64,000 bases of DNA from Anaerolineaceae bacterium. GTDB taxonomy: Bacteria; Chloroflexota; Anaerolineae; Aggregatilineales; Phototrophicaceae. Shown piece by piece: positions 1 to 64,000 of the stretch; the stretch's first letter is position 1, and each line of letters opens with the position of its first letter. The position numbers were made by a program, and so were the translations under genes. The DNA lies in contig REDR01000123.1 of the NCBI GenBank assembly GCA_007693385.1, forward strand, positions 62,001 to 126,000. The letters run 5' to 3'. Below the pieces are notes generated by a model that was given only the letters and a program-made list of their open reading frames with translations, was not told the DNA's origin and made no database searches.

Positions 1-1896
1 TATGACGCCGATCATGTATTGACCGGATTGTATATCGTCGGGGAGATGCGCGGCGAAGTCGCCCAACTCCGGCGAGTGGTGCGGGTTTGCTGTCTCGTTC
101 GCGCCGAATAGTTTAACTTTGATCTGGCCGTTTGTGCCGGTGTATTTGATCGCGTTGGATAGTAGATTTTGCCAGACACGGGTGATGTCGGATTTCTCGC
201 CGATGATGTGTGTTCCCCCGCCGTTGATCTCAACCTCTATTTGTTGTCCCTTTAGTGCCGCTTGCTCTTTGAGTTCATTGGCGACGATTTCTAGCACTTG
301 ACCGGTGTCGAAGATGGTATCGCCGCGCCGCCCATGTCGCGCATCGAAACGGCTGACATCCAGAATAGCGGTCATCAATTCTTTTAGGCGTTCCGCCTGT
401 TCGGAGATTTGCGCCACTTTTTCGCGCTTGCGCTCGTCACTCAGGCGATCATAGTAATGTTGTATCGTGCTGGCGCTCAACAGAATGGCGCTGACCGGCG
501 TCCGCAGGTCATGGCTGGCAACTGAAATGAATTGATCTTTCAGGCGCTCGACTTCTTTCAGGTGCGAAATGTCATACAGGGTACAGACCACATGACCGGC
601 GTTTTCCGGCAATAAACTCAACGAGACTTCAGCCTCGAATGTAGCGCCGTCTTTGGTGGTTAAACACGCTTCAATCGGCGATCGCGGTATTTCAGATGTA
701 TGCACCGTCCGCCATAGCTTCATCAGCGCCGGTTGGCTGTCATCGTCAAAGATGTCCCATAACGAATGACCGAGTAACGCTTGTGATTCGTACCCCATCC
801 TGCGATCAAATGCCGGGTTGGTGGTGTCGATTTGCCCTTCAGCATTGACCAACAGGATCGGCGTACTGACGTTATTCAGGCGACGGTTGACACGCTGTAA
901 TTGTTTGGTGCGCGTCTTGACGGTGGCTTCCAGACGTTTGTTGGAGTCCGCCAGCATCTTTTCCGCCATGACGCGCTCGGTGATGTCCTCATGCGCCACA
1001 ACCACGCGGATAGCGTTATCTTCGCCGGTTCTGAAGTGCGTCACACGGACGATATACCACCGTGTTTCTTGCCCGTTGCGGCACGGGTATTCTAATGAGA
1101 AACTATCGCGTTCACCGGTGATGACCGCGTTCATTCCGCGCATAATCGTCTGTGCGGTGACGGCATCTTCGCTGAGTGGATCGACGCCGCGCAGTACATC
1201 GAGATAGTTCACGCCGACGTCGGTCTTTGCTGGCACGGCTTGGGTGTTGTCGGTGACTGCGTGCCATGCTGTGTTAACCGCGATGATCGTACCTTCTGCG
1301 TCTAAAATGGCGATTTGCGCGGAGAGCGCGTTCAGCGTCGCGTGGACGAATGCTTCTGATTCGCGCAGATGGCGCTCGTTTTGCTTGAATGCAGTGATGT
1401 CTTCTTTGACGGCGATGAAGTGAGTGATATTTCCGCCGCTATCATCCTGCACCGGCGCGATGCGGGCATATTCCCAGTACAGCGAGCCGTCTTTCTTGCA
1501 ATTATGCAACTCGCCTTCCCACTGCTGGCCGCTTGTGATGGTCGCCCACAGATCAGCGTATACGTGCGGCGGGTTGAGACCGGACTTGAGCATACGCGGC
1601 GTGTTACCGAGCGATTCGCTCAGTGTGTAGCCGGTTAATTTCGTGAAGTATGGATTGACGTATTGAATCTCACCCTCAGCATCCGTGACAATGATGCTGG
1701 CGGGTGTGCGGTTGACCACATGCGAGAGAACACATAATTCGGGAAATTTTTCTGCGCCGTTTTGTTGACGTAAACAGACTTGCCGCGCTTCCAATAGTCG
1801 GATTTGCGCTTCTGCCTGTGTCAGCGCTTTTGATCGGCTGTCAAGCTGGTCTTGTAACTCGGCGATCTGTTGACGTAGTGTTGTTTCTGTTTGCAT
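1..1896 (-). CDS. Multi-PAS sensor histidine kinase, C-terminus cut by window edge
   Basis: Read directly from the minus strand; the ORF track missed it because it runs off the window without a stop. Translation from ATG at 1896 gives 632 residues in frame to base 1. A short coiled-coil N-terminus (MQTETTLRQQ) is followed by about three PAS domains (first around 54-170 with IIVTDAEGEIQYVNP; others around 180-300 and 330-450). A HisKA helix follows with the phospho-acceptor His in VASHDLRTPVSA (about residue 462), then the N-box NLLSNAIKYT of the HATPase domain. The G-boxes lie beyond the edge. No signal peptide or membrane segment is seen, so it is likely a cytoplasmic kinase; the PAS ligand is unknown. 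No response regulator is adjacent. Confidence 0.9.
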   Translation of the reverse strand, partial: MQTETTLRQQIAELQDQLDSRSKALTQAEAQIRLLEARQVCLRQQNGAEKFPELCVLSHVVNRTPASIIVTDAEGEIQYVNPYFTKLTGYTLSESLGNTPRMLKSGLNPPHVYADLWATITSGQQWEGELHNCKKDGSLYWEYARIAPVQDDSGGNITHFIAVKEDITAFKQNERHLRESEAFVHATLNALSAQIAILDAEGTIIAVNTAWHAVTDNTQAVPAKTDVGVNYLDVLRGVDPLSEDAVTAQTIMRGMNAVITGERDSFSLEYPCRNGQETRWYIVRVTHFRTGEDNAIRVVVAHEDITERVMAEKMLADSNKRLEATVKTRTKQLQRVNRRLNNVSTPILLVNAEGQIDTTNPAFDRRMGYESQALLGHSLWDIFDDDSQPALMKLWRTVHTSEIPRSPIEACLTTKDGATFEAEVSLSLLPENAGHVVCTLYDISHLKEVERLKDQFISVASHDLRTPVSAILLSASTIQHYYDRLSDERKREKVAQISEQAERLKELMTAILDVSRFDARHGRRGDTIFDTGQVLEIVANELKEQAALKGQQIEVEINGGGTHIIGEKSDITRVWQNLLSNAIKYTGTNGQIKVKLFGANETANPHHSPELGDFAAHLPDDIQSGQYMIGVI

Positions 1897-2167
1897 GGAT
1901 ACGTTAACTCACTCACAAATTGCAATTGTTACGATATATCTTCATGATCGTTCATTCTGCATTTTTTGTCATGTCGGGAAAGTTTGATACTTTCTGCACG
2001 GTATCTTGTGATTAATTTGACTTGTGGCAAAGTCGTGTCGCGTATAACATGGTGCATGATAACACATGCGACTATCGCCGCATTTTGAGCGGCTTCCTCG
2101 CTTCATTGGAACCCCGCGCGGTGGTGCAAAGAGCGCCTGACCGCCGTAACAGTTAGGAGAAATATCT

Positions 2168-3484
2168 ATGAAAGATTCCACCCGGAAGTGGTTGTGGCTT
2201 CTTCTTTACTTTGTGATTCTGCTGGCGCCACTTCTTATAGTCATGATCGGACCGCGCCCTGAACCGCGCGAGTTCTGGCGAGAGCTATCAGTCGCGCTGG
2301 GGTTTGTCGGGTTGGCGCTGGTCGGCACGCAGTTTATCCCGACTGCACGATTGCAAATCCTGTCTAATCTATTCTCGATGGACGAAGTGTACTACTACCA
2401 TCTGCGGGCGGCATTGGTCGGCTTCGTGTTGATATTGGCGCATCCGTTGATCCTGTTCATGTTTAACCCAACGTCGGTACGCCTGCTCAATCCGATGACC
2501 GCACCCGCCCGCGCTACGTTCGGCGTCATCGCTGTGCTGGCGATGATCGGCATTATGGTCACGTCGATTTATCGCAAGCAACTCAACATCAAATATGAGG
2601 TATGGCGCACTTTTCACATGATCTTCGCGGTGGTGATGGTGTTGACGGCGATGCTTCATGTATTGGGCGTGGACTATTATCTGGCTAGCCCGCTACAGCG
2701 CGGCCTATGGACGGTGTTAACGGTGGTCTGGCTGGGCTTGATCGTCAACACGCGCTTATTGAAGCCGGTGCGACAGCTTTCCGTCCCATACAAAGTAACC
2801 GAGATTCGTCCGGAAGTCGATTACGTCTGGACGCTGGTCATCAAACCGGATGGACATGACGGATTGCGCTTCATCCCCGGTCAATTCGTCTGGCTCATCA
2901 TTCAGCGCCCACCGTTTGCCATCCGTCAACATCCGTTCTCGATAGCGTCTAGCGCGGAGGAACACGACCATCTGGAATTTACCATCGGCGAAGCGGGTGA
3001 CTTCACAGCTAAGATCGGCGAAGTGCCGGTTGGGGCGCGTGTCTATGTCGATGGCCCGCACGGTAGCTTTAGCATTGATAAGTATGACGCGCCGGGCTAC
3101 GTGTTCATCGCCGGTGGCATCGGTTCACCGCCGATCATGAGCATGATCCGCACATTGGCTGATCGTGGTAGCGACAAACCGCTATGGCTGTTTTACGGCA
3201 ATGTGAAATATGAATCCATCGCTTATCGTGAAGAATTAGAAGCCTTGCAGGACACTTTGAACCTGAAAGTGATTCATGTGCTGGAAAAACCGTCGGAAGA
3301 CTGGGAAGGGGAGTCCGGCTTCATCAGTGCCGAGATACTTGACCGGCATTTATCGCAAGATCGGAATGATATGATCTATTTCATCTGCGGCCCGGTGCCG
3401 ATGATCGGCGCGATGTTGACCGCATTGAAGCAGATCGAAGTTCCGTTGGTTAATGTGCATACTGAACAATACGATATGGTGTAG
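2168..3484 (+). CDS. NOX/ferric-reductase-type transmembrane flavocytochrome oxidoreductase
   Basis: 438 residues. The N-terminal half is a ferric-reductase-like membrane domain of about six helices with His78/His92 and His150/His164. Each pair is 14 residues apart, the spacing used to bind two stacked b hemes in NOX/FRE proteins. The C-terminal half is a ferredoxin-reductase-like module with the FAD motif RQHPFSIAS (about 253-261), an NAD(P) site GGIGSPPIMSMIR and the terminal CGPVPMIGAM motif. The family moves electrons from cytoplasmic NAD(P)H through FAD and two hemes to an acceptor outside the membrane. The start has a clear AGGAG. The 30-residue membrane peptide and the pentaheme cytochrome just downstream are plausible partners; the final acceptor is not shown by sequence. 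Confidence 0.88.
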   Translation: MKDSTRKWLWLLLYFVILLAPLLIVMIGPRPEPREFWRELSVALGFVGLALVGTQFIPTARLQILSNLFSMDEVYYYHLRAALVGFVLILAHPLILFMFNPTSVRLLNPMTAPARATFGVIAVLAMIGIMVTSIYRKQLNIKYEVWRTFHMIFAVVMVLTAMLHVLGVDYYLASPLQRGLWTVLTVVWLGLIVNTRLLKPVRQLSVPYKVTEIRPEVDYVWTLVIKPDGHDGLRFIPGQFVWLIIQRPPFAIRQHPFSIASSAEEHDHLEFTIGEAGDFTAKIGEVPVGARVYVDGPHGSFSIDKYDAPGYVFIAGGIGSPPIMSMIRTLADRGSDKPLWLFYGNVKYESIAYREELEALQDTLNLKVIHVLEKPSEDWEGESGFISAEILDRHLSQDRNDMIYFICGPVPMIGAMLTALKQIEVPLVNVHTEQYDMV

Positions 3485-3521
3485 TTATAAGAATTAACGA
3501 TTGATGAGAGAAGGGGGTTTC

Positions 3522-3614
3522 ATGTATAGGACTTATGCAATCGGTCTGGTGTGGGCGACATTTGTTGTGCTGGTGCTGGCATCAGTGATATTCGCATTGT
3601 TGCGAACGCTGTAA
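3522..3614 (+). CDS. 30-residue single-pass membrane peptide
   Basis: Too short for the ORF track. ATG at 3522 is preceded by a strong purine-rich ribosome binding site (GAGAGAAGGGGG) and the frame closes with TAA at 3612-3614. The product is almost one hydrophobic helix (VWATFVVLVLASVIFALL) with a basic N-terminal end (MYRTY) and an Arg near the C-terminus. It lies 37 bp after the flavocytochrome gene and 36 bp before the multiheme cytochrome, on the same strand, so I infer a small subunit or assembly factor of that electron-transfer complex. No family is recognised. The good RBS and position argue against chance. Confidence 0.6.
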   Translation: MYRTYAIGLVWATFVVLVLASVIFALLRTL

Positions 3615-3650
3615 ATTCGTCACCTGTGGCGAAACCTTAGGAGTTGATTC

Positions 3651-4787
3651 ATGATTAAAAAGTTTTTCGATTTAGTTCTACAGTATCGCGTCGCGTTGTT
3701 CGCGCTGGTGCTGGTCGGGTTGCCAGCGTTGATTATCGCTGTGGCGATCATGCGCGTACAAAGTACGGAGTCGGTGGAGACAATCACCGCACACTGGACG
3801 ATCTCCGGCCATGCTGATTTCACGTCGCGTTCTTTCACATTCTGGGATGATAACGATCCGCCTATGGTTCCGGCGGATTGTGCGGCGTGTCATAGCTTAC
3901 ATGGCATGCTCGATTTCGTCGGTGAGCGCGGCACAGCCGCCGGTTCTGTCTCGGCGGATATGCCTATCGGGAGCGTCGTCTCCTGTGCGGCGTGCCATAA
4001 TGACGCGGTACATCAGATGCAGATGGTTACATTCCCCTCATCGGCGGTTGTGGAAGCGCGGGGCAGTGAAGCTAGTTGCTTGATGTGCCATCAGGGGACG
4101 GAATCGGCTGATAGCGTCGATCAGGCAATCGGCGGTCTGGATGATGATGTTGTGTATGATGAGCTGGGTTTCATCAATGTGCATTATCATGTATCCGCCG
4201 CCACCATGATGGGCACGACAGCGCGGGGCGGTTATGAGTACCCGATGGCGGTCTATGAAGGACGCTTCGAGCATACGCCGGATTTTCAAACGTGTAGCAG
4301 TTGCCACGACGCCCACAATCTGCGCGTCGAGCCGTTGCAGTGTAGCACATGCCATTCTAACGTAGTCACTTATGAGGATTTGCGCGATATACGCGATGAT
4401 CGCACGGACTATGACGGCGACGGCGATACACGTAAAGGTATCGCGCTAGAGATCGACACCTTTCACGACATCTTATATGAGGCGATCCGCACCTATGCCG
4501 ACGAAGTGCTGGACGCACCCATCGTCTATAGTTCGCAACGCTTCCCGTATTTCTTCAACGATGTCAGCGAGGGCGGCGAAATCGACCCGGCTGATTTGAA
4601 CTTCGGCAACCGTTACACTACATGGTCGCCGCGTCTGGTGCGCGTCGCGTATAACTATCATTTCGTGCAGAAAGACCCGGGCGCTTACGCACACAATCCG
4701 CGTTACACGTTGCAACTGCTGTATGACAGCATCAGCGACATCAACCAGAGCGTGCCGGTTGAAATGGCCGCGTTGACCCGCCCGTAG
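3651..4787 (+). CDS. Membrane-anchored pentaheme c-type cytochrome
   Basis: 378 residues. One N-terminal membrane anchor (about 12-34) with no cleavage signal is followed by an exported domain with five CXXCH heme-attachment motifs at 77-81, 112-116, 143-147, 215-219 and 231-235. Many further His residues (HYH 178-180, HDAH) could be distal ligands. After the hemes there is an Asp-rich loop (DYDGDGDTRKG) that resembles a calcium-binding turn, and a conserved-looking C-terminal part (DPGAYAHNPRYTLQLLYDSI). The RBS is TTAGGAG. The product would face the outside of the membrane and pass electrons between the flavocytochrome upstream and a periplasmic or extracellular acceptor. The direction of flow is an inference. 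Confidence 0.85.
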   Translation: MIKKFFDLVLQYRVALFALVLVGLPALIIAVAIMRVQSTESVETITAHWTISGHADFTSRSFTFWDDNDPPMVPADCAACHSLHGMLDFVGERGTAAGSVSADMPIGSVVSCAACHNDAVHQMQMVTFPSSAVVEARGSEASCLMCHQGTESADSVDQAIGGLDDDVVYDELGFINVHYHVSAATMMGTTARGGYEYPMAVYEGRFEHTPDFQTCSSCHDAHNLRVEPLQCSTCHSNVVTYEDLRDIRDDRTDYDGDGDTRKGIALEIDTFHDILYEAIRTYADEVLDAPIVYSSQRFPYFFNDVSEGGEIDPADLNFGNRYTTWSPRLVRVAYNYHFVQKDPGAYAHNPRYTLQLLYDSISDINQSVPVEMAALTRP

Positions 4788-4807
4788 TAACGATTAGCGC
4801 GGGGCGA

Positions 4808-5683
4808 CTAAGACGCACACGAATAGCCGCTATGCACGGTGGATATGTCCTCGTGCATAGTGGCTATCACCGCCGCGTTCGCGTTATCCTCCTGCGGTGT
4901 GGTGATCGGGATGACGAGTGGCCGCCCTGTGATGGGGTGCGGCGTGATGATGGCAGGCATGTTGAACGCTGATAAGATCGTCTCCGCCGTCAAGACTTCT
5001 TCGGCAGTTCCACAGGCCAACAAATCCCCGTCACGCAATACCACGATGCGATCCGCGTATTCCGCCGCAAGATTGAGATCATGCAGGATGACCAGCACGC
5101 CAACGCCCTCTGCGGCGAATCGGCGGGCAACTTTGAGCGTGCCATGCTGGTGCGTCAGATCAAGATTGTTGGTTGGCTCGTCCATCAGCAGATAACGTGG
5201 TTGGCCGTCTATCGGTTCCCATATCTGCGCCAGCACCCGCGCGAATTGGGCGCGTTGTCGTTCGCCGCCGCTTAATGTGGTGTAGGTGCGCTCCGCCAGA
5301 TGCTCGACTTCGGCCACCGCCAGCGCTTGATAGGCGATGTCGTAGTCGCGCTCGCTCTCACGCCCGTTGATGTGCGGACTACGTCCCATCAAGACCACTT
5401 CCAGCACACTAAAGGCGAAATGTAGCGGGACGCTCTGCGAGAGGATGGCGCGGACGCGGGCGCGATCTAACAAAGACCATTTATCCAGTGCCCGTCCGCC
5501 CATCTGCACCGCGCCACTGGCGGCGTCGATGTCGCCGGTGATCGCTTTGAGCAGGGTGGATTTGCCCGCCCCGTTGGGGCCGACGACGGCGACGATCTCG
5601 CCGGGTGCAATGGATAGCGAGACATCGCGTAGTAGTTCTTTTTTACCGACGCGGACGGTGATGTTGTGCGCGTTCAAGGTCAT
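4808..5683 (-). CDS. hmuV: Heme ABC transporter ATP-binding protein (HmuV-like)
   Basis: 291 residues. Walker A GPNGAGKST is at 35-43, the ABC signature LSGGERQRAQ near 140 and Walker B YLLMDEPTNNLDL near 165; an H-loop follows in VILHDLNLAAEYADR. Sequence style matches the HmuV/FecE/BtuD group that powers heme, siderophore or cobalamin import. It overlaps the permease gene by ATGA, so the two are translationally coupled. The frame converges with the cytochrome gene 21 bp away. Substrate assignment as heme comes from subgroup likeness and from the heme-rich neighbourhood; a siderophore or B12 substrate is not excluded. Confidence 0.85.
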   Translation of the reverse strand: MTLNAHNITVRVGKKELLRDVSLSIAPGEIVAVVGPNGAGKSTLLKAITGDIDAASGAVQMGGRALDKWSLLDRARVRAILSQSVPLHFAFSVLEVVLMGRSPHINGRESERDYDIAYQALAVAEVEHLAERTYTTLSGGERQRAQFARVLAQIWEPIDGQPRYLLMDEPTNNLDLTHQHGTLKVARRFAAEGVGVLVILHDLNLAAEYADRIVVLRDGDLLACGTAEEVLTAETILSAFNMPAIITPHPITGRPLVIPITTPQEDNANAAVIATMHEDISTVHSGYSCAS

Positions 5684-6843
5684 ATTAATGTACCCCTCTC
5701 ACGGTCTTTGAGCAATAAATACAGGAAGAATGGTGCCCCGATGAGCGCGGTGACGACGCCTAGCGGAATCTCGCGCCCTTCGGCGATGGTGCGGGCGATC
5801 AAATCCGCACCGACCAGCAACGCCGCGCCTAGAAGCATCGAGCCGGGGATCACGTAGCGATGATCCGGCCCGGCTAGCAGGCGGATGAGGTGCGGTACGA
5901 CCAGCCCGACGAAGCCGACAATGCCGGCGACGGCGACACCCGTGCCGACGGCGACGGCGGCCAGCACGATGATGAATTGTTTGGTGCGCTGAATGTTGAA
6001 GCCGAGATGCTCGGCTTCTATTTCGCCGAATAGCAGAGCGTTAAGCGGACGCGATAGCCACAGCATCGGCACCAGCGATATAAGGATGAACGGGACGACA
6101 GTCTCCACACGTTCCCATGAGCCATCAACCAGACTGCCCAATTGCCAGAAGGTGATGTCGCGTATTTCGCTATCGTCAGCGAAGGCGACCAGCATCCCGA
6201 CACCCGCGCCCGCTAAGGCGTTGAGGGCGATACCGGCCAATAGCATCGTCGGCACACTGGTTCTGCCGTTGACCGTCGCCAGCCGGTAGATGAGCAGGGT
6301 GGTGACGACGCCGCCGATGAAGGAAGCAATCGGGCGCAACGGCACGCCGATCTCGTCGAGACTGCCAGCCAATGGACTCAGCGCGGCGGTGTTGCCTAGC
6401 ACGATGACCAGCGCCGCCGCGAATGCTGAACCCGCCGAGATGCCGATCAAGCCCGGGTCGGCTAGCGGGTTGCGAAACATACCTTGAATAGTTGCGCCTG
6501 CCGCCGCCAGCGATGCGCCGATCAATAGACCGAGTACCACACGCGGCAAGCGAATGTTGATGAGTGTGCCGCGTTGCACGGTACTATATTCCGCCGGATA
6601 GCTGAATGATTCGCCGACGTTGAACGATATATCCGGCTGAATGCCGACTTCATCCGCAAGGATGGTCACCACTTGATCGACCCGTATCGGTAACTGTCCG
6701 CTACCGATAGACAGCAAGCTAACGACCAGCAATAGAGCGCTGAGGCTGGCGGCCAGAAAAACGCCTTTGCGCCGGATGTTGGGCGCGACACGACGGGCGT
6801 TCGTCGTCGTCTCGTGCGGTTGCGGGCGGCTGATCGCGCTCAT
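5680..6843 (-). CDS. hmuU: FecCD-family heme/iron ABC transporter permease
   Basis: 387 residues, with a 30-residue cytoplasmic lead and about ten hydrophobic segments. The FecCD family signature is seen around GASLAAAGATIQGMFRNPLADPG and the following ISAGSAFAAALVIVLGN. The cytoplasmic EAEHLGFN segment and the C-terminal GIVGFVGLVVPHLIRLL and LGVVTALIGAPFFLYLL are typical of BtuC/HmuU permeases. It would dimerise and couple to the ATPase encoded downstream. It overlaps both neighbours by ATGA, giving a tight three-gene operon of binding protein, permease and ATPase. Confidence 0.88.
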   Translation of the reverse strand: MSAISRPQPHETTTNARRVAPNIRRKGVFLAASLSALLLVVSLLSIGSGQLPIRVDQVVTILADEVGIQPDISFNVGESFSYPAEYSTVQRGTLINIRLPRVVLGLLIGASLAAAGATIQGMFRNPLADPGLIGISAGSAFAAALVIVLGNTAALSPLAGSLDEIGVPLRPIASFIGGVVTTLLIYRLATVNGRTSVPTMLLAGIALNALAGAGVGMLVAFADDSEIRDITFWQLGSLVDGSWERVETVVPFILISLVPMLWLSRPLNALLFGEIEAEHLGFNIQRTKQFIIVLAAVAVGTGVAVAGIVGFVGLVVPHLIRLLAGPDHRYVIPGSMLLGAALLVGADLIARTIAEGREIPLGVVTALIGAPFFLYLLLKDRERGTLI

Positions 6844-8069
6844 TCTGGCAGTCCATTGAGGATGTACACGTAGCCATTCGCCGTTGAAATGACCGCTTCG
6901 ATCATATCGGCGGGGACGGCTGTCATCTCCTGCGGCGGGATAGCTCCTTGCAGTATCAACGCCGATAGCTCGGATGCACTCAATTCGGTGTCGGCTAGCG
7001 TCAGGGCATCGTTGTTCGGCGCGAGTACGGTGAGAGGTTCGTCAATGTCTAGCGCTTCCAACTGTCCAGCCCGCCGCAGTTGCGCCTCAAATTGCTCTAG
7101 CGCGGGCGATAGACGGACGACAGCATAGGCCGGACGCGGCAAATCCTCATGTAGCAGATACGTCAGATTGAGGATGGCGTCGCCCAGTCGCGGCGTGAAG
7201 CCGAGCAAGAACAGGTCGTCCATCTGCTCGTAGACGATGCGGCCATTCTGCGCGGCAGGTGTCAACGATATGCCGGGCAAGTTCAAGAAATTTTCAACCC
7301 CGCCGACACGCTCCACGCTCAAAGAAGTTGTCAGGATGATGTCGGGCGCGGCGGCGACAATCGCTTCGGCGGTGAGCGGGATGTAGCCGTCCTCGATGGT
7401 GATGGCGTTCTCCACGTTGACCAACTCAAGCATCTGATGCCCGCCGGACGCCCGTCCTAGCACACCTAGCGCGATGTTGCTCCCCGCAAACACGAACAGC
7501 ACGCGCGGGCGCGTCTCGACCATCTCGACCAACGCTTGAGCGCGTTCGATGTCGCGGCGCATCGCCTCAATGATGGCTTCGGCTTCGTCCGATTTGCCGA
7601 CACCGGCGGCCACCGTGCGGATTTTCTCCGCCGCGCCTTCTGGCGTGTCCTCTGCCGGTACGATCAGAACCGGAATGCCGACGCTTTGAATCAAGCGCAG
7701 GGTATCAACCGGCCCGGCGTCCTCGGTGGTGATGATGAGTGATGGCTCATAAGACAAGACCGGCTCGGCGGATAGAAAGCGCAGATAGCCCACCGTGGGC
7801 AGATCGGCGGTTTGTGGCGGGTAGATGCTGGAGACATCCACCGCGATGATGTTGTCGCCCATGCCTAGATCGTACAGAATTTCAGTCACCGCGCCGCCGA
7901 TGCTGATAATGCGTTCCAGATCAGTCGGGGTGATGGTCACGGTATCGCCGAAGGCATCGACGACGGTATAAACGATCTGGTCGGAGTCGTCGGGAATTTC
8001 ATCTTGTGCAAAAGAGGCGCTTACAGTAAGAATCAACAAAGCGCACAACAGTAAATTACGATAAATCAT
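6840..8069 (-). CDS. hmuT: Heme-binding (HmuT-like) protein with C-terminal FAS1-like domain
   Basis: 409 residues. A signal peptide (MIYRNLLLCALLILTVSASFA) leads to a class III periplasmic binding fold: RIISIGGAVTEILYDLG, VDVSSIYPP, VGYLRFLSAEPVLSYEPSLIITT, and VLFVFAGSNIALGVLGRASGGHQML, which is typical of HmuT. After about residue 315 there is an extra segment, FEAQLRRAGQLEALDIDEPL then TVLAPNNDAL, which matches the core pattern of a fasciclin (FAS1) repeat. FAS1 domains mediate adhesion or matrix contact; their role on a transporter component is not known to me. There is no lipobox Cys, so membrane retention could come from the permease or the FAS1 tail. First gene of the operon, with GAGGAG before the ATG. 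Confidence 0.8.
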   Translation of the reverse strand: MIYRNLLLCALLILTVSASFAQDEIPDDSDQIVYTVVDAFGDTVTITPTDLERIISIGGAVTEILYDLGMGDNIIAVDVSSIYPPQTADLPTVGYLRFLSAEPVLSYEPSLIITTEDAGPVDTLRLIQSVGIPVLIVPAEDTPEGAAEKIRTVAAGVGKSDEAEAIIEAMRRDIERAQALVEMVETRPRVLFVFAGSNIALGVLGRASGGHQMLELVNVENAITIEDGYIPLTAEAIVAAAPDIILTTSLSVERVGGVENFLNLPGISLTPAAQNGRIVYEQMDDLFLLGFTPRLGDAILNLTYLLHEDLPRPAYAVVRLSPALEQFEAQLRRAGQLEALDIDEPLTVLAPNNDALTLADTELSASELSALILQGAIPPQEMTAVPADMIEAVISTANGYVYILNGLPE

Positions 8070-8136
8070 CCGATCTCCTCAAGGCTATGATAGGCCGTAT
8101 GGTGTGTCTGTGCGGGAAAAGCTTTGCACGTTTTTG

Positions 8137-8166
8137 AAGATTTCTATAGATTTTATCCGAAATCTT
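8137..8166. promoter_or_regulatory. Perfect 8-bp inverted repeat in the divergent pnp/heme-importer region
   Basis: Arms AAGATTTC (8137-8144) and GAAATCTT (8159-8166) are separated by 14 bp. Reading the minus strand, TTGCGC followed 18 bp later by TATAGA forms a possible promoter for the heme importer that overlaps the repeat, so a bound repressor could block it. It does not match the classic Fur box. The plus-strand gene has its own -10 (TATAAT at 8198-8203) about 30 bp away. The site is seen; the regulator is unknown. Confidence 0.45.
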
Positions 8167-8234
8167 GCGCAATGTGTAGAGCCTGTGGGTGAGATGGTAT
8201 AATTCTTCATAGATAGAAAAGGACAGATGTCATC

Positions 8235-9074
8235 ATGACAGATTCACATGCAGACTATAGCTCGGCTGTCGCCACGATCCGCCAGAAGACCGACTCCCGC
8301 CCCAAAATCGGGCTGGTTCTCGGTTCAGGGCTGGGCGGGTTGGCCGACCACATCACTGATCGCGTTGTGATTCCGTATGAAGAAATCCCTGGCTGGCCGC
8401 GCTCGACGGTACACGGTCATCAAGGGCAACTGGTCATCGGTCAGTTAGAAGGTCAGCCGGTCATTGCCCAGCAAGGCCGCGCCCATTTCTACGAAGGCTA
8501 CACGATACAACAGGTGACGTTTCCCATCCGTGTGATGCACCAGCTCGGCGTGGACACACTGTTTTTGACCAACGCGGCGGGCGGACTTAACGAGAACTTC
8601 ACGGCGGGCGATGTGATGCTGTTGAACGATCATATCAATATGCCCGGCCTGACCGGATTGAATCCGTTGATTGGCCGCAACGATGACGACATCGGGCCGC
8701 GTTTTCTGGGCATGTCGCAGACGTATGACCGCGACCTGCGCGAGTTGGCGCGGGACGTGGCGCTGAGTAGCGGCATCACACTACATGAGGGCGTTTATAT
8801 TTGCTTATCCGGGCCGACGTTCGAGACGCCCGCCGAGAACCGCCTGCTCCGTTTGCTGGGGGGCGATGCTGTCGGGATGTCTACCGCGCCGGAGGTGATC
8901 GTCGCCCGTCACGCCGGAATGCGCGTGATGGCTTGTTCTGGCATCACCAACAAGAGTATATTTGAGATTGATAGCGACTTTGACACGAACCATGAGGAGG
9001 TATTGGAAGCGGGGCACGTGATCGTGCCGCGTTTGATGACCATTTTGAAAGGGGTGTTGAGGAGGCTGAATTGA
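8235..9074 (+). CDS. Purine nucleoside phosphorylase
   Basis: 279 residues, the usual length of trimeric PNP-I/MTAP-type enzymes. Visible motifs are GLVLGSGLGGLAD (phosphate loop), HGHQGQLVIG, the central FLTNAAGGLN segment, HINMPGLTGLNPLIG, and GPTFETPAENRLL with AVGMSTAPEVIVARHAGM, the base- and ribose-binding region. It splits purine (deoxy)nucleosides with phosphate to give base and (deoxy)ribose-1-phosphate, feeding purine salvage in the cytoplasm. A GGACAG ribosome site lies just upstream, and a -10 TATAAT is at 8198. The stop overlaps the TTG start of the next gene. Confidence 0.9.
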   Translation: MTDSHADYSSAVATIRQKTDSRPKIGLVLGSGLGGLADHITDRVVIPYEEIPGWPRSTVHGHQGQLVIGQLEGQPVIAQQGRAHFYEGYTIQQVTFPIRVMHQLGVDTLFLTNAAGGLNENFTAGDVMLLNDHINMPGLTGLNPLIGRNDDDIGPRFLGMSQTYDRDLRELARDVALSSGITLHEGVYICLSGPTFETPAENRLLRLLGGDAVGMSTAPEVIVARHAGMRVMACSGITNKSIFEIDSDFDTNHEEVLEAGHVIVPRLMTILKGVLRRLN

Positions 9075-9889
9075 GTGCAATCGCGTTCTTGATTGAGCAA
9101 ACGGCAGTCGCGCTGTATATCTTCATCGGCGTCGGGGTAGTGTGGCACTTCCGGCGGTGGGTGCAGGCCGGATATGCGCTACGTTCCAGTTATTATGAAT
9201 TAGAGCGTGATTTCGCCCGTCAAAGGCGTTCGAGCGCGTTGTTCGTAGTCATCCTGTTGTTTGAGGCAGGGCTATTCGTCGTTGGCGTGCAGAATTTCGT
9301 CGCGCCGGTACTGCGCGAAGATCAAGAGGTTCAACGGGCGATGGCCGCCGTCGATCCTGACCAGCAAATTCTGGTCGGCGGTGATGGCATTTTCGCCACC
9401 AGTACGCCACCGGCCATCATCCAGCGCCCCGACATCGACGACAGCGATATTGAACTGGGCGTCGATACCGGTGGTGTCATCTTCATCACGCCGACGCCGA
9501 CATTTACGCCGGTGGGCACGATAGAGCCGAACGCGCCCGCGCCGGTGGGGTGTTCTTCACCGAATGCGATGTTGCAAATTCCGGCGAATGGGATGCGCGT
9601 CTTTCAGGTTACGCCGATACGCGGCACGGCATTTGTCGATAACTTCAGCGAGTTGAAACTGGAAATCTCCGGGCCTTCGACTCTCGGCCAGTTTGCGACG
9701 CTGGCGACAGACCCGATGCAGGCGCGGGAGTTAACCACACTGTATCAATTCGACCCGAACCCGTATGAGCCGGGCACGTATCAATTCCGGCTGGTGGTGT
9801 TTGACACGTCGAATACGGTGATGGCTTCCTGTCAGATCACAATTTACATCAGCGACCCGATTCCGACGGCGACACCGCTCGCGCCGTGA
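9071..9889 (+). CDS. Membrane-anchored exported protein of unknown function
   Basis: 272 residues from a TTG that overlaps the upstream stop (TTGA); AGGAGG lies 5 bp before it, which supports this start. Two hydrophobic segments (about 4-24 and 56-78) flank a charged cytoplasmic loop. They are followed by a long exported part with a Thr/Pro linker (FITPTPTFTPVGTIEP), a Cys-bounded beta-rich domain (CSSPNAM to MASCQITIYI) and a Thr/Pro tail. The architecture suggests a surface domain held off the membrane by a flexible linker, a style common in Chloroflexota. I recognise no enzymatic motif. Confidence 0.7.
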   Translation: MSAIAFLIEQTAVALYIFIGVGVVWHFRRWVQAGYALRSSYYELERDFARQRRSSALFVVILLFEAGLFVVGVQNFVAPVLREDQEVQRAMAAVDPDQQILVGGDGIFATSTPPAIIQRPDIDDSDIELGVDTGGVIFITPTPTFTPVGTIEPNAPAPVGCSSPNAMLQIPANGMRVFQVTPIRGTAFVDNFSELKLEISGPSTLGQFATLATDPMQARELTTLYQFDPNPYEPGTYQFRLVVFDTSNTVMASCQITIYISDPIPTATPLAP

Positions 9890-9988
9890 CGTTCTTACGC
9901 GGTTCTTACGCGGATTTGCGACTTGATTTATACAGGCGGCGTATACTCTGCATCATGACAAGATGGCATAGCAATGAGGAGTTGAGCG

Positions 9989-10675
9989 ATGTGGTTTGAC
10001 ATGAACTATCTACTGCTGGTGATGATCCCCAGCTTGCTTCTTTCCGGCGCGGCGCAGATGTATGTCACGTCGTCGTTCAGTCGCTGGAGCGAGACGCGCA
10101 ACAGTTCCAACATGACCGGCGCGGAGGTCGGCAGGCGGTTGGCACAGTTGCCAGAGTTAGGCGGTGTGCGTTTTGAAGGGACGCCGGGCAAGCTGAGCGA
10201 TCATTATGATCCGTCGTCGCATGTTGTCCGTATGTCGCCGGACGTGGCGACGCGGCCATCGGTGGCGGCGATGGCGATTGTGGCGCACGAGATGGGACAC
10301 GCCCAACAATATGTGGAAAAATCGCCATTTATCGCCCTGCGGAGCTTTTTACTACCGGCCATGCGCTTTAGCCCGATGGTCAGCTACGGCTTGATTATGC
10401 TGGGCTTCTTCCTGCAAATGTCAGGGTTGATGTGGCTGGGGATTGCCTTCTTCGGCGTGGTTGTGCTGTTCATGTTGTTGACGTTGCCGGTGGAGATAGA
10501 CGCCAGCCGACGCGGGATGAAATTACTGAAAGAAAGCGGCCTGTTACGTGGCGGATCGGACGCCGCCGGTTCGCGGCAGATGTTGACCGCCGCCGCGCTG
10601 ACATACGTCGCCGCCTTCGTCACGGCTTTGTTGACATTGCTATATTACATCAGTCTGGTGTCGCGTTCGCGCTAA
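9989..10675 (+). CDS. YugP-type membrane zinc metallopeptidase
   Basis: 228 residues. The zinc motif HEMGH (His100, Glu101, His104) with a downstream Glu169 in LPVEIDASRRG gives the full metal-site pattern of the neutral zinc metallopeptidase family related to YugP. Hydrophobic helices lie at about 6-24, 130-165 and 200-222, placing the active site at the membrane. AFVTALLTLLYYI near the end is typical. The start is supported by GAGGAG seven bases upstream. Substrates of this family are poorly known; protein quality control at the membrane is the usual guess. Confidence 0.85.
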   Translation: MWFDMNYLLLVMIPSLLLSGAAQMYVTSSFSRWSETRNSSNMTGAEVGRRLAQLPELGGVRFEGTPGKLSDHYDPSSHVVRMSPDVATRPSVAAMAIVAHEMGHAQQYVEKSPFIALRSFLLPAMRFSPMVSYGLIMLGFFLQMSGLMWLGIAFFGVVVLFMLLTLPVEIDASRRGMKLLKESGLLRGGSDAAGSRQMLTAAALTYVAAFVTALLTLLYYISLVSRSR

Positions 10676-10692
10676 GCGCCAGACACACAAAA

Positions 10693-10718
10693 CGGGACGC
10701 GCCGCTTGACGTGTCCCG
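10693..10718. terminator. Bidirectional intrinsic terminator
   Basis: A 9-bp stem (CGGGACGCG with CGTGTCCCG, one G-T pair) with an 8-nt loop lies between the convergent metalloprotease and response-regulator genes. The minus side is followed by TTTTGTG and the plus side by CGTTTG, so it is strongest for the minus-strand gene. Confidence 0.75.
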
Positions 10719-10743
10719 CGTTTGTACCATGAGCGGATTCTGG

Positions 10744-11112
10744 TTATTTGTCGCCCAAAAAAATCTTTAGCGTTTCCAGCAATTCTTTTTTGCTGATCGG
10801 CTTCGCCAGATAACCATCACATCCGGCGGCCATGTAGCGCTCTTTGTCGCCAAACATAGCGTTAGCGGTCAGCGCAATGATGGGAATATGCCGCATCGCT
10901 TCGCTTGATTTCAGGCGGGTTGTTGCCTCTACGCCGTCAATATCCGGCAGGTTAATGTCCATCAGGATTAACGCGGGCAATTCTCGCGCCGCCGCATCCA
11001 GCCCGCTATACCCATCAACCGCTTCGACCATGTCGTATCCGCCAATCGCCAGCATCTTTTTGACGAGGCGCATATTCTGCGGATTATCCTCAATATACAA
11101 TATCTTGGTCAT
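10744..11112 (-). CDS. Single-domain response regulator (CheY-like)
   Basis: The ORF track starts at 11169, but the fold begins at ATG 11112 (MTKILYIEDNPQNMRLV), preceded by GGACTGGA; I prefer this start, giving 122 residues. The acidic pocket ED, the phosphorylated Asp in LILMDINLPDIDG, the Thr in IIALTANAM and the Lys in GYLAKPISKKEL are all present. There is no output domain, so it would act by protein contact or within a phosphorelay, like many hybrid-kinase partner receivers. The cognate kinase is not evident; histidine kinases lie at both 1-1896 and 35704. Confidence 0.88.
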   Translation of the reverse strand: MTKILYIEDNPQNMRLVKKMLAIGGYDMVEAVDGYSGLDAAARELPALILMDINLPDIDGVEATTRLKSSEAMRHIPIIALTANAMFGDKERYMAAGCDGYLAKPISKKELLETLKIFLGDK

Positions 11113-11264
11113 GATTCCAGTCCGTCCCCGTTTCCTGTAAGCCCGTATAAGTAACATGCACCACAACAATCTCAGGCTTCGTAGCGCAGATACTCAACCC
11201 TCTAATGTCAGTTTAACATAACAACTGAGTTTGTACCGTAAATGTATTGTCTGAATTTGACCGG

Positions 11265-12431
11265 CTAGCTGTCGAGATCGTCGTCGCCGCGCCATGTCAG
11301 GAATCGCCATAGACGACGGAAACGCACACGCCACTTGACCAGCCAGTAGCCGATGCGCCGCCGATTTTCCGCCATGCGGCTGACCTGCACTTCGCCGGGT
11401 TGTGGCAAGCTCCAACGGATGGCCATTGAAGCCCACGTCAGGCCGCCACCGAAGCCGACCAGCACGATATAATCACCGGCGTTGATGCGCTTTTCATGTA
11501 CCGCATCGCATAGCGCAAGCGGGATTGACGCGGCGGAGGTGTTGCCGTAATTGCTGAGGTTACTCATGAAGCGTTCCGGTTCAACATCAAGGCTCCGCGC
11601 CGCCGCCTGAATGATGCGCTCGTTAGCTTGATGCGGGATGATGAGTTTGACATCATCAATGGTGATTCCCGCCAGACGACAGGCTTCGCGCACGCTATCA
11701 CCAATCACCCGCGTCGCAAAGCGAAAGACCTCGCTTCCGTGCATATACATCTTGTGCAGTTTAGGGTTGCCGATGCTTTCAGTGGAGCGTATTTCCGTGC
11801 TGTTTAGCGTGGGGATTGCCAATAGATCAGCGCCGCCGCCATCGGAGCGTAGCACACTGGATAGCACGCCGCCTTCTTCTCTGGCGGCCTGCAAGACTAC
11901 CGCGCCCGCACCATCTCCGAATAGGATACACGTCCCGCGATCTTGCCAATCCAGCACGCGGCTCATCGTCTCTGTGCCGATGACGATGGCGATTTCGATA
12001 CTGCCGGAGCGAATCGCTTGCGCCGCCATATCTACCGCATAGACGAATCCGGAACAGGCCGCGCTGAGGTCGAACGCACCGGCGCTCTTAGCGCCTAGCC
12101 AGTGCTGTATCAGGCTGGCGGTGCTGGGGAATATGTTTTCCGGCGTGCTGGTGGCGACGATTACCAGATCAACGTCGCCGGGCAGGATGTTGGTCAGCGC
12201 TAGCGCGTTTTTGGCGGCCTGTAAACCGAGCCATGCCGTTGTCTCTTGTTCGTCGGCAATGCGTCGTTCGTTGATGCCTGTCCGCGCTTTAATCCATTCG
12301 TCGCTGGTGTCGATGATGGCGGCGATGGCCTCATTGGTCAACGCTTTTTTGGGTAACTGCATTCCCCAGCCGACGATGTGAGCGTAGATGCTGGATTGTT
12401 GTCTGATCTCGTTGCCTTTACGTCGTGCCAT
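11265..12431 (-). CDS. fabH: 3-oxoacyl-ACP synthase III (FabH) with basic C-terminal tail
   Basis: 388 residues. The thiolase-fold condensing enzyme that starts fatty acid synthesis from acyl-CoA and malonyl-ACP. The catalytic triad is visible: Cys126 in LSAACSGFVYA, His in LIIPHQANERI and Asn in LSNYGNTSAASIPLAL. WIKARTGINERRIAD is the usual CoA-binding start. The family normally ends near MAIRWS (about 345). This protein continues some 40 residues with a basic, Trp/Arg-rich segment (RIGYWLVKWRVRFRRLWRF) ending DDDLDS, which could bind membrane or ACP. It overlaps the 3' end of fabF by 14 bp, and GGGAAG serves as RBS. Confidence 0.9.
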   Translation of the reverse strand: MARRKGNEIRQQSSIYAHIVGWGMQLPKKALTNEAIAAIIDTSDEWIKARTGINERRIADEQETTAWLGLQAAKNALALTNILPGDVDLVIVATSTPENIFPSTASLIQHWLGAKSAGAFDLSAACSGFVYAVDMAAQAIRSGSIEIAIVIGTETMSRVLDWQDRGTCILFGDGAGAVVLQAAREEGGVLSSVLRSDGGGADLLAIPTLNSTEIRSTESIGNPKLHKMYMHGSEVFRFATRVIGDSVREACRLAGITIDDVKLIIPHQANERIIQAAARSLDVEPERFMSNLSNYGNTSAASIPLALCDAVHEKRINAGDYIVLVGFGGGLTWASMAIRWSLPQPGEVQVSRMAENRRRIGYWLVKWRVRFRRLWRFLTWRGDDDLDS

Positions 12432-13674
12432 CAGAATACTTCCCGAAGATCAAGACGGCGTTGTGCCCGCCAAATCCGAACGAGTTACTCATGGCGATGT
12501 CGATTTTCCGTGCAATGCCGACGTGCGGCGTGTAGTTCAAATCGCATTCTGGATCGGGGTTGTCGAGATTCACGGTAGGCGGGATGAACCCGTCGTTGAT
12601 CGCCATAATGGTGAAGATCGCTTCGACTGAACCCGCCGCGCCCATCAGATGACCGGTGACTGACTTCGTGGAACTGATGGGGATGTCGTAGGCGGTGTCA
12701 CCTAACGCATCCTTAAGCGCCAGCGTCTCGCTCCGGTCATTGAGCGGCGTGCCGGTGCCGTGCGCGTTGATGTAATCAATCTGTTGTGCGGATAGGTTTG
12801 CATCGGCCAGCGATAGACGCACGGCTTCCGCCGCGCCTTCTCCGGTCTCCAGTGGGGCGGTGATGTGATAGGCGTCTGATGTGTGGCCGTAGCCGAGAAT
12901 CTCCGCGTAGATTTTCGCGCCGCGTGCCTGCGCGTGTGATAGTTCTTCGAGTACCAGCACCGCCGCGCCTTCGGCCACCACAAAGCCGTCACGATCAAGA
13001 TCGAATGGCCGCGATGCTCTTTCGGGTTCGGCGTTGCGGCGCGAGATAGCGGTCATGTTGTTGAAGCTGGCAATGGTGATCGGCTCGAGCGCGGCTTCCG
13101 AACTACCGGCCAGCACCACATTAGCGCGGCCATGTCGTATATGTTCGGTGGCTTCGCCGATGCAGTTATTACCGGTGGCGCAGGCGGTGGAGATCGCGTA
13201 ATTGGGGCCGCGCAGTTTATAATGCATGGATACCCGTGCGGAGGCGGCATCAGGGAGCATCATTGGCACCAGAAGCGGGCTGACAGCGCGTGAACCGCGT
13301 GTATAAAATGTGCTGGTGCTAGCGAAGATCGACGCGATCCCGCCGATACCGGTGCCGATGATCGCGCCGCATTGATATTCCATCTCCGGTGTAATGGTCA
13401 GCGCGGCGTCCGTAACCGCCGACATCGCGGCGACTAGCGCCATCTGCGTGAAGCGATCCGTGCGGCGTGCTTCGCGGCGTCCAAGCGCTTTTTCGGGGTC
13501 GAAGTTCTTCACCTCTCCGCCGAAGTGATTCTCTAAATTGGACGTATCAAAACGGCGAATCGGGCCGATTCCGGTTATCCCCTGCGCGGCATTATGCCAC
13601 GCTTCGGCTACTGTGTTACCCGTCGGACACAAAATGCCCATCCCCGTCACAACAACGCGCCGCCGCTTCTCCAC
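12418..13674 (-). CDS. fabF: 3-oxoacyl-ACP synthase II (FabF)
   Basis: 418 residues from a GTG at 13674, with AGGAG six bases upstream. It catalyses the elongating condensation of fatty acid synthesis. Catalytic residues are Cys165 in STACATGNNC, His in NAHGTGTPLND and His in KSVTGHLMGAAGSVEA, with the C-terminal NSFGFGGHNAVLIFG. Length and motifs are standard. It forms an operon with fabH, which starts inside its 3' end; no acpP, fabD or fabG is in the window, so the rest of the pathway is elsewhere. Confidence 0.94.
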   Translation of the reverse strand: MEKRRRVVVTGMGILCPTGNTVAEAWHNAAQGITGIGPIRRFDTSNLENHFGGEVKNFDPEKALGRREARRTDRFTQMALVAAMSAVTDAALTITPEMEYQCGAIIGTGIGGIASIFASTSTFYTRGSRAVSPLLVPMMLPDAASARVSMHYKLRGPNYAISTACATGNNCIGEATEHIRHGRANVVLAGSSEAALEPITIASFNNMTAISRRNAEPERASRPFDLDRDGFVVAEGAAVLVLEELSHAQARGAKIYAEILGYGHTSDAYHITAPLETGEGAAEAVRLSLADANLSAQQIDYINAHGTGTPLNDRSETLALKDALGDTAYDIPISSTKSVTGHLMGAAGSVEAIFTIMAINDGFIPPTVNLDNPDPECDLNYTPHVGIARKIDIAMSNSFGFGGHNAVLIFGKYSDGTT

Positions 13675-13703
13675 GTTCTACTCCTTTGCCGTTCCAGTCT
13701 GTT

Positions 13704-13731
13704 ATTATAGCGGTTCAAAAGCCATAATCCA
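13704..13731 (-). promoter_or_regulatory. Probable fabF-fabH promoter
   Basis: On the minus strand TGGATT is followed after 16 bp by a perfect TATAAT (13709-13704), about 30 bp before the fabF GTG. The -10 box is good and the -35 moderate. Confidence 0.4.
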
Positions 13732-13770
13732 CTGCTATCATAACCTGAGGTCACCAAAAAGGAAAACGCG

Positions 13771-14730
13771 ATGATATTGGTAACCGGTGCTACCGGTTTA
13801 ATCGGGCGACATCTCATCAACCGGCTGATGGCTGACGGCCATCCGTTGCGCGTGTTACTGGATGAATCCAAGCGAAAACGGATATTCTGGGATGAAGATG
13901 ATCCCGCCGCGCCGCAGGTCATTGCGGGCACATTGATGGACGAGGAAGCGCTGTATCGGGCGGTTAGCGGCGTTTACCTGATTATTCATCTGGAAAATGC
14001 GATGTGGTGGGGGCGTCAGCGCGATTTAGAGCGTGTGGAGATTGTCGGCACGCGCAACTTGATCGCGGCGGCGCGTTCGGCGCGGGTGGGGCGCATCCTC
14101 ACGCTGAGTCATCTGGGGGCGTCGCCGTCGTCGGCTTTCACGCTGTTGCGGCTCAAAGGTCAGCTTGAGGCGTTGATCCGCGATAGCGGTCTGGCATATA
14201 CGATCATCCGTCCCGGCGTGGTTTTTGCGGCGGACGACGTGTTCATCAACCATATAGCGATGTCGCTCAGCGTTAATCCGTTTTTCTGTCTGTTACCCGG
14301 CATCGGTGAGGTGGTGTTGCATCCGGTTTATATTGATGATTTGATCGAGGCGATTTGTCGTTGTCTGGACGACATCCGGACGGTAGATGAGACGATTGAA
14401 ATAGGCGGACTGGAATATATCACGCTGGCCGATTTATTGCAGACGGTGATGCGGCTGACCGGAATGCCGCGCTTTGTCATATCGGTGCCGCCTTATCTGT
14501 TGCGCCTGTTCGTCCGTATTCAGAATTTGATCTTCCGGCGCACCCTCATCACACAGCAATGGCTGGATTATGTGGCGGCCAGCCGTACCGCGCCACTGAA
14601 TAGTATGTATCATATTTTCGGCATACATCCGCGCCGCTTTGAGGACACATTGCTGACCTATTTGCCACAGAAGCGGCTTTTCTGGTCGGCTTTACGCCAT
14701 GCGGTGCGCCGTAGACCGCGCAGTATTTAA
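13771..14730 (+). CDS. NAD(P)-dependent epimerase/dehydrogenase-like SDR protein
   Basis: 319 residues. The N-terminal nucleotide-binding motif VTGATGLIGRHLINRLM is complete. IHLENAMWWGRQRDLERVEIVGTRNLIAAA and LTLSHLGASPSSAFTLLRLKGQLEALIRDSGLAYTIIRPGVVF follow the atypical SDR (NmrA/NDUFA9-like) pattern, in which the YxxxK dyad is replaced. Such proteins act as quinone- or metabolite-modifying reductases or as cofactor-binding scaffolds; the substrate cannot be told. An AAAAAGGA ribosome site precedes the ATG. It lies divergent from fabF and 32 bp upstream of proC. Confidence 0.75.
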   Translation: MILVTGATGLIGRHLINRLMADGHPLRVLLDESKRKRIFWDEDDPAAPQVIAGTLMDEEALYRAVSGVYLIIHLENAMWWGRQRDLERVEIVGTRNLIAAARSARVGRILTLSHLGASPSSAFTLLRLKGQLEALIRDSGLAYTIIRPGVVFAADDVFINHIAMSLSVNPFFCLLPGIGEVVLHPVYIDDLIEAICRCLDDIRTVDETIEIGGLEYITLADLLQTVMRLTGMPRFVISVPPYLLRLFVRIQNLIFRRTLITQQWLDYVAASRTAPLNSMYHIFGIHPRRFEDTLLTYLPQKRLFWSALRHAVRRRPRSI

Positions 14731-14762
14731 GTTTTGATCGTCTGGATAGGGGAGTCTGTATT

Positions 14763-15590
14763 ATGACACTGCAAGATCAAACCATCGCATTTATCGGCAC
14801 CGGCGTGATGGGGGAGGCGATGCTCAAGGGCTTGCTCAATCGCCAGCGCATCACGCCGGATCGCATCATCGCTACTGATCCATACCTGCAACGTGGCGAA
14901 GAGTTGATGTCGCGTTACGGCATCCGTTTCACGGTGCATAATGATGAGGCGGCACAGCAAGCCGATATTGTGGTTTTGTCCGTCAAGCCGCAGGTCATGT
15001 CCAGAGTTTATCCGGACATTGGCGGCCTGCTGAAGCCGTCAGCGATGGTTTTGAGTATCGCGGCGGGGGTCAAATTGAGCGCCATACAAAAGGGTTGCCA
15101 GATTCAAAATGTGGTGCGGGCGATGCCCAACACGCCCGGCCAGATCGGGGAGGGCATGACGGTCTGGGCGGCTACGGAGCAGGTGAACGAACAACAACGT
15201 TATCGCGCGGAGATGGTGCTGGGGGCGCTGGGCGAGACGCTGTACGTCAATGACGAGAAATTTTTGGACATGGCGACGGCGCTCAATGGTAGCGGGCCGT
15301 CTTATGTGTTCCTGTTGATGGAGGCGATGATTGACGCCGGCGTACATATGGGATTTTCGCGGCAGGATTCGCAGAAGTTGGTGCATCAGACGATGCTCGG
15401 CTCAGTGCGCTACGCGATACAGTCTGGCTCACATCCGGCGGAGCTACGCAATCAAGTGACCAGTCCGGGCGGCACGTCGGCGGCGGCGCTATATCAACTG
15501 GAAAAAGGGACGGTGCGAACCATCATCTCAAAGGCGATATGGGCGGCCTATAATCGCTCGGTAGAACTGGGCGCTAAGGACGAAGATTAG
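14763..15590 (+). CDS. proC: Pyrroline-5-carboxylate reductase
   Basis: 275 residues, standard for ProC. The Rossmann motif IAFIGTGVMGEAMLKGLL, the VLSVKPQVM segment, VRAMPNTPGQIGEGM and the C-terminal dimer/active-site region ALNGSGPSYVFLLMEAM and VTSPGGTSAAAL are all present. It reduces 1-pyrroline-5-carboxylate to proline with NAD(P)H. GGGGAG lies upstream of the ATG. It is the last gene before the ATP synthase promoter. Confidence 0.93.
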   Translation: MTLQDQTIAFIGTGVMGEAMLKGLLNRQRITPDRIIATDPYLQRGEELMSRYGIRFTVHNDEAAQQADIVVLSVKPQVMSRVYPDIGGLLKPSAMVLSIAAGVKLSAIQKGCQIQNVVRAMPNTPGQIGEGMTVWAATEQVNEQQRYRAEMVLGALGETLYVNDEKFLDMATALNGSGPSYVFLLMEAMIDAGVHMGFSRQDSQKLVHQTMLGSVRYAIQSGSHPAELRNQVTSPGGTSAAALYQLEKGTVRTIISKAIWAAYNRSVELGAKDED

Positions 15591-15617
15591 ACGAAAATTC
15601 AGGCGTTTGTGAAAACG

Positions 15618-15646
15618 TGGACATAAGATAGTCAATCGGTTACAAT
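15618..15646 (+). promoter_or_regulatory. ATP synthase operon promoter
   Basis: TGGACA (15618-15623), a 17-bp spacer and TACAAT (15641-15646) lie 80 bp before atpA. This is close to the housekeeping consensus and indicates that transcription of the operon starts at atpA rather than reading through from proC. A TTGTGAAA half-site sits just upstream at 15607-15614. Confidence 0.65.
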
Positions 15647-15726
15647 ACGGCGTGTAAAGTGGACGGAATAGGCTATTTGCCCGACTTCGCGGGCGGAAAC
15701 GTTTGTGCATTTTAGGAGACGATACT

Positions 15727-17232
15727 ATGGCGGAAGCCACCGATAGCTTTTATCAATCTATTTTAGATCAAATCAACGAATACGAGTCCAGCGTCGAAGC
15801 GGTTGAGGTCGGGTATGTAGAAGAAGTGGGTGATGGTATCGCTCGCGTTTCCGGCCTTGATAACGTCAGCTTTAGTGAGCTGGTACGCTTCTCTAACGGC
15901 GTGGTCGGCATGGCGTTCAACCTTGAGCGCGATAATGTCGGCGTCATCGTGATGGGCGAATTTGCCGACCTGAAAGAAGGCGATGAAGTACGCCCGCTTG
16001 GTCGTATCGCGTCCATTCCGGTTGGTACGGGGTTGGTCGGGCGTGTTGTGGACGCGCTGGGTAGCCCGCTTGACGGCAAAGGCCCGGTCAAGTTCGACGA
16101 ATATTATAACGTCGAGCGTATCGCCCCCGGCGTGATGGAGCGCGAGAGCGTCAACCGTCCGGTGCAGACCGGCATCATGGCAATTGACGCGATGATCCCG
16201 ATTGGTCGTGGTCAGCGTGAGCTAATTATTGGTGACCGCCAGACCGGAAAGACCGCCATCGCTATTGATGCCATCCTCAACCAAAAAGGACAGGATGTGT
16301 ACTGCATTTACGTTGCCATCGGCAAGCGTAAAGGCGAAATCGCCCGCATTCAGGCACTTCTGGAAGAATACGGCGCGATGGATTACACGACGATTGTCGT
16401 CGCTTCCGCGTCCGATCCGGCGGCGCTCAACTACATTGCGCCATATAGCGGTTGTGCCATCGGCGAGTGGTTCATGGAAAACGGTAAAGATGCGCTGGTT
16501 GTCTATGATGACCTGTCCAAGCACGCATGGGCTTATCGTCAGGTGTCCCTGTTGATGCGCCGCCCGCCCGGACGTGAGGCGTATCCCGGCGACGTGTTCT
16601 ATCTGCACAGCCGCCTGCTGGAACGTGCCGCCCAGCTCAGCGAGGCACGCGGCGGCGGTAGCCTCACCGCGCTACCCATCATCGAAACGCTTCTGGGTGA
16701 CGTGTCCGCGTTCGTGCCGACCAACGTGATCTCCATCACCGACGGCCAGATTTATCTGGAATCTGACCTGTTCTATTCCGGTCAGCGTCCGGCGTTGAAC
16801 GTCGGTATCAGCGTCAGTCGTGTGGGTGGTGCGGCGCAGACGAAGGCGATGAAAGCGGTGGCTGGCGGTATGCGTCTGGAATTGGCGCAGTTCCGTTCGT
16901 TGGCGGCTTTCGCGCAGTTCGGCTCTGATCTGGATAAATCCACACAGTCACAGCTTGATCGCGGTCTGCGCCTGACAGAATTGCTGAAGCAGAATCAATA
17001 CAGTCCGGTATCGTTGGCCGATCAGGTTGCGGTAATGTTCGCGGCCACTAACGATTATCTGGACGACGTAGAGGTTGACCGCGTGCAAGATTGGCAGAGT
17101 GGCTTCTATCGCTTCTTCGCCACGCAGTACGCCGAGTTGCGCGACAAACTGCAAAACGAAAAAGCGCTGACTGATGAAATTAAAGCAGGGCTTAAGAAGG
17201 CGATTGAAGACTTCAAAGCCAACTGGAGCTAA
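15727..17232 (+). CDS. atpA: F1 ATP synthase subunit alpha
   Basis: 501 residues from ATG 15727; the ORF track's TTG at 15703 has no RBS, while TAGGAG lies eight bases before this ATG. The P-loop GDRQTGKT is at about 169-176. [19 protein letters not shown] (beta-barrel), [20 protein letters not shown] and [21 protein letters not shown] with [24 protein letters not shown] are hallmark alpha sequences. It forms the non-catalytic nucleotide sites of the F1 hexamer at the inner face of the membrane. No delta, a, b or c subunit gene lies upstream, so the F1/Fo operon is divided. Confidence 0.96.
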
Positions 17233-17242
17233 GGAGTAGACG

Positions 17243-18205
17243 ATGCCCAGTTCACGCGAGGTTAAAAATCGCATTCGTAGTGTGAAGAACATCGGCCAGA
17301 TCACCCGCGCGCTGGAGGCAGTCTCCGCGTCGCGGGTGCGTAAGGCGCAGGCCAAAGTATTGGCGAGCCGTGATTACGCACAGAAGGCGATGGAAATTTT
17401 GATGAACATACAGGCGGCGACGGCTGGCAGTGGCGAACCGTTGCATCCGCTTCTGGCGCAACGCGAAGACGTGAAGAATATCATGGTCGTGCTGATTACG
17501 TCGGATCGTGGGCTGGCCGGTGCGTTCAACGGCAATATCATCCGCGTCGCCCAGCGCTTTGTGCGTCAGGCGCAAAAGCCGATCCAGTGGGTGACGGTGG
17601 GGCGTAAGGGGCGTGATGCGATGGTGCGTATGGGGCAGAATGTCGTCGCGTCGTTCATCGACATCCCCGACGAACTGCGAATCTCTGATATTTCGCCCGT
17701 CGCGCAGTTAGCGAAAGACGCTTTCACAAGCGGGCAGGTAGATGATGTGTTCGTCGCATATACCGACTTCATCAATACGCTGACCCAGCGCCCGTTAGTT
17801 CTGCCGTGGTTGCCGATGGTGCCGCACGACATCAGCGCCTATGATGATGTACGCAAGCTAGCGGAAGTCACCACGACGAGCCATCAGGATTATGAATTCG
17901 AGCCGGATACGGCCTCTATCATCGAGCAGATCGTACCGCGCTTCACTGATGTTGTGCTGTATCAGTGTTATCTGGAAAGTAAAGCGAGCGAACATTCGGC
18001 GCGAATGGTGGCGATGCGTAATGCGTCCGACAACGCCGGGCAACTGGTCGAAGACCTGACGTTGCTCTACAACAAGGCACGGCAGGCGGCCATTACCAGC
18101 GAGATTCTAGATATTGTCGGCGGTGCGGAGTCCTTGCAGGATACGCTCGATAAGAAGGCCGCAAGTATTCTAGAAGCCGCCGAAGCCAGCGCAAGCGGCG
18201 ACTAA
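17243..18205 (+). CDS. atpG: F1 ATP synthase subunit gamma
   Basis: 320 residues, slightly longer than the usual 285-300. The N-terminal helix REVKNRIRSVKNIGQITRALEAVSASRVRKAQ and the C-terminal helix MVAMRNASDNAGQLVEDLTLLYNKARQAAITSEILDIVGG form the rotor coiled coil, and LITSDRGLAGAFNGNI is the conserved Rossmann-like start. The extra length lies in the middle domain (VPHDISAYDDVRKLAEVT) and the C-terminal tail. It starts 10 bp after atpA behind AAGGAG and couples rotation of the c-ring to the alpha/beta hexamer. Confidence 0.95.
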   Translation: MPSSREVKNRIRSVKNIGQITRALEAVSASRVRKAQAKVLASRDYAQKAMEILMNIQAATAGSGEPLHPLLAQREDVKNIMVVLITSDRGLAGAFNGNIIRVAQRFVRQAQKPIQWVTVGRKGRDAMVRMGQNVVASFIDIPDELRISDISPVAQLAKDAFTSGQVDDVFVAYTDFINTLTQRPLVLPWLPMVPHDISAYDDVRKLAEVTTTSHQDYEFEPDTASIIEQIVPRFTDVVLYQCYLESKASEHSARMVAMRNASDNAGQLVEDLTLLYNKARQAAITSEILDIVGGAESLQDTLDKKAASILEAAEASASGD

Positions 18206-18222
18206 GTTTTGGTATAAAATGA

Positions 18223-19689
<1,467 letters not shown>

Positions 19690-19721
19690 CGGCCAGCATC
19701 CCTAGACGAGAGGATTGGATC

Positions 19722-20171
19722 ATGCCGATTCATGTAGAGATTGTTTCACGCGAAGAAAAAGTCTTCGAGGAAAAAGAGGCCGATATGGTCTCGATTCCGG
19801 CGGAAGATGGGCAGATGGGCGTCTTGCCGCATCACGCGCCGACGGTGGCTTCGCTAGGTGAGGGCGAGTTGATCGTCAAGAAGGGCATCGCCCGCGAATC
19901 GTTCTTGATCTTCGGTGGCGTGGTCGATGTGCGCCCCGATAAAGTGGTGGTATTGGCGGAAATCGCCGATACGACATTCGACATCGATCAAGAAAAAGCG
20001 CAGGAAGCCCGCGATCATGCCCGCCAGTTGCTAGAAGAAGGCTTACCGCCTGACGAGATGGAGGAAGCGCGTTTGACGTTGCGCCGTGCTGAGTTGCAGT
20101 TGCGTTCGATCAGCAAGATACGCACCAGCGAACCGATAATGCGTATTCTGGGAAACGGCGATGAAGCGTAG
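19722..20171 (+). CDS. atpC: F1 ATP synthase subunit epsilon
   Basis: 149 residues. The N-terminal beta-sandwich starts MPIHVEIVSREEKVFEEKEADMVSIPAEDGQMGVLPHHAPTVASL, the usual epsilon signature, followed by a helical C-terminal hairpin (AQEARDHARQLLEEG to EARLTLRRAELQLRSI) that can act as an intrinsic inhibitor. It is the last gene of the operon, followed by a terminator at 20268. Confidence 0.94.
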   Translation: MPIHVEIVSREEKVFEEKEADMVSIPAEDGQMGVLPHHAPTVASLGEGELIVKKGIARESFLIFGGVVDVRPDKVVVLAEIADTTFDIDQEKAQEARDHARQLLEEGLPPDEMEEARLTLRRAELQLRSISKIRTSEPIMRILGNGDEA

Positions 20172-20267
20172 CGCAAATAAGCTAGTCAGCGCCTAAATCA
20201 TCCCCGCGTGATGTACCCCTCTGCGGGTGCGTCGCGGGCTGTTAGATAAACTCTGTGATTCAAACAG

Positions 20268-20299
20268 CGCCCGGCATCGTTTGTCCGGGCGTTGCTTTT
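20268..20299 (+). terminator. Intrinsic terminator of the ATP synthase operon
   Basis: A 7-bp stem CGCCCGG (20268-20274) and CCGGGCG (20285-20291) is followed by TTGCTTTTA. A weaker branched structure (CCCGCG with CGCGGG, 20203-20238) lies between it and the atpC stop. The T-rich tail overlaps the -35 box of the mreB promoter. Confidence 0.75.
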
Positions 20300-20320
20300 A
20301 GCCCTTTCCGCGTGTATAAC
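20292..20320 (+). promoter_or_regulatory. mreB promoter
   Basis: TTGCTT (20292-20297), a 17-bp spacer and TATAAC (20315-20320) lie 55 bp before the mreB ATG, starting inside the T-rich tail of the atp terminator. Confidence 0.5.
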
Positions 20321-20374
20321 AAGCTAGTTATCGCGCTATCTGGCGCGGATTTTGTATCATGGTGAGATGGACAC

Positions 20375-21403
20375 ATGCCACTGTTTAGCAAAGACCTCGG
20401 AATCGATTTAGGTACGGTCAACGTCTTGATCTATGAAAATGGTCAGATTGTGTTGCAAGAGCCGTCATTGGTGGCGGTTGCAACGGAAGAAGACGAACGT
20501 GGTCGTATCAACGTTATGGAAATCGGCCAACCTGCCCGTGAGATGATGGGGCGGGTTTATGAAGAAGATATACAAATTGTGCGCCCGTTGCAAAACGGCG
20601 TCATCGCAGATTATGAAGTGGCGGAGTTTATGCTCCGATATTTTATGGGCAAGGTTGCCGGACGGATGCGGATGTTTCGCCCGCGTGTGATGATCTCCGT
20701 GCCGTATGGTGCGAATGGCGTGGAGCGCCGCGCTGTGCATGAGGCGGCATTGGCCGCCGGTGCCCGCGAAGCCTTCATGATCTGGGAGCCACTGGCCGCC
20801 GCGATTGGCGCCGGTTTGCCGGTGGCTACGCCCGCCGGTGATATGATCGTCAACATCGGTGGCGGCATCACCGAAGCGGCGGTTATCAGCATGAATAACA
20901 TCGTGCGGGCGGATAGCGGGCGCATTGGCGGTTTGCGGCTGGATGACGGCATCATCGCCTACACGCGACGCAAATACAATCTGGTGATCGGCCAACCGAC
21001 GGCAGAAGCGATCAAGATACAGATTGGCGCGGCGGTTGATCAACCGGAAGAGATGACGATGGAAATACAGGGGCGTGATAACGTCAGCCGCCTGCCGCGC
21101 ACGGTCACGATGACGACGGGCGAAGTGGTGGAAGCATTGCAAGAGCCATTACAGGCGATCTTGAACGTCATCAAAGAAGTCTTAGGCAACACGCCGCCGG
21201 AATTGGCGTCCGACATCATTGATCGCGGTATCACGTTAACCGGCGGTGGCGCGATGTTGCGCGGCATTGATGATTTCATCACACGCACGACTGGCGTGCC
21301 CGCCTACCGTGCGGAAAATCCGATGATCGCGGTGGCGGTGGGGGCGGGGCGAGCGCTCGAAGATCAGGCGATTTTGAAGCGCTTGACGTTGCAAACATTC
21401 TGA
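20375..21403 (+). CDS. mreB: Rod-shape actin homolog MreB
   Basis: 342 residues, normal for MreB. The actin-fold phosphate loops are clear: DLGIDLGTVNVLIYENG (phosphate-1), NIGGGITEAAVIS (phosphate-2) and GITLTGGGAMLRGIDDFI (adenosine). MISVPYGANGVERRAVHEAALAAGAREAFMIWEPLAAAIGAGLPV is family-typical. It polymerises under the membrane and directs lateral wall synthesis. mreC and mreD are not adjacent. A rod or filamentous cell is suggested. Confidence 0.93.
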   Translation: MPLFSKDLGIDLGTVNVLIYENGQIVLQEPSLVAVATEEDERGRINVMEIGQPAREMMGRVYEEDIQIVRPLQNGVIADYEVAEFMLRYFMGKVAGRMRMFRPRVMISVPYGANGVERRAVHEAALAAGAREAFMIWEPLAAAIGAGLPVATPAGDMIVNIGGGITEAAVISMNNIVRADSGRIGGLRLDDGIIAYTRRKYNLVIGQPTAEAIKIQIGAAVDQPEEMTMEIQGRDNVSRLPRTVTMTTGEVVEALQEPLQAILNVIKEVLGNTPPELASDIIDRGITLTGGGAMLRGIDDFITRTTGVPAYRAENPMIAVAVGAGRALEDQAILKRLTLQTF

Positions 21404-21420
21404 TGTGATCGGGTGGCGGG

Positions 21421-22062
21421 CTATCCCTTGAGATAGTAAGTCATGCGTTGCAGATGTAGCACCGGGTCGATGTACTGCACGTGTACGTCATCCCGTTTGG
21501 AAACGTCCAGATTGATCGGCGCGTAGTTGAGTATTGCCTTGATGCCTGCATCGACCAGTGTTTCGGTCACGGCTTGCGCGTGTTCGGCGGGGACGGCGAT
21601 CATGGCGACTTGTATGCCTCGTTCACGTATGGTCGATTCGATCTCAGCCATCGGTTGCACGGTCAGCCCGCCGACTGTCGCGCCGATTTTTTCTTCATCA
21701 GCATCGAAGATGCAAGCGATATGGAAACCGCGATCAGTGAACCCGCGATAATTGCCGATAGCATTACCGAGATCGCCCGCGCCGATCAACGCGACTTTCC
21801 ATTCACGATCAACCTGCAACACCTGCCGCAGTTTTTCTTCCAGATAAGCGATTTGATAGCCGGTGCCCTGTTTGCCGAATCCGCCGAAGTGCGATAAGTC
21901 TTTGCGGATTTGTGCCGAGCTAATCCCTAGACGCCGACCAAGTTCGTGCGATGAGGTGACTTCTTCACCTTCCTGCGTCAGACGATTAAGCGCCCGCAAA
22001 TAAACAGGTAGGCGACCGATAACAATGTCTGGAATGTTGTTATTGGCCGGATTAGATGCCAT
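21421..22062 (-). CDS. rex: Redox-sensing transcriptional repressor Rex
   Basis: 213 residues from ATG 22062, which follows AGGAG; the ORF track begins 25 codons earlier with no RBS. The N-terminal winged helix (IVIGRLPVYLRALNRL, then ISSAQIRKDLSHFGGFGKQGTGY) binds DNA. The Rossmann domain (VALIGAGDLGNAIGNYRGF) binds NADH, which releases the repressor. ILNYAPINLDVSKRDDVHVQYIDPVLHLQ is the conserved end. It would derepress fermentative or respiratory genes at a high NADH/NAD ratio. A matching operator lies 23 bp upstream of its own start. Confidence 0.95.
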   Translation of the reverse strand: MASNPANNNIPDIVIGRLPVYLRALNRLTQEGEEVTSSHELGRRLGISSAQIRKDLSHFGGFGKQGTGYQIAYLEEKLRQVLQVDREWKVALIGAGDLGNAIGNYRGFTDRGFHIACIFDADEEKIGATVGGLTVQPMAEIESTIRERGIQVAMIAVPAEHAQAVTETLVDAGIKAILNYAPINLDVSKRDDVHVQYIDPVLHLQRMTYYLKG

Positions 22063-22084
22063 AGCGTGTAGCTCCTGTATGGGT

Positions 22085-22102
22085 CTGTGCTTGATTGCAC
22101 AA
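22085..22102. promoter_or_regulatory. Rex-type operator upstream of rex
   Basis: The minus strand reads TTGTGCAATCAAGCACAG, matching the 18-bp Rex operator form TTGTG-N8-CACAA in nine of ten outer bases. It lies 23-40 bp before the rex ATG, so autoregulation is likely. Confidence 0.7.
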
Positions 22103-22182
22103 ATGGGATGGCATAGTCTACCATCGTTGTAAGTCATAATCTAGTATTGATGCGCGTCATCACCGTCGCCGACAGGCAACGC

Positions 22183-22207
22183 AAAACGGGCGACCTATGC
22201 CGCCCGT
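22183..22207 (-). terminator. Intrinsic terminator of the PA14/SH3 gene
   Basis: On the minus strand ACGGGCG and CGCCCGT form a 7-bp stem with an 8-nt loop, followed by TTTTGC. It lies about 30 bp after the stop of the gene at 22238. Confidence 0.7.
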
Positions 22208-22237
22208 CCTGATGAGGCATCGTTTGATGGATGCCGC

Positions 22238-23683
22238 CTAGTTGGTGATCGGGATTCTGTTCAGGTCTGGCGCGTCTTGCTCGATGACAGCGAATGTCGC
22301 GCTGACCCAGCCAACCGTGCCGTTATAGTTGACCTGCCACCATGTCGCCCGCTCGTTACGCCCGATGATGTTGGCGGTGACGTTCTGCGGGATGATGACT
22401 ATACGCTCGAAACTGGTCGACGGCCCGGTACGCAGATTAACCTCTGTGCGTGTAAACACGGTGAAGCCGGTATCCTGAGGCGCTTCGACTGCGCCTTCGC
22501 CGCTGGTCACGGGGACGTTATCCAGATTGGTAACATCGACCCAACCGGCGCTGACCCAGCCGGTAATCGTGCCGGTGTTGATCTGCACCCAGCGCTCATC
22601 GGCGCGTTTGCCAACTACCGCGTAAGTCTCGCCGCCATTGACGCGCTGAATGACCGCCCCGCTTACGGCATCCGGCGCGTTGCGCACGTTCAGCCGCGAT
22701 GCGATGACGGTGGCGAAAGCGTTATAGGGTGAGCCAACCGCGACAGGCGGCGCTTCGGTGACGCGGAACAGTTGGAAGTCGATCAAGGCGACGGCTGTCG
22801 CTTCAAAGTATTCTACGGTGAAGGTGCGAATGCCTTCTCCCGGCCTGATTAGCGCGTTATAGGTCTGTGCGCTGGTTTCGCGCCATTCGTTGATAATCAG
22901 GTCGCCATCCAGATAGACGCGCACACCGTCATCGACGCGCACGCGCACGACATACTCCCCATCGCCGAAAGCGTAAGCCGCGTTCCAGCGTGCCGAGAAG
23001 TTATCTACCGGAATGCTGGGGTAGGGCGAACCGAAGCCCCAGTCGAAGCTCAGGCCGATGTGACTGTCGATCACTGTCGGCGCACCGGCCAGATCACGGT
23101 TGCTGTAGTACTGTCCCGTCCAGAACAGATTGCCTACCGCTTCTAAGCGGTCATCAACCGGCACTTGATCGCTAAATGTCGGGAACGATGGGCCGCTGAT
23201 GCCATCGGCGGTGCTTTCATAGTCGAAATAGATGTAAGATGGCCCGGTGTTCTGGCGATAGTCGATCTGGATGTGATACACGCCCGGAATAGTCACCTGT
23301 AGCTCGCCTGTGATGAGTTCATCGGGACGCGGCTCACTGAATGTGTCAATCACACGCCGGTTGAAGTCGAATGTCACCGTCGCGCCATCGCTAGAAAACA
23401 TATAGAAGCGGTAATTACCGACATCGAAATGTACGTCTGTTGAAATACGAATCGTGTAATTCTCGCTCGGGAAGCCATCACGCGGCGCCTGTGTGCCGAA
23501 GTTGAAATTGACGGCGTTGCGCGTCTCGGTGAATACCGGATCGCCGATGAAATAACGATTATCGAAAAACTCAGCCTGCCATGCTGATCTGCTGGCCTGT
23601 GCTTCTGTGGTCGTCGTCTGACCCCAGAAGAACACAACCGACAACACAGCAAGCAGAACTGCAAGGCTAAAAAAGCGCTTCAT
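22238..23683 (-). CDS. Exported protein with two PA14-like and two bacterial SH3 domains
   Basis: 481 residues from ATG 23683 (AAGGAGAAGCAGG upstream; the ORF-track start adds 18 unlikely residues). A signal peptide (MKRFFSLAVLLAVLSVVFF) is followed by two related PA14-like modules. The first is around WQAEFFDNRYFIGDPVFTET to YHIQIDYRQNTGPSYIYFDY, the second around WTGQYYSNRDLAGAPTVI to FTVEYFEATAVALIDFQLF. Two SH3b repeats follow (ASRLNVRNAPDAVSGAVIQRV and EVNLRTGPSTSFERIVIIP, each ending W-x-x-V and GW(V/I)SA). PA14 modules bind sugars and SH3b modules bind peptidoglycan, so a cell-wall-associated carbohydrate-binding role is likely. No catalytic domain is seen. Confidence 0.8.
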   Translation of the reverse strand: MKRFFSLAVLLAVLSVVFFWGQTTTTEAQASRSAWQAEFFDNRYFIGDPVFTETRNAVNFNFGTQAPRDGFPSENYTIRISTDVHFDVGNYRFYMFSSDGATVTFDFNRRVIDTFSEPRPDELITGELQVTIPGVYHIQIDYRQNTGPSYIYFDYESTADGISGPSFPTFSDQVPVDDRLEAVGNLFWTGQYYSNRDLAGAPTVIDSHIGLSFDWGFGSPYPSIPVDNFSARWNAAYAFGDGEYVVRVRVDDGVRVYLDGDLIINEWRETSAQTYNALIRPGEGIRTFTVEYFEATAVALIDFQLFRVTEAPPVAVGSPYNAFATVIASRLNVRNAPDAVSGAVIQRVNGGETYAVVGKRADERWVQINTGTITGWVSAGWVDVTNLDNVPVTSGEGAVEAPQDTGFTVFTRTEVNLRTGPSTSFERIVIIPQNVTANIIGRNERATWWQVNYNGTVGWVSATFAVIEQDAPDLNRIPITN

Positions 23684-23830
23684 CCTGCTTCTCCTTAAGG
23701 TTGCGAATCGAATCGAATGGCATATCTGCCACGACATAACTCTATCCTACAGTATCTGAGGCCGGTAAACTTGACGATCACACGACGCTCTCTCGTTGTT
23801 TTGTACCGCTTAAAATGCTATTATTCCTGC

Positions 23831-24379
23831 ATGAGTGATAAACAGACAAACGAAACTGAACAGAATAAGGTCGTCCGAACCCGTGTTATCGTCCTGTTGG
23901 ACGGTACATTTGTAGTTCGTTGGCAGGAAAACCGCGTACAAGAATTACAAACCGGTGAGTATCGTGTTTACCACAAACGCGACTTCGGCGCGATGATTTC
24001 CGACTATGAATTAAATCAGCTACAACGCGGCGGCATCATCGAGCGCTTTGACGAAACGCACGTCTGGTTATGTCCGACGCCCAAGCATCACGATCCGCAT
24101 AAGACATTGTGGGAGAAAATGCGAGCGCGTTCCTACTATCTGAACACCACGTTCCCGATCTCCCGCGAAGCTGATGTCATCAACGCATTGGCTGAACACG
24201 GTCTTCAGGACGACTTTTTGCCGCGTCTACGCGATGAATTTGTGGTATTGTGGGGACGTAACGGCCTATCATTCCGCAAATTTGAAGAAGCGGAGTCCGC
24301 CCGTCAATTATTGCTAGAGCGCGTACCGGATATATTCTCCGAGACGGTAGTCGCATTTGTCGAGACTTCCAAGCGTTGA
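23831..24379 (+). CDS. Conserved-looking protein of unknown function
   Basis: 182 residues from ATG 23831 (MSDKQTNETE); the longer ORF-track start at 23717 runs through the region upstream of the divergent gene and is less likely. The N-terminal 60 residues look beta-rich (RTRVIVLLDGTFVVRWQENRVQELQTGEYRVY), the middle contains KHHDPHKTLWEKMRARSYYLNTTFPISREADVI, and the C-terminal half is alpha/beta. There is no signal peptide, membrane segment or enzyme motif that I recognise. It is followed at 53 bp by a GbsR-like regulator on the same strand and may share its transcript. Confidence 0.6.
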   Translation: MSDKQTNETEQNKVVRTRVIVLLDGTFVVRWQENRVQELQTGEYRVYHKRDFGAMISDYELNQLQRGGIIERFDETHVWLCPTPKHHDPHKTLWEKMRARSYYLNTTFPISREADVINALAEHGLQDDFLPRLRDEFVVLWGRNGLSFRKFEEAESARQLLLERVPDIFSETVVAFVETSKR

Positions 24380-24432
24380 CCGTTGGCTGACACTGATGAA
24401 CTTAAATCATACTTGTAAGAGGAATTGTGAAC

Positions 24433-25002
24433 ATGGGCGATAATCAATTCAAGGCGCACCTGCACCCCGATCTGGCGACTGTGCATGATAGTATGCTGGA
24501 CGGGCTAGGACAGTTGTCAGATTATTTTGGATTCAGCAAAGTTATGGGGCAATTATACGCCGCCCTGTTGCTCAGTTCCGAGCCGCTATCGCTGGATGAT
24601 CTGATGGAACGGCTAGACATCTCCAAAGCCAGCGTCAGCATGAATATTCGCACGCTAGAACACATGGGGATGGTGCGTCAGGTGTGGTTGCGTGGGCGTA
24701 GTGGCCGCCGCAAGTATTACGAAGCGGAGACGGACTTCTTGCAGATCATCACCAACATATTAAGCGGGCGCGAAATGCGCGATGTAGACCGCGCTTTGAC
24801 GGTCATGCAGGATAATGCCCAGTTGTTACAAACTTCGCGTGATGAGATGGACGACGAGCAGAAAGCCGTCGCCGAGTTATATCTGGATCGTATCAATCAG
24901 ATGTCGTCGATGTTCCGTTTCGCGCAGTTGGTCATTACTAGCATACTGGAGCGTGTCGGCGACAAGGATTTGAACGATATTTCCCGAATTGACATCGACT
25001 GA
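24433..25002 (+). CDS. GbsR/MarR-family transcriptional regulator
   Basis: 189 residues from ATG 24433, preceded by AAGAGGA; a GTG two codons earlier is also possible. The winged-helix core follows the GbsR pattern: FGFSKVMGQLYAALLLSSEPLSLDDLMERLDISKASVSMNIRTLEHMGMVRQVWLRGRSGRRKYYEA. The C-terminal helical region (DRALTVMQDNAQLL to IERVGD-like end) would form the dimer interface. Relatives respond to choline, betaine or other small ligands; the effector here is unknown, and no compatible-solute genes lie nearby. Confidence 0.8.
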   Translation: MGDNQFKAHLHPDLATVHDSMLDGLGQLSDYFGFSKVMGQLYAALLLSSEPLSLDDLMERLDISKASVSMNIRTLEHMGMVRQVWLRGRSGRRKYYEAETDFLQIITNILSGREMRDVDRALTVMQDNAQLLQTSRDEMDDEQKAVAELYLDRINQMSSMFRFAQLVITSILERVGDKDLNDISRIDID

Positions 25003-25006
25003 ACCC

Positions 25007-25035
25007 TTGTTTGCTTTTTGACGCTCCATTATAAT
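25007..25035 (+). promoter_or_regulatory. tRNA-Leu promoter
   Basis: TTGTTT (25007-25012), exactly 17 bp, then TATAAT (25030-25035), ending 24 bp before the tRNA. The same TTGTTT-17 arrangement is found before rplS. Confidence 0.7.
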
Positions 25036-25059
25036 TTCTAGTATCCAGAAACTCATTGC

Positions 25060-25141
25060 GGGGGAGTGGCGGAATTGGTAGACGCGCATGACTTAGGATC
25101 ATGTCTCCTGTGAGGTGAGGGTTCGAGTCCCTCCTTCCCCA
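25060..25141 (+). tRNA. tRNA-Leu (anticodon UAG)
   Basis: The acceptor GGGGGAG pairs with CTTCCCC, the anticodon stem CATGA/TCATG encloses loop CTTAGGA with anticodon TAG, the T arm is GAGGG-TTCGAGT-CCCTC, and a long class II variable arm (TCTCCTGTGAGGTGA region) is present as expected for leucine. The discriminator is A and CCA is not encoded. Flanked by its own promoter and terminator, so it is a single-gene unit. Confidence 0.95.
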
Positions 25142-25148
25142 AATCTAT

Positions 25149-25174
25149 AGGGCGCTTTATGCGCCCTGTATTTT
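25149..25174 (+). terminator. Intrinsic terminator after tRNA-Leu
   Basis: AGGGCGC and GCGCCCT form a perfect 7-bp stem with a 5-nt loop (TTTAT), followed by GTATTTT. It separates the tRNA from the tig gene. Confidence 0.8.
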
Positions 25175-25244
25175 CATATATGATTTTTATAGCGTGCGGA
25201 TGTCATCCGGTGCTATACTCGATGGTGCAACAAAGGAACATCTC

Positions 25245-26888
25245 TTGAATATTCAAACCGAACATCTCGAAGATCACCGCGTCAGGTTCACGGTTGAATT
25301 TCCCCGCGAACGATTGCAAGAAGCAGAGAAAAAAGCGGCGCGCAACATCGCAAAACAGGTACGTATTCCGGGCTTTCGCAAGGGCAAGGCGCCGTATCGC
25401 GTATTGATTCAAAATGGTCTGGGACAGGCTATCATGGAAGACGCTATCGAAACGCTCAGTAAAACCATTTACGGCGAGGTGATGGAGCAATCCGACATTG
25501 AACCGTATGGCCCGGGCGTGTTTGAAAAATATGAAGACGGTACCACGCCAACGTTCATTTACACTGTGCCGTTACAGCCGACAACGAAACTGGGTGATTA
25601 TCGCTCTGTGCGCCGCGAGTACGATGAGCCAGTCGTTGATGAGGCCGACGTAGACGAAGAGATTGAAAAAATCCGCCAGAGTCGGGCGACCAGACGTGAA
25701 GTCGAAGGCGATATCGAGTCCGGCCATATCGTCATGGCGGATGTACACGCGGTCTATGCTGATGATCCTCCAGTCGTCGAAGAAGACGAGGACGGGACTG
25801 AAGCGGTAGAAGAAGAGGTTGTCGAACCGGAAGCGGATGCTGAAGTCGAAACTGACGAAGATTTCGACGAAGACGACTTCGAAGAAGAAGATGATGATGT
25901 GCCGCCGGCAAAGGGCGAGACATGCTTCCGACAAGTCGGTACGGAAATCATACTTGATCCTGACCATGAAGCGGTTTTTCACGGCTTCAATGATGAGTTG
26001 ATCGGCGCGAAAGCCGGTGATGAACTCGAATTCGAACTTGTCGTGCCCGGCCCTAACGACGAAAAGTACAATGGTGATGTTGATTGGTTGCCAGATGCCG
26101 GACGTCTTATCCACTTCAACGTGTTGATTGACAAAGTGGAAGAAGAAGTTCTGCCGGAATTGGACGATGAGTTCGCCGCTGAAATAACCGCCGAACAAGG
26201 TGAAACGCTGACGATGGATGAACTGCGCCAGCGCATCCACGAGAACATGCAGACACGGGCGACAAACGAGTATAAAGACTCGTACATAGCTGGCGTGATT
26301 GATGAAATCGTCGAGATGAGCGAATTCGCGTATCCGCCTTTGATGGTCGAAGAGCAAATCGATAATAAAGTTGCTGAGATGGAGCAACGTCTATCACAGA
26401 TGGGCATTTCGTTTGAGATGTACACGCAGATGATGGGCGGGGATATTGAGCAGATTAGAGCGACTTACCGCGAAGAGGCTGAAGTCTCTGTGCGTCGTAT
26501 GCTGGCGATGGGCGAGATTGTTCAGGCGGAAGGCTTGACCGTCAAACAAGCGCAGATTGAGAAGCACGTTGATGAGATGATCGCGTATTTCATGGAAGTG
26601 CAAGAAAATAGTGATGAGCGCTCTCTGCGTAACCTTTTCAGCAAGCCGGAATCGATGCAACGCGTTGTCAATGAGATATTGAATGACATGCTAACCGAGC
26701 GTTTGGTTCTCATCGCAAAGGGCGAAGAAATCACGGATCCCGAAGATGAGACTGCCGAAGCGACCGAGCCAGAAACCGAAGTAGATGCGGCGGCTAATGA
26801 TGAAGAACAGCAGACCACAGAGCCAACCGCCGAAGCCGACGATCAAGAATCAGATTTAACGGAAGATCAGGAAAACAAACAGTCTTAG
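25245..26888 (+). CDS. tig: Trigger factor with acidic insertion and acidic tail
   Basis: 547 residues if started at TTG 25245, which has AAAGGA seven bases upstream; the GTG at 25194 used by the ORF track has no RBS. The N-terminal ribosome-binding domain contains the signature GFRKGKAPYRVL. The FKBP-like PPIase domain is interrupted near its start by a very acidic stretch of about 45 residues (177-222, EEDEDGTEAVEEEVVEPEAD and on to DDFEEEDDD). It resumes with FHGFNDELIGAKAGDELEFEL. The helical chaperone arms follow (VDEIVEMSEFAYPPLMVEEQID), and the protein ends in a second acidic Glu/Thr-rich tail. It binds nascent chains at the ribosome exit. Usual length is 430-480. It is followed by clpP-clpX, the classic order. 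Confidence 0.9.
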   Translation: MNIQTEHLEDHRVRFTVEFPRERLQEAEKKAARNIAKQVRIPGFRKGKAPYRVLIQNGLGQAIMEDAIETLSKTIYGEVMEQSDIEPYGPGVFEKYEDGTTPTFIYTVPLQPTTKLGDYRSVRREYDEPVVDEADVDEEIEKIRQSRATRREVEGDIESGHIVMADVHAVYADDPPVVEEDEDGTEAVEEEVVEPEADAEVETDEDFDEDDFEEEDDDVPPAKGETCFRQVGTEIILDPDHEAVFHGFNDELIGAKAGDELEFELVVPGPNDEKYNGDVDWLPDAGRLIHFNVLIDKVEEEVLPELDDEFAAEITAEQGETLTMDELRQRIHENMQTRATNEYKDSYIAGVIDEIVEMSEFAYPPLMVEEQIDNKVAEMEQRLSQMGISFEMYTQMMGGDIEQIRATYREEAEVSVRRMLAMGEIVQAEGLTVKQAQIEKHVDEMIAYFMEVQENSDERSLRNLFSKPESMQRVVNEILNDMLTERLVLIAKGEEITDPEDETAEATEPETEVDAAANDEEQQTTEPTAEADDQESDLTEDQENKQS

Positions 26889-26900
26889 TGCGATTGGTAG

Positions 26901-26933
26901 AAAGGAGCTAGACGCCTACGGGCGTCGCCCATC
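26901..26933 (+). promoter_or_regulatory. Shine-Dalgarno with intervening C(UACG)G hairpin before clpP
   Basis: AAAGGAG ends 26 nt before the clpP ATG, too far for normal use. Between them GACGCC (26911-26916) and GGCGTC (26921-26926) form a 6-bp stem closed by the very stable C(UACG)G tetraloop. Folding removes 16 nt, leaving a normal 10-nt spacing. Confidence 0.6.
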
Positions 26934-27539
26934 ATGAGTTTTCATAACGTAGTTCCAATGGTGATTGAGCAGGGCAGTCGTGGCGAACGCGCTTACGACA
27001 TCTATTCGCTACTGCTGAAAGAGCGTATCGTGTTCGTCGGTATGGGTATCAACGACCAGATGGCGAATTTGATCGTCGCACAGTTGTTATTCCTTGACCG
27101 TGAAGACGCCGAGCGCACAATCTTGATGTACATTAACTCGCCGGGCGGCGTGATCTATTCCGGTCTGGCGATTTACGATACCATGCAGGCCATCAACCCG
27201 GACATCAGCACGACGGCAGTCGGCATCACCGCCAGCTTTGGCACGGTGCTACTGGCGGCGGGCACACACGGCAAGCGCTTCGCTCTGCCGCACGCTACCG
27301 TCCACATGCACCAGCCACTCGGCGGGGCACAGGGGCAGGCTTCCGACATCGTTATTCAGGCGAATGAGGTAGTACGCCTCAAAGAATTGCTGAATAATAT
27401 CTTTGTCAAGCACACCGGCAAAGATTACGATGTGATCGAACGTGATACTGATCGTGATGTTTACTTCACCGCGTCGCAAGCGGTGGAATACGGCCTGATC
27501 GATAGCGTTCTGGAACTGGGAACGGAAAGGAAATCTTAG
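26934..27539 (+). CDS. clpP: ATP-dependent Clp protease proteolytic subunit
   Basis: 201 residues. The serine protease that forms the 14-mer chamber. Catalytic Ser101 lies in [14 protein letters not shown] (usual ASMGA), His126 in [14 protein letters not shown], and the Asp within [22 protein letters not shown] is the oxyanion strand. The N-terminal [19 protein letters not shown] is standard. It overlaps clpX by one base, so the two are co-translated. It works with ClpX and perhaps other AAA+ partners. Confidence 0.95.
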
Positions 27540-28834
27540 TGTCTTACTTACCTACCGGCGACCATCGTTGCTCTTTTTGTGGGCGGCATCATGATGAAGT
27601 TGACCGCTTGATTGCGGGGCCGGATGGTGTGTTCATCTGCAATTACTGTGTGGAGCTATGCTACAGTCTGCTGATGGATGAAGACATCCATGAAGATGAG
27701 ATCGTGCCCGAGTATCAAGAATCGGCTGATCTGCTGGCGCCACGCGAGATCATGCAACATCTGGATGAGTATGTCGTGGGACAGGTGAGCGCCAAGCGCA
27801 CCCTCAGCGTCGCGGTGTACAATCACTATAAACGTATCATGATGGGACACGCTACCGATGATGTCGAGCTGGAAAAGAGCAACATCATCATGGTTGGCCC
27901 CACCGGAAGCGGTAAAACTTTGCTGGCGCAAACGCTGGCGCGTCTGCTAGATGTGCCGTTTTGTATCACCGACGCGACGGCCTTAACCGAAGCCGGTTAT
28001 GTTGGTGAAGACGTGGAGAACATCCTGTTGCGCCTGATACAGGCGGCGGATGGCGATGTCGCCCGTGCCGAAAAAGGCATCATCTATATCGACGAAATCG
28101 ACAAGATCGCACGTAAAAACAACGATAACCCGTCCATCACCCGCGATGTATCCGGCGAGGGCGTACAGCAAGCGCTACTCAAAATCATCGAGGGGACGGT
28201 TGCCAATGTGCCGCCGCAGGGTGGGCGCAAGCATCCGCATCAGGAATTCTTGCAGATCAACACCGCCAACATTCTGTTCATCTGTGGCGGGACGTTCGAC
28301 GGCATCGATCAGGTAATCGGCAGGCGTACCGGCGCGAAAAACCGCATCGGCTTCGATGCCAGCGCCAACCGCGCTACCATTGATCTCGCGCAACTGTTGC
28401 GGCAGGTTAAGCCGGAAGATTTGATCCAGCATGGGTTGATTCCGGAGTTGGTTGGACGCTTGCCGGTACTGACCAGCATCGAGCCGTTAGACCGCGAATC
28501 ACTGGTTAGAATCTTGCTTGAGCCGAAGAACTCACTCACCAAGCAATACAAGCAATTGTTGGCGCTAGATGGTGTCGATCTGGTATTCGAGCGTTCCGCG
28601 TTGGAAGCGGCGGCGGACTTAACGCTTCATCGCGGCACAGGGGCGCGTGGCTTGCGTTCCATCATCGAGGAGGCGTTGATTAACGTTATGTTCGAGGTGC
28701 CCGGACGCGATGATATTCAGCGTGTCGTCATTGATGCCGATGTTATCAATGGCGTGCGCCCACCGCGCATCTATACCAAAGCGGATAGGCAGTTAGAATG
28801 GCAGGATGACGGCTCGCTCAAGCCCGCCGCCTAG
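27539..28834 (+). CDS. clpX: ClpX, AAA+ unfoldase of ClpXP
   Basis: 431 residues from a GTG that shares one base with the clpP stop. The N-terminal zinc-binding domain has the C4 pattern CSFC and CNYCVELC. The AAA+ core contains [15 protein letters not shown] (Walker A), the pore loop [23 protein letters not shown] (Walker B), [23 protein letters not shown] (RKH loop) and [11 protein letters not shown]. It unfolds tagged substrates and feeds them to ClpP. The expected IGF-like ClpP loop region is only loosely seen as RIGFDA. Confidence 0.95.
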
Positions 28835-28873
28835 CGATCGCTTCGCATAGTCATTCAACACATGATGAAAAAT

Positions 28874-28906
28874 AACGGGTGACGTGATGTGAACGTCACC
28901 CGTTTT
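28874..28906. terminator. Bidirectional intrinsic terminator
   Basis: A 10- to 11-bp stem (AACGGGTGACG with CGTCACCCGTT) with a 9-nt loop is followed by TTTGATT on the plus side and by TTATTTTT on the minus side. It serves both clpX and the convergent gene at 28911. Confidence 0.85.
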
Positions 28907-28910
28907 GATT

Positions 28911-30776
28911 CTACGGCATAAAATCAACCAGAAACATATACGGCCAATATTTACCAGTGACGTAGAATAGACTCTGCGCTTCGTCGTAAGTGATGCCGTT
29001 TAGCACATTGGCGTTTGCGCGTTCTTCCGGCATCAGCAGACCGGATGCGTCGATGACGGCGCTGATAATACCGTCCGCCTTGCGTATCCGCACGATTTCA
29101 TCGCTCATCCACACATTCGCGTAAACGCTATCGCCGACGCAGGCCAATTCATTGAGGCGGTTGCGCCCTTCGCCTTCCTGCGTGACGGTGATCATCCGTA
29201 GAACCTCAAACGTGTGCGGGTCGCGCTGATACAGCCTGTCGCTACCATTGCTCATGTATAGATGTTGGCCGTCATAACACAGTCCCCAGCCTTCGCCATC
29301 ATAGCTGAAGGTGTCTAACAGATCAAATGTTTCGCGGTCATAGACAAACGCGACATTCTCACGCCATGTTAGCTGAATCAGGCGGTCATTTTCCGGTATG
29401 AGCGCCAATCCTTCCCCGAAGTAGCGTGACTCCAGCGCGATTTTTTGCAGGATTTCGCCGGTCTCAATTGCAACGCGGCGCAGGGTCGATTGTCCGTAAT
29501 TGCCGGTGCTCTCGTAGAATACGCCATTATGTAGGAGTAACCCCTGCGTGAATGCGCGGGTATCGTGCGGATATTGCGCGATCACCTGCGGGACGAGGCG
29601 CTCGGCGCTAATGACCGGCGCGGCGCTCCGGTAATTCACGCCGTCAAACTCAAAATCACCCCTGACCGCATTCAAGCCGTCACCATCCAGCGCTGAACGT
29701 AAAAACGCGGTGATGATCTGCTGGCTGATTTGATGCACCGTCGTCATATCCCAAACCGGATCGGAGCATTGCTCGGTGAATCCGGATTGTATCGCCAACT
29801 CGAAGCATTCATCAACGAAGATGTAATGACCACCGTCTTCAAACTCGGCTATGGCGCGGGGTGCGTCGGTCAGGGCGTCGAAGAATGCGCTCGCGTCACG
29901 TTCGGTTGGGGTGATGGTGTCTGCTGTGCCGACCATGATGAGATGTGGGATGTCCAATTCGGCGAGCGTTGCGCTATCGAAGATCGGCGCGTTCCATGGA
30001 GACAATGCTACAACCGCCTGGATGCGCTCATCGCTAAGGGGCGGCCATGCGCCGGATGTATCCGGAGCGATACCGAAAAACTCGGCGATGCCGTCGCGTT
30101 GATCGAGCAGGAAGCAAGTGTTGTCATTTTCTTGTGCTGTCGCGCAATGGTCGGATAGCTCATCGAAATTCAAGCGCCCGCCCGCCGCCGCAATCGCGGT
30201 GTAACCGCCGAATGAATGACCGATGATCGCGATACTGTCCGTGTCGATCAGGCCGCGCAAGATGTCATCACTTTCGTTCAGCGATTCGGCCAGCGCGATC
30301 TGCGCGAGAATATCTAGCGGACGATAGCCGTAACCCCTGCCGATGTCTGCCGCAAACGCTTCTTGCCGCAATACCGCGTCAGTGATGGTATTGCCGACAT
30401 GGTTGGCCGCCATCACGACATAGCCCTGTGCGGCCAGATATTCGACGAGCCACAGGCTTTGATAGCGAAAGCCGCCGCTACCATGTGAGAAGATCACGAG
30501 CGGGTAGGGCACAGCGCGATCATCGGCTGGCGGGTTATCGAGTACGGTCTGGCTGGGTAGGGCTATGATGCCGTCGCGGTAGGTGGTCGGCGTGTCGTTT
30601 GTCGCCTGTGCCGGATACCAGACGGCGACATCAATCGTTCGTCCGGCGGATTCGGTGGTGAGATTGACCGTGCCGACGGCTATTTGTTCATCATCCGGCG
30701 CTTCTTCCTCCGCGAAGACCGGCCAACCGAGCAACAAACACAGCAGAACGGGGTAAATCCAGTAACGTTTATTCAT
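28911..30776 (-). CDS. Exported dienelactone-hydrolase-like / glutaminyl-peptide cyclotransferase fusion
   Basis: 621 residues. A signal peptide (MNKRYWIYPVLLCLLLGWPVFA) leads to an alpha/beta hydrolase of the predicted dienelactone hydrolase/PAF-acetylhydrolase type. It has the oxyanion HGSGG near 98-102, the nucleophile elbow GHSFGGY (Ser188), and an acid and His in LIMVGTADTITPTERD and EDGGHYIFVDE. After about residue 390 comes a five-bladed propeller of the bacterial glutaminyl cyclase type: AQYPHDTRAFTQGLLL, YESTGNYGQSTLRRV, TWRENVAFVYD, YDGEGWGLCYD, LNELACVGDSVYANVW and NVLNGITYDE. The first part should hydrolyse an ester or amide; the second converts N-terminal Gln to pyroglutamate. 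Finding both in one exported chain is unusual. Confidence 0.83.
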   Translation of the reverse strand: MNKRYWIYPVLLCLLLGWPVFAEEEAPDDEQIAVGTVNLTTESAGRTIDVAVWYPAQATNDTPTTYRDGIIALPSQTVLDNPPADDRAVPYPLVIFSHGSGGFRYQSLWLVEYLAAQGYVVMAANHVGNTITDAVLRQEAFAADIGRGYGYRPLDILAQIALAESLNESDDILRGLIDTDSIAIIGHSFGGYTAIAAAGGRLNFDELSDHCATAQENDNTCFLLDQRDGIAEFFGIAPDTSGAWPPLSDERIQAVVALSPWNAPIFDSATLAELDIPHLIMVGTADTITPTERDASAFFDALTDAPRAIAEFEDGGHYIFVDECFELAIQSGFTEQCSDPVWDMTTVHQISQQIITAFLRSALDGDGLNAVRGDFEFDGVNYRSAAPVISAERLVPQVIAQYPHDTRAFTQGLLLHNGVFYESTGNYGQSTLRRVAIETGEILQKIALESRYFGEGLALIPENDRLIQLTWRENVAFVYDRETFDLLDTFSYDGEGWGLCYDGQHLYMSNGSDRLYQRDPHTFEVLRMITVTQEGEGRNRLNELACVGDSVYANVWMSDEIVRIRKADGIISAVIDASGLLMPEERANANVLNGITYDEAQSLFYVTGKYWPYMFLVDFMP

Positions 30777-30815
30777 CTCTACTATATCCTCAAAATCGAT
30801 AGCCAGTACAGGTTA

Positions 30816-31436
30816 CTAACGGCTTTCTTCTGGGATGATGACTTCGGTGTAATCGCGGGTTAGCGCTTGCAGTTCACGCGCTTCTAACAGGGATGCGCCC
30901 TCCGTCAGGCCGATGTTGCTGGGGATGACCCAACGCGGACGCATCCGCCGGACAACCTGCGCGGCTTGCTCGACGTTGAGCGTGCCATTGCCGTCGATGG
31001 GCAGAATGGCGATGTCGGGCTGTATCATCTCCATTTCGGGCATTAATCCGGCGTCGCCTGCGTAGTAGATGTCATACAGATTCACCGAGATCACGAAACC
31101 GAGACCACCCGCTTCCGGCGGATGGAGCAGGCTATCCGGCGCGTAGGCGGGTACCGCTTTGATGCTGGCTTTGTCTACGTTGATCGTCTGCCATGTGCGA
31201 AGCAGTGTCGCACCTTCGACTTGATCGACAATGGATTGATTGCCCAATATCAGCGTATCGTCACCGCGAATTTTGGTGATGTCGGCGATGGAGAAATGCT
31301 CGTAATGATCGTGGCTGACCAGAATAACATCGGGGTGAAATACGCTCTTGGTCACTTTCCACGGATCAATGTAAATCAGTGGCGATCCTTCGATCATGAA
31401 ACTTCCATAGCCCAACCATTTGATATGTTCTAACAT
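30816..31436 (-). CDS. MBL-fold metal-dependent hydrolase
   Basis: 206 residues from ATG 31436 (MLEHIKWLGYGSFMIEG), where AAAGG is the nearest RBS; the ORF track starts 34 codons earlier through a Cys-rich unlikely leader. The metal motif SHDHYEHFS follows the HxHxxH pattern of UlaG/UPF0173-like beta-lactamase-fold enzymes. YYAGDAGLMPEMEMIQPDIAILPIDGNGTLNVEQAAQ provides the downstream Asp ligand. A further ligand could be the His in SLLHPPEAGG. The substrate is unknown; relatives cleave lactones or phosphodiesters. Confidence 0.8.
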   Translation of the reverse strand: MLEHIKWLGYGSFMIEGSPLIYIDPWKVTKSVFHPDVILVSHDHYEHFSIADITKIRGDDTLILGNQSIVDQVEGATLLRTWQTINVDKASIKAVPAYAPDSLLHPPEAGGLGFVISVNLYDIYYAGDAGLMPEMEMIQPDIAILPIDGNGTLNVEQAAQVVRRMRPRWVIPSNIGLTEGASLLEARELQALTRDYTEVIIPEESR

Positions 31437-31526
31437 CGGCGCAACCTTTTGCATACAAAAACATGGTACATCGCTTTTTATCCGGTATAATGATGAATGT
31501 GACTCGACATTCGAGGAGATTATGGC

Positions 31527-32492
31527 ATGGGGACACACATTCGGCTATACGGGGTTTTATCCATTTTGATGATTTTCGCGCTGACGGCCTGTTATCAGTC
31601 CGCCAGTGGTGCGGACATAGTACCATTGCAAGGCTTAGAGCGTAGCACACAGACGCCCTTGCCGCTTCCGTCCGACACGCCCGGCCCGTCACCAACTGGA
31701 TCGGTGATCGAAGTTGAAGTGACGACGGTTGTCGAGGTCATTGTGACGGCCACGCCTGATCCAGCCACTGCGACTCCGGTTGAGGTGGCGATGGGGCAGG
31801 AACAAGCGCTTGATGAGCCATTCACCGAGGGTATGCTGGACGAGGCCGCACTACCACAGGACGAAGGCATCATCCCGTTTGAAGAGCAAGATTTAGAACG
31901 GGAGCAGGACGATATAGAGGGACCAACGCTCGACCCGCTATTTGCTACCGCGACGCAATTTATATTAGAAGCAACTTATGAAGTGCAGACGATGACTGCT
32001 ACCGCGATGGGGCCGGTGCAAGTCCAACCGACGGTGACGCCCACGCCCGATCCGGTACAGCCGGTACAGCCAGAACAACCGCTTGCTTCGCCGACACCAC
32101 AACCGCCCCCGCCGGGCGCTGATTGCGTGCATGTAGTACGGGCGGGCGAAAATCTGTTCCGTTTGTCGATGCGCTACGGCGTGTCGGTCAATGATATTGC
32201 GCGGGCTAGCGGGGTGCAGAACATCCAGTTGATCGTCGTCGGGCAAGAGCTAACTATCCCCGGTTGTGGCACGACTGGCATCCGGCCACCCGGCACTGCC
32301 GGTACATCCGATGGAACAGGGACTAGCGGCTTTGTTGGTGGTACGACTCATGTCGTGCAACAGGGTGAGACGCTATTCCAGATTTCGATGCGTTATGGTG
32401 TATCGGTCAATGATATTGTGGCGGCGAATCCGTCAATCACCAACCCGAATTTCATCTTGATGACCAGCGAAATCGTCATTCCCGGGCGTTAG
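31527..32492 (+). CDS. Lipoprotein with two LysM domains
   Basis: 321 residues. The signal sequence ends in a lipobox (FALTACYQ), so the mature protein is probably lipidated at Cys25-26. A long Pro/Thr/Glu-rich linker (30-190) is followed by two LysM repeats: CVHVVRAGENLFRLSMRYGVSVNDI and THVVQQGETLFQISMRYGVSVNDI, which are nearly identical over RYGVSVNDI. LysM modules bind peptidoglycan or chitin-like glycans. No catalytic domain is seen; a wall-tethering role is likely. GAGGAG lies before the ATG, and a perfect -10 (TATAAT) is at 31486. Confidence 0.85.
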   Translation: MGTHIRLYGVLSILMIFALTACYQSASGADIVPLQGLERSTQTPLPLPSDTPGPSPTGSVIEVEVTTVVEVIVTATPDPATATPVEVAMGQEQALDEPFTEGMLDEAALPQDEGIIPFEEQDLEREQDDIEGPTLDPLFATATQFILEATYEVQTMTATAMGPVQVQPTVTPTPDPVQPVQPEQPLASPTPQPPPPGADCVHVVRAGENLFRLSMRYGVSVNDIARASGVQNIQLIVVGQELTIPGCGTTGIRPPGTAGTSDGTGTSGFVGGTTHVVQQGETLFQISMRYGVSVNDIVAANPSITNPNFILMTSEIVIPGR

Positions 32493-32493
32493 G

Positions 32494-33021
32494 ATGGAGC
32501 AGATAACCGGACGTGAACGGATCTACAAAGGGCGTGTGGTCACGCTCGACATCTTATCGGTAACTCTGCCGGATGGCGTCCAGTCTAAGCGCGAAGTCGT
32601 CCAGCATCCGGGCGCGGTGGCGATTGTGGCGTTGGACGACGAGCAGAATGTGATCCTCGTGCGACAATATCGCATCGCCGCCGCGCAGTACATGGTCGAG
32701 ATTCCGGCGGGCACGCTAGAACCGGATGAACCGCCCGCGCTGTGTGCCGAACGTGAATTACAGGAAGAAGCCGGTTATAAGCCGGGCAAGCTGGAATCAA
32801 TGGGCGGGATGTATGTCGCGCCGGGCTACACGACGGAGTACATCCACCTATTTCTAGCGCGAGATTTAACCGCTTCTGATCTACCTGCTGATGATGATGA
32901 ATTCATCGACGTGGTAAAGATGCCGCTGGCGTCCGCGCTGGCGCAGATTGACTCCGGCGAGATTGACGACGGCAAGACGGTAGCCGGTATCTTACGGGCG
33001 GCGCGACGACTGAACCGGTGA
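32494..33021 (+). CDS. NUDIX hydrolase, ADP-ribose pyrophosphatase-like
   Basis: 175 residues. The Nudix box is complete: GTLEPDEPPALCAERELQEEAGY matches GX5EX7REUXEEXGU. The flanking VILVRQYRIAAAQYMVEIPAG and MYVAPGYTTEYIHLFLARDL are typical of the ADP-ribose pyrophosphatase subgroup. It would hydrolyse ADP-ribose or related nucleotide sugars to AMP and sugar phosphate. It begins one base after the LysM stop, suggesting translational coupling. Confidence 0.88.
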   Translation: MEQITGRERIYKGRVVTLDILSVTLPDGVQSKREVVQHPGAVAIVALDDEQNVILVRQYRIAAAQYMVEIPAGTLEPDEPPALCAERELQEEAGYKPGKLESMGGMYVAPGYTTEYIHLFLARDLTASDLPADDDEFIDVVKMPLASALAQIDSGEIDDGKTVAGILRAARRLNR

Positions 33022-33030
33022 GCGTCGCCC

Positions 33031-33059
33031 TTGTTTGTGCTATGCCGTCCTGATACAAT
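33031..33059 (+). promoter_or_regulatory. rplS promoter
   Basis: TTGTTT (33031-33036), 17 bp, TACAAT (33054-33059). Transcription would start near 33066 and produce an 80-nt leader that contains the hairpin at 33089. Confidence 0.65.
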
Positions 33060-33088
33060 GCGCTACTGTGATTTTCTATAAACTTATG

Positions 33089-33133
33089 ATACGCCAGTAT
33101 GCACCGGAGTTGTGCCTCTGGGCGTATTTTTTT
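33089..33133 (+). promoter_or_regulatory. Terminator-like attenuator hairpin in the rplS leader
   Basis: ATACGCC (33089-33095) pairs with GGCGTAT (33121-33127), with an inner GCAC/GTGC stem, followed by seven T; the ribosome site AGGAGG starts at the next base. No gene between this leader's promoter and rplS needs a terminator, so transcription attenuation or L19 autoregulation is the likely role. Confidence 0.6.
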
Positions 33134-33146
33134 AGGAGGATGACCT

Positions 33147-33491
33147 GTGAGTCACGACATTATGCAAGTGTTCGAAGCCGAAGATCGCGGTTTCCCCGCT
33201 ATCGCTGTCGGCGATACGGTGCGGGTACACGTCCGCATCGTCGAGGGCAACAAAGAGCGCGTTCAGGTGGTGCAGGGTGTTATCATCCGCCATCATGGAG
33301 GCGGCAACGACGAAGCGTTCACCGTGCGTCGTATCGCCAGCCATGGCATCGGCGTGGAGCGCACCTTCTTGATGAGAAGCCCGCGTATTGAGAAGATCGA
33401 AATTACACGGCGCTCCAAAGTCCGCCGCGCCCAGCTTTACTATCTACGCCAGCGTCGCGGTAAGTCGGCACGTCTGAAAGAGCGGAGATAG
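33147..33491 (+). CDS. rplS: 50S ribosomal protein L19
   Basis: 114 residues from GTG with AGGAGG just upstream. The family core is intact: [38 protein letters not shown], then [29 protein letters not shown] and [22 protein letters not shown]. It sits at the 30S/50S interface. It is not with rpsP-rimM-trmD, its usual neighbours, but has its own promoter and leader. Confidence 0.96.
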
Positions 33492-33497
33492 TCTCCT

Positions 33498-34229
33498 GTG
33501 TATCGTCCGCTTATCGGTCTGACGTGTTCGGTACACTACGATGAACGCAACTGGAAGTTCGACCGCGCTTATGATGCTAATGTCATCGCTATTGAGCAGG
33601 CGGGCGGGCTTCCGGTGCTGGTACCCAGTACGCTACAGGGTGATACTCTGCGGGCGATTTACGAGCGACTAGACGGCGTGTTGTTGCCGGGTGGCGGGGA
33701 TGTTGACCCGGAGATTTACCACGCGCAACAGCACGCCAAGACCATTCTTGTTGATCGTCAACGTGACGAGACCGAAATGCAGATGACGCGCTGGGCGGTG
33801 GCCGAAAATCTGCCGGTCTTCGGTATCTGTCGCGGTCATCAGGTGTTTAACGTTGCGCTGGGCGGGACGCTAGTGCAAGATATTCCCTCATCAATCACAA
33901 CTGATTTACGGCACGACATCGTGGATAATGAACCGCGTAGCCTGCGCCTGCACCATGTAGACATCGCACCGCAGAGCAAGCTAGCCGATGTGTTGGGCGC
34001 GACGCGAGTAGTCGTCAATAGCCTGCATCATCAGTCCATCGAAAAGACCGCCGATGGCTTGCTAGTGACGGCTTATGCGCCGGATGGTGTCATCGAAGCG
34101 GTGGAAGTGCCGGAACATCCCTTCGCGTTGACCGTGCAGTGGCATCCTGAAGACATGATTGAGGACGATGAAGCGATGCGCCGTCTGTTCCGCGCCTTCG
34201 TCGAGGCCGCCGCGAACCGCCATGCCTAA
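33498..34229 (+). CDS. Class I glutamine amidotransferase-like (gamma-glutamyl-GABA hydrolase family)
   Basis: 243 residues from GTG 33498. The peptidase C26 pattern is clear: IGLTCSVHYDERNWKFDRAYDANVIAIEQAGGLPVLVPS, LDGVLLPGGGDVDPEIY, nucleophile Cys in FGICRGHQVFNVALGG, and His/Glu in LTVQWHPEDM. PuuD-type enzymes cleave gamma-glutamyl conjugates such as gamma-glutamyl-GABA; the true substrate is unknown. It overlaps murI by 8 bp. Confidence 0.87.
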   Translation: MYRPLIGLTCSVHYDERNWKFDRAYDANVIAIEQAGGLPVLVPSTLQGDTLRAIYERLDGVLLPGGGDVDPEIYHAQQHAKTILVDRQRDETEMQMTRWAVAENLPVFGICRGHQVFNVALGGTLVQDIPSSITTDLRHDIVDNEPRSLRLHHVDIAPQSKLADVLGATRVVVNSLHHQSIEKTADGLLVTAYAPDGVIEAVEVPEHPFALTVQWHPEDMIEDDEAMRRLFRAFVEAAANRHA

Positions 34230-35007
34230 AATCGGCGTGCTGGACTCTGGCGTGGGTGGGCTTTCTGTCCTGCGCGAAATCCATCGTATCCTACCGCAAC
34301 ATAGCACGATCTACTATGCCGATCAAGCGCATGTACCGTATGGTACGCGCCCCCATGTCGAGATCGACTCCTTCGTGGATTCTATCACGCGCTTCTTGAT
34401 AGGGCAGGGTGCGGACGTTATCGTGCTGGCGTGTCATGCGGCGAGCGCCGCCAGCCTGCGATTACTCCGCGAACGTTACCCGCATGTGCCCTTTGTCGGG
34501 CTGGAACCGGCTATCAAACCGGCGGTACTCAATACGCAAAGCGGCGTTGTCGGTGTGCTGACCACACAGGCGACGGCGGACGGTGCATTGTATCAGCGCC
34601 TGTTGCATCGCTATGGCAGGATGGCGCGAGTCATCACCCGTCCCGCGCCGGAACTGGTGACGCTGGTCGAGGCGGGCACGATAGCGGGGAGTGCGGCGCA
34701 TTCGGCGGTGTCGCAGTATCTCGAGCCGCTTTTACAGGCGGGCGCGGATCAGATCGTGCTGGCCTGCACACATTTTCCGTTTCTGGCGGATGTCATCCGC
34801 GACGTTGCCGGATCAACAGCGCTTCCGGTTGACCCGGGCGCGGCGGTAGCGCGACAGGTGCGGCGCGTCCTGCCAGATCGACGCGATGCGGGGCGACCAT
34901 CACAGCGTTATTTGACCAGCGCTGATGCGGGTGACTTCGCTCGTATCGCATCGGGGTTGATGGGCGCGGAAGTAATCGCCGAGACAGTGTGTTATCGTGC
35001 CGATTAA
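34222..35007 (+). CDS. murI: Glutamate racemase
   Basis: 261 residues from ATG 34222 (MPKIGVLDSGVGGLSVL); the ORF track begins inside the previous gene. The catalytic Asp-Ser of GVLDSGVGG and the two Cys in VLACHAASAAS (usual ACNTASA) and VLACTHFPFL are present, as is VGLEPAIKPA. It makes D-glutamate for peptidoglycan in the cytoplasm. The change from ACNTAS to ACHAAS replaces the usual Asn-Thr; the Cys is kept, so activity is expected. Confidence 0.92.
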   Translation: MPKIGVLDSGVGGLSVLREIHRILPQHSTIYYADQAHVPYGTRPHVEIDSFVDSITRFLIGQGADVIVLACHAASAASLRLLRERYPHVPFVGLEPAIKPAVLNTQSGVVGVLTTQATADGALYQRLLHRYGRMARVITRPAPELVTLVEAGTIAGSAAHSAVSQYLEPLLQAGADQIVLACTHFPFLADVIRDVAGSTALPVDPGAAVARQVRRVLPDRRDAGRPSQRYLTSADAGDFARIASGLMGAEVIAETVCYRAD

Positions 35008-35695
35008 CCAGTACCGCGAAAGCGGCCTACATCTGGCTTTGAAGCACCATCTAGCGCGAGATGGCGACGTGCTGGAAGCGCCGGTTGATGATTACATTGT
35101 GGATATTGCCCGCGATGATCTGCTGATCGAGATTCAAACGCGCCACTTCGCCGCTATCAAAAATAAGCTGGCTAATCTACTGACATCACACGCCGTCATG
35201 CTGGCGCATCCCATCGCGCAGGCGCGGTGGTTGGTCACGTATGACAGCGAAGGCCGACTAATCAAACGCCGTAAATCTCCCAAGCGCGGCCATATTACGC
35301 ATCTTTTTTCGGAATTGGTCTATTTGCCAGACGATTTGCTAAGTCATCCGCGTTTTTCGGTTTGCGCGTTGATGACGCACGACGAAGAAATCCGCGTTGA
35401 TGACCAGCAGGGGAGTTGGCGCAGGCGCGGCATTAGCATTCGTGATCGCCGCTTGCTGGAAATCGTCGCCACCCATCATTTTCATGCGGCCGCCGATTAT
35501 CGCGCCCTGCTACCGGACACGCTCGGCGCGGAATTCACCACACAGGGATTGGCGGATGCGCTCGGTCAGCCACGCCGCATCGCGCAACAGATGGCTTATT
35601 GCCTGCACCGCATGGGGATTATCGTGCGCACCGCCAAGCGCGGCAATGCGCACGTGTACACTGCAACCTCGATAGACTCGAACGGGACAGCCTAA
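34997..35695 (+). CDS. Unknown protein; possible PD-(D/E)XK-like core and C-terminal winged helix
   Basis: 232 residues from GTG 34997, overlapping murI by 11 bp. Around 27-50 the pattern VDDYIVDIARDDLLIEIQTRHF looks like the Asp and Glu-x-Gln strands of a restriction-nuclease-like fold, followed by a helix (AAIKNKLANLL). HPIAQARWLVTYDSEGRLIKRRKSPKRGH adds basic residues. The C-terminal 90 residues contain LPDTLGAEFTTQGLADALGQPRRIAQQMAYCLHRMGIIVRTAKRGNAHVY, which reads as a winged helix. It may be a DNA-acting enzyme or regulator. I do not recognise a named family. Confidence 0.55.
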   Translation: MPINQYRESGLHLALKHHLARDGDVLEAPVDDYIVDIARDDLLIEIQTRHFAAIKNKLANLLTSHAVMLAHPIAQARWLVTYDSEGRLIKRRKSPKRGHITHLFSELVYLPDDLLSHPRFSVCALMTHDEEIRVDDQQGSWRRRGISIRDRRLLEIVATHHFHAAADYRALLPDTLGAEFTTQGLADALGQPRRIAQQMAYCLHRMGIIVRTAKRGNAHVYTATSIDSNGTA

Positions 35696-35703
35696 AAGAT
35701 AGT

Positions 35704-38061
35704 TCATCCATTCTCGCTGAGTGGGGCAGTATTCGGCTTACGCATCGCCGTATTGCGTTGCATGTCCGGCGTGCGTCCGATGGCGTCATTGGCGGCTGTC
35801 CCCTCGAAGGACAGCACGCGCCGCGCTCCTTGCGGCATATTGACCGGAATCATGATGTTGAACGTCGCGCCCGGCAATGCTTCCATGTCGTGGCCGGGAC
35901 TCTCCGCCCAGATGCGCCCGCCGTGTCCCTCAATGACGCCGCGTGTGATGGTCAAGCCCAATCCGGGTCCAGCGCCTAGAAACTTATATGAGCCGGTTGA
36001 GTGCAATGACGGATCATAAGCGCGGAAGAACTTCTTGAAGATCATCTCCAGATTGGCCTTGTCGATGCCGACGCCGCTATCTTGAATGCGTACCAGAATA
36101 TGATCGACGCCGTTCTCGTCCTGCGCCTCTTGCAACGACGCGCTGATGTCAATTTTGCCGCCGTCCGGCGTGAATTTGATGGCATTGACGATGACGTTAC
36201 GGAACGCCTGCACCAGTCGTTGCAGGTCGGCCTGTACGTTGGGCAACCCGCGCAAGCCTCGCGCCGATAGCGTCAGTTTGCGCTGGCGGATGGCGTCGGT
36301 TAGCGGCTCAATCGCCATGCGGATCAGGCTCTCGATAGATGTCTGTGCGAAGCGCAAGTCCATCGCGTCTACGTCGAGCTGGCTGACATCAAGCATCGCG
36401 GAGATTAACTCCTCCATGCGCTCCGTTGCCTTGCGTAAATTAGCGATCAGGTTATTGATCTGATCGGGGTCGAGTATGCCCTGTTCGTTGAGCGCGTCCA
36501 TGATGTCCGTATAGCCGCGAATTTGCGCTAATGGCGTGCGTAGTTCATGGCTGGCAATCGTCACGAAGTCGGACTTCACCGAGTCCATCTGGCTTAACTG
36601 CTCGTTGGTGGATTTTAGTTTGCGGTTGAGGCTCTGCATACTCTTGTTGAGATGCTGAGAATCTTCCAGTAGACGTGCATTGCGTAGCGCGATGCCGGTC
36701 TGTTGGGCGAGTGTGGTCAGCAATTCCATATCGCCCGCGTAGTAGGCGGTATCGTTCATCTTGGGGCCGACTGCCAGAATGCCGATCATCGTATAATCCA
36801 GCGTGATCGGCGCATAGGCGCTCATGCCCAGACTGCGGAAGAAGTCACGCTCGGCGGCGGGGATGTCCTGATAGTGTGGCTCGAATTCAATGTCGAATTG
36901 CAAAAGCGACTCGCGCTGTTTGGCAAGGCGGGCGTATAGCTTGCCGTTGACCGCGATTTGCCCTTGCTTCTTGTTGATCGAACTGTTCGGCGCCATCACG
37001 ATAAAATTAACCGCGCTTTCTGACGTTTGATTCAACAGGATGATGCAACTGCCGCGCACTCCCAACACACGATTCAGCGTGCTGGTGGCGGAGGGGATAA
37101 GCGCGTCTAGTTCGATGACCTCCGCGATTAATTGACTATACTCACGGGTGATGACTGCCGCCTGCACGCTTCGCCGCCCGACAAACCATAGCACCGCGTT
37201 GTCGATCAGTTGGCGTAGCGCGACGTAGATCAACGCGACGGTGACGGCGGTCAAACTGGCGACTACCAGCCGCTCCGCGTCGGTTTGCGGTTGTGCATCC
37301 AGTGCCAGCCATACCCCGATGCCAACCAGTATAGCCGCCAACGTCACCGCGACGCCCACACGGACGCTATAGAAGATGCCCTGTCGCACGTCGAATACAT
37401 GGTGATGGTGTAGCGCGTAAGCGACGCCGAATGAGCTGACCAGCAGTAGCGGTAGGCCGAAAAGTGCGGTGATGGTCGTGCCACTGGCGATCAGTAGGAC
37501 GCTGAAGAAAGTGATGGCGCTATGCGCGATCCAGTACAGCGTGCGGTTAGCGATTTCTGGCAATCGGGCGCGATAGAAGCGCCAGAATGAATACACAAAT
37601 AGTCCCAGATAGGCGATGATGTAACCGGCTACAGCGACGATTGCCGAGCCGTCTATCGCGGTGAAGGCGGTGATGAACCATTCCGGTTCGCCAGCGATGG
37701 CGGCTGAACCTATCGCGGTGGTCAAGACCAACACCGCCAGCCACAGTCCAGCCAACACGCCCCACACGATTAGGCGGCTACGGCGGGCGGTGGGTGCGGT
37801 GATGTCGCGCAGGATCAATAGGCCGTTCAGGGCGATGATGCCAATACACAAGCCGATCAACAGTGTGCCACGATGCGGAGCATCGTCGCCGATTTGCGCG
37901 GGCAGTAGATAAGCGCCGCTGACCAGCACCGCTAGCCCGACAAACGCCATCAGCCATAGCAGATTAGCGCCGCGTAGCCGGTAGCGGATGCCGCCATAGG
38001 CCAATATGAGCGTGTGGCCGACGATGGCGATTATCGTTAGGGTTTGTAAGAGCGCGTCCAT
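35704..38061 (-). CDS. Polytopic membrane sensor histidine kinase with GAF domain
   Basis: 785 residues. The N-terminal 290 residues hold about eight hydrophobic segments, as in the 7TM-type sensor kinases. A GAF-like domain (about 300-450: LIAEVIELDALIPSATSTLN, YAPITLDYTMIGILAVGPK, LLTTLAQQTGIALRNARLL) leads through a coiled coil to HisKA, with the phospho-acceptor His in VTIASHELRTPLAQIRGY. The HATPase domain follows with N-box NVIVNAIKFTPDGGK, G1 DSGVGID and G2 GAGPGLGLT. The C-terminal 40 residues are a low-complexity tail. It likely senses a membrane or small-molecule signal. The OmpR-type regulator at 41333 is the nearest candidate partner. Confidence 0.9.
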   Translation of the reverse strand: MDALLQTLTIIAIVGHTLILAYGGIRYRLRGANLLWLMAFVGLAVLVSGAYLLPAQIGDDAPHRGTLLIGLCIGIIALNGLLILRDITAPTARRSRLIVWGVLAGLWLAVLVLTTAIGSAAIAGEPEWFITAFTAIDGSAIVAVAGYIIAYLGLFVYSFWRFYRARLPEIANRTLYWIAHSAITFFSVLLIASGTTITALFGLPLLLVSSFGVAYALHHHHVFDVRQGIFYSVRVGVAVTLAAILVGIGVWLALDAQPQTDAERLVVASLTAVTVALIYVALRQLIDNAVLWFVGRRSVQAAVITREYSQLIAEVIELDALIPSATSTLNRVLGVRGSCIILLNQTSESAVNFIVMAPNSSINKKQGQIAVNGKLYARLAKQRESLLQFDIEFEPHYQDIPAAERDFFRSLGMSAYAPITLDYTMIGILAVGPKMNDTAYYAGDMELLTTLAQQTGIALRNARLLEDSQHLNKSMQSLNRKLKSTNEQLSQMDSVKSDFVTIASHELRTPLAQIRGYTDIMDALNEQGILDPDQINNLIANLRKATERMEELISAMLDVSQLDVDAMDLRFAQTSIESLIRMAIEPLTDAIRQRKLTLSARGLRGLPNVQADLQRLVQAFRNVIVNAIKFTPDGGKIDISASLQEAQDENGVDHILVRIQDSGVGIDKANLEMIFKKFFRAYDPSLHSTGSYKFLGAGPGLGLTITRGVIEGHGGRIWAESPGHDMEALPGATFNIMIPVNMPQGARRVLSFEGTAANDAIGRTPDMQRNTAMRKPNTAPLSENG

Positions 38062-38086
38062 TCTTTCGCCTTCCTGTGCCGGTACA

Positions 38087-39763
38087 TTACTTTAAGATGT
38101 AGTGTGTACCCTTCTTAGAGCCAACCTTGACCAGAATGCCCTTATCGACCATATCCACCAGATCGAGCCGTAGCGTCTCGGCGGATACACCCTGACAAAG
38201 CTGGCGGTACTCGCGGTTGGTAATCGACCCTTTTTCGTTGATGTACTGTAGCGCACGGGCTTGACGATAATTGGTGTTCGTATTCTGTGCCCAGTCGGGC
38301 GGGGTGGGCTTTTCCCGCGCATTATACAGCGTGACCGCGAAACTGTACGGGCGGGCGTCGAAATATGGTGCTTGATGTCCGGCCTGCTTCATCACCTCGA
38401 TCATGCGATCAATGCCCAGCCCTAATTCCTCGATGTATCCCCACTGAAATAAGCCGTTAACCAGTCGCGGGTTACGGCTGAAATGCTCGTCTTTGATGTT
38501 CTCCACCGTGATAAATCCGGGCAGGCCGCCGGGTGATATGACTTCGAGCCGGTCACTGTACATGCGGATTTCTGTGCGGCGTCCTTTTAACCGATAATCA
38601 CGGTGACAGATAGCGTTGACGATGGCCTCGCGCACCGCGAATTGCGGATATTCGTAACGCTCCTCGCGTTCCAGCCCTTTGACTACCGCGCTGACCGCCA
38701 TTTCGCTCCATATCAGATTCCATGCGCCTTCGATCAAACGCGGTAGCGGCCCGGTGAGTTCTTCGCGGCGGGTGTAACCGGCCAGCCCGCTTTCGCCGCG
38801 TGGCGTCTTGCCGATGAATTTGGCGAATACCACACTAGATTGTGGAATCCATTGTTGCGGATAATCGCAAAACAGCAACACGCCGTTGATCGTTGGCTGG
38901 CCTTCGCTGTTGACCGCGCCAATCTCACGCAAGAGTTCATCGAGATCGCCGCTATAGGGGCGCTTGGTGCGCTCCGCCCGTTTTTCCAGATATTCGTCGA
39001 TCATCTTCTGGCTGAAATCGTCAGTGGTGATGCCGGGCACTGTTTCGATTTCATAGTCGCCGGTGGTCTTGGTGCTGGCTAAGCGCAGAATTTCCTGCCC
39101 GCCAAGCGGACGGTTTTTCGCGCCGCTACGAATCAGTACGCGGCCATCGCTCAAGGCGTGTAGTTCCACACTGCGCGGGATGCGAAGCGCATACACGACA
39201 CGGGCGGGTGGGGCGGAAGGTTCATCCGCCGCTTCTTCTTGCGCTTCCTGCTCCGCTTGATCTTCGACACTATCTTCAGGCTTGTGTGCGTCGTCGTCTA
39301 ATAACAGAAGCGGAATCTGACGCGGCGTCCGGTCGGACTTTTCTTTCGCTTGATTCTGGCTCTGTTCGTCGTCGCTGTCAGCCTTTACTGCCGTTTCAGC
39401 CTGACCTGTCGATTGCTTTTCGTCTGTCGCCTTGTCTGCTGGCGTGTCTGTTTTCTGGGGTGCAGGCGACGCCCCCTCATCTGCCATCTCGTCGGGAGAC
39501 TCTAGCGGCATTTCTTCCCAGTTGCCGGTGACGACGGTAGGACTGCACAGGTCTTCAGCTTCACGCAAGGCTTTCTGGAGCGTATCATTATCTAGCTTGA
39601 CGTTGGCGTATTTTCCGCCTGTCGTCAGGCCAATGATAAGCGTCCCGCCTTCGGTATTGGCGAAGGCGACGAGAGTCTCCGAAATCAGCTTCGGGTCGGC
39701 TTTTTCTAAAAATGCAAGGCGAGGGCCTTGTCCTGATTGAATGAGTTCTGGATATATTATCAT
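38087..39763 (-). CDS. AlbA-type ATP-binding regulator with acidic insertion
   Basis: 558 residues from ATG 39763 (MIIYPELIQSGQGPRLAFLEKADPKLISETLVAFANTEGGTLIIGL). The AlbA_2 (Schlafen-like) domain starts normally but is split by an acidic, Gln/Glu-rich insertion of roughly 110 residues (about 80-190, containing DSDDEQSQNQAKEKSDRT and EEQAEQ-like runs). It resumes at VVYALRIPRSVELHALSDGRVLIRSGAKNRPL. The C-terminal half has the HATPase_c_4-type segment YPQFAVREAIVNAICHRDYR, then IRMYSDRLEVISPGGLPGFIT, and a terminal winged helix (ALQYINEKGSITNREYRQLCQGVSAETLRLDLVDM). Such proteins are usually putative transcriptional regulators. No clear RBS precedes this start. Confidence 0.8.
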   Translation of the reverse strand: MIIYPELIQSGQGPRLAFLEKADPKLISETLVAFANTEGGTLIIGLTTGGKYANVKLDNDTLQKALREAEDLCSPTVVTGNWEEMPLESPDEMADEGASPAPQKTDTPADKATDEKQSTGQAETAVKADSDDEQSQNQAKEKSDRTPRQIPLLLLDDDAHKPEDSVEDQAEQEAQEEAADEPSAPPARVVYALRIPRSVELHALSDGRVLIRSGAKNRPLGGQEILRLASTKTTGDYEIETVPGITTDDFSQKMIDEYLEKRAERTKRPYSGDLDELLREIGAVNSEGQPTINGVLLFCDYPQQWIPQSSVVFAKFIGKTPRGESGLAGYTRREELTGPLPRLIEGAWNLIWSEMAVSAVVKGLEREERYEYPQFAVREAIVNAICHRDYRLKGRRTEIRMYSDRLEVISPGGLPGFITVENIKDEHFSRNPRLVNGLFQWGYIEELGLGIDRMIEVMKQAGHQAPYFDARPYSFAVTLYNAREKPTPPDWAQNTNTNYRQARALQYINEKGSITNREYRQLCQGVSAETLRLDLVDMVDKGILVKVGSKKGTHYILK

Positions 39764-39861
39764 GTACGCGAATGAGTGTTTTTTGTCAACGAGATTTGAT
39801 TTTAACACAGTTTGCCGGAATCCGTGTACACTCCGGCACGATTGCATCCACCCAACTTTCA

Positions 39862-39891
39862 TTGACAGTGCTTATCGCTCACTGCTATGAT
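39862..39891 (+). promoter_or_regulatory. Promoter of the glycosidase gene
   Basis: A consensus TTGACA (39862-39867), an 18-bp spacer and TATGAT (39886-39891) lie 54 bp before the GTG start at 39945. Confidence 0.65.
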
Positions 39892-39944
39892 TCGGCGTCG
39901 CAATTGAACCGCCTTTTATATCACCTTTGAATTGAAGGAAAAAC

Positions 39945-41243
39945 GTGAACAATCGACAAAATTCAATCTCATTTATCCGGCGTTACCGTCTGATTTTTGT
40001 GCCATTGCTGATCTTCTTATTTGGCGGGGGCGCTCTGCTACTGCTGAATCGATCCACTCCTGAGCCTGTCCGGTTGCCTTACTGGGAACTGCCGCCGCCG
40101 GAATTGCCGGTTGTTGATCCGTCCGATCTCGCGCCGGACGCGGTAGACATCGACAGTGACCGCGTTTTCCCGTCACTAACTTACGGCATCCAGACGTTTT
40201 TCTGGTGGGATGAGATGCACCGTAGTCTCGGTTTGCAACACGTTAACCTGCTGGAATTCAGCCATATCCGGCATGTGTTCGCGTGGCGCGATATTGAGCC
40301 GGTCTATCATGAAGCGGACGCGCCACAGCGCTATATATGGGCGAATGCTGATGCTGTGGTCAATGAGGCTGAATCCTACGGCGTAGAGATCGTCGCTCGG
40401 TTGGATGCGCCTCCGGATTGGGCTGTTGTCGCGCCGGAAGATTACGATGCGGACGTGCCGCCGTTCGATATGGCGCGGTTGATCGATTATTGCGGCGCAG
40501 TGGCCGAGCGCTATCGTGGTCGCATCGTCGGTTATCAGATATGGAACGAGCCGAATCTGGATCGTGAATGGGGCAACTTCCCGCCGAGTCCGGACGCCTA
40601 CGCCGAATTATTGGCGGGCTGTAGCGCGGCGGTGCGCACCGCCGACCCTGACGCGATTATCATATCGGCGGGATTAGCGCCAACCGGCACGCGCAGTCCG
40701 CAGGCAATGCCGCATGATGAATTCCTGTGGGCGATGTATGCGGCGGGGGCGGGCGATCATTTCGACGTGATGGGTGTTCATGCGCCGGGCTATCGCTCCC
40801 CGCCGGAAGCGGATCCGGCTGATCTTGCGGACGGCGATTTGCCGTGGATGTCGTTCCGTTACGTGGAGTATATGCGGGCGATGATGGTCGCTAACGGGGA
40901 TGCCCACAAGCAAATCGCCATCATGGAGACTGGATGGACGATTGACCCGCGCCCTGATTCAGAATATCACTGGTTTTCGGTCACGCCGGAACAGCAGGGC
41001 GATTATCTTATGCGGGCGTATCGCTATGCCGCCGAAAATTGGCGACCATGGGTGGGTTTGATGGTCACGATCTACTACCCTAATCCGGCATGGACGGAAG
41101 ACGACGAAGAATTCTGGTGGGCGATAGGCACTAACGCGCCGTGGCCGTTCGGCTTTGCGGATCGTCCGGCGTGGTGGACACTGCTACGCATGGAGAAGAT
41201 TTCCACACATCCCGACTATGCACATCCGGCACGGCCAGAATGA
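39945..41243 (+). CDS. Membrane-anchored glycoside hydrolase, clan GH-A (cellulase/GH39-like)
   Basis: 432 residues from GTG 39945 with GAAGGA upstream. A single N-terminal membrane segment (LIFVPLLIFLFGGGALLLLN) is followed by a Pro-rich spacer and a TIM-barrel. The acid/base Glu lies in VGYQIWNEPNLDREWG and the likely nucleophile Glu in IAIMETGWTIDP, the positions expected in clan GH-A. GIQTFFWWDEM and the DVMGVHAPGY strand support the fold. It should cleave beta-glycosides at the cell surface; the sugar cannot be read from sequence. Confidence 0.8.
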   Translation: MNNRQNSISFIRRYRLIFVPLLIFLFGGGALLLLNRSTPEPVRLPYWELPPPELPVVDPSDLAPDAVDIDSDRVFPSLTYGIQTFFWWDEMHRSLGLQHVNLLEFSHIRHVFAWRDIEPVYHEADAPQRYIWANADAVVNEAESYGVEIVARLDAPPDWAVVAPEDYDADVPPFDMARLIDYCGAVAERYRGRIVGYQIWNEPNLDREWGNFPPSPDAYAELLAGCSAAVRTADPDAIIISAGLAPTGTRSPQAMPHDEFLWAMYAAGAGDHFDVMGVHAPGYRSPPEADPADLADGDLPWMSFRYVEYMRAMMVANGDAHKQIAIMETGWTIDPRPDSEYHWFSVTPEQQGDYLMRAYRYAAENWRPWVGLMVTIYYPNPAWTEDDEEFWWAIGTNAPWPFGFADRPAWWTLLRMEKISTHPDYAHPARPE

Positions 41244-41332
41244 GCTGTGTTAAATGTCAGCGCTCCGGTTGCTAAAAAGACTTTATTCGGGTATTCTTGA
41301 GGAAGCATTAGGAAAAAGTAAACGGGTGGCGC

Positions 41333-42196
41333 ATGATGAGTAATGGCATTTCTCCCGTAGCGGACAGCGCGAGTATATTGGTCGTTGATGACGAAGGACC
41401 TAATCGCTATTCGGTGAGCAAGACTCTGCAACGCATTGGCTATGTGGTCAGCGAGGCGGCGAATGGCGAGGAAGCGCTGGAAATCATGAACAGACAGTCC
41501 TTTGACGTGGTGTTGACTGACATCCGTATGCCGGGACTGGATGGCGTGGAACTGTTGCGGCGCATTAAGGAAGAATCGTCAGACGTTATCGTGATCTTAA
41601 TGACCGCTTACGCCAGTCTGGGCACGGCGGTTGAGGCGCTTCGATTGGGAGCGCACGATTACTTAATTAAGCCGAGTTCCAGTCAGGACATCCGGCAGAG
41701 CGTAGCGCGGGGCGTAGAGCGTGCCCGCAATCTGAAACGGCGGCGAGCTTTACTCGATGCAATCCGCAGTGATGTGTTTGAGTTGGTGCGAAGTGATACC
41801 GATATAGGCTCTGTTACATCTGCCGAACCGGTGCAGGATGCGCCCGATCCCGATGAATTGCCGACGGAGCAACCGCCGACCAGTATGCAATTAGGCCCGC
41901 TAACCGTATATCCCGGGCGCTATCAAATCACAGTGGGGGATAAAGATGTCGGGCTGACCCCGACTGAATTTGACCTGTTGCTGTATCTGGCCGCACATCG
42001 CGGGCGGGTGGTATCGTGTAATGAGCTGGTGCGCGAGGTGCGCGGTTATCGCGTGGAAGAATCCGAAGCGCGGGAGGTGATACGCCCGCACGTCAGTAAC
42101 TTGCGCCGTAAGTTGCGCTCCGCCAACCAGAACGCCGACTTGATCGTGAATGTGCGCGGCATTGGCTATCGCCTGAATGAACGCGCTGACGGTTAG
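41333..42196 (+). CDS. OmpR-type response regulator with receiver and winged-helix domains
   Basis: 287 residues. The receiver (about 13-130) has VVDDEGPNRYSVSK, phospho-Asp in VVLTDIRMPGLDG, Thr/Ser in VILMTAYASLG and Lys in HDYLIKPSSS. A Pro/Glu-rich linker (QDAPDPDELPTEQPP) joins a C-terminal OmpR/PhoB winged helix: GLTPTEFDLLLYLAAHRGRVVSCNELVREVRGYRV, RPHVSNLRRKLR and LIVNVRGIGYRLN. It would bind promoter DNA on phosphorylation. No kinase is adjacent; the membrane kinase at 35704 is a candidate. An intrinsic terminator follows at 42229. Confidence 0.92.
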   Translation: MMSNGISPVADSASILVVDDEGPNRYSVSKTLQRIGYVVSEAANGEEALEIMNRQSFDVVLTDIRMPGLDGVELLRRIKEESSDVIVILMTAYASLGTAVEALRLGAHDYLIKPSSSQDIRQSVARGVERARNLKRRRALLDAIRSDVFELVRSDTDIGSVTSAEPVQDAPDPDELPTEQPPTSMQLGPLTVYPGRYQITVGDKDVGLTPTEFDLLLYLAAHRGRVVSCNELVREVRGYRVEESEAREVIRPHVSNLRRKLRSANQNADLIVNVRGIGYRLNERADG

Positions 42197-42228
42197 GTTT
42201 GCCTGTGCAAAACGCCTTTCTAATATAC

Positions 42229-42260
42229 AATCGGGGCATCCTGTCCCGATTTTTGTTTTT
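42229..42260 (+). terminator. Intrinsic terminator after the OmpR-type regulator
   Basis: AATCGGG (42229-42235) pairs with CCCGATT (42245-42251) around a 9-nt loop, followed by TTTGTTTTT. It ends just before the next gene's start region. Confidence 0.75.
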
Positions 42261-42275
42261 GTGGTGATGATGTTT

Positions 42276-44486
42276 ATGATTGAATACCGTCGCTATCAAC
42301 TAAAATTTACTGTGTTGATCGCTGTGTGGCTGGGTTTCTTGCTCATGTCGTCGGTGGGCGTACCGTCGCTGATGGCGGCCTGTGATGAGACGGAAGGGCA
42401 GGTCATCCGCCATGAATATGACGTGGACAACATCCAGACGCGCATGTATTACAGCGTGTATCTGCCGCCATGTTATTCTGCGGCGGAGGCGACGCGCTAT
42501 CCGGTGATGTATCTGATGCACGGCTCCAACGAAGATGACGGCCATTGGTTGCGACTGGGGTTAGCCGAGCATCTCGATGCCGCCATCACAGAGGGGACTA
42601 TCCCGCCGGTGATCGCGGTTTTGCCCTTCGGTAACTGGATCGCCAACGAGAACCGTTTCGGCGGCGCATCGTGGGATGACATTTTTATAAACCAACTGAT
42701 GCCACTTGTGGAGGGCCAGTACCGCATCGACGGTACGCGGTCACGGCGGGCGATTGGTGGCGTATCGCGTGGCGGATTCTGGGCGTTTCACATCGCGTTT
42801 CGCTATCCGGTGATGTTTGGCGTGGTGGGCGGGCACAGCGCATTTTTTGACCGCTATCATGCGCCGCCGGAATATAATCCGCTCGATCTGGCTTTGAACG
42901 CGGCAGGCGTGGAGAGCTTGCGTATTATGCTGGATCGTGGGCGTGATGATTTCGCTTATCCCGGGCTGGACATCATGGACGAACGCTTGCGTGAGCGTGG
43001 TGTCGATTATACTTATGTCGTGCATCCTGAAGGGCAACATCACAACGGCTATTGGCGCTCACATCTGGCCGATTATGTCGCTTTCTACACGGCTACATGG
43101 CCGCTACCGGAGCGGGCGGAAGCACCGCAAACGCCAGTCCCATCACCGACGCCAGAACCGGAAAACGCCGGGATGGATTCCGGCGTGGCGCTGTTCCTGC
43201 CGGTGATCGCGTTTCCAGCTATCAAGACGACGCTACCCGATGATACCTTGCAGGCGCTCCGGCGTGGGGAAGCCGTGCCGCGTTTGATTCTGGGGGAGGG
43301 CGTGGCGGACAGGTTGGCCGAGTATGGCGTCGTGCCGAATCCGGAAATTCGCGTTGTGCCGGATGATGCGTTATTCAATCTGCTGTCGCGTGATCGTCAG
43401 TTTTTTACGCTGTTGCCGTTTGACGCGATCACGCCGCGCTATCGTGTGCTGAACATTGACGAATCACATCCGCTTGACGACATCGAAAGTTATCCGTTGG
43501 CGTTCGCCAGCGATGCACCTAATTTCTATCCGGAGCGCCTGACCCGCTTATTGATGAGTGGCGTCACGGCGCTGGCGCGGCAAGTCATCCCGTCGTTGGA
43601 TGCTAACGGGGTTGAATGGGCGGCAGAGGGTATTCTACCTTATGTCTCACGGGCGGATTTCTTTCATACTAGCAATGAAGTATCTATCGTGCCCGATTGT
43701 CCGCGTCCGAATCTGGTTGGGCTGGGCGGAAATTCCAGCTTTTGTAGTAAAGCGGAGCATTTCGAGCTATTTAATCTACTCGGGTTGGACATCGTGGAGC
43801 TATCCGGCAACCATAACAACGATTACGGCTATCAGGCTTATCTGGATACGCTGGCATGGTACGCAGAACACGGTATCATGACGGTGGGCGGCGGTGCGGA
43901 TTTAGCCGATGCGCGTGAACCGCTGATCGTATCGCATAACGACAATAGCATCGCCATGCTATCATGCAATTGGGTTGGACCTTACTATGCGCTAGTCAAC
44001 GAAGACCCGTCTATGCTCGGCGGCGTTCGTCCCGGTGCCGCGTTCTGTGACCGCGATTGGCTGGCGGAAGTGGTGCCCGCTTTGCAATCAGCGCATGATG
44101 TGGTCGTGGTGACGGTGCAACATTTCGAGCTAGATCAATACACGCCGGGCGCCCAGCAACGCGCTGATTTCTACTATCTGGCTGATCTCGGTGCGGATGT
44201 TATTCTGGGCACGTCGTCACATTTCCCGCAGACATTCGAGTTTTACCGGACAGATGACGGGCGCGACGCTTTCATTCATCATGGCATGGGCAATTTATTC
44301 TTCGATCAGCAGTTCTTCGCAGGGCGAAGATTTTTTATGGATCAGCTTTTTGTGTACGATGGACGCCTGCTGTTCGTTGATCTATTCACCGGCATCATTG
44401 ACTATCAAGCTCGCCCGCGCCCGATGACGGATGATGAGCGCGAAAACTTCATGTTTATAATTATGGTGCAACATGGCGGATTTTAA
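42276..44486 (+). CDS. Exported esterase-CapA fusion protein
   Basis: 736 residues from ATG 42276; ATGs at 42267 and 42270 are alternatives, and the ORF-track start at 42177 lies in the previous gene and terminator. A signal peptide/anchor leads to an esterase D-like alpha/beta hydrolase with HGSNEDDGHWLRLG (oxyanion region) and the nucleophile elbow GGVSRGGF (Ser about 164). The His is probably in HPEGQHHNGYW. A Pro/Thr linker (QTPVPSPTPEPENAG) joins a middle domain and a C-terminal CapA/PGA-synthesis-type phosphoesterase fold (VELSGNHNNDYG, VTVQHFELDQY, GTSSHFPQTFEFY, GNLFFDQQF). CapA-like proteins act in polyglutamate capsule or envelope metabolism. It overlaps the next gene by 14 bp. Confidence 0.8.
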   Translation: MIEYRRYQLKFTVLIAVWLGFLLMSSVGVPSLMAACDETEGQVIRHEYDVDNIQTRMYYSVYLPPCYSAAEATRYPVMYLMHGSNEDDGHWLRLGLAEHLDAAITEGTIPPVIAVLPFGNWIANENRFGGASWDDIFINQLMPLVEGQYRIDGTRSRRAIGGVSRGGFWAFHIAFRYPVMFGVVGGHSAFFDRYHAPPEYNPLDLALNAAGVESLRIMLDRGRDDFAYPGLDIMDERLRERGVDYTYVVHPEGQHHNGYWRSHLADYVAFYTATWPLPERAEAPQTPVPSPTPEPENAGMDSGVALFLPVIAFPAIKTTLPDDTLQALRRGEAVPRLILGEGVADRLAEYGVVPNPEIRVVPDDALFNLLSRDRQFFTLLPFDAITPRYRVLNIDESHPLDDIESYPLAFASDAPNFYPERLTRLLMSGVTALARQVIPSLDANGVEWAAEGILPYVSRADFFHTSNEVSIVPDCPRPNLVGLGGNSSFCSKAEHFELFNLLGLDIVELSGNHNNDYGYQAYLDTLAWYAEHGIMTVGGGADLADAREPLIVSHNDNSIAMLSCNWVGPYYALVNEDPSMLGGVRPGAAFCDRDWLAEVVPALQSAHDVVVVTVQHFELDQYTPGAQQRADFYYLADLGADVILGTSSHFPQTFEFYRTDDGRDAFIHHGMGNLFFDQQFFAGRRFFMDQLFVYDGRLLFVDLFTGIIDYQARPRPMTDDERENFMFIIMVQHGGF

Positions 44487-45162
44487 GGTAAATTTTAAGC
44501 GCCTGTTGCGGCGTCATTGGCCGGAAGTGGTCATCGGCGGCATGTTGGCCGGTCTGCTGGTGGTCATCGCCGCGCCGCCGCACTATAGTTCATTCTGGCT
44601 GTTGCACCAGATCAAACGCCTGCTGATGTTGACGCTGGGCGGGGCGTATTTGTTGGGCATCTGGCTGGCGTCGCTGACGCCGGTCTTGAGTTTGTTGTGG
44701 GGTGGTCTGTTGGCCGCCGGTTTGATCGGTTTGCGCTTGATCTGGGCACAAAGACGCTGGCCGGCGCTGGTGATCGCGTTTATAGTTATTGGCGCGAATT
44801 GGCTTTTTATCGCCGCGCCGACGTTTGTCATGGCGCCGTATAGCTCCGGACGAATTCTGGATTGCGAGTATCTATTCAACGCGCAGACTATGATTCAGAT
44901 CATCCGCTATCCGGTGGATGATCGGTTAGAATATGGCGAACAGCAATTTTTTCTGATAGCGCGTGGTGATGGCTCGCAACAGCGACAAATCTTTCAGGCA
45001 TTCGCCGCCGCGCCACTGCTGACCGGCTGTGATAACATCCGGCGTGATGGTGAAACAGGTCTTGTCATCCAGATCGAGCGCAAGATAGCGCCGGAGACGA
45101 ACGAACTGCTATATCTGGTTTCTGACGATGCGGGCATGAATTGGGCTTTGCGTTATGATTGA
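44473..45162 (+). CDS. Membrane protein of unknown function
   Basis: 229 residues. About four hydrophobic segments fill residues 15-125 (including VVIGGMLAGLLVVIAAP, GGAYLLGIWLASLTPVLSLLWGG and VIAFIVIGANWLFIAAPTFVM). A soluble exported or cytoplasmic domain of about 100 residues follows (DDRLEYGEQQFFLIARGD to APETNELLYLVSDD). It starts inside the CapA-fusion gene (14 bp overlap) and overlaps the next by 8 bp, so the three are translated together. I recognise no family. Confidence 0.65.
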   Translation: MADFKVNFKRLLRRHWPEVVIGGMLAGLLVVIAAPPHYSSFWLLHQIKRLLMLTLGGAYLLGIWLASLTPVLSLLWGGLLAAGLIGLRLIWAQRRWPALVIAFIVIGANWLFIAAPTFVMAPYSSGRILDCEYLFNAQTMIQIIRYPVDDRLEYGEQQFFLIARGDGSQQRQIFQAFAAAPLLTGCDNIRRDGETGLVIQIERKIAPETNELLYLVSDDAGMNWALRYD

Positions 45163-45652
45163 TTTATGGAATCGCCTTGAGCTAATCTTCGCTATACCGG
45201 AGGAAGTGTTCCCGGAAATTGAAATTATCGGATTGAGTGAAGCGGCAACAGCGCAGATTGCCGAATACGTGGTACAGAATTTACGCGGGGTGAGCACGCA
45301 GTTTCGCACATTCAGTTCGGAGGGGCAGGTGCCGGTTTTATCGGCACAGCAATTAGTAAGCGGCGTCAGCAATGGCGAGTTAATCGGCGCGATGGGCGGG
45401 GAATTGTCGATCAGTCGCTTCATCCTGCCGGAGATGCTATTTATCTTCGAGGAGCCGGGATATATGATTATCGGGTATGTGACCGGCTTGCATTGGACGC
45501 CGATTCGCTTGATTGCGCTGTTTGAATTTTTTCGCATAGTCATTCAAACAAACCCACAAGCAAAGATAGAACTAAGTAAACACTTCTTCGGAGAAAATTG
45601 GATCCGCGTATTCAATCAAACACTAAAAAGCTATTTGCATGAAAAAGAATAG
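45155..45652 (+). CDS. Unknown soluble protein in the esterase-CapA/NagZ operon
   Basis: 165 residues with no signal peptide. The sequence is mixed alpha/beta (IGLSEAATAQIAEYVVQNLRGVSTQFRTFSSEGQVPVLSAQQL, IIGYVTGLHWTPIRLIALFEFF) with no catalytic motif I can name. It overlaps the upstream membrane gene by 8 bp and NagZ by 14 bp. The tight packing suggests that it works with them in envelope turnover, but that is only context. Codon use becomes more AT-rich towards its 3' end. Confidence 0.6.
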   Translation: MIDLWNRLELIFAIPEEVFPEIEIIGLSEAATAQIAEYVVQNLRGVSTQFRTFSSEGQVPVLSAQQLVSGVSNGELIGAMGGELSISRFILPEMLFIFEEPGYMIIGYVTGLHWTPIRLIALFEFFRIVIQTNPQAKIELSKHFFGENWIRVFNQTLKSYLHEKE

Positions 45653-47309
45653 AATATTGTGGTTACTACTCGCGCTATTATTATCAACTAAAATAGTTGT
45701 CGCAGAAGAAAACAGTGAAGATATCTCAGCGATATTAAACGGGATGACACTTGAGCAAAAAATCGGTCAGATGTTTCTAGTCAGCATTTACGGAGAAACG
45801 CTCAACTTCGGCGGACGCGAACTCATCGAAACATGGCAACCGGGCGGTGTAACACTATTCGGTAGTAACGCGATCAACCCGACACAAATCACCGAATTAA
45901 CCAACAGCTATCAACAGACCATCACCGAAGCTGGGGGAGTGCCACTTTTCATAGCCACCGATCAAGAGGGCGGCATCATCACCCGTCTGCGCGATGGCTT
46001 CGCCGAATGGCCGTCTCCGGCATTATTAACCGCGTCAGGTGATGCGGAGTTAGCGTTCCGTATCGGCGAGCGTATGGGGCAGGAGTTGCGAGCAGTCGGA
46101 GTGAACATGAACCTTGCACCTGTCGCCGATCTCGATAGCAACGTGAATAACCCGATCATCGGGCGACGTTCACCGGGAAGCCATCTGGACTTACTGCGCG
46201 TCACATTACCAGCCTATATCGAAGGATTGCAGTCCGCAGGCGTGGCCGCCACCACCAAACACTTTCCCGGACATGGTGACACAGATGAAGATTCACACCT
46301 CACGCTACCTGTCATCCATGCTGATCTGGATACGCTTTACGAGCGCGAATTACAGCCTTTCATCAGCGCGATTTCAGCAGGTACATCAGCGATCATGATG
46401 GCGCATATCTGGTTTTCCGAATTAGACGAAGAAGTGATACCTGCTTCTTTATCTCCGCGCATCGTAACCGATCTATTACGCGACGAACTCGGCTATGAAG
46501 GCATTATCATGACCGATGCAATGGAGATGAACGCCATCACATCGCGCTACAGACCGGAAGAATCGGCGCTAATGGCGATAGAAGCAGGCGTGGATATGCT
46601 GGCGTTCGGTACCGGCATGGGCGCAGGAGCGCAATCACGCATGATGCAAGCACTGGTTGATGCAGTACGAGCAGGCGACATCGCCGAAAGTCGTATTGAT
46701 GAATCTGTGCGCCGCATCCTGACGGCGAAAGCGTATCACGGCATTCTCGACTGGTCGCCGCTTGATTCCAGTTCAGCAGATGTTAGAATCAACGTTGATG
46801 AATCAACGCAGTTAATCGACTCGCTATTCCGTGCTGGCGTGACATTGGCTTTCGATCATGGCGAACTATTGCCGGTGACGCCCGATCAAACCCTGTTATT
46901 GCTTTATCCGTCGATACGCCCGCGCATCAACTGGACGTGCCATGAGTATCGGCAGGGCGGACAATGGTCGAGCGTTCCGGTGTTCTCCGCACCTTCGGAT
47001 GACGACATCAACGCGGCGATACAACGCGCAGAGCATGTCGATGTTGTCATTGTGTTCACGGATGACGCCCGTGATGATCGCGCTTATCAACGACTGGTCA
47101 ATGCACTACCGCAAGCGCGAACGGTAGCTGTCGCTTTGCGTTCACCATACGATCTGCTGACTTATCCGGATGTGGCCGCCTATCTGATCACATATTCGCC
47201 GCAAAATCCGGCGATTGACGTCGCCTGTGCTATCATTTTCGGAGAAATGACGGCACAGGGAACAATATCGGTCAATCTACCGATATTGTCTGCGATATTG
47301 TCTGATTGA
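45639..47309 (+). CDS. nagZ: Beta-N-acetylhexosaminidase, GH3 family (NagZ-like)
   Basis: 556 residues with a signal peptide (MKKNRILWLLLALLLSTKIVVAEE). The GH3 catalytic domain contains the hallmark KHFPGHGDTDEDSHLTLP (acid/base His-Asp loop typical of NagZ) and the nucleophile region MTDAMEMNAIT. LVSIYGETLNF, DQEGGIITRLRDGF and RIGERMGQELRAVGVNMNLAPVADLD are family signatures. The C-terminal 180 residues form an extra alpha/beta domain (RAGVTLAFDHGELLPV to QGTISVNLP). It removes GlcNAc from peptidoglycan or chitin fragments outside the cell. Base composition at the 5' end is more AT-rich than in neighbours. Confidence 0.9.
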   Translation: MKKNRILWLLLALLLSTKIVVAEENSEDISAILNGMTLEQKIGQMFLVSIYGETLNFGGRELIETWQPGGVTLFGSNAINPTQITELTNSYQQTITEAGGVPLFIATDQEGGIITRLRDGFAEWPSPALLTASGDAELAFRIGERMGQELRAVGVNMNLAPVADLDSNVNNPIIGRRSPGSHLDLLRVTLPAYIEGLQSAGVAATTKHFPGHGDTDEDSHLTLPVIHADLDTLYERELQPFISAISAGTSAIMMAHIWFSELDEEVIPASLSPRIVTDLLRDELGYEGIIMTDAMEMNAITSRYRPEESALMAIEAGVDMLAFGTGMGAGAQSRMMQALVDAVRAGDIAESRIDESVRRILTAKAYHGILDWSPLDSSSADVRINVDESTQLIDSLFRAGVTLAFDHGELLPVTPDQTLLLLYPSIRPRINWTCHEYRQGGQWSSVPVFSAPSDDDINAAIQRAEHVDVVIVFTDDARDDRAYQRLVNALPQARTVAVALRSPYDLLTYPDVAAYLITYSPQNPAIDVACAIIFGEMTAQGTISVNLPILSAILSD

Positions 47310-47364
47310 ACTTGTCCCTGATGATTTTTCGGGCTAACTTAGTAGCAGGCTGGGAGATGTGAAC

Positions 47365-49626
47365 ATGACCAATAATAATGCGAAAACGCTCAACCCTGAT
47401 TTGCTATCCAAAGACCTCAACGATGTGATGAACACGGCGGTCACGTTGATGCGCGAGTATAATCAGCATCTAATGATGCCGGAAACTATTCTCGCGGCGA
47501 TGTTTCGTCATCCGAATACTTCCGCCGGACGCATGTTTGAGATATTCGACAATGCGCGGGCGGTTGACATCAAAAAACTAGAACGGCAGACGATCACCGC
47601 TAACCAGACGCGGCGCGACCAGAACGGCAATCTATATTTCATCGCACGCGGCAACCGCCTGATCCCGCTTTCACGCCAGACGATCATCGCCATTGATGAA
47701 GCGCTCACTCTGGCGAATTCGATGGACGAAGTGCGCGTCGATACCGACCATTTGCTGTCTATTCTGGCGGAAAGCTCGATGAGTACCAGCGGTTTATTGC
47801 GACAGTACGGCGTTACGCCGAAGGCGATCAAAGACATCACATCTGATTTCAGCGTCATCCGGCGGCGACCAGATGGCACAACACAAGATTTTGTATCTGA
47901 TGCGAAGGCGGGCGATCTGCACGCGGTCTACTTCCGCGAAGATTTATTGCGCGACATGATGAACGTGATCTCGCAGTCGGTTAAGCGTCATGTCATCCTG
48001 ATCGGCGCGGATGGTGTGGGCAAACGCACGCTGGCTTATAGTCTGGCTTTGTTGATTTCCGAAGGCAAAGGCCCGGTTGGTGTGGGCAATCTGGTGCAGA
48101 TCAACGAGACGGCTTTGCTGGACAATGACCAGCGTGCCATCCGCGCCGGATTAAGCCGTGCTAGCGGCGGTATTCTGTTCTTGCCACACATTCACCGTTT
48201 CTTCGGCGGGCCGATGCGGGCGGAGTTCGGTAAATCCACCGCGCTGATACAAAAGGCTTTTCTGGAACAAAATCCGGTGATTATTGCCAGCACAACGGAA
48301 GCAGAATACAATCAACGGTTGGCCGGAGTCAGCGCGATCAGCGAAAATAGTCAGGTGATCCGCGTGCCAGAGCCGAGCGTCGAAGAGGCGATTGAGATGC
48401 TGACGGTGCGAAAACCCCACATCGCATCAGACTATGACATTGAGATCAACCCCGCCGCGCTGAACACCGCCGCACGTCTGGCGAAGCGCTATATGGGAGC
48501 TGTGCCCCTGCCACTGAGCGCGGAGCGTCTGTTGCATCGTGGCGCGGCCATGCTCAACATGAGTAAGCAAAGTCATCTGGCTTTCCGGCCTGATCTCAAA
48601 GATACCGTGCTGGATTCGGAGGACATCAAATTGGCCGCCAGCCAGTTAACCGGCGTGCCGGTCAGCAAACTGGGCGAAGACGAGCGCCTGCGCTACGCCA
48701 GTATGGTTGAGCATCTACAGGAGCGCGTCATCGGGCAGGATGAAGCGGTCATCGCCGTGAGCCGCGCCATCAAGACAGCGCGTGTCGGCCTCAAAGACCC
48801 CAAGCGGCCAATCGGTGCATTTCTATTTCTGGGGCCGACGGGCGTCGGCAAGACCGAGTTAGCCCGCGTGCTGGCTGAGTTCATGTTCGGTACAGAGAGC
48901 GCGATGCTGGCGCTGGATATGTCAGAATTCAAAGACGAATCCAGCTTAAATCGTCTACTTGGCTCGCCGTCCGGCTATATTGACAGCGAATCGGGCGGCC
49001 AATTAACCGAGCGTGTGCGCCGTCAACCCTATATCATCGTGCTATTTGATGAGGTGGAAAAAGCACACCCGCGCATCATGGACATCTTATTGCAGATGAT
49101 CGAAGAAGGGCGGCTAACCGACGGGCGCGGCAACCCGACAGCGTTCAACGAAGCGGTGATTATCCTGACAAGCAATCTGGGCGCAGAGACGCTAGCTGTG
49201 CCGGTAGTGACGGACGACATCCGCGATGCGGCGATGCAGGATGTACGCTCATGGTTCCGTCCCGAACTGCTGAACCGTCTCGATGAAGTCATCATGTTTA
49301 ACTCATTGACTGATGATAGTCTGGAGGCAATCTTACGGCTGATGCTCCGGCGTGAAACCGGCCTTGCCGAAGAGCGCGGCCTGAAGTTGACATTTACCGA
49401 TAAAGCGATTCGCTGGATGGCGACGCAGAACGATGAACCGGAATACGGCGCACGTCCGCTACAGCGCATCATCCGGCGGCAGGTGCGCCAGCCGTTAGCC
49501 GAATTCTTGCTGAAAGCGAATCCAAGCGCGGGTACAGAGGTCATCATTGATGCGGTAGGTGGCAAAAATGCCCGCCTGAAATTCACCGCGATGATCGACG
49601 GTGAAGAAATCAAAATCAAGAAATGA
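47365..49626 (+). CDS. ClpC/ClpA-like AAA+ protein with degenerate first ATPase module
   Basis: 753 residues from ATG 47365 (GGGAG eight bases upstream; the ORF track uses the GTG two codons earlier). The N-domain shows Clp_N-type helices (LLSKDLNDVMNTAVTLMREYNQHLMMPETILAAMFRH, VDTDHLLSILAESSMSTSGLL). The first AAA module has GADGVGKRT, lacking the Ser/Thr directly after Lys, a Walker B changed from DE to LPHIH, and no arginine finger (SENSQVIRV). The second is intact: GPTGVGKTEL, VLFDEVEKAHP, LTSNLGAETL, PELLNRLDEV and GARPLQRII. There is no ClpB coiled-coil middle domain and no IGL/VGF ClpP-docking loop after LTSNLG. It may be a non-proteolytic remodeller. Confidence 0.85.
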   Translation: MTNNNAKTLNPDLLSKDLNDVMNTAVTLMREYNQHLMMPETILAAMFRHPNTSAGRMFEIFDNARAVDIKKLERQTITANQTRRDQNGNLYFIARGNRLIPLSRQTIIAIDEALTLANSMDEVRVDTDHLLSILAESSMSTSGLLRQYGVTPKAIKDITSDFSVIRRRPDGTTQDFVSDAKAGDLHAVYFREDLLRDMMNVISQSVKRHVILIGADGVGKRTLAYSLALLISEGKGPVGVGNLVQINETALLDNDQRAIRAGLSRASGGILFLPHIHRFFGGPMRAEFGKSTALIQKAFLEQNPVIIASTTEAEYNQRLAGVSAISENSQVIRVPEPSVEEAIEMLTVRKPHIASDYDIEINPAALNTAARLAKRYMGAVPLPLSAERLLHRGAAMLNMSKQSHLAFRPDLKDTVLDSEDIKLAASQLTGVPVSKLGEDERLRYASMVEHLQERVIGQDEAVIAVSRAIKTARVGLKDPKRPIGAFLFLGPTGVGKTELARVLAEFMFGTESAMLALDMSEFKDESSLNRLLGSPSGYIDSESGGQLTERVRRQPYIIVLFDEVEKAHPRIMDILLQMIEEGRLTDGRGNPTAFNEAVIILTSNLGAETLAVPVVTDDIRDAAMQDVRSWFRPELLNRLDEVIMFNSLTDDSLEAILRLMLRRETGLAEERGLKLTFTDKAIRWMATQNDEPEYGARPLQRIIRRQVRQPLAEFLLKANPSAGTEVIIDAVGGKNARLKFTAMIDGEEIKIKK

Positions 49627-49633
49627 AGCATCC

Positions 49634-50212
49634 ATGACCAAAACGACAAAACCACCTGTTCGCCCGCCCAATGGCCTGATCGCATGGCAGATGACATTGG
49701 GTTACATCAACGCGCACCACAGCCCGGATGCACGGCTCAAACTGGAAGCGTATCCACTAAAAGATCATATCGCATGGGCGGGCGCGGTGAGTTGGGGGCA
49801 GGTGGGTGAATCGGTACGTGACCTGCCATCTTTGCCCGATGTCTTGCGCGGTCTATGGTCTGAGGTGTCGCGTTATCACCGCATTTTCGATAAAGAAGCG
49901 GCGGCGGTACGGCGTCCGGCAGGCTATAGCGATACCGAATGGCTAGATATACCGACACAGGATGCCCTGCATCGCTTATTGTGGATGACACTCACCGCTT
50001 TCGCATGGGCGGATTGGCGTCTGGTGATCGTGTATCAACCGGCACAGACACCGGCTCAGCGCGTGCAGACACGCTTGATTTTGCCGTCAGACAAGCGGGC
50101 ACGGGTTGGTGGGCGCGGTGCGAATGTGGTCGGCGCTTTGCGTGATTGCTTTGGTAATGCTATCCCGATTTTCTCCGAGCATGTCGGGGACTTTTCGACT
50201 GAAGAAGAATAA
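49634..50212 (+). CDS. Unknown cytoplasmic protein
   Basis: 192 residues from ATG 49634 (MTKTTKPPVRPPNGLIAWQMTLGYINAHH); the ORF track begins inside the Clp gene. The first 60 residues include LKLEAYPLKDHIAWAGAVSWGQVGESVRDLPSLPDVLRGLW, and the middle is Trp-rich with a helical look (LHRLLWMTLTAFAWADWRLVIVYQP). The C-terminus is acidic. There is no signal or membrane segment and no known motif. It starts 7 bp after the Clp-like gene, so it may be an adaptor or substrate factor for it; that is context only. Confidence 0.6.
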   Translation: MTKTTKPPVRPPNGLIAWQMTLGYINAHHSPDARLKLEAYPLKDHIAWAGAVSWGQVGESVRDLPSLPDVLRGLWSEVSRYHRIFDKEAAAVRRPAGYSDTEWLDIPTQDALHRLLWMTLTAFAWADWRLVIVYQPAQTPAQRVQTRLILPSDKRARVGGRGANVVGALRDCFGNAIPIFSEHVGDFSTEEE

Positions 50213-50233
50213 CCATAGAGAAGGTATAGACTT

Positions 50234-51649
50234 ATGACAATGTTTGATCCGTCAATTTTCCGTAAATATGATATTCGTGGTCGCGTAGATGGCGACGACG
50301 CGCAAATTACCCCCAGTCTGGCCTATGCGGTTGGTCGGGCGCTGGGGACGTATATGCCCGACCAGTTCGGCACCGATCACGTCTTCGTCGGCTCGGACAA
50401 CCGTCCATCATCCGCACCATTAAAACAGGCCATGCTCGAAGGGTTATCGGCCACCGGCATGACTGTGACCGACATCGGCGAAGTGCTGACGCCTACTGTG
50501 TATTTTGCCAGTGCTGAATACGGTGAGCGCGGCGGCGGGGTGATGATTACCGGTAGCCATCTGGATCAGCGTTATAACGGTATCAAGATGGCATATAACA
50601 ATCTGGCGCTGGCCGATCAGCAAATTCAAGAGTTGTTACGCATCATTCAATCGGAGGCATACCGCACCGGCGAAGGCCAGATGCGGCGCGATTTCGATAT
50701 GATCCACAAGCACATGGACAAAATCAGCGGCATGGTCAAGCTCGCCCGTCCGTTGAAGGTAGCAATGGACGCCGGTAACGGCTTGAGCGGCACGTATGTT
50801 CCGGCATTGCTGGAGAAGTTGGGCTGTGAAGTCGTCGGGCTGTATCTGGAAAGTGACGGCACGTACCCCAATCATTTACCGAACCCCGAAGACCCGGAAA
50901 TGACCGAGGAGCTTGAAGCGCTGGTCGTGGCGGAGGGTGCTGATCTCGGGCTGGCGTTTGATGGCGACAGTGATCGCTGTGGCTTTCTGGATGAACACGG
51001 CCACCACATCGCGGCGGATCGTCTGCTGGCCTTGCTGGCGCGGGATTTGCTGGCGCGTCAACCGGGTGCGTCTATCGTGTTTGATGTGAAAGCGTCGCAG
51101 GCGTTGCCCGATGAAATCAAGCGTTATGGCGGCGTGCCGGTCATGTGGAAATCCGGCCACAGCCTGATGAAGCGCAAGATGAACGAGATCGGCTCGCCAT
51201 TAGGCGGTGAGGTCAGCGGCCATTTATTCATCGGGGAGAACTATCACGGCTTTGACGATGCGCCACTGGTCGCGCTCAAGGCGCTGGAAATCTTCGCGGC
51301 AACGGATAAGCCGGTATCGGCTATCTTCGAGGAAATTCCCAAGCTGGTCGCCACGCCGGAAATCATCCTTTCCGCGCCTGATGATCTGAAATTCGCCATC
51401 ATAGACGAGATCAGCGAATCATTATCGGCAAAATATGAGGTAATCACGGTTGACGGCGCTCGCGCCATCTTCGAGGATGGCTGGGGATTGATCCGCGCCA
51501 GCAACACGCAACCGGCTATCACCTTGCGCTTTGAGGCGCACGACAATGAAAATCTAGTCGCCAATATGCGCCGTTTCAAGGCATTGATGGACAAATATCC
51601 GGCCATCGACCAGACCAGATTTGAAGCACAAATAGCGAGATTCTCATGA
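50234..51649 (+). CDS. Phosphomannomutase/phosphoglucomutase
   Basis: 471 residues. The alpha-D-phosphohexomutase family pattern is complete: FRKYDIRGRVDG at the start, GSDNRPSSAPL, the phosphoserine loop GVMITGSHLDQRYNGIKM (Ser108; the usual HNPP is replaced by HLDQ), the metal loop AFDGDSDRCGF near 245, the sugar loop GGEVSGHLFIGE and the phosphate loop RASNTQPAITLRFEA. It interconverts 6-phospho and 1-phospho hexoses for glycan and nucleotide-sugar synthesis. It overlaps purK by ATGA. Confidence 0.92.
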   Translation: MTMFDPSIFRKYDIRGRVDGDDAQITPSLAYAVGRALGTYMPDQFGTDHVFVGSDNRPSSAPLKQAMLEGLSATGMTVTDIGEVLTPTVYFASAEYGERGGGVMITGSHLDQRYNGIKMAYNNLALADQQIQELLRIIQSEAYRTGEGQMRRDFDMIHKHMDKISGMVKLARPLKVAMDAGNGLSGTYVPALLEKLGCEVVGLYLESDGTYPNHLPNPEDPEMTEELEALVVAEGADLGLAFDGDSDRCGFLDEHGHHIAADRLLALLARDLLARQPGASIVFDVKASQALPDEIKRYGGVPVMWKSGHSLMKRKMNEIGSPLGGEVSGHLFIGENYHGFDDAPLVALKALEIFAATDKPVSAIFEEIPKLVATPEIILSAPDDLKFAIIDEISESLSAKYEVITVDGARAIFEDGWGLIRASNTQPAITLRFEAHDNENLVANMRRFKALMDKYPAIDQTRFEAQIARFS

Positions 51650-52776
51650 TTCGACTGGGCATATTGGGCGGTGGTCAGTTAGCGCAGATGATGACGCAAG
51701 CCGCCGTCTCGCTCGGCGTGGAGACAGCCATCTTCGAGCGCCGCGCTGATAGTCCCGCCGCCCGCCTGACCAAGCATGATGTCGCCGGTGATTGGACTTC
51801 GCCACAAGCGTTAGCCGATTTCATCGCGCTGTGTGATGTTGTCACGCTGGAAAATGAATTCGTGGATGCGTCCGTGCTGGAGCGCATCGCGGAGGCCGGT
51901 TTACCAGTCTATCCGACGGCGGAAACTTTGCGCCGCATACAGGATAAATTCATCCAGAAGCAGACGATGGACGCGGCAGACGTGCCATTACCGGCTTTTG
52001 CGGCGGTGGATGATCTCGACGCGGTACGCGCTTTTGCGGCTGTGCATGGCTGGCCGCTCGTGCTAAAGGCGCGGCGCGACGGTTACGACGGTTACGGTAA
52101 CGCCACGCTACGCACGGCTGATGATCTACCCGCCGCATGGGAGCGTTTATCCGCCGGTGATCGGGCGCTGATGGTTGAGGCATTCGTGCCATTTTCGCAT
52201 GAATTGGCGGTAATGGTACTACGCGGGCGCGATGGCGAGACACGGCTTTATCCGGTGGTAGAGACGGTGCAAAAAGATCACATCTGTCATGTCGTCCGCG
52301 CTCCGGCGTCGATCTCGCCCACCATGAAACAGGCGGCGGAGCGCATCGCGGCGCAGGCGGTGACTGCAGTTGATGGGGTAGGCGTGTTCGGCGTGGAGAT
52401 GTTCGCGCTGGATGACGGGCGCGTGCTGTATAACGAAATCGCGCCACGCCCGCATAATTCCGGCCATTACACCATTGAAGCCTGTCGTACATCACAGTTC
52501 GAGAATCACATCCGCGCTGTGCTAGGCTGGCCGCTTGGCGCTACGGATATGACCGCGCCGTATGCGGTGATGGTCAACGTGCTGGGGCGATTCACCGGAC
52601 ACGCGCCCGCCTTTGCCGCCCGCGATGCGTTGCGCGTGCCGAACGCGCATGTTCACATCTATAGCAAGCGTGATGTGCGCGTTGGCCGCAAGATGGGACA
52701 CGTGACCGTCACCGGCGAATCGATGGAAGAAGCGGAAACAGCCGCCCGTCAAGCGGCGGATTTGATCGGATTATAA
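51646..52776 (+). CDS. purK: 5-(carboxyamino)imidazole ribonucleotide synthase
   Basis: 376 residues. The ATP-grasp enzyme that carboxylates AIR to N5-CAIR using ATP and bicarbonate. IRLGILGGGQLAQMMTQAAVSLGVE opens the pre-ATP-grasp fold; DVVTLENEFVDASVLE, the ATP-binding PLVLKARRDGYDGYGNATL, and the metal/substrate region VGVFGVEMFALDDGRVLYNEIAPRPHNSGHYTIEAC follow. The family is well matched. It couples by ATGA to the hexomutase and lies 3 bp from purE, with which it works. Confidence 0.95.
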   Translation: MIRLGILGGGQLAQMMTQAAVSLGVETAIFERRADSPAARLTKHDVAGDWTSPQALADFIALCDVVTLENEFVDASVLERIAEAGLPVYPTAETLRRIQDKFIQKQTMDAADVPLPAFAAVDDLDAVRAFAAVHGWPLVLKARRDGYDGYGNATLRTADDLPAAWERLSAGDRALMVEAFVPFSHELAVMVLRGRDGETRLYPVVETVQKDHICHVVRAPASISPTMKQAAERIAAQAVTAVDGVGVFGVEMFALDDGRVLYNEIAPRPHNSGHYTIEACRTSQFENHIRAVLGWPLGATDMTAPYAVMVNVLGRFTGHAPAFAARDALRVPNAHVHIYSKRDVRVGRKMGHVTVTGESMEEAETAARQAADLIGL

Positions 52777-52779
52777 GCG

Positions 52780-53265
52780 ATGACTTTAATCGGTATCATC
52801 ATGGGTAGTGATAGCGACCTGCCGACGATGCAAGCCGCGATTGACGTTTGCCGTGATTTCGACATAGCGCATGAAGTCCGCGTCGTATCAGCGCACCGCA
52901 CGCCGGACGACATGGCGCAATATGGCCGCACGGCGCATCAACGCGGCTTGAAGGTGATCGTCGCGGGTGCGGGTGGCGCGGCACATCTGCCCGGCATGGT
53001 GGCGGCTTATACGCCGCTTCCAGTCATCGGCGTGCCGGTACGTGGCCGTTCGTTGGATGGGCTGGACTCTCTGCTGTCTATCGTGCAGATGCCGGGCGGT
53101 GTGCCGGTGGCGACGGTGGCGATTGGCGGCGCGAAGAATGCCGGTCTGCTGGCGGTGCAAATGCTGGCCGCCAACGATCCGGCGTTGCTGGAACGTGTGA
53201 TCGAGTATAAGCGGCGTATGGCTGACGAATCGCGCCGTAAAAACGAAAGGCTCAATGATGGCTAA
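52780..53265 (+). CDS. purE: N5-CAIR mutase
   Basis: 161 residues. Class I PurE with the phosphate loop [30 protein letters not shown] (catalytic His), [29 protein letters not shown] and [28 protein letters not shown]. It moves the carboxyl group of N5-CAIR to give CAIR, the step after PurK. It overlaps the following oxidoreductase gene by 11 bp. Confidence 0.95.
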
Positions 53266-54241
53266 AGTACGCTTCGGTATCCTCAGCACGGCGGGAATCG
53301 GTGAGAAGCGCGTGATTCCCGCCATTCATCGCGCTCATAACGCGGAAGTGGTCGCGGTGGCTAGCCGTGACCTCAAACGGGCGCAGGCTTTCGCGGACGA
53401 AAACGACATCCCGACGGCTTACGGCACGTATGAAGCGTTGCTAGAGGCCGACAACGTAGACGCAATTTATAACCCGTTGCCCAATAATCTACACGCGGAA
53501 TGGGCGATAAAATCAGCGCGAGCGGGCAAGCCGATGCTGTGCGAGAAACCTTTGGCGCTGAACGCCGCGGAAGGTCAGCAGATGGTGGACGCTTTCGCCG
53601 AGCGCGATCTGCTGTTCGCGGAAGCGTTCATGTATCGCTTTCATCCGCAGACCGTCCGCGTGCATGAGCTAATCGCAGATGGGGCAATAGGCGAGCCGCA
53701 CAGCGTCCGGGCTACGTTCACATTCGCGGTGCAAGACCCCGACAATATCCGTCTGAGCGCGGCGCTCGGCGGCGGTTCACTGGCCGATGTCGGTTATTAC
53801 TGTGTGGGTGCAATACGCCATATCGCAGGCGCGGAGCCAGTATCAGTGCGCGGTGAGGCGGTGATGGCCGATGGTGTTGACGTGTCATTTAGCGGCGTGC
53901 TACGCTTTGAATCCGGTTTGCTCGGATATTTTGAGAGTGGTCTGCGTTCGTTCCGCGAACACAGCTACACCGTGCTAGGCGCGAAGGGTAAAATCGAGGT
54001 GGCGGAGGCTTTCGTGCCGTTACCGCTAGCGCAGACACAGATCAAGCTATGGCGCGATGATGACGATACGCCGGAAACCATCACCATCCCCGAATCTGAC
54101 CAGTATCAGATCATGGTCGAGGACTTCGCCGACGCGCTATTAGCAGGGCGTCCGCCGCGCTTTGATCCACAGGATGCGGTACGGCAGATGCAAGTTCTCG
54201 ACGCGCTGAAAGCTAACGCCGGGATCGCAAAATTCGTGTGA
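53255..54241 (+). CDS. Gfo/Idh/MocA-family oxidoreductase
   Basis: 328 residues (ATG 53255 or 53258). The N-terminal Rossmann domain shows [34 protein letters not shown] and the characteristic [10 protein letters not shown], whose Lys is catalytic. The C-terminal domain contains [33 protein letters not shown] and [20 protein letters not shown], with the expected Asp and Tyr. These enzymes oxidise or reduce sugars and inositols with NAD(P). The substrate is unknown. Its 3' end overlaps the convergent gene at 54213 by 29 bp. Confidence 0.9.
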
Positions 54242-54665
54242 TGCGCCGCAGATGAAACGTGTCGAAGCACAACAAAATAACGCCCTGTAACACGATGCCC
54301 CAGCCATTGCCGCGCATGAATACGCGGTCTTTGTGGCGGCGAACGAGACGATAGCCACCCCACATATAAACCAGATTCAACGGGGCGTTGATCGCCAGTA
54401 TGCGCTGGAGGCGACGCCCTTCTCTGATCTGTATATCGTCATCGTTGGGGTCTGCTAGCTCATCGAACTTCTTACGCGCCTGTCGGCCACCAACCACCGC
54501 GATGATGATATTGATGAATGCCCAGCCGATAGCCTGCGCTCCGATGCCGCGCCAGAATTCACCGTAGCGGGCAAGCTGTTTTCCCAGCCACAGATTGACC
54601 ACATTGATACTGAACAGGCGGTTGGTCATGTCGCGCTGAAAATCCCAGATATTTCGATCCATCAT
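54213..54665 (-). CDS. Small membrane protein at the end of the carotenoid cluster
   Basis: 150 residues (ATG 54665 or 54662). Hydrophobic segments lie around AIGWAFINIIIAVVGG, INAPLNLVYMWGGYRL and GWGIVLQGVILLCFDTFHL, separated by charged loops (ARKKFDELADPNDDDIQIREGRRLQR). I recognise no catalytic motif. It starts at the stop of the lycopene cyclase gene, so it is co-translated with it. A role in the membrane handling of carotenoid is possible but rests only on context. Confidence 0.6.
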   Translation of the reverse strand: MMDRNIWDFQRDMTNRLFSINVVNLWLGKQLARYGEFWRGIGAQAIGWAFINIIIAVVGGRQARKKFDELADPNDDDIQIREGRRLQRILAINAPLNLVYMWGGYRLVRRHKDRVFMRGNGWGIVLQGVILLCFDTFHLRRITRILRSRR

Positions 54666-55483
54666 TCTTTGCTCTTGTTCAATCTTCTGGCTTTCAGTCG
54701 GTAGTAAGGGGCGCGGACGATGGCCGGTAGGCGTTTTTCGCTCTCTTTGGTCTGCACCAGCGTCACGCCGAAAGATAGTAGCACGTTGGTCAGGAAGAAG
54801 AACAGCAACTCCTCAAAGGGCAAGTTGGGGATGACTTCATGCTCGATGGTCTTGGCCGGATTGATGCGCCATGTACCGGACTCAATCGCTAGCGAGTCGG
54901 TCACACCGAGATAGGTTGTCGATGTCAATATGCTGGTGGCGATCAAGCGGCGGTTGCGCCACAGGATGTCACCGCCGAAGCCGACCTGTAGCATGATGGG
55001 CGGCAATGCCCACGTCAGGATCAAATCGCGGTAGGACTTATCCGGCGCACCGCTTATCATGCTTCGCATCGACCACAACCAGACAAGGCTGAGTGTGCCG
55101 GTGGCGATTGCCCGTGCTACCGGATGCGATTTGCCATCGGACGGGTCGGCGGGGATACGCCGCGCTAAATATTGCAACCACGAGCCGGTCATGAGTGACT
55201 GCAACACGAAAAAGCTGTATTCTTCGATTGGCACCCAGCCAATCGTCCAGCCGGTGACCAGATCGGGATCGTATGACCACACATCCGAAGCTACCAGATA
55301 GTTATCCCATGGGGTGGTATACGTCACGGCGACGACCACATGCGCCAGCAAAACGTCATTTTCCGGCCAATTCTGCATCGTTTCCGGCAATTGACGGTCT
55401 TTTTGTTTGTCCCACCACAGCAAAAGCCGGATGGCTAATAGCGGAATCACGACGAAGCGAGCGAGAAATCCAAAATATTTCAT
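54662..55483 (-). CDS. Lycopene cyclase domain protein (CrtYc/CrtYd-type)
   Basis: 273 residues from ATG 55483, which overlaps the crtB stop (ATGA); the ORF-track start lies 19 codons into crtB. About seven membrane helices form two repeats. Each carries the conserved acidic-aromatic signature of the heterodimeric-type cyclases: VPIEEYSFFVLQSLMTG in the first, LPFEELLFFFLTNVLLSFG in the second. The two halves correspond to CrtYc and CrtYd fused in one chain, as in bacterial and archaeal relatives. It would close beta or epsilon rings on lycopene-like carotenoids. Confidence 0.87.
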   Translation of the reverse strand: MKYFGFLARFVVIPLLAIRLLLWWDKQKDRQLPETMQNWPENDVLLAHVVVAVTYTTPWDNYLVASDVWSYDPDLVTGWTIGWVPIEEYSFFVLQSLMTGSWLQYLARRIPADPSDGKSHPVARAIATGTLSLVWLWSMRSMISGAPDKSYRDLILTWALPPIMLQVGFGGDILWRNRRLIATSILTSTTYLGVTDSLAIESGTWRINPAKTIEHEVIPNLPFEELLFFFLTNVLLSFGVTLVQTKESEKRLPAIVRAPYYRLKARRLNKSKE

Positions 55484-56436
55484 GATCTTATACGGCGGGC
55501 TTGCCACCAGATTCTCGGCAGACGGCGGAGCTTGCCCCATGTGCTGAGGTGAGCGCGGCGAGAAAATACGTCGTAGTCGTGGCGCTCGATGTCGCTCAGA
55601 ATATCACGATAAAGTCTGGTGGCGGCGGCAATGGCGAAACTGCCGTCTTTGTCTAATAGCGCGATACCCTCCCACGATTCATCGTATAGCTTGCGGTTAC
55701 GTTCAATCTGCATCCGCATGAAGTCGCGCCAGCGATCAGAAACGATGCCGCGTTCGATGTCAGTTTCATCTAGTCCGAAAGCGTGCAACTCCTCAAGCGG
55801 CAGGTATAATCTACCGACGCGCCAATCTTCGGCGACATCGCGCAAGATGTTGGTCATTTGCAAGGCGACACCCAATCGCACCGCATAGGGTAGGGCGCTC
55901 TCGTCACGAAAGCCGATAATGTGCATCGCCATCAACCCGACGGTTGACGCCACACCGTAAGCGTATTCAGCCAGTTCATCGAATGTATCATAACGTTTTT
56001 TGGATAAATCACGGCTGACGCCATTGATGAGTTGTTCGGCATAGCCGCGCGGTATATTGAAGTTAGCGCGGGTATCCGCCCACGCATAAGCCACAAGATC
56101 ATTTTCTGGCGGGGAGGTTTGCGCGATGCAATCGCGCCACTGTGCCAGTATGACCGCGCTTTGTTCCGCATCCGTCGCACAGTCCACAATATCATCCGTG
56201 ACACGGCAAAATGCGTAAAGCGCCCGTGCCGCCCGTTGCTTATGTTCTGGCAACAATGAAGAGGCCAGATGGAATGTCTTGCTGTGCAGTCTGGTGATGG
56301 CGTCACAATGCGCGTAGGCGGCCTGCAAAACATCCTGACTGGTGGTTAAAGCGCGGTCAGGCGTTTGTGTTTTTAAGGCTTCCTCTGCCCACGCGATGAG
56401 CCGATATTCCCATGCTTGCTGGAGCTGTAGACTCAT
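55480..56436 (-). CDS. crtB: Phytoene/squalene synthase family (CrtB)
   Basis: 318 residues. Head-to-head prenyl synthase with the first Asp motif FCRVTDDIVDCATD and the second RDVAEDWRVGRLYLPLEEL. FHLASSLLPEHKQRAARALYAFCR and YAYGVASTVGLMAMHIIGF are typical of phytoene synthases. It condenses two geranylgeranyl diphosphates to phytoene, the entry step of carotenoid synthesis. A promoter lies about 50 bp upstream. It is followed in overlap by the cyclase and a small membrane protein. Confidence 0.93.
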   Translation of the reverse strand: MSLQLQQAWEYRLIAWAEEALKTQTPDRALTTSQDVLQAAYAHCDAITRLHSKTFHLASSLLPEHKQRAARALYAFCRVTDDIVDCATDAEQSAVILAQWRDCIAQTSPPENDLVAYAWADTRANFNIPRGYAEQLINGVSRDLSKKRYDTFDELAEYAYGVASTVGLMAMHIIGFRDESALPYAVRLGVALQMTNILRDVAEDWRVGRLYLPLEELHAFGLDETDIERGIVSDRWRDFMRMQIERNRKLYDESWEGIALLDKDGSFAIAAATRLYRDILSDIERHDYDVFSRRAHLSTWGKLRRLPRIWWQARRIRS

Positions 56437-56483
56437 TCACGATCAACTTTCTGGGTGGTTGCTAGTTCGAGAGTACGCCTAAG

Positions 56484-56512
56484 ATTATGTGCGAACGCGG
56501 CATAACACACAA
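56484..56512 (-). promoter_or_regulatory. crtB promoter
   Basis: On the minus strand TTGTGT, a 17-bp spacer and CATAAT sit in the 142-bp gap before crtB, giving the crtB-cyclase unit its own start in addition to any read-through from the SDR gene. Confidence 0.5.
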
Positions 56513-56578
56513 TGAAATCATAATGAGAAAGCTGTGAGAGCAGGCACTATTCTGCGTTCACTTCAAATTTTGAGGTCG

Positions 56579-57220
56579 CTACGATGATTCAATATCGAGC
56601 GTGCCGCTTTCACCTGCTTTGAAATGCGCGATCATCGCTGAGGCAACCGCCTGCGGTTGAATAGCGTAATCCGGCAATTTGAACGGCACATTTTCCCAGA
56701 AGGGCGTATCGACGGCGGGCGGCCTGACCAGCGAGAACTTCATCTTGCGATTCTCGCGCCCCAGCACACGCACCATCGGCTCAAGTGCGGCTTTGGCGGC
56801 GGCGTATGCGCCCATGCGCGGCAGGGTGATTTTCTCCACATAAGCACCAATAATCATCATGTGAGCGCCTTTGTGCATCAGTGGCAGGCTGGCTTGCGCG
56901 GCGACAAATGCGCCGGTCACGTTGGCGTCGAAGATCGCGCCCCAGTCGGTGGCAGTCAGCTTATCAAGCGGACTGGCAACAAGGCCGCCCGCAGTGTAGG
57001 CCACAAAATCAAATCCGTCTGTTTGTTGGGCACAGAGCGAGATAACGCTCGCCGTGTCGTCGGGATTTGCGGCGTTGAATGTAAATGTGGCGTCGGCTTC
57101 GGCGGGAATTTTTAATTCATCGCGGGCGGCGGCGAAAACGCGCCACCCGTCAGACTTGAGGGCGACGACGAGCGCCGCCCCGATCCCGCCGGACGCACCC
57201 CATATTAGGGCGTCTGGCAT
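56579..57220 (-). CDS. Short-chain dehydrogenase/reductase
   Basis: 213 residues from ATG 57220 with AGGAGG upstream. The Rossmann motif ALIWGASGGIGAALVVAL (GxSGGIG) and the catalytic Tyr-x-x-x-Lys in MGAYAAAKAALEPMVRVL are visible. The usual Ser lies in or near MMIIGAYVEKITLPRM, where a Ser is not obvious, so catalysis may differ. FTFNAANPDDTASVI replaces the classical NNAG region. The substrate is unknown. It lies 31 bp after the selenoprotein gene and is probably in the same operon. Confidence 0.8.
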   Translation of the reverse strand: MPDALIWGASGGIGAALVVALKSDGWRVFAAARDELKIPAEADATFTFNAANPDDTASVISLCAQQTDGFDFVAYTAGGLVASPLDKLTATDWGAIFDANVTGAFVAAQASLPLMHKGAHMMIIGAYVEKITLPRMGAYAAAKAALEPMVRVLGRENRKMKFSLVRPPAVDTPFWENVPFKLPDYAIQPQAVASAMIAHFKAGESGTLDIESS

Positions 57221-57251
57221 GGTATGTCCTCCTACTTTCTGCAAAAACCGC

Positions 57252-57797
57252 TTAGAATTTCACCGATAAAATATCAGCGATGTCGGGATGATCGCCGACA
57301 TGCTCCGAGTAATACGTCCACCGGACGCGCCCTTCAGCGTCAATGAGGAATGTACCGGGCATCATGCGGGCGTTGCCGATCACTTTTCCGCCGGTGTGTC
57401 CGGCTTTCACAGCTCGCAATCCGGCCTTCAACGCACCGAACGACGCGAACTGTTTCAGGCCGCCTTCTTGCAGACCATAGGCGCGATAAGCCGCCTGACT
57501 GCCGTCATCGCCGGTCAAACAGGTGATGCTCGGCGCGATACGCCCGCAATAACGGGCGACGTGTTTCGGTTCGCCCATCGCCACCGCGACAACCTGAAAG
57601 CCAGCTTCGTTTAGTTCTGCTTGATGTTGCTCCAACTGAGCAAGCCACTCTCTACAGAACGGTCAACCGAAGTGACGCAAGAATGTTAATAGCGTCTTGT
57701 GCCCTCCGAATACATCAGCCAGTTCTGCTGATGCGCCTTCGCCGTCAATTAGCGTGACGGTCGGCGCTTTGTCGTCAACGTTTAGCTGTTGAGCCAT
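57252..57797 (-). CDS. Selenocysteine-containing peroxiredoxin-like (SelL-related) redox protein
   Basis: The ORF track shows only the C-terminal 127 residues (57252-57635), starting at an internal TTG. The frame continues upstream through one TGA (57663-57665) to ATG 57797, which has GGAGG eight bases before it. Read with Sec, the product has 181 residues. It runs MAQQLNVDDKAPTVTLIDGE, then KTLLTFLRHFG-U-PFCREWLAQL, then FQVVAVAMGEPKHVARYC. The motif U45-P-F-C48 replaces the CxxC redox site of the PRX_like2/SelL-related thioredoxin-fold family. Residues on both sides of the TGA are family-like, and a SECIS-like hairpin follows. TGA is a normal stop elsewhere here, so recoding is site-specific. 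It likely reduces peroxides or disulfides. A nonsense mutation is the alternative. Confidence 0.78.
57627..57643 (-). promoter_or_regulatory. SECIS-like hairpin downstream of the in-frame TGA
   Basis: TTGCTC (57643-57638) pairs perfectly with GAGCAA (57632-57627) around loop AGTTG, beginning 19 nt after the TGA. The small stem, short loop with G in its first two bases, and distance fit the general form of bacterial selenocysteine insertion elements. A weaker lower stem with a bulge may extend it. Confidence 0.55.
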
Positions 57798-57801
57798 TCC
57801 T

Positions 57802-58797
57802 CTAACCTCCATAGGTTGCAGATAGAAAATCCAATAAATCACGATTGAAGTCGGTCACGTTTTCTTCCATTGGCATATGGCCGACGCCTTCGTAAGCGAT
57901 GAATTGCGCTGATGGGATGCGCGATAGCAAAGCCTCACCCGCGCTGAGTGGTATCCAGCTATCCTCCGCACCCCAGATAATCGCCACCGGCACGGATTCA
58001 GCGACGGTGATTAATGCACGGGCATCCAATGCTTGCGGAGTCTGGCGCTCGGCAAATATAGCGATCAAGCCTTCTTCCCAATTATCGACGGATAGCACGC
58101 GGGTATATCCGTCCACGATGTCGTCGGTCACGTCAAACGACGGATGATAAGCGCTGGCGAGTATGTTAAAGAAGCGCTCCGGCGTCAAGAACATGCTGAC
58201 CAGCCGCGACGCTTGCGGATTGTCAAAGTCGATGTTGCCGATCAAATCGAATAGACCGCCGCCACCTGCGCCCGCGTTGGCTAGCTCATCGTCATCAGCT
58301 TCTACTTGTGGCGCGTCGTCACCGATGGCGACAGCACCGGCGACGAATACCAGCGCATCAACCCGCGCCGGATGTTCCACAGCGAAATAACTCATAACGC
58401 CCGCACCGGCACTATGCCCGACCAGCGTCGCCGCCGGAATGTCGAGCGCATCCATCAGGCCGCGTAATTGCCCGGCTTGCGCGTCGGCGCTTAACGGAAC
58501 ATCGCGTGATTTTTCCGATAAGCCGAATGGTGGGCGATCATAGGCCAGCACACGATAACCAGCATCGAGCAGTGCGGGCATGTTATCGCGCCATGTGAAC
58601 GTCGAGCCGCCGAATCCGTGCAATAAGATGATGGTGGGCGCGTCGGCAGAACCGGCCATGATGTAGTAGATGCTATGTCCATCAATTTCGATGAACTGAC
58701 CGCCTTCGTCGGCTAGGTCTTGCGGCGGCACGGTGTCCGCGTTCGCTGGGGCCGTCAAAAATAGCAGACCGATCAATAAGAAGATATATTTGAACAC
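57802..58797 (-). CDS. Exported alpha/beta hydrolase
   Basis: 331 residues from GTG 58797 (GGAGGT ten bases upstream). A signal peptide (MFKYIFLLIGLLFLTAPANA) leads to a standard alpha/beta hydrolase: oxyanion LLHGFGGSTFTWRDN, nucleophile elbow VGHSAGAGVMSYF, acid in IIWGAEDSWIPLSAGE, and catalytic His in YEGVGHMPMEEN. The cap region (200-260) is unremarkable. The substrate (ester, epoxide or halide) is not evident. It starts 2 bp after the photolyase stop and ends 4 bp before the selenoprotein start, within the same operon. Confidence 0.87.
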   Translation of the reverse strand: MFKYIFLLIGLLFLTAPANADTVPPQDLADEGGQFIEIDGHSIYYIMAGSADAPTIILLHGFGGSTFTWRDNMPALLDAGYRVLAYDRPPFGLSEKSRDVPLSADAQAGQLRGLMDALDIPAATLVGHSAGAGVMSYFAVEHPARVDALVFVAGAVAIGDDAPQVEADDDELANAGAGGGGLFDLIGNIDFDNPQASRLVSMFLTPERFFNILASAYHPSFDVTDDIVDGYTRVLSVDNWEEGLIAIFAERQTPQALDARALITVAESVPVAIIWGAEDSWIPLSAGEALLSRIPSAQFIAYEGVGHMPMEENVTDFNRDLLDFLSATYGG

Positions 58798-58799
58798 GT

Positions 58800-60233
58800 C
58801 TAATTTACCTCCGATTTCTTGGCCGCCTCAAACATTTGTAAGGCGGCTTGTCGCGCTAATTGATGATCGACAATCGGCGCGGGGTAATTGTTCGGTGGGG
58901 TAGCGGCGTTGTGTGGCTCATGGATGAAGCGATCCGCCACATCGCGCAATTCCGGAATCCATGCACGGATATACGCACCCGTCGGGTCAAATTTCTGTGA
59001 TTGCGATAACGGGTTAAAGATGCGGAAATACGGCTGGGCGTCCGTGCCAGTACCCGCCGCCCATTGCCAGCCGCCGTTATTATTGGCTAGATCACCGTCT
59101 AGCAAGCGTCGCATGAAGTACAATTCGCCCTCACGCCAATCGATCAACAGGTCTTTAGTCAGGAAACTAGCGACCACCATACGGGCGCGATTGTGCATCC
59201 AACCCGTCGCGTTAAGCTGACGCATGGCGGCGTCAACGATGGGGTAGCCGGTCATGCCGTTCTGCCACGCGGCCAACATATCGGGCGCGTGCCGCCATTG
59301 TATCGCATCGTATTTCTCATTGAAGTTGTGATCGACAACATGCGGATGATGCCATAGCACATGCGTGTAGAACTCGTGCCAGATGATTTCATCCACGAAT
59401 TTCGTCACGGATTCGCGTCCGGCTTTGTCTGTCGCGTTTTCATAGGCTTCGCGGCAATGCCAGTAAATGGTGCGCGTGGACAGGATGCCGAAACGGATAT
59501 AAGGCGAAAAGAACGACGTAGCGCTGAGTGGCGCGGTGTGCGGATCACCCAGCATATCGCGCCCGTCTTTGTAGCCGTAGATGCGCTCATCAACCCAGCG
59601 ATCCAGCAGAGAACTCACGTATTCCGCGCTAGTTTGCGGCACATCAACCGTTGAACTGTGGCCGAGCGCGTGTAAGTCGGGCAGGCCGTCATTTTGCAAG
59701 CCTTCGAGATCATGCAGTTTTTCCGCGCTGATGGTGTATTGCGCGATGTGCAGGCGTTCGTCTCTCTTCTCGCGCCATTTGCGCTTAAAAGGTGAATAGA
59801 CCGAATACGGCGTGTCGTCATTGGTCATGACGCTTCCCGGCGGCATCATCAGGCGATCATGGTATGTATGCACGCCGATAGAAAGCGCTTCGCTGACGGC
59901 CGCATCGCGCTGGATGGCAAACGGCGTATAGTCGGTGTTGAAATATAGCGCCGTCGCGCCGCTTTGCTCAATCAAATTTTGCAGAGTCGGGAGCGCTTCA
60001 CCGTGTCGTACCAGCAGACGCCGCCCATACGCCCGCAAGCTCCCGTCTAGCGATTCCAGCGCGGACAGCATGAATTTGAGGCGGACAGAACTGATGCGTC
60101 GGCTGTTCAAGATGTTCGGATCAAATATGAAAAGCGGAATAACAGCCGCGCCGGATTTCAACGCGGCCTCCAGTGCGAGATTATCTTGCAAACGCAGGTC
60201 ACGCCGAAACCAGATGATGACGGGTGCGCTCAT
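58800..60233 (-). CDS. phrB: Deoxyribodipyrimidine photolyase (class I CPD type)
   Basis: 477 residues. The N-terminal antenna-binding domain begins VIIWFRRDLRLQDNLALEAAL. The FAD domain has IWHEFYTHVLWHHPHV, GMTGYPIVDAAMRQLNATGWMHNRARMVVASFLTKDLLIDWR and NNGGWQWAAGTGTDAQPYFRIFNP, the hallmark of class I CPD photolyases; Trp residues of the electron-transfer chain are present. It repairs UV-induced cyclobutane pyrimidine dimers using blue light. It overlaps the upstream desaturase gene by ATGA. Confidence 0.94.
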   Translation of the reverse strand: MSAPVIIWFRRDLRLQDNLALEAALKSGAAVIPLFIFDPNILNSRRISSVRLKFMLSALESLDGSLRAYGRRLLVRHGEALPTLQNLIEQSGATALYFNTDYTPFAIQRDAAVSEALSIGVHTYHDRLMMPPGSVMTNDDTPYSVYSPFKRKWREKRDERLHIAQYTISAEKLHDLEGLQNDGLPDLHALGHSSTVDVPQTSAEYVSSLLDRWVDERIYGYKDGRDMLGDPHTAPLSATSFFSPYIRFGILSTRTIYWHCREAYENATDKAGRESVTKFVDEIIWHEFYTHVLWHHPHVVDHNFNEKYDAIQWRHAPDMLAAWQNGMTGYPIVDAAMRQLNATGWMHNRARMVVASFLTKDLLIDWREGELYFMRRLLDGDLANNNGGWQWAAGTGTDAQPYFRIFNPLSQSQKFDPTGAYIRAWIPELRDVADRFIHEPHNAATPPNNYPAPIVDHQLARQAALQMFEAAKKSEVN

Positions 60234-61780
60234 GATACCGTCTCCAATTGTCGTTGGGGTTGATCTGCTGGCGTCCGGCGATGACTGGCAATGGGTAAAT
60301 TGTGGCGTACATCATCGGCGACGCGCATCGCCCCCAGCGTCACACCGGCGGTTGACTGTCCGGGAAATATCGAATCCCCGACCAGACGCAGGTTCGAGAT
60401 GCCGGTACGCGGGCTACGCGCTTTGAATAGCGATGTCTGCGGGAAGCCGCCCACCATCCCCTGATGACGTTCGGTGTAGAAATTGTACGTCACCGGCGTG
60501 CCGGGCAGTATCAGCGTCAGATTATCTTTGAAGCCCGTCACCAGTTGATTCACCTGTGCAATGATGCGTGCGGTGTAGTCGTCTTTACGTGCATAATAAG
60601 CATCGGGATCAGTTTCCAGCAAATGCCACCACGCTGAAACGTCAGTGTGTGTGGTGATCGTCATAGCACGTTGACCATGCGGGGCGCGGGTGTCATCCCA
60701 GCGTGGCGAAAGCGACAGAAACAAACTGCGCGTCTCGCCTAATGCGCCGGTCATGTCGGTGATGATCTGATGGTGATCGGGAAAATCGGACGGGAAAACA
60801 TCATCATTCACGCCGAGATGCAACACGAATGCGCCCCATCCGGCTTTGCGTCGTTGTACCTCACCGCGCAGGTTGCGCGATGAATTGTCACCGAGCAGTG
60901 CATCCAGATCCCATGGGGTGGTGTTAGCGACGATGAAATCCGCCGGATAGAACGTTTCGCGTTTGCCGCGCTTGCCCTTCGTGGTGTAGACGCCATCCAC
61001 ACGCCCATTATGAACGCTGATGCGCGTGACGCGCTGACGGTATCCTATCTCACCGCCTAGTTCGATTAATTTATCAGCTAGTGCTTCGGATACGCCGCCG
61101 ATTCCACCCGCCACATGATAGACGCCTTGCCGCGCCAGATCGAGCGCTGTCGCACCATACAACGCATTGACGTGCGCGGTGGTGGTCTGCGCCGATATGA
61201 GCAATTGTGCATCCAGAAAGCGCACGAAGGCGGCGTCGTTGTGTAGGCTGTGCCAGCGTAACCACTGCTGTACACTGCTCAGCGCGAAGGGGATCACCTG
61301 CAAATCACGCGGGAAATTCGACAGACCGACTTTGAGTAATTGCAGAAGTTCGGCGCTACTACGCGGCGGCCACGGCAAACCCTGCGCTGACAAGCTCCAC
61401 GCGATGCTCGCTAGTTGGCTTTGTTGTTCCCAGAAAGCGCGAGTATGCGGGAATTTCTCCAGCACGTCGGCATTATCAGCAGTCAGCGCGACGTGGCGAT
61501 CCGGCAGATGCGTCACCCACGCCGGATCATGCGGGCGCACCGGCCATTCAATGCCCAGTTTTTCGCCGACAATAGCGTGCGGCCCGTCCGGTTGGAAGCC
61601 ACCGACTACCGTCGCGCCGGATTCAAAGCGAAATCCCTTGTGCGTGTAGGTGCTGGCACAGCCGCCGGGATAGGTCTGCGCTTCCAATACAGTCACCTGA
61701 TAACCGGCTTGCTGAAGTAGAGCGCCCGCCGTTAATCCGCCAACGCCCGCGCCGATAATGATGATACGTGATCGTTCCAT
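60230..61780 (-). CDS. FAD-dependent carotenoid desaturase/isomerase-like protein (CrtI/CrtD/CrtH group)
   Basis: 516 residues from ATG 61780 (MERSRIIIIGAGVGGLTAGALLQQAGYQVTVLEA). The FAD motif is followed by TYPGGCASTYTHKGFRFESGATVVGGF, the CrtI-family second motif. The C-terminal FAD site is VGDSIFPGQSTAGVTLGAMRVADDV. Members desaturate or isomerise phytoene-like carotenoids; the GGCASTY variant is more like the CrtD/CrtH branch than classical CrtI. It starts the operon with photolyase, hydrolase, selenoprotein and SDR genes. The exact reaction cannot be told. Confidence 0.87.
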   Translation of the reverse strand: MERSRIIIIGAGVGGLTAGALLQQAGYQVTVLEAQTYPGGCASTYTHKGFRFESGATVVGGFQPDGPHAIVGEKLGIEWPVRPHDPAWVTHLPDRHVALTADNADVLEKFPHTRAFWEQQSQLASIAWSLSAQGLPWPPRSSAELLQLLKVGLSNFPRDLQVIPFALSSVQQWLRWHSLHNDAAFVRFLDAQLLISAQTTTAHVNALYGATALDLARQGVYHVAGGIGGVSEALADKLIELGGEIGYRQRVTRISVHNGRVDGVYTTKGKRGKRETFYPADFIVANTTPWDLDALLGDNSSRNLRGEVQRRKAGWGAFVLHLGVNDDVFPSDFPDHHQIITDMTGALGETRSLFLSLSPRWDDTRAPHGQRAMTITTHTDVSAWWHLLETDPDAYYARKDDYTARIIAQVNQLVTGFKDNLTLILPGTPVTYNFYTERHQGMVGGFPQTSLFKARSPRTGISNLRLVGDSIFPGQSTAGVTLGAMRVADDVRHNLPIASHRRTPADQPQRQLETVS

Positions 61781-61893
61781 AGTGTTTGCTTCGTTTTCAA
61801 CGTTCAGGATGTTTTGAACATAACGATACGGACGCTTGATGAGCAAGCGATGAAATACGCACTAACGCCGTTATAGCGTGTCATTCATTCAAC

Positions 61894-62352
61894 CTACGTG
61901 ACGGCTAAGCGCGTGCGTAGATGTCGGTAAAAGAACAGGATGCGAAGCGGGATACCGTCGAAAGCTAGTCGCGTTAGCAATCCCTTTATGCCGGGCTGGT
62001 GGCTGATGGTCACGCGGTCAATCAACGCGACGCCGTTCTCGGTTGGCTCGAAGATGTGTTCGTGTCGCCAGTAGGCTAACGGCCCCTTGACCATCAGATC
62101 AGCAAAGGAATGTTCCGTCGGCCCTTCTTCGTGGCGGGCAATCCAGCGTATCGGGATGAAAGCAAACCATAACGTGAACTCAATTTCGCCTTCGTTCAAC
62201 GATGTGCGATCATCGCGGTGTAACTGCATGAAGATGGGTGGCGGGGACAGCTTGCCCAATGCACGCGGGTCTTCATGAAAGTCGATCATCTTCTCAAGTG
62301 ATGTATTCATCACGGTACGTTTCTGGTAGGTGTGGGTTTTTGGTTTGGTCAT
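61894..62352 (-). CDS. SRPBCC-fold ligand-binding protein
   Basis: 152 residues with GGGAG before the ATG. The pattern MIDFHEDPRALGKLSPPPIFMQLHRDD, then EGEIEFTLWFAFIPIRWIARHEE and FADLMVKGPLAYWRHEHIFEPTENGVALIDRVTISH, is that of SRPBCC (polyketide cyclase/START-like) proteins. Such genes often accompany photolyase and carotenoid genes in light-induced clusters. It has no enzymatic residues that I can identify; it may bind a lipid or pigment. It lies 113 bp upstream of the desaturase gene on the same strand. Confidence 0.82.
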   Translation of the reverse strand: MTKPKTHTYQKRTVMNTSLEKMIDFHEDPRALGKLSPPPIFMQLHRDDRTSLNEGEIEFTLWFAFIPIRWIARHEEGPTEHSFADLMVKGPLAYWRHEHIFEPTENGVALIDRVTISHQPGIKGLLTRLAFDGIPLRILFFYRHLRTRLAVT

Positions 62353-62415
62353 CTTCGTCAGCTCCCATTATCAAATGGCCTTATCTTGTCATGCAGACCT
62401 GAGTGCATCATTAAG

Positions 62416-62440
62416 TTGTGCATAACAAAGCATTGCACAA
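62416..62440. promoter_or_regulatory. Inverted repeat between the carotenoid cluster and purL
   Basis: TTGTGCA (62416-62422) and TGCACAA (62434-62440), 11 bp apart, lie 64 bp upstream of the SRPBCC gene. A candidate operator for the divergent carotenoid cluster. The spacing is wrong for Rex (8 bp between TTGTG and CACAA) and for Crp. Confidence 0.35.
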
Positions 62441-62541
62441 GCGCGGCGTAACGCTTATCATTGTGCTTTAATCGCCACATGCTCAGATCATGTCTTTGAT
62501 GAAAAAGATAACGCTGACAACAATTGAACTGATGTAAAATC

Positions 62542-62582
62542 ACGCGGCCTATTTCATCGCTTGGGATAGGCCGCGTTTATTT
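62542..62582 (+). promoter_or_regulatory. Terminator-like hairpin in the purL leader
   Basis: An 11-bp perfect stem, ACGCGGCCTAT (62542-62552) with ATAGGCCGCGT (62566-62576), is followed by TTATTTT, and the purL GGAG/GTG comes 10-20 bp later. The nearest plus-strand gene upstream ends 8 kb away, so it does not terminate another gene. A possible promoter TTGATG-17-AACAAT (62496-62524) would place it in the purL leader. Confidence 0.5.
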
Positions 62583-62596
62583 TGTGGAGTCGAGAT

Positions 62597-64000
62597 GTGA
62601 CAACCTATCGCATAGAAGTCTGGTCGAAAACAGGACAACGGCACCGTCGGGATGATGTTGATTATCTGCCGGTGAAATTGTATTTTTTACGTGGGGCGCT
62701 CACTGTGCGCGATGTTCAGCGCTTATGTGGCGCGATTCTAGCTGATCCGGTGGTAGAAGATTACAGCGTGGATATGGTCTACCGTCCGGATGATGTCGTT
62801 CATACCGTCGATGTGACGTTCCTGCCCGGCGTCACCGATTCTGTCGCGGAGAATTTGCTGAAAGCCGCACAGGTAATGGGCATCCATACGCTGGATCAAG
62901 CGGCGTCCGGTCAGCGCTTTTTACTGTACCGACAACGCGACGATCTCGATAAACTGGCGGTCAGCGTATTCTCGAACCCATTGATTCAACGCCATAGCAT
63001 TGACCAGCCGATTAACGCGCCATTCGTTGAAGCGGGGACGGCTACCGACCACGTAGACATCATCGCGCTGTGTGATGCCGACGACGAGCGCTTGCTGGCA
63101 ATTAGTCAGGAGCGCCGCCTATCGCTCGACCTGAACGAGATGCGGGCGATTCGTGATTATTTTCACGGCGAAGAGCGCGAACCAACGGACGCTGAATTAG
63201 AGATGTTGGCGCAAACATGGAGCGAGCATTGCGTACACAAGACATTCAAAGCCCGCATCACTTATGAGGGGCCAGCACACGGCGCGGAGGCTAACGCCAC
63301 AGCGCAAACCCAGCAAATTGACGGCCTGCTGAATACTTACATTCGTGCCGCTACCGAGCATGTCGCTAAAGATTGGGTGCGCTCCGCTTTTGTGGATAAT
63401 GCCGGCATCGTACGCTTCGATGATGGTTATGATCTAGCGTTCAAAGTAGAGACGCACAACCGCCCCTCAGCTTTAGAGCCGTTCGGCGGTGCAAATACCG
63501 GCGCGGGCGGCGTCATCCGTGACGTGCTGGGCGTCTCCGCGAAGCCGATAGCCAACACGGATATTCTGTTCTTCGGCCACCCGGATACCGAAAAAGTCCC
63601 TGACGGCGTGCTACATCCGCGCCGCGTGGCGGAGGGCGTCGTCGCTGGCATAGAAGATTACGGCAATAAGATGGGGATACCAACCGTCAACGGCGGCATC
63701 TGCTACGATGCTGGTTACGTGTCAAACCCGCTTGTTTTCTGCGGATGTCTGGGCATTCTGCCGCACGGGACGCACCGCACGCAGGCGCGAGACGGTGACT
63801 TGATCGTGGTGATCGGCGGGCGCACCGGACGCGACGGGCTACGCGGGGCAACATTCAGCAGTATGCAGATGGATTCGCAGACCGGCCAACTATCCGGCGG
63901 CGCGGTGCAGATCGGCCATCCGATACACGAGAAGCAGGTGCTAGAAGTCGTCTTGCGGGCACGGGACGCCGAACTTTACAACGCCATCACCGATTGCGGT
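62597..64000 (+). CDS. purL: Phosphoribosylformylglycinamidine synthase PurL with PurS-like N-terminus, cut by window edge
   Basis: Read from the sequence; not listed in the ORF track because it runs off the end. GTG 62597 with GGAG eight bases upstream gives 468 in-frame residues. The first 150 residues (YRIEVWSKTGQRHRRDDVDYL, then VEDYSVDMVYRPDDVVHTVDVTF) look like one or two PurS-like ferredoxin folds. They are followed by WSEHCVHKTFKA, FKVETHNRPSALEPFGGANTGAGGVIRDVLG and GATFSSMQMDSQTG, the PurL catalytic and ATP-binding core. It converts FGAR to FGAM with glutamine-derived ammonia. A glutaminase (PurQ) part, if fused, lies beyond the window. Confidence 0.93.
   Translation, partial: MTTYRIEVWSKTGQRHRRDDVDYLPVKLYFLRGALTVRDVQRLCGAILADPVVEDYSVDMVYRPDDVVHTVDVTFLPGVTDSVAENLLKAAQVMGIHTLDQAASGQRFLLYRQRDDLDKLAVSVFSNPLIQRHSIDQPINAPFVEAGTATDHVDIIALCDADDERLLAISQERRLSLDLNEMRAIRDYFHGEEREPTDAELEMLAQTWSEHCVHKTFKARITYEGPAHGAEANATAQTQQIDGLLNTYIRAATEHVAKDWVRSAFVDNAGIVRFDDGYDLAFKVETHNRPSALEPFGGANTGAGGVIRDVLGVSAKPIANTDILFFGHPDTEKVPDGVLHPRRVAEGVVAGIEDYGNKMGIPTVNGGICYDAGYVSNPLVFCGCLGILPHGTHRTQARDGDLIVVIGGRTGRDGLRGATFSSMQMDSQTGQLSGGAVQIGHPIHEKQVLEVVLRARDAELYNAITDCG

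Follow-up and report, generated by a model that had tools for sequence, protein, structure and literature searches.

To what does a NOX-type flavocytochrome pass its electrons when a five-heme cytochrome c is encoded next to it? This question is raised by three genes that lie in the same direction with short gaps (NOX, 2168–3484; a 30-aa ORF, 3522–3614; and a pentaheme cytochrome, 3651–4787) in the window, by which we mean the whole 64,000-nucleotide stretch of Anaerolineaceae DNA that was analysed. A first-pass annotation had proposed a route from cytoplasmic NAD(P)H to an outside acceptor, formed by a pair that is not a standard respiratory complex that can be named. We indeed found no named complex that fits, and literature searches on a Chloroflexi ferric reductase with a multiheme cytochrome, or on an Anaerolineae NADPH oxidase with a cytochrome, returned nothing relevant.

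Components of the three-gene locus

The first gene had been read as a six-helix bis-heme flavoprotein with NAD(P)H and FAD sites, which its Pfam domains, six predicted transmembrane (TM) helices and four heme-b histidines bear out. Its features are as follows.

2155–2159 (+): Shine-Dalgarno sequence AGGAG of the NOX gene, read directly
2168–3484 (+): NOX/FRD-type flavocytochrome b, 438 aa, with six TM helices followed by a dehydrogenase domain that binds FAD and NAD(P) (Pfam, AF2, Foldseek)
2399–2401 (+): His78, heme b ligand, helix 3, invariant in 54 of 54 homologues
2441–2443 (+): His92, heme b ligand, helix 3, invariant in homologues
2615–2617 (+): His150, heme b ligand, helix 5, invariant in homologues
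2657–2659 (+): His164, heme b ligand, helix 5, invariant in homologues
2930–2941 (+): HPFS flavin-binding motif, residues 255–258, P256 at least 90% conserved
3113–3124 (+): GGIG nucleotide-binding motif, residues 316–319, in PF00175; G316, G317 and G319 at least 90% conserved
3470–3472 (+): Tyr435, C-terminal aromatic residue (alignment)

The HPFS motif is one that we take to be the counterpart of the NOX HPFT motif. The ORF matches Ferric_reduct (PF01794, E 2.5e-15), FAD_binding_8 (PF08022, E 3.1e-6), PF00970 and NAD_binding_1 (PF00175, E 1.4e-22), and six TM helices are present in its AF2 model (pLDDT 92.6). NOX/FRD proteins are defined by a TM domain of six helices, of which the third and the fifth each carry a His-X12/14-His pair (PMC5676040); here the pairs are H78-X13-H92, within helix 71–99 (helix 3), and H150-X13-H164, within helix 143–168 (helix 5), and a C-terminal FAD- and NAD(P)-binding domain follows (PF08022, PF00970, PF00175; Foldseek). 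The four heme-b histidines, P21 and W146 are the sole invariant residues in an alignment of 54 NOX sequences. We propose from a sequence alignment that Tyr435 is equivalent to F397 of SpNOX, for which the role of the C-terminal aromatic has been described (PMC11031084), and to the terminal Tyr of FNR.

The closest known protein is SpNOX, the Streptococcus pneumoniae NADPH oxidase (PDB 8qt6, 8qq7), which shares the fold and has a similar length, the same two histidine pairs on helices 3 and 5 and the same FAD and NAD(P) domains; the window model matches 8qt6 over its full length (Foldseek E 1.9e-22, TM-score 0.79/0.86). However, no need for a subunit is described for SpNOX (PMC5676040), whereas the window-type NOX has a conserved microprotein and a dedicated pentaheme and occurs mostly in genomes without terminal oxidases. 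MsrQ–MsrP (with Fre) is also alike in that a ferric-reductase-type heme b membrane protein feeds a dedicated extracytoplasmic protein, but there the acceptor is a molybdoenzyme, while here it would be a multiheme cytochrome and the full-length NOX has its own flavin domain. MsrQ itself, which has no flavin domain and a linked MsrP, was rejected as an identity, the protein having a full flavin domain and a cytochrome c as neighbour.

The third gene encodes the membrane-anchored five-heme cytochrome c noted at first pass, with five CxxCH motifs and an N-terminal helix.

3639–3643 (+): Shine-Dalgarno sequence AGGAG of the cytochrome gene, read directly
3651–4787 (+): membrane-anchored pentaheme cytochrome c, 378 aa (sequence, AF2 model)
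3654–3758 (+): N-terminal membrane-anchor helix, residues 2–36 (AF2 secondary structure)
3810–3812 (+): His54, candidate distal heme ligand, invariant in 38 of 38 pentahemes and 66 of 66 modules
3879–3893 (+): heme c motif 1, CAACH, invariant
3984–3998 (+): heme c motif 2, CAACH, invariant
4077–4091 (+): heme c motif 3, CLMCH, invariant
4182–4184 (+): His178, candidate distal heme ligand, invariant in pentahemes and modules
4272–4274 (+): His208, candidate distal heme ligand, invariant in 38 of 38 pentahemes and in at least 90% of 66 modules
4293–4307 (+): heme c motif 4, CSSCH, invariant
4314–4316 (+): His222, candidate distal heme ligand, invariant in pentahemes and modules
4341–4355 (+): heme c motif 5, CSTCH, invariant
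4692–4694 (+): His348, candidate distal heme ligand, invariant in pentahemes and modules

No obvious signal-peptidase or lipobox site was read in its N-terminal sequence. Exactly ten histidines are invariant in 38 single-module pentahemes, namely the five in the CxxCH motifs and H54, H178, H208, H222 and H348. This is the number that five bis-His hemes need, which suggests bis-His ligation of all five. The catalytic heme of NrfA, by comparison, classically has a CxxCK motif.

The AF2 model (pLDDT 94.3, pTM 0.89) found no significant Foldseek relative. OcwA of Thermincola (6i5b; E 0.038, TMq 0.36) came on top together with an undecaheme S-layer cytochrome of Carboxydothermus, followed by NrfA (E 0.5 or worse). 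TM values for OcwA and NrfA were 0.2–0.4, and a profile of the five-heme module gave weak matches to NrfA (E about 1e-5) and to nonaheme cytochromes. Kinship with the NrfA/OcwA group is thus a weak, model-based lead and not membership. OcwA is alike in surface electron transfer by a Gram-positive cell without an outer membrane, but it has nine hemes, two of them with open sites (PMC6703420), whereas the pentaheme has five, all predicted to be bis-His, and no significant match to its fold.

Could the pentaheme itself be an NrfA-like reductase of nitrite, hydroxylamine or a similar soluble substrate, with NOX as its dedicated donor? Besides the likeness to OcwA and NrfA just described, this reading can point to the slow reduction of nitrite by OcwA (PMC6703420). 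In an NrfA-type enzyme, however, the distal site of the catalytic heme is open, and the five CxxCH motifs plus five further invariant histidines leave no obvious open heme; a separate NrfHA-like locus also exists in the window's genome. We consider the reductase reading unlikely, and an NrfA-type identity was rejected because the invariant ligands argue against it. The separate locus (L175; G000:C43:14000-26000) holds an NrfHA-like pair; as far as it was read, the sequence of the NrfA-like ORF shows five CxxCH motifs and lacks CxxCK.

Between the two genes lies the micro-peptide of the first-pass annotation, which proved to be conserved across the class.

3522–3614 (+): microprotein, 30 aa, single TM helix (conservation downstream of NOX, codon pattern, HMM)

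Its sequence is MYRTYAIGLVWATFVVLVLASVIFALLRTL, with basic residues near the N-terminus, a charge distribution that suggests an N-in/C-out topology, and an F-A-x-x-Q-like motif at the C-terminus. A one-helix ORF of 25–40 aa starting about 60 nt or less past the stop codon follows NOX at 29 of 53 full NOX loci, among which are a few pairs that are nearly identical, and was not found at the other 24. Of 276 other genes at these loci, 1 is followed by such an ORF. A Shine-Dalgarno match precedes 27 of these 29 ORFs and not the single ORF behind another gene; in the window the micro-ORF has only a G-rich AAGGGGG upstream, compared with AGGAG for NOX and the cytochrome. In the close relatives L031, L100 and L102, all nucleotide differences fall on third positions and are synonymous. 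Position conservation above background and this synonymous pattern show that the microprotein is genuinely encoded.

A profile from which the window copy had been left out ranked that copy first (17.5 bits), the best of 136 TM segments outside the family reaching 9.4 bits. Third in rank, at 16.5 bits, was the N-terminus of the di-heme cytochrome at L147, probably a natural fusion of microprotein and cytochrome c judging from the sequence. Similar fusions at L146 and L148 were discarded, for although the positions fit, the HMM scores (5.1 and 2.4 bits) are within background. The microprotein also occurs in another Chloroflexota class (L167, L168) and next to a flavin-less NOX (L154), which makes the heme domain its likely partner. 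It matched no family in Pfam or NCBIfam, and its best PDB match (E 0.32) is unrelated; it is a new family that annotation has overlooked.

Conservation, evolution and surroundings of the pair

We searched 301 genomes of the phylum and then, with both NOX and pentaheme profiles, 396 genomes of the class Anaerolineae. In the phylum set, all four single-module pentahemes lie beside NOX, and 16 genomes carry the module twice in tandem, in a protein of about 740 aa that is mostly encoded within other multiheme clusters. In the class set, intact single-module pentahemes were counted by hand among the matches listed, down to about 335 bits, giving at least 27 in 23 of the 396 genomes. Twenty of the 27 lie next to a full NOX and five next to one that retains the heme domain alone, so that 25 adjoin NOX or its TM domain, in support of the proposed route to an outside acceptor; the two unlinked ones (G402, G428) are in genomes with a NOX elsewhere. 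NOX is present in 23 of 23 listed carrier genomes versus 14 of the 373 other class genomes, counts that are subject to incomplete genomes, mechanical ORF calling and neighbourhoods read within fetched stretches. The pair was also found in eighteen Anaerolineaceae-type MAG loci, partly from the same genomes.

Absence of the pair from relatives had been named beforehand as the result that would refute the idea, and the pair is conserved. Its genes are co-directional in either order, convergent or divergent, and inherited operon structure alone would not preserve linkage through such varied orders. The NOX–pentaheme pair is a conserved unit and not a matter of chance neighbours, and NOX, pentaheme and microprotein have evolved together in Anaerolineae.

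The NOX tree places the window protein in a clade with 34 members (SH-aLRT 98), and 31 of these have a linked pentaheme. The six members of a sister clade (L133, L135, L136, L139, L141 and L142) come with the microprotein and without an adjacent cytochrome, implying that NOX can work without the pentaheme. Behind more distant NOX genes lie unrelated membrane-anchored c cytochromes: a di-heme one at L147, a hexaheme one at L148 and, at L146, one with four CxxCH, a partial count since its ORF continues up to the edge of the stretch that was read. A DUF2252 neighbour was confirmed in L147, and a similar ORF is present in L146.

Flavin-less NOX genes, which encode the di-heme b domain without an FAD/NAD domain and so resemble MsrQ in architecture, lie next to a pentaheme at L154–L158, and genomes G589, G602, G618, G665 and G700 hold both the full and the flavin-less kind. 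These copies fall on two apparently separate branches, on which the heme domain and the pentaheme have been kept. In the heme-domain tree L155–L158 group with L134/L140, and in the cytochrome tree their cytochromes lie near L131/L134; duplication of the pair as a unit, with later loss of the flavin domain from one copy, would give this pattern. Two separate losses may tentatively be read from the heme-domain tree, which is short and has many weak forks.

The tandem decahemes of Anaerolineae (L034–L049) consist of two copies of the same five-heme module. They often stand with a nonaheme cytochrome and b561 or with NrfD/FeS modules, octaheme genes being also found nearby, whereas single pentahemes stand with NOX. 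From these gene neighbourhoods, the five-heme module seems to swap its electron-input partners.

On its other side, the pair borders an ABC importer.

4808–8069 (-): ABC importer, convergent with the pair, tail to tail, 20-bp gap

The first-pass annotation had called it a divergent heme importer that would supply the hemes, a claim that found no support: the importer is convergent, was not seen next to the pair or NOX in the relatives examined, and is uncertain in substrate. The ATPase alone passes the cut-off of the NCBIfam heme-importer models; the permease and binding protein fail. On the same grounds we rejected it as part of the electron system. Toward its C-terminus, the binding protein (6840–8069, -) partially resembles fasciclin, at a Pfam E of 0.0011 that is below the cut-off; weak Shiga-toxin model matches (E 0.03) were discarded as noise. 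An assimilatory ferric (or heme/corrinoid) reductase serving this FecCD-type importer would agree with the Ferric_reduct family of NOX and with an iron/heme/B12-class importer ending 20 bp away. Yet that arrangement is convergent and was not seen in the relatives examined, and a pentaheme wire is unusual for assimilation, which makes the assimilatory role highly unlikely.

Upstream and divergent from NOX (1–1896, -) are a multi-PAS histidine kinase, whose length in the wider contig is 707 aa, and an ORF resembling a receiver domain, a possible regulator. Promoter and terminator scans gave signals at or below the shuffled level.

A proposed outward electron conduit

COX1 (heme-copper) and CydA (bd) are both absent from 19 of the 23 carrier genomes, which are incomplete, the six tested carriers of the Anaerolineaceae family being among the 19; of the 12 genomes counted as having a completeness of 90% or more and a contamination of no more than 5%, two contain COX1 and one contains CydA. 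The window's own genome is an exception and has both oxidases. Superoxide production is therefore unlikely as a general role. Generation of superoxide or H2O2, as in SpNOX and eukaryotic NOX, with the cytochrome scavenging superoxide or sensing redox state, would nevertheless suit a protein that has the fold of NOX together with its invariant ligands and its flavin/NAD motifs, in a genome that bears oxidases; SpNOX does produce superoxide (PMC5676040). Against it stand the oxidase-less carriers and the fact that superoxide release needs no strictly co-inherited five-heme partner, and we hold it to be distinctly unlikely. From the gene content, O2 is unlikely to be the main acceptor for NOX, although it may serve as one in the window organism, whose genome has both oxidases.

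Reduction of a cytochrome by NOX has a precedent, as SpNOX directly reduces cytochrome c under argon, at lower efficiency; acceptors other than O2 have been speculated for bacterial NOX, and an SpNOX knockout had no identifiable phenotype (PMC5676040). According to published descriptions, Chloroflexota have no outer membrane (PMC12488501) and the large multiheme cytochromes of Anaerolineales are encoded without porin-cytochrome conduits (PMC7399161); a cytochrome that is anchored and faces outward could therefore reach the surface of the cell. A scan for pairs of CxxCH, a rough proxy for other multiheme cytochromes, matched solely the pentaheme itself in G290, G598, G691 and G696, and no extracellular partner beyond it was identified in the stretches of the carriers that were read.

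From the genes and domains, the invariant candidate ligands, the conserved linkage and the lack of oxidases in most carriers, we infer the electron handover, the role of the microprotein, the direction and the acceptor. We favour, as probable, a three-part NAD(P)H-driven conduit that would carry electrons outward through the membrane of a monoderm cell, from NAD(P)H through FAD, two b hemes and five c hemes. The cytoplasmic dehydrogenase domain of NOX would pass hydride from NAD(P)H to FAD, from which single electrons would move through the inner and then the outer b heme of the six-helix domain, held by His78, His92, His150 and His164. The outer b heme would reduce the anchored pentaheme at the outer membrane face, and its five predicted bis-His c hemes would lead to an acceptor other than O2, at the cell surface or outside. 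The microprotein, N-in/C-out beside the six-helix bundle, may be a small subunit that serves stability or docking. Such outward flow runs down the membrane potential, so the conduit by itself would conserve no energy; it would serve as an electron-disposal valve, in most carriers for a cell that encodes no terminal oxidase.

Outward delivery of electrons is the rule in characterised NOX/FRD proteins. Listeria FLEET (Ndh2–EetAB–PplA) exports electrons from NADH in a monoderm through quinone and flavins. The conduit proposed here is alike in being NADH-driven monoderm export, but would use a single transmembrane flavocytochrome and heme c. Electrons might instead run inward, collected outside by the pentaheme for the flavocytochrome to reduce NAD(P)+. 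The cofactors are chemically reversible and cathodic EET has been reported for a Chloroflexi isolate (Kawaichi et al., as cited in PMC7399161), but this flow would have to overcome both the membrane potential and the redox gradient, for which the locus offers no coupling device, and characterised NOX/FRD proteins send electrons outward (PMC5676040), leaving the inward direction barely plausible.

A broader reading of the outward conduit, which we put forward tentatively and with some doubt, is that NOX, its single-helix subunit and the five-heme module form a self-contained wire for minimal extracellular or interspecies electron transfer in oxidase-less Anaerolineae, with no outer-membrane conduit; elsewhere, to judge by neighbouring genes, the same module may plug into quinol-type inputs. 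The physiological role of bacterial NOX becomes directly testable in a clade whose partner is visible in the genome and that mostly lacks terminal oxidases. For Anaerolineae, which are common in digesters and sediments, the proposed conduit would be a simple route by which cells may dump the electrons of NADH outside without an outer membrane.
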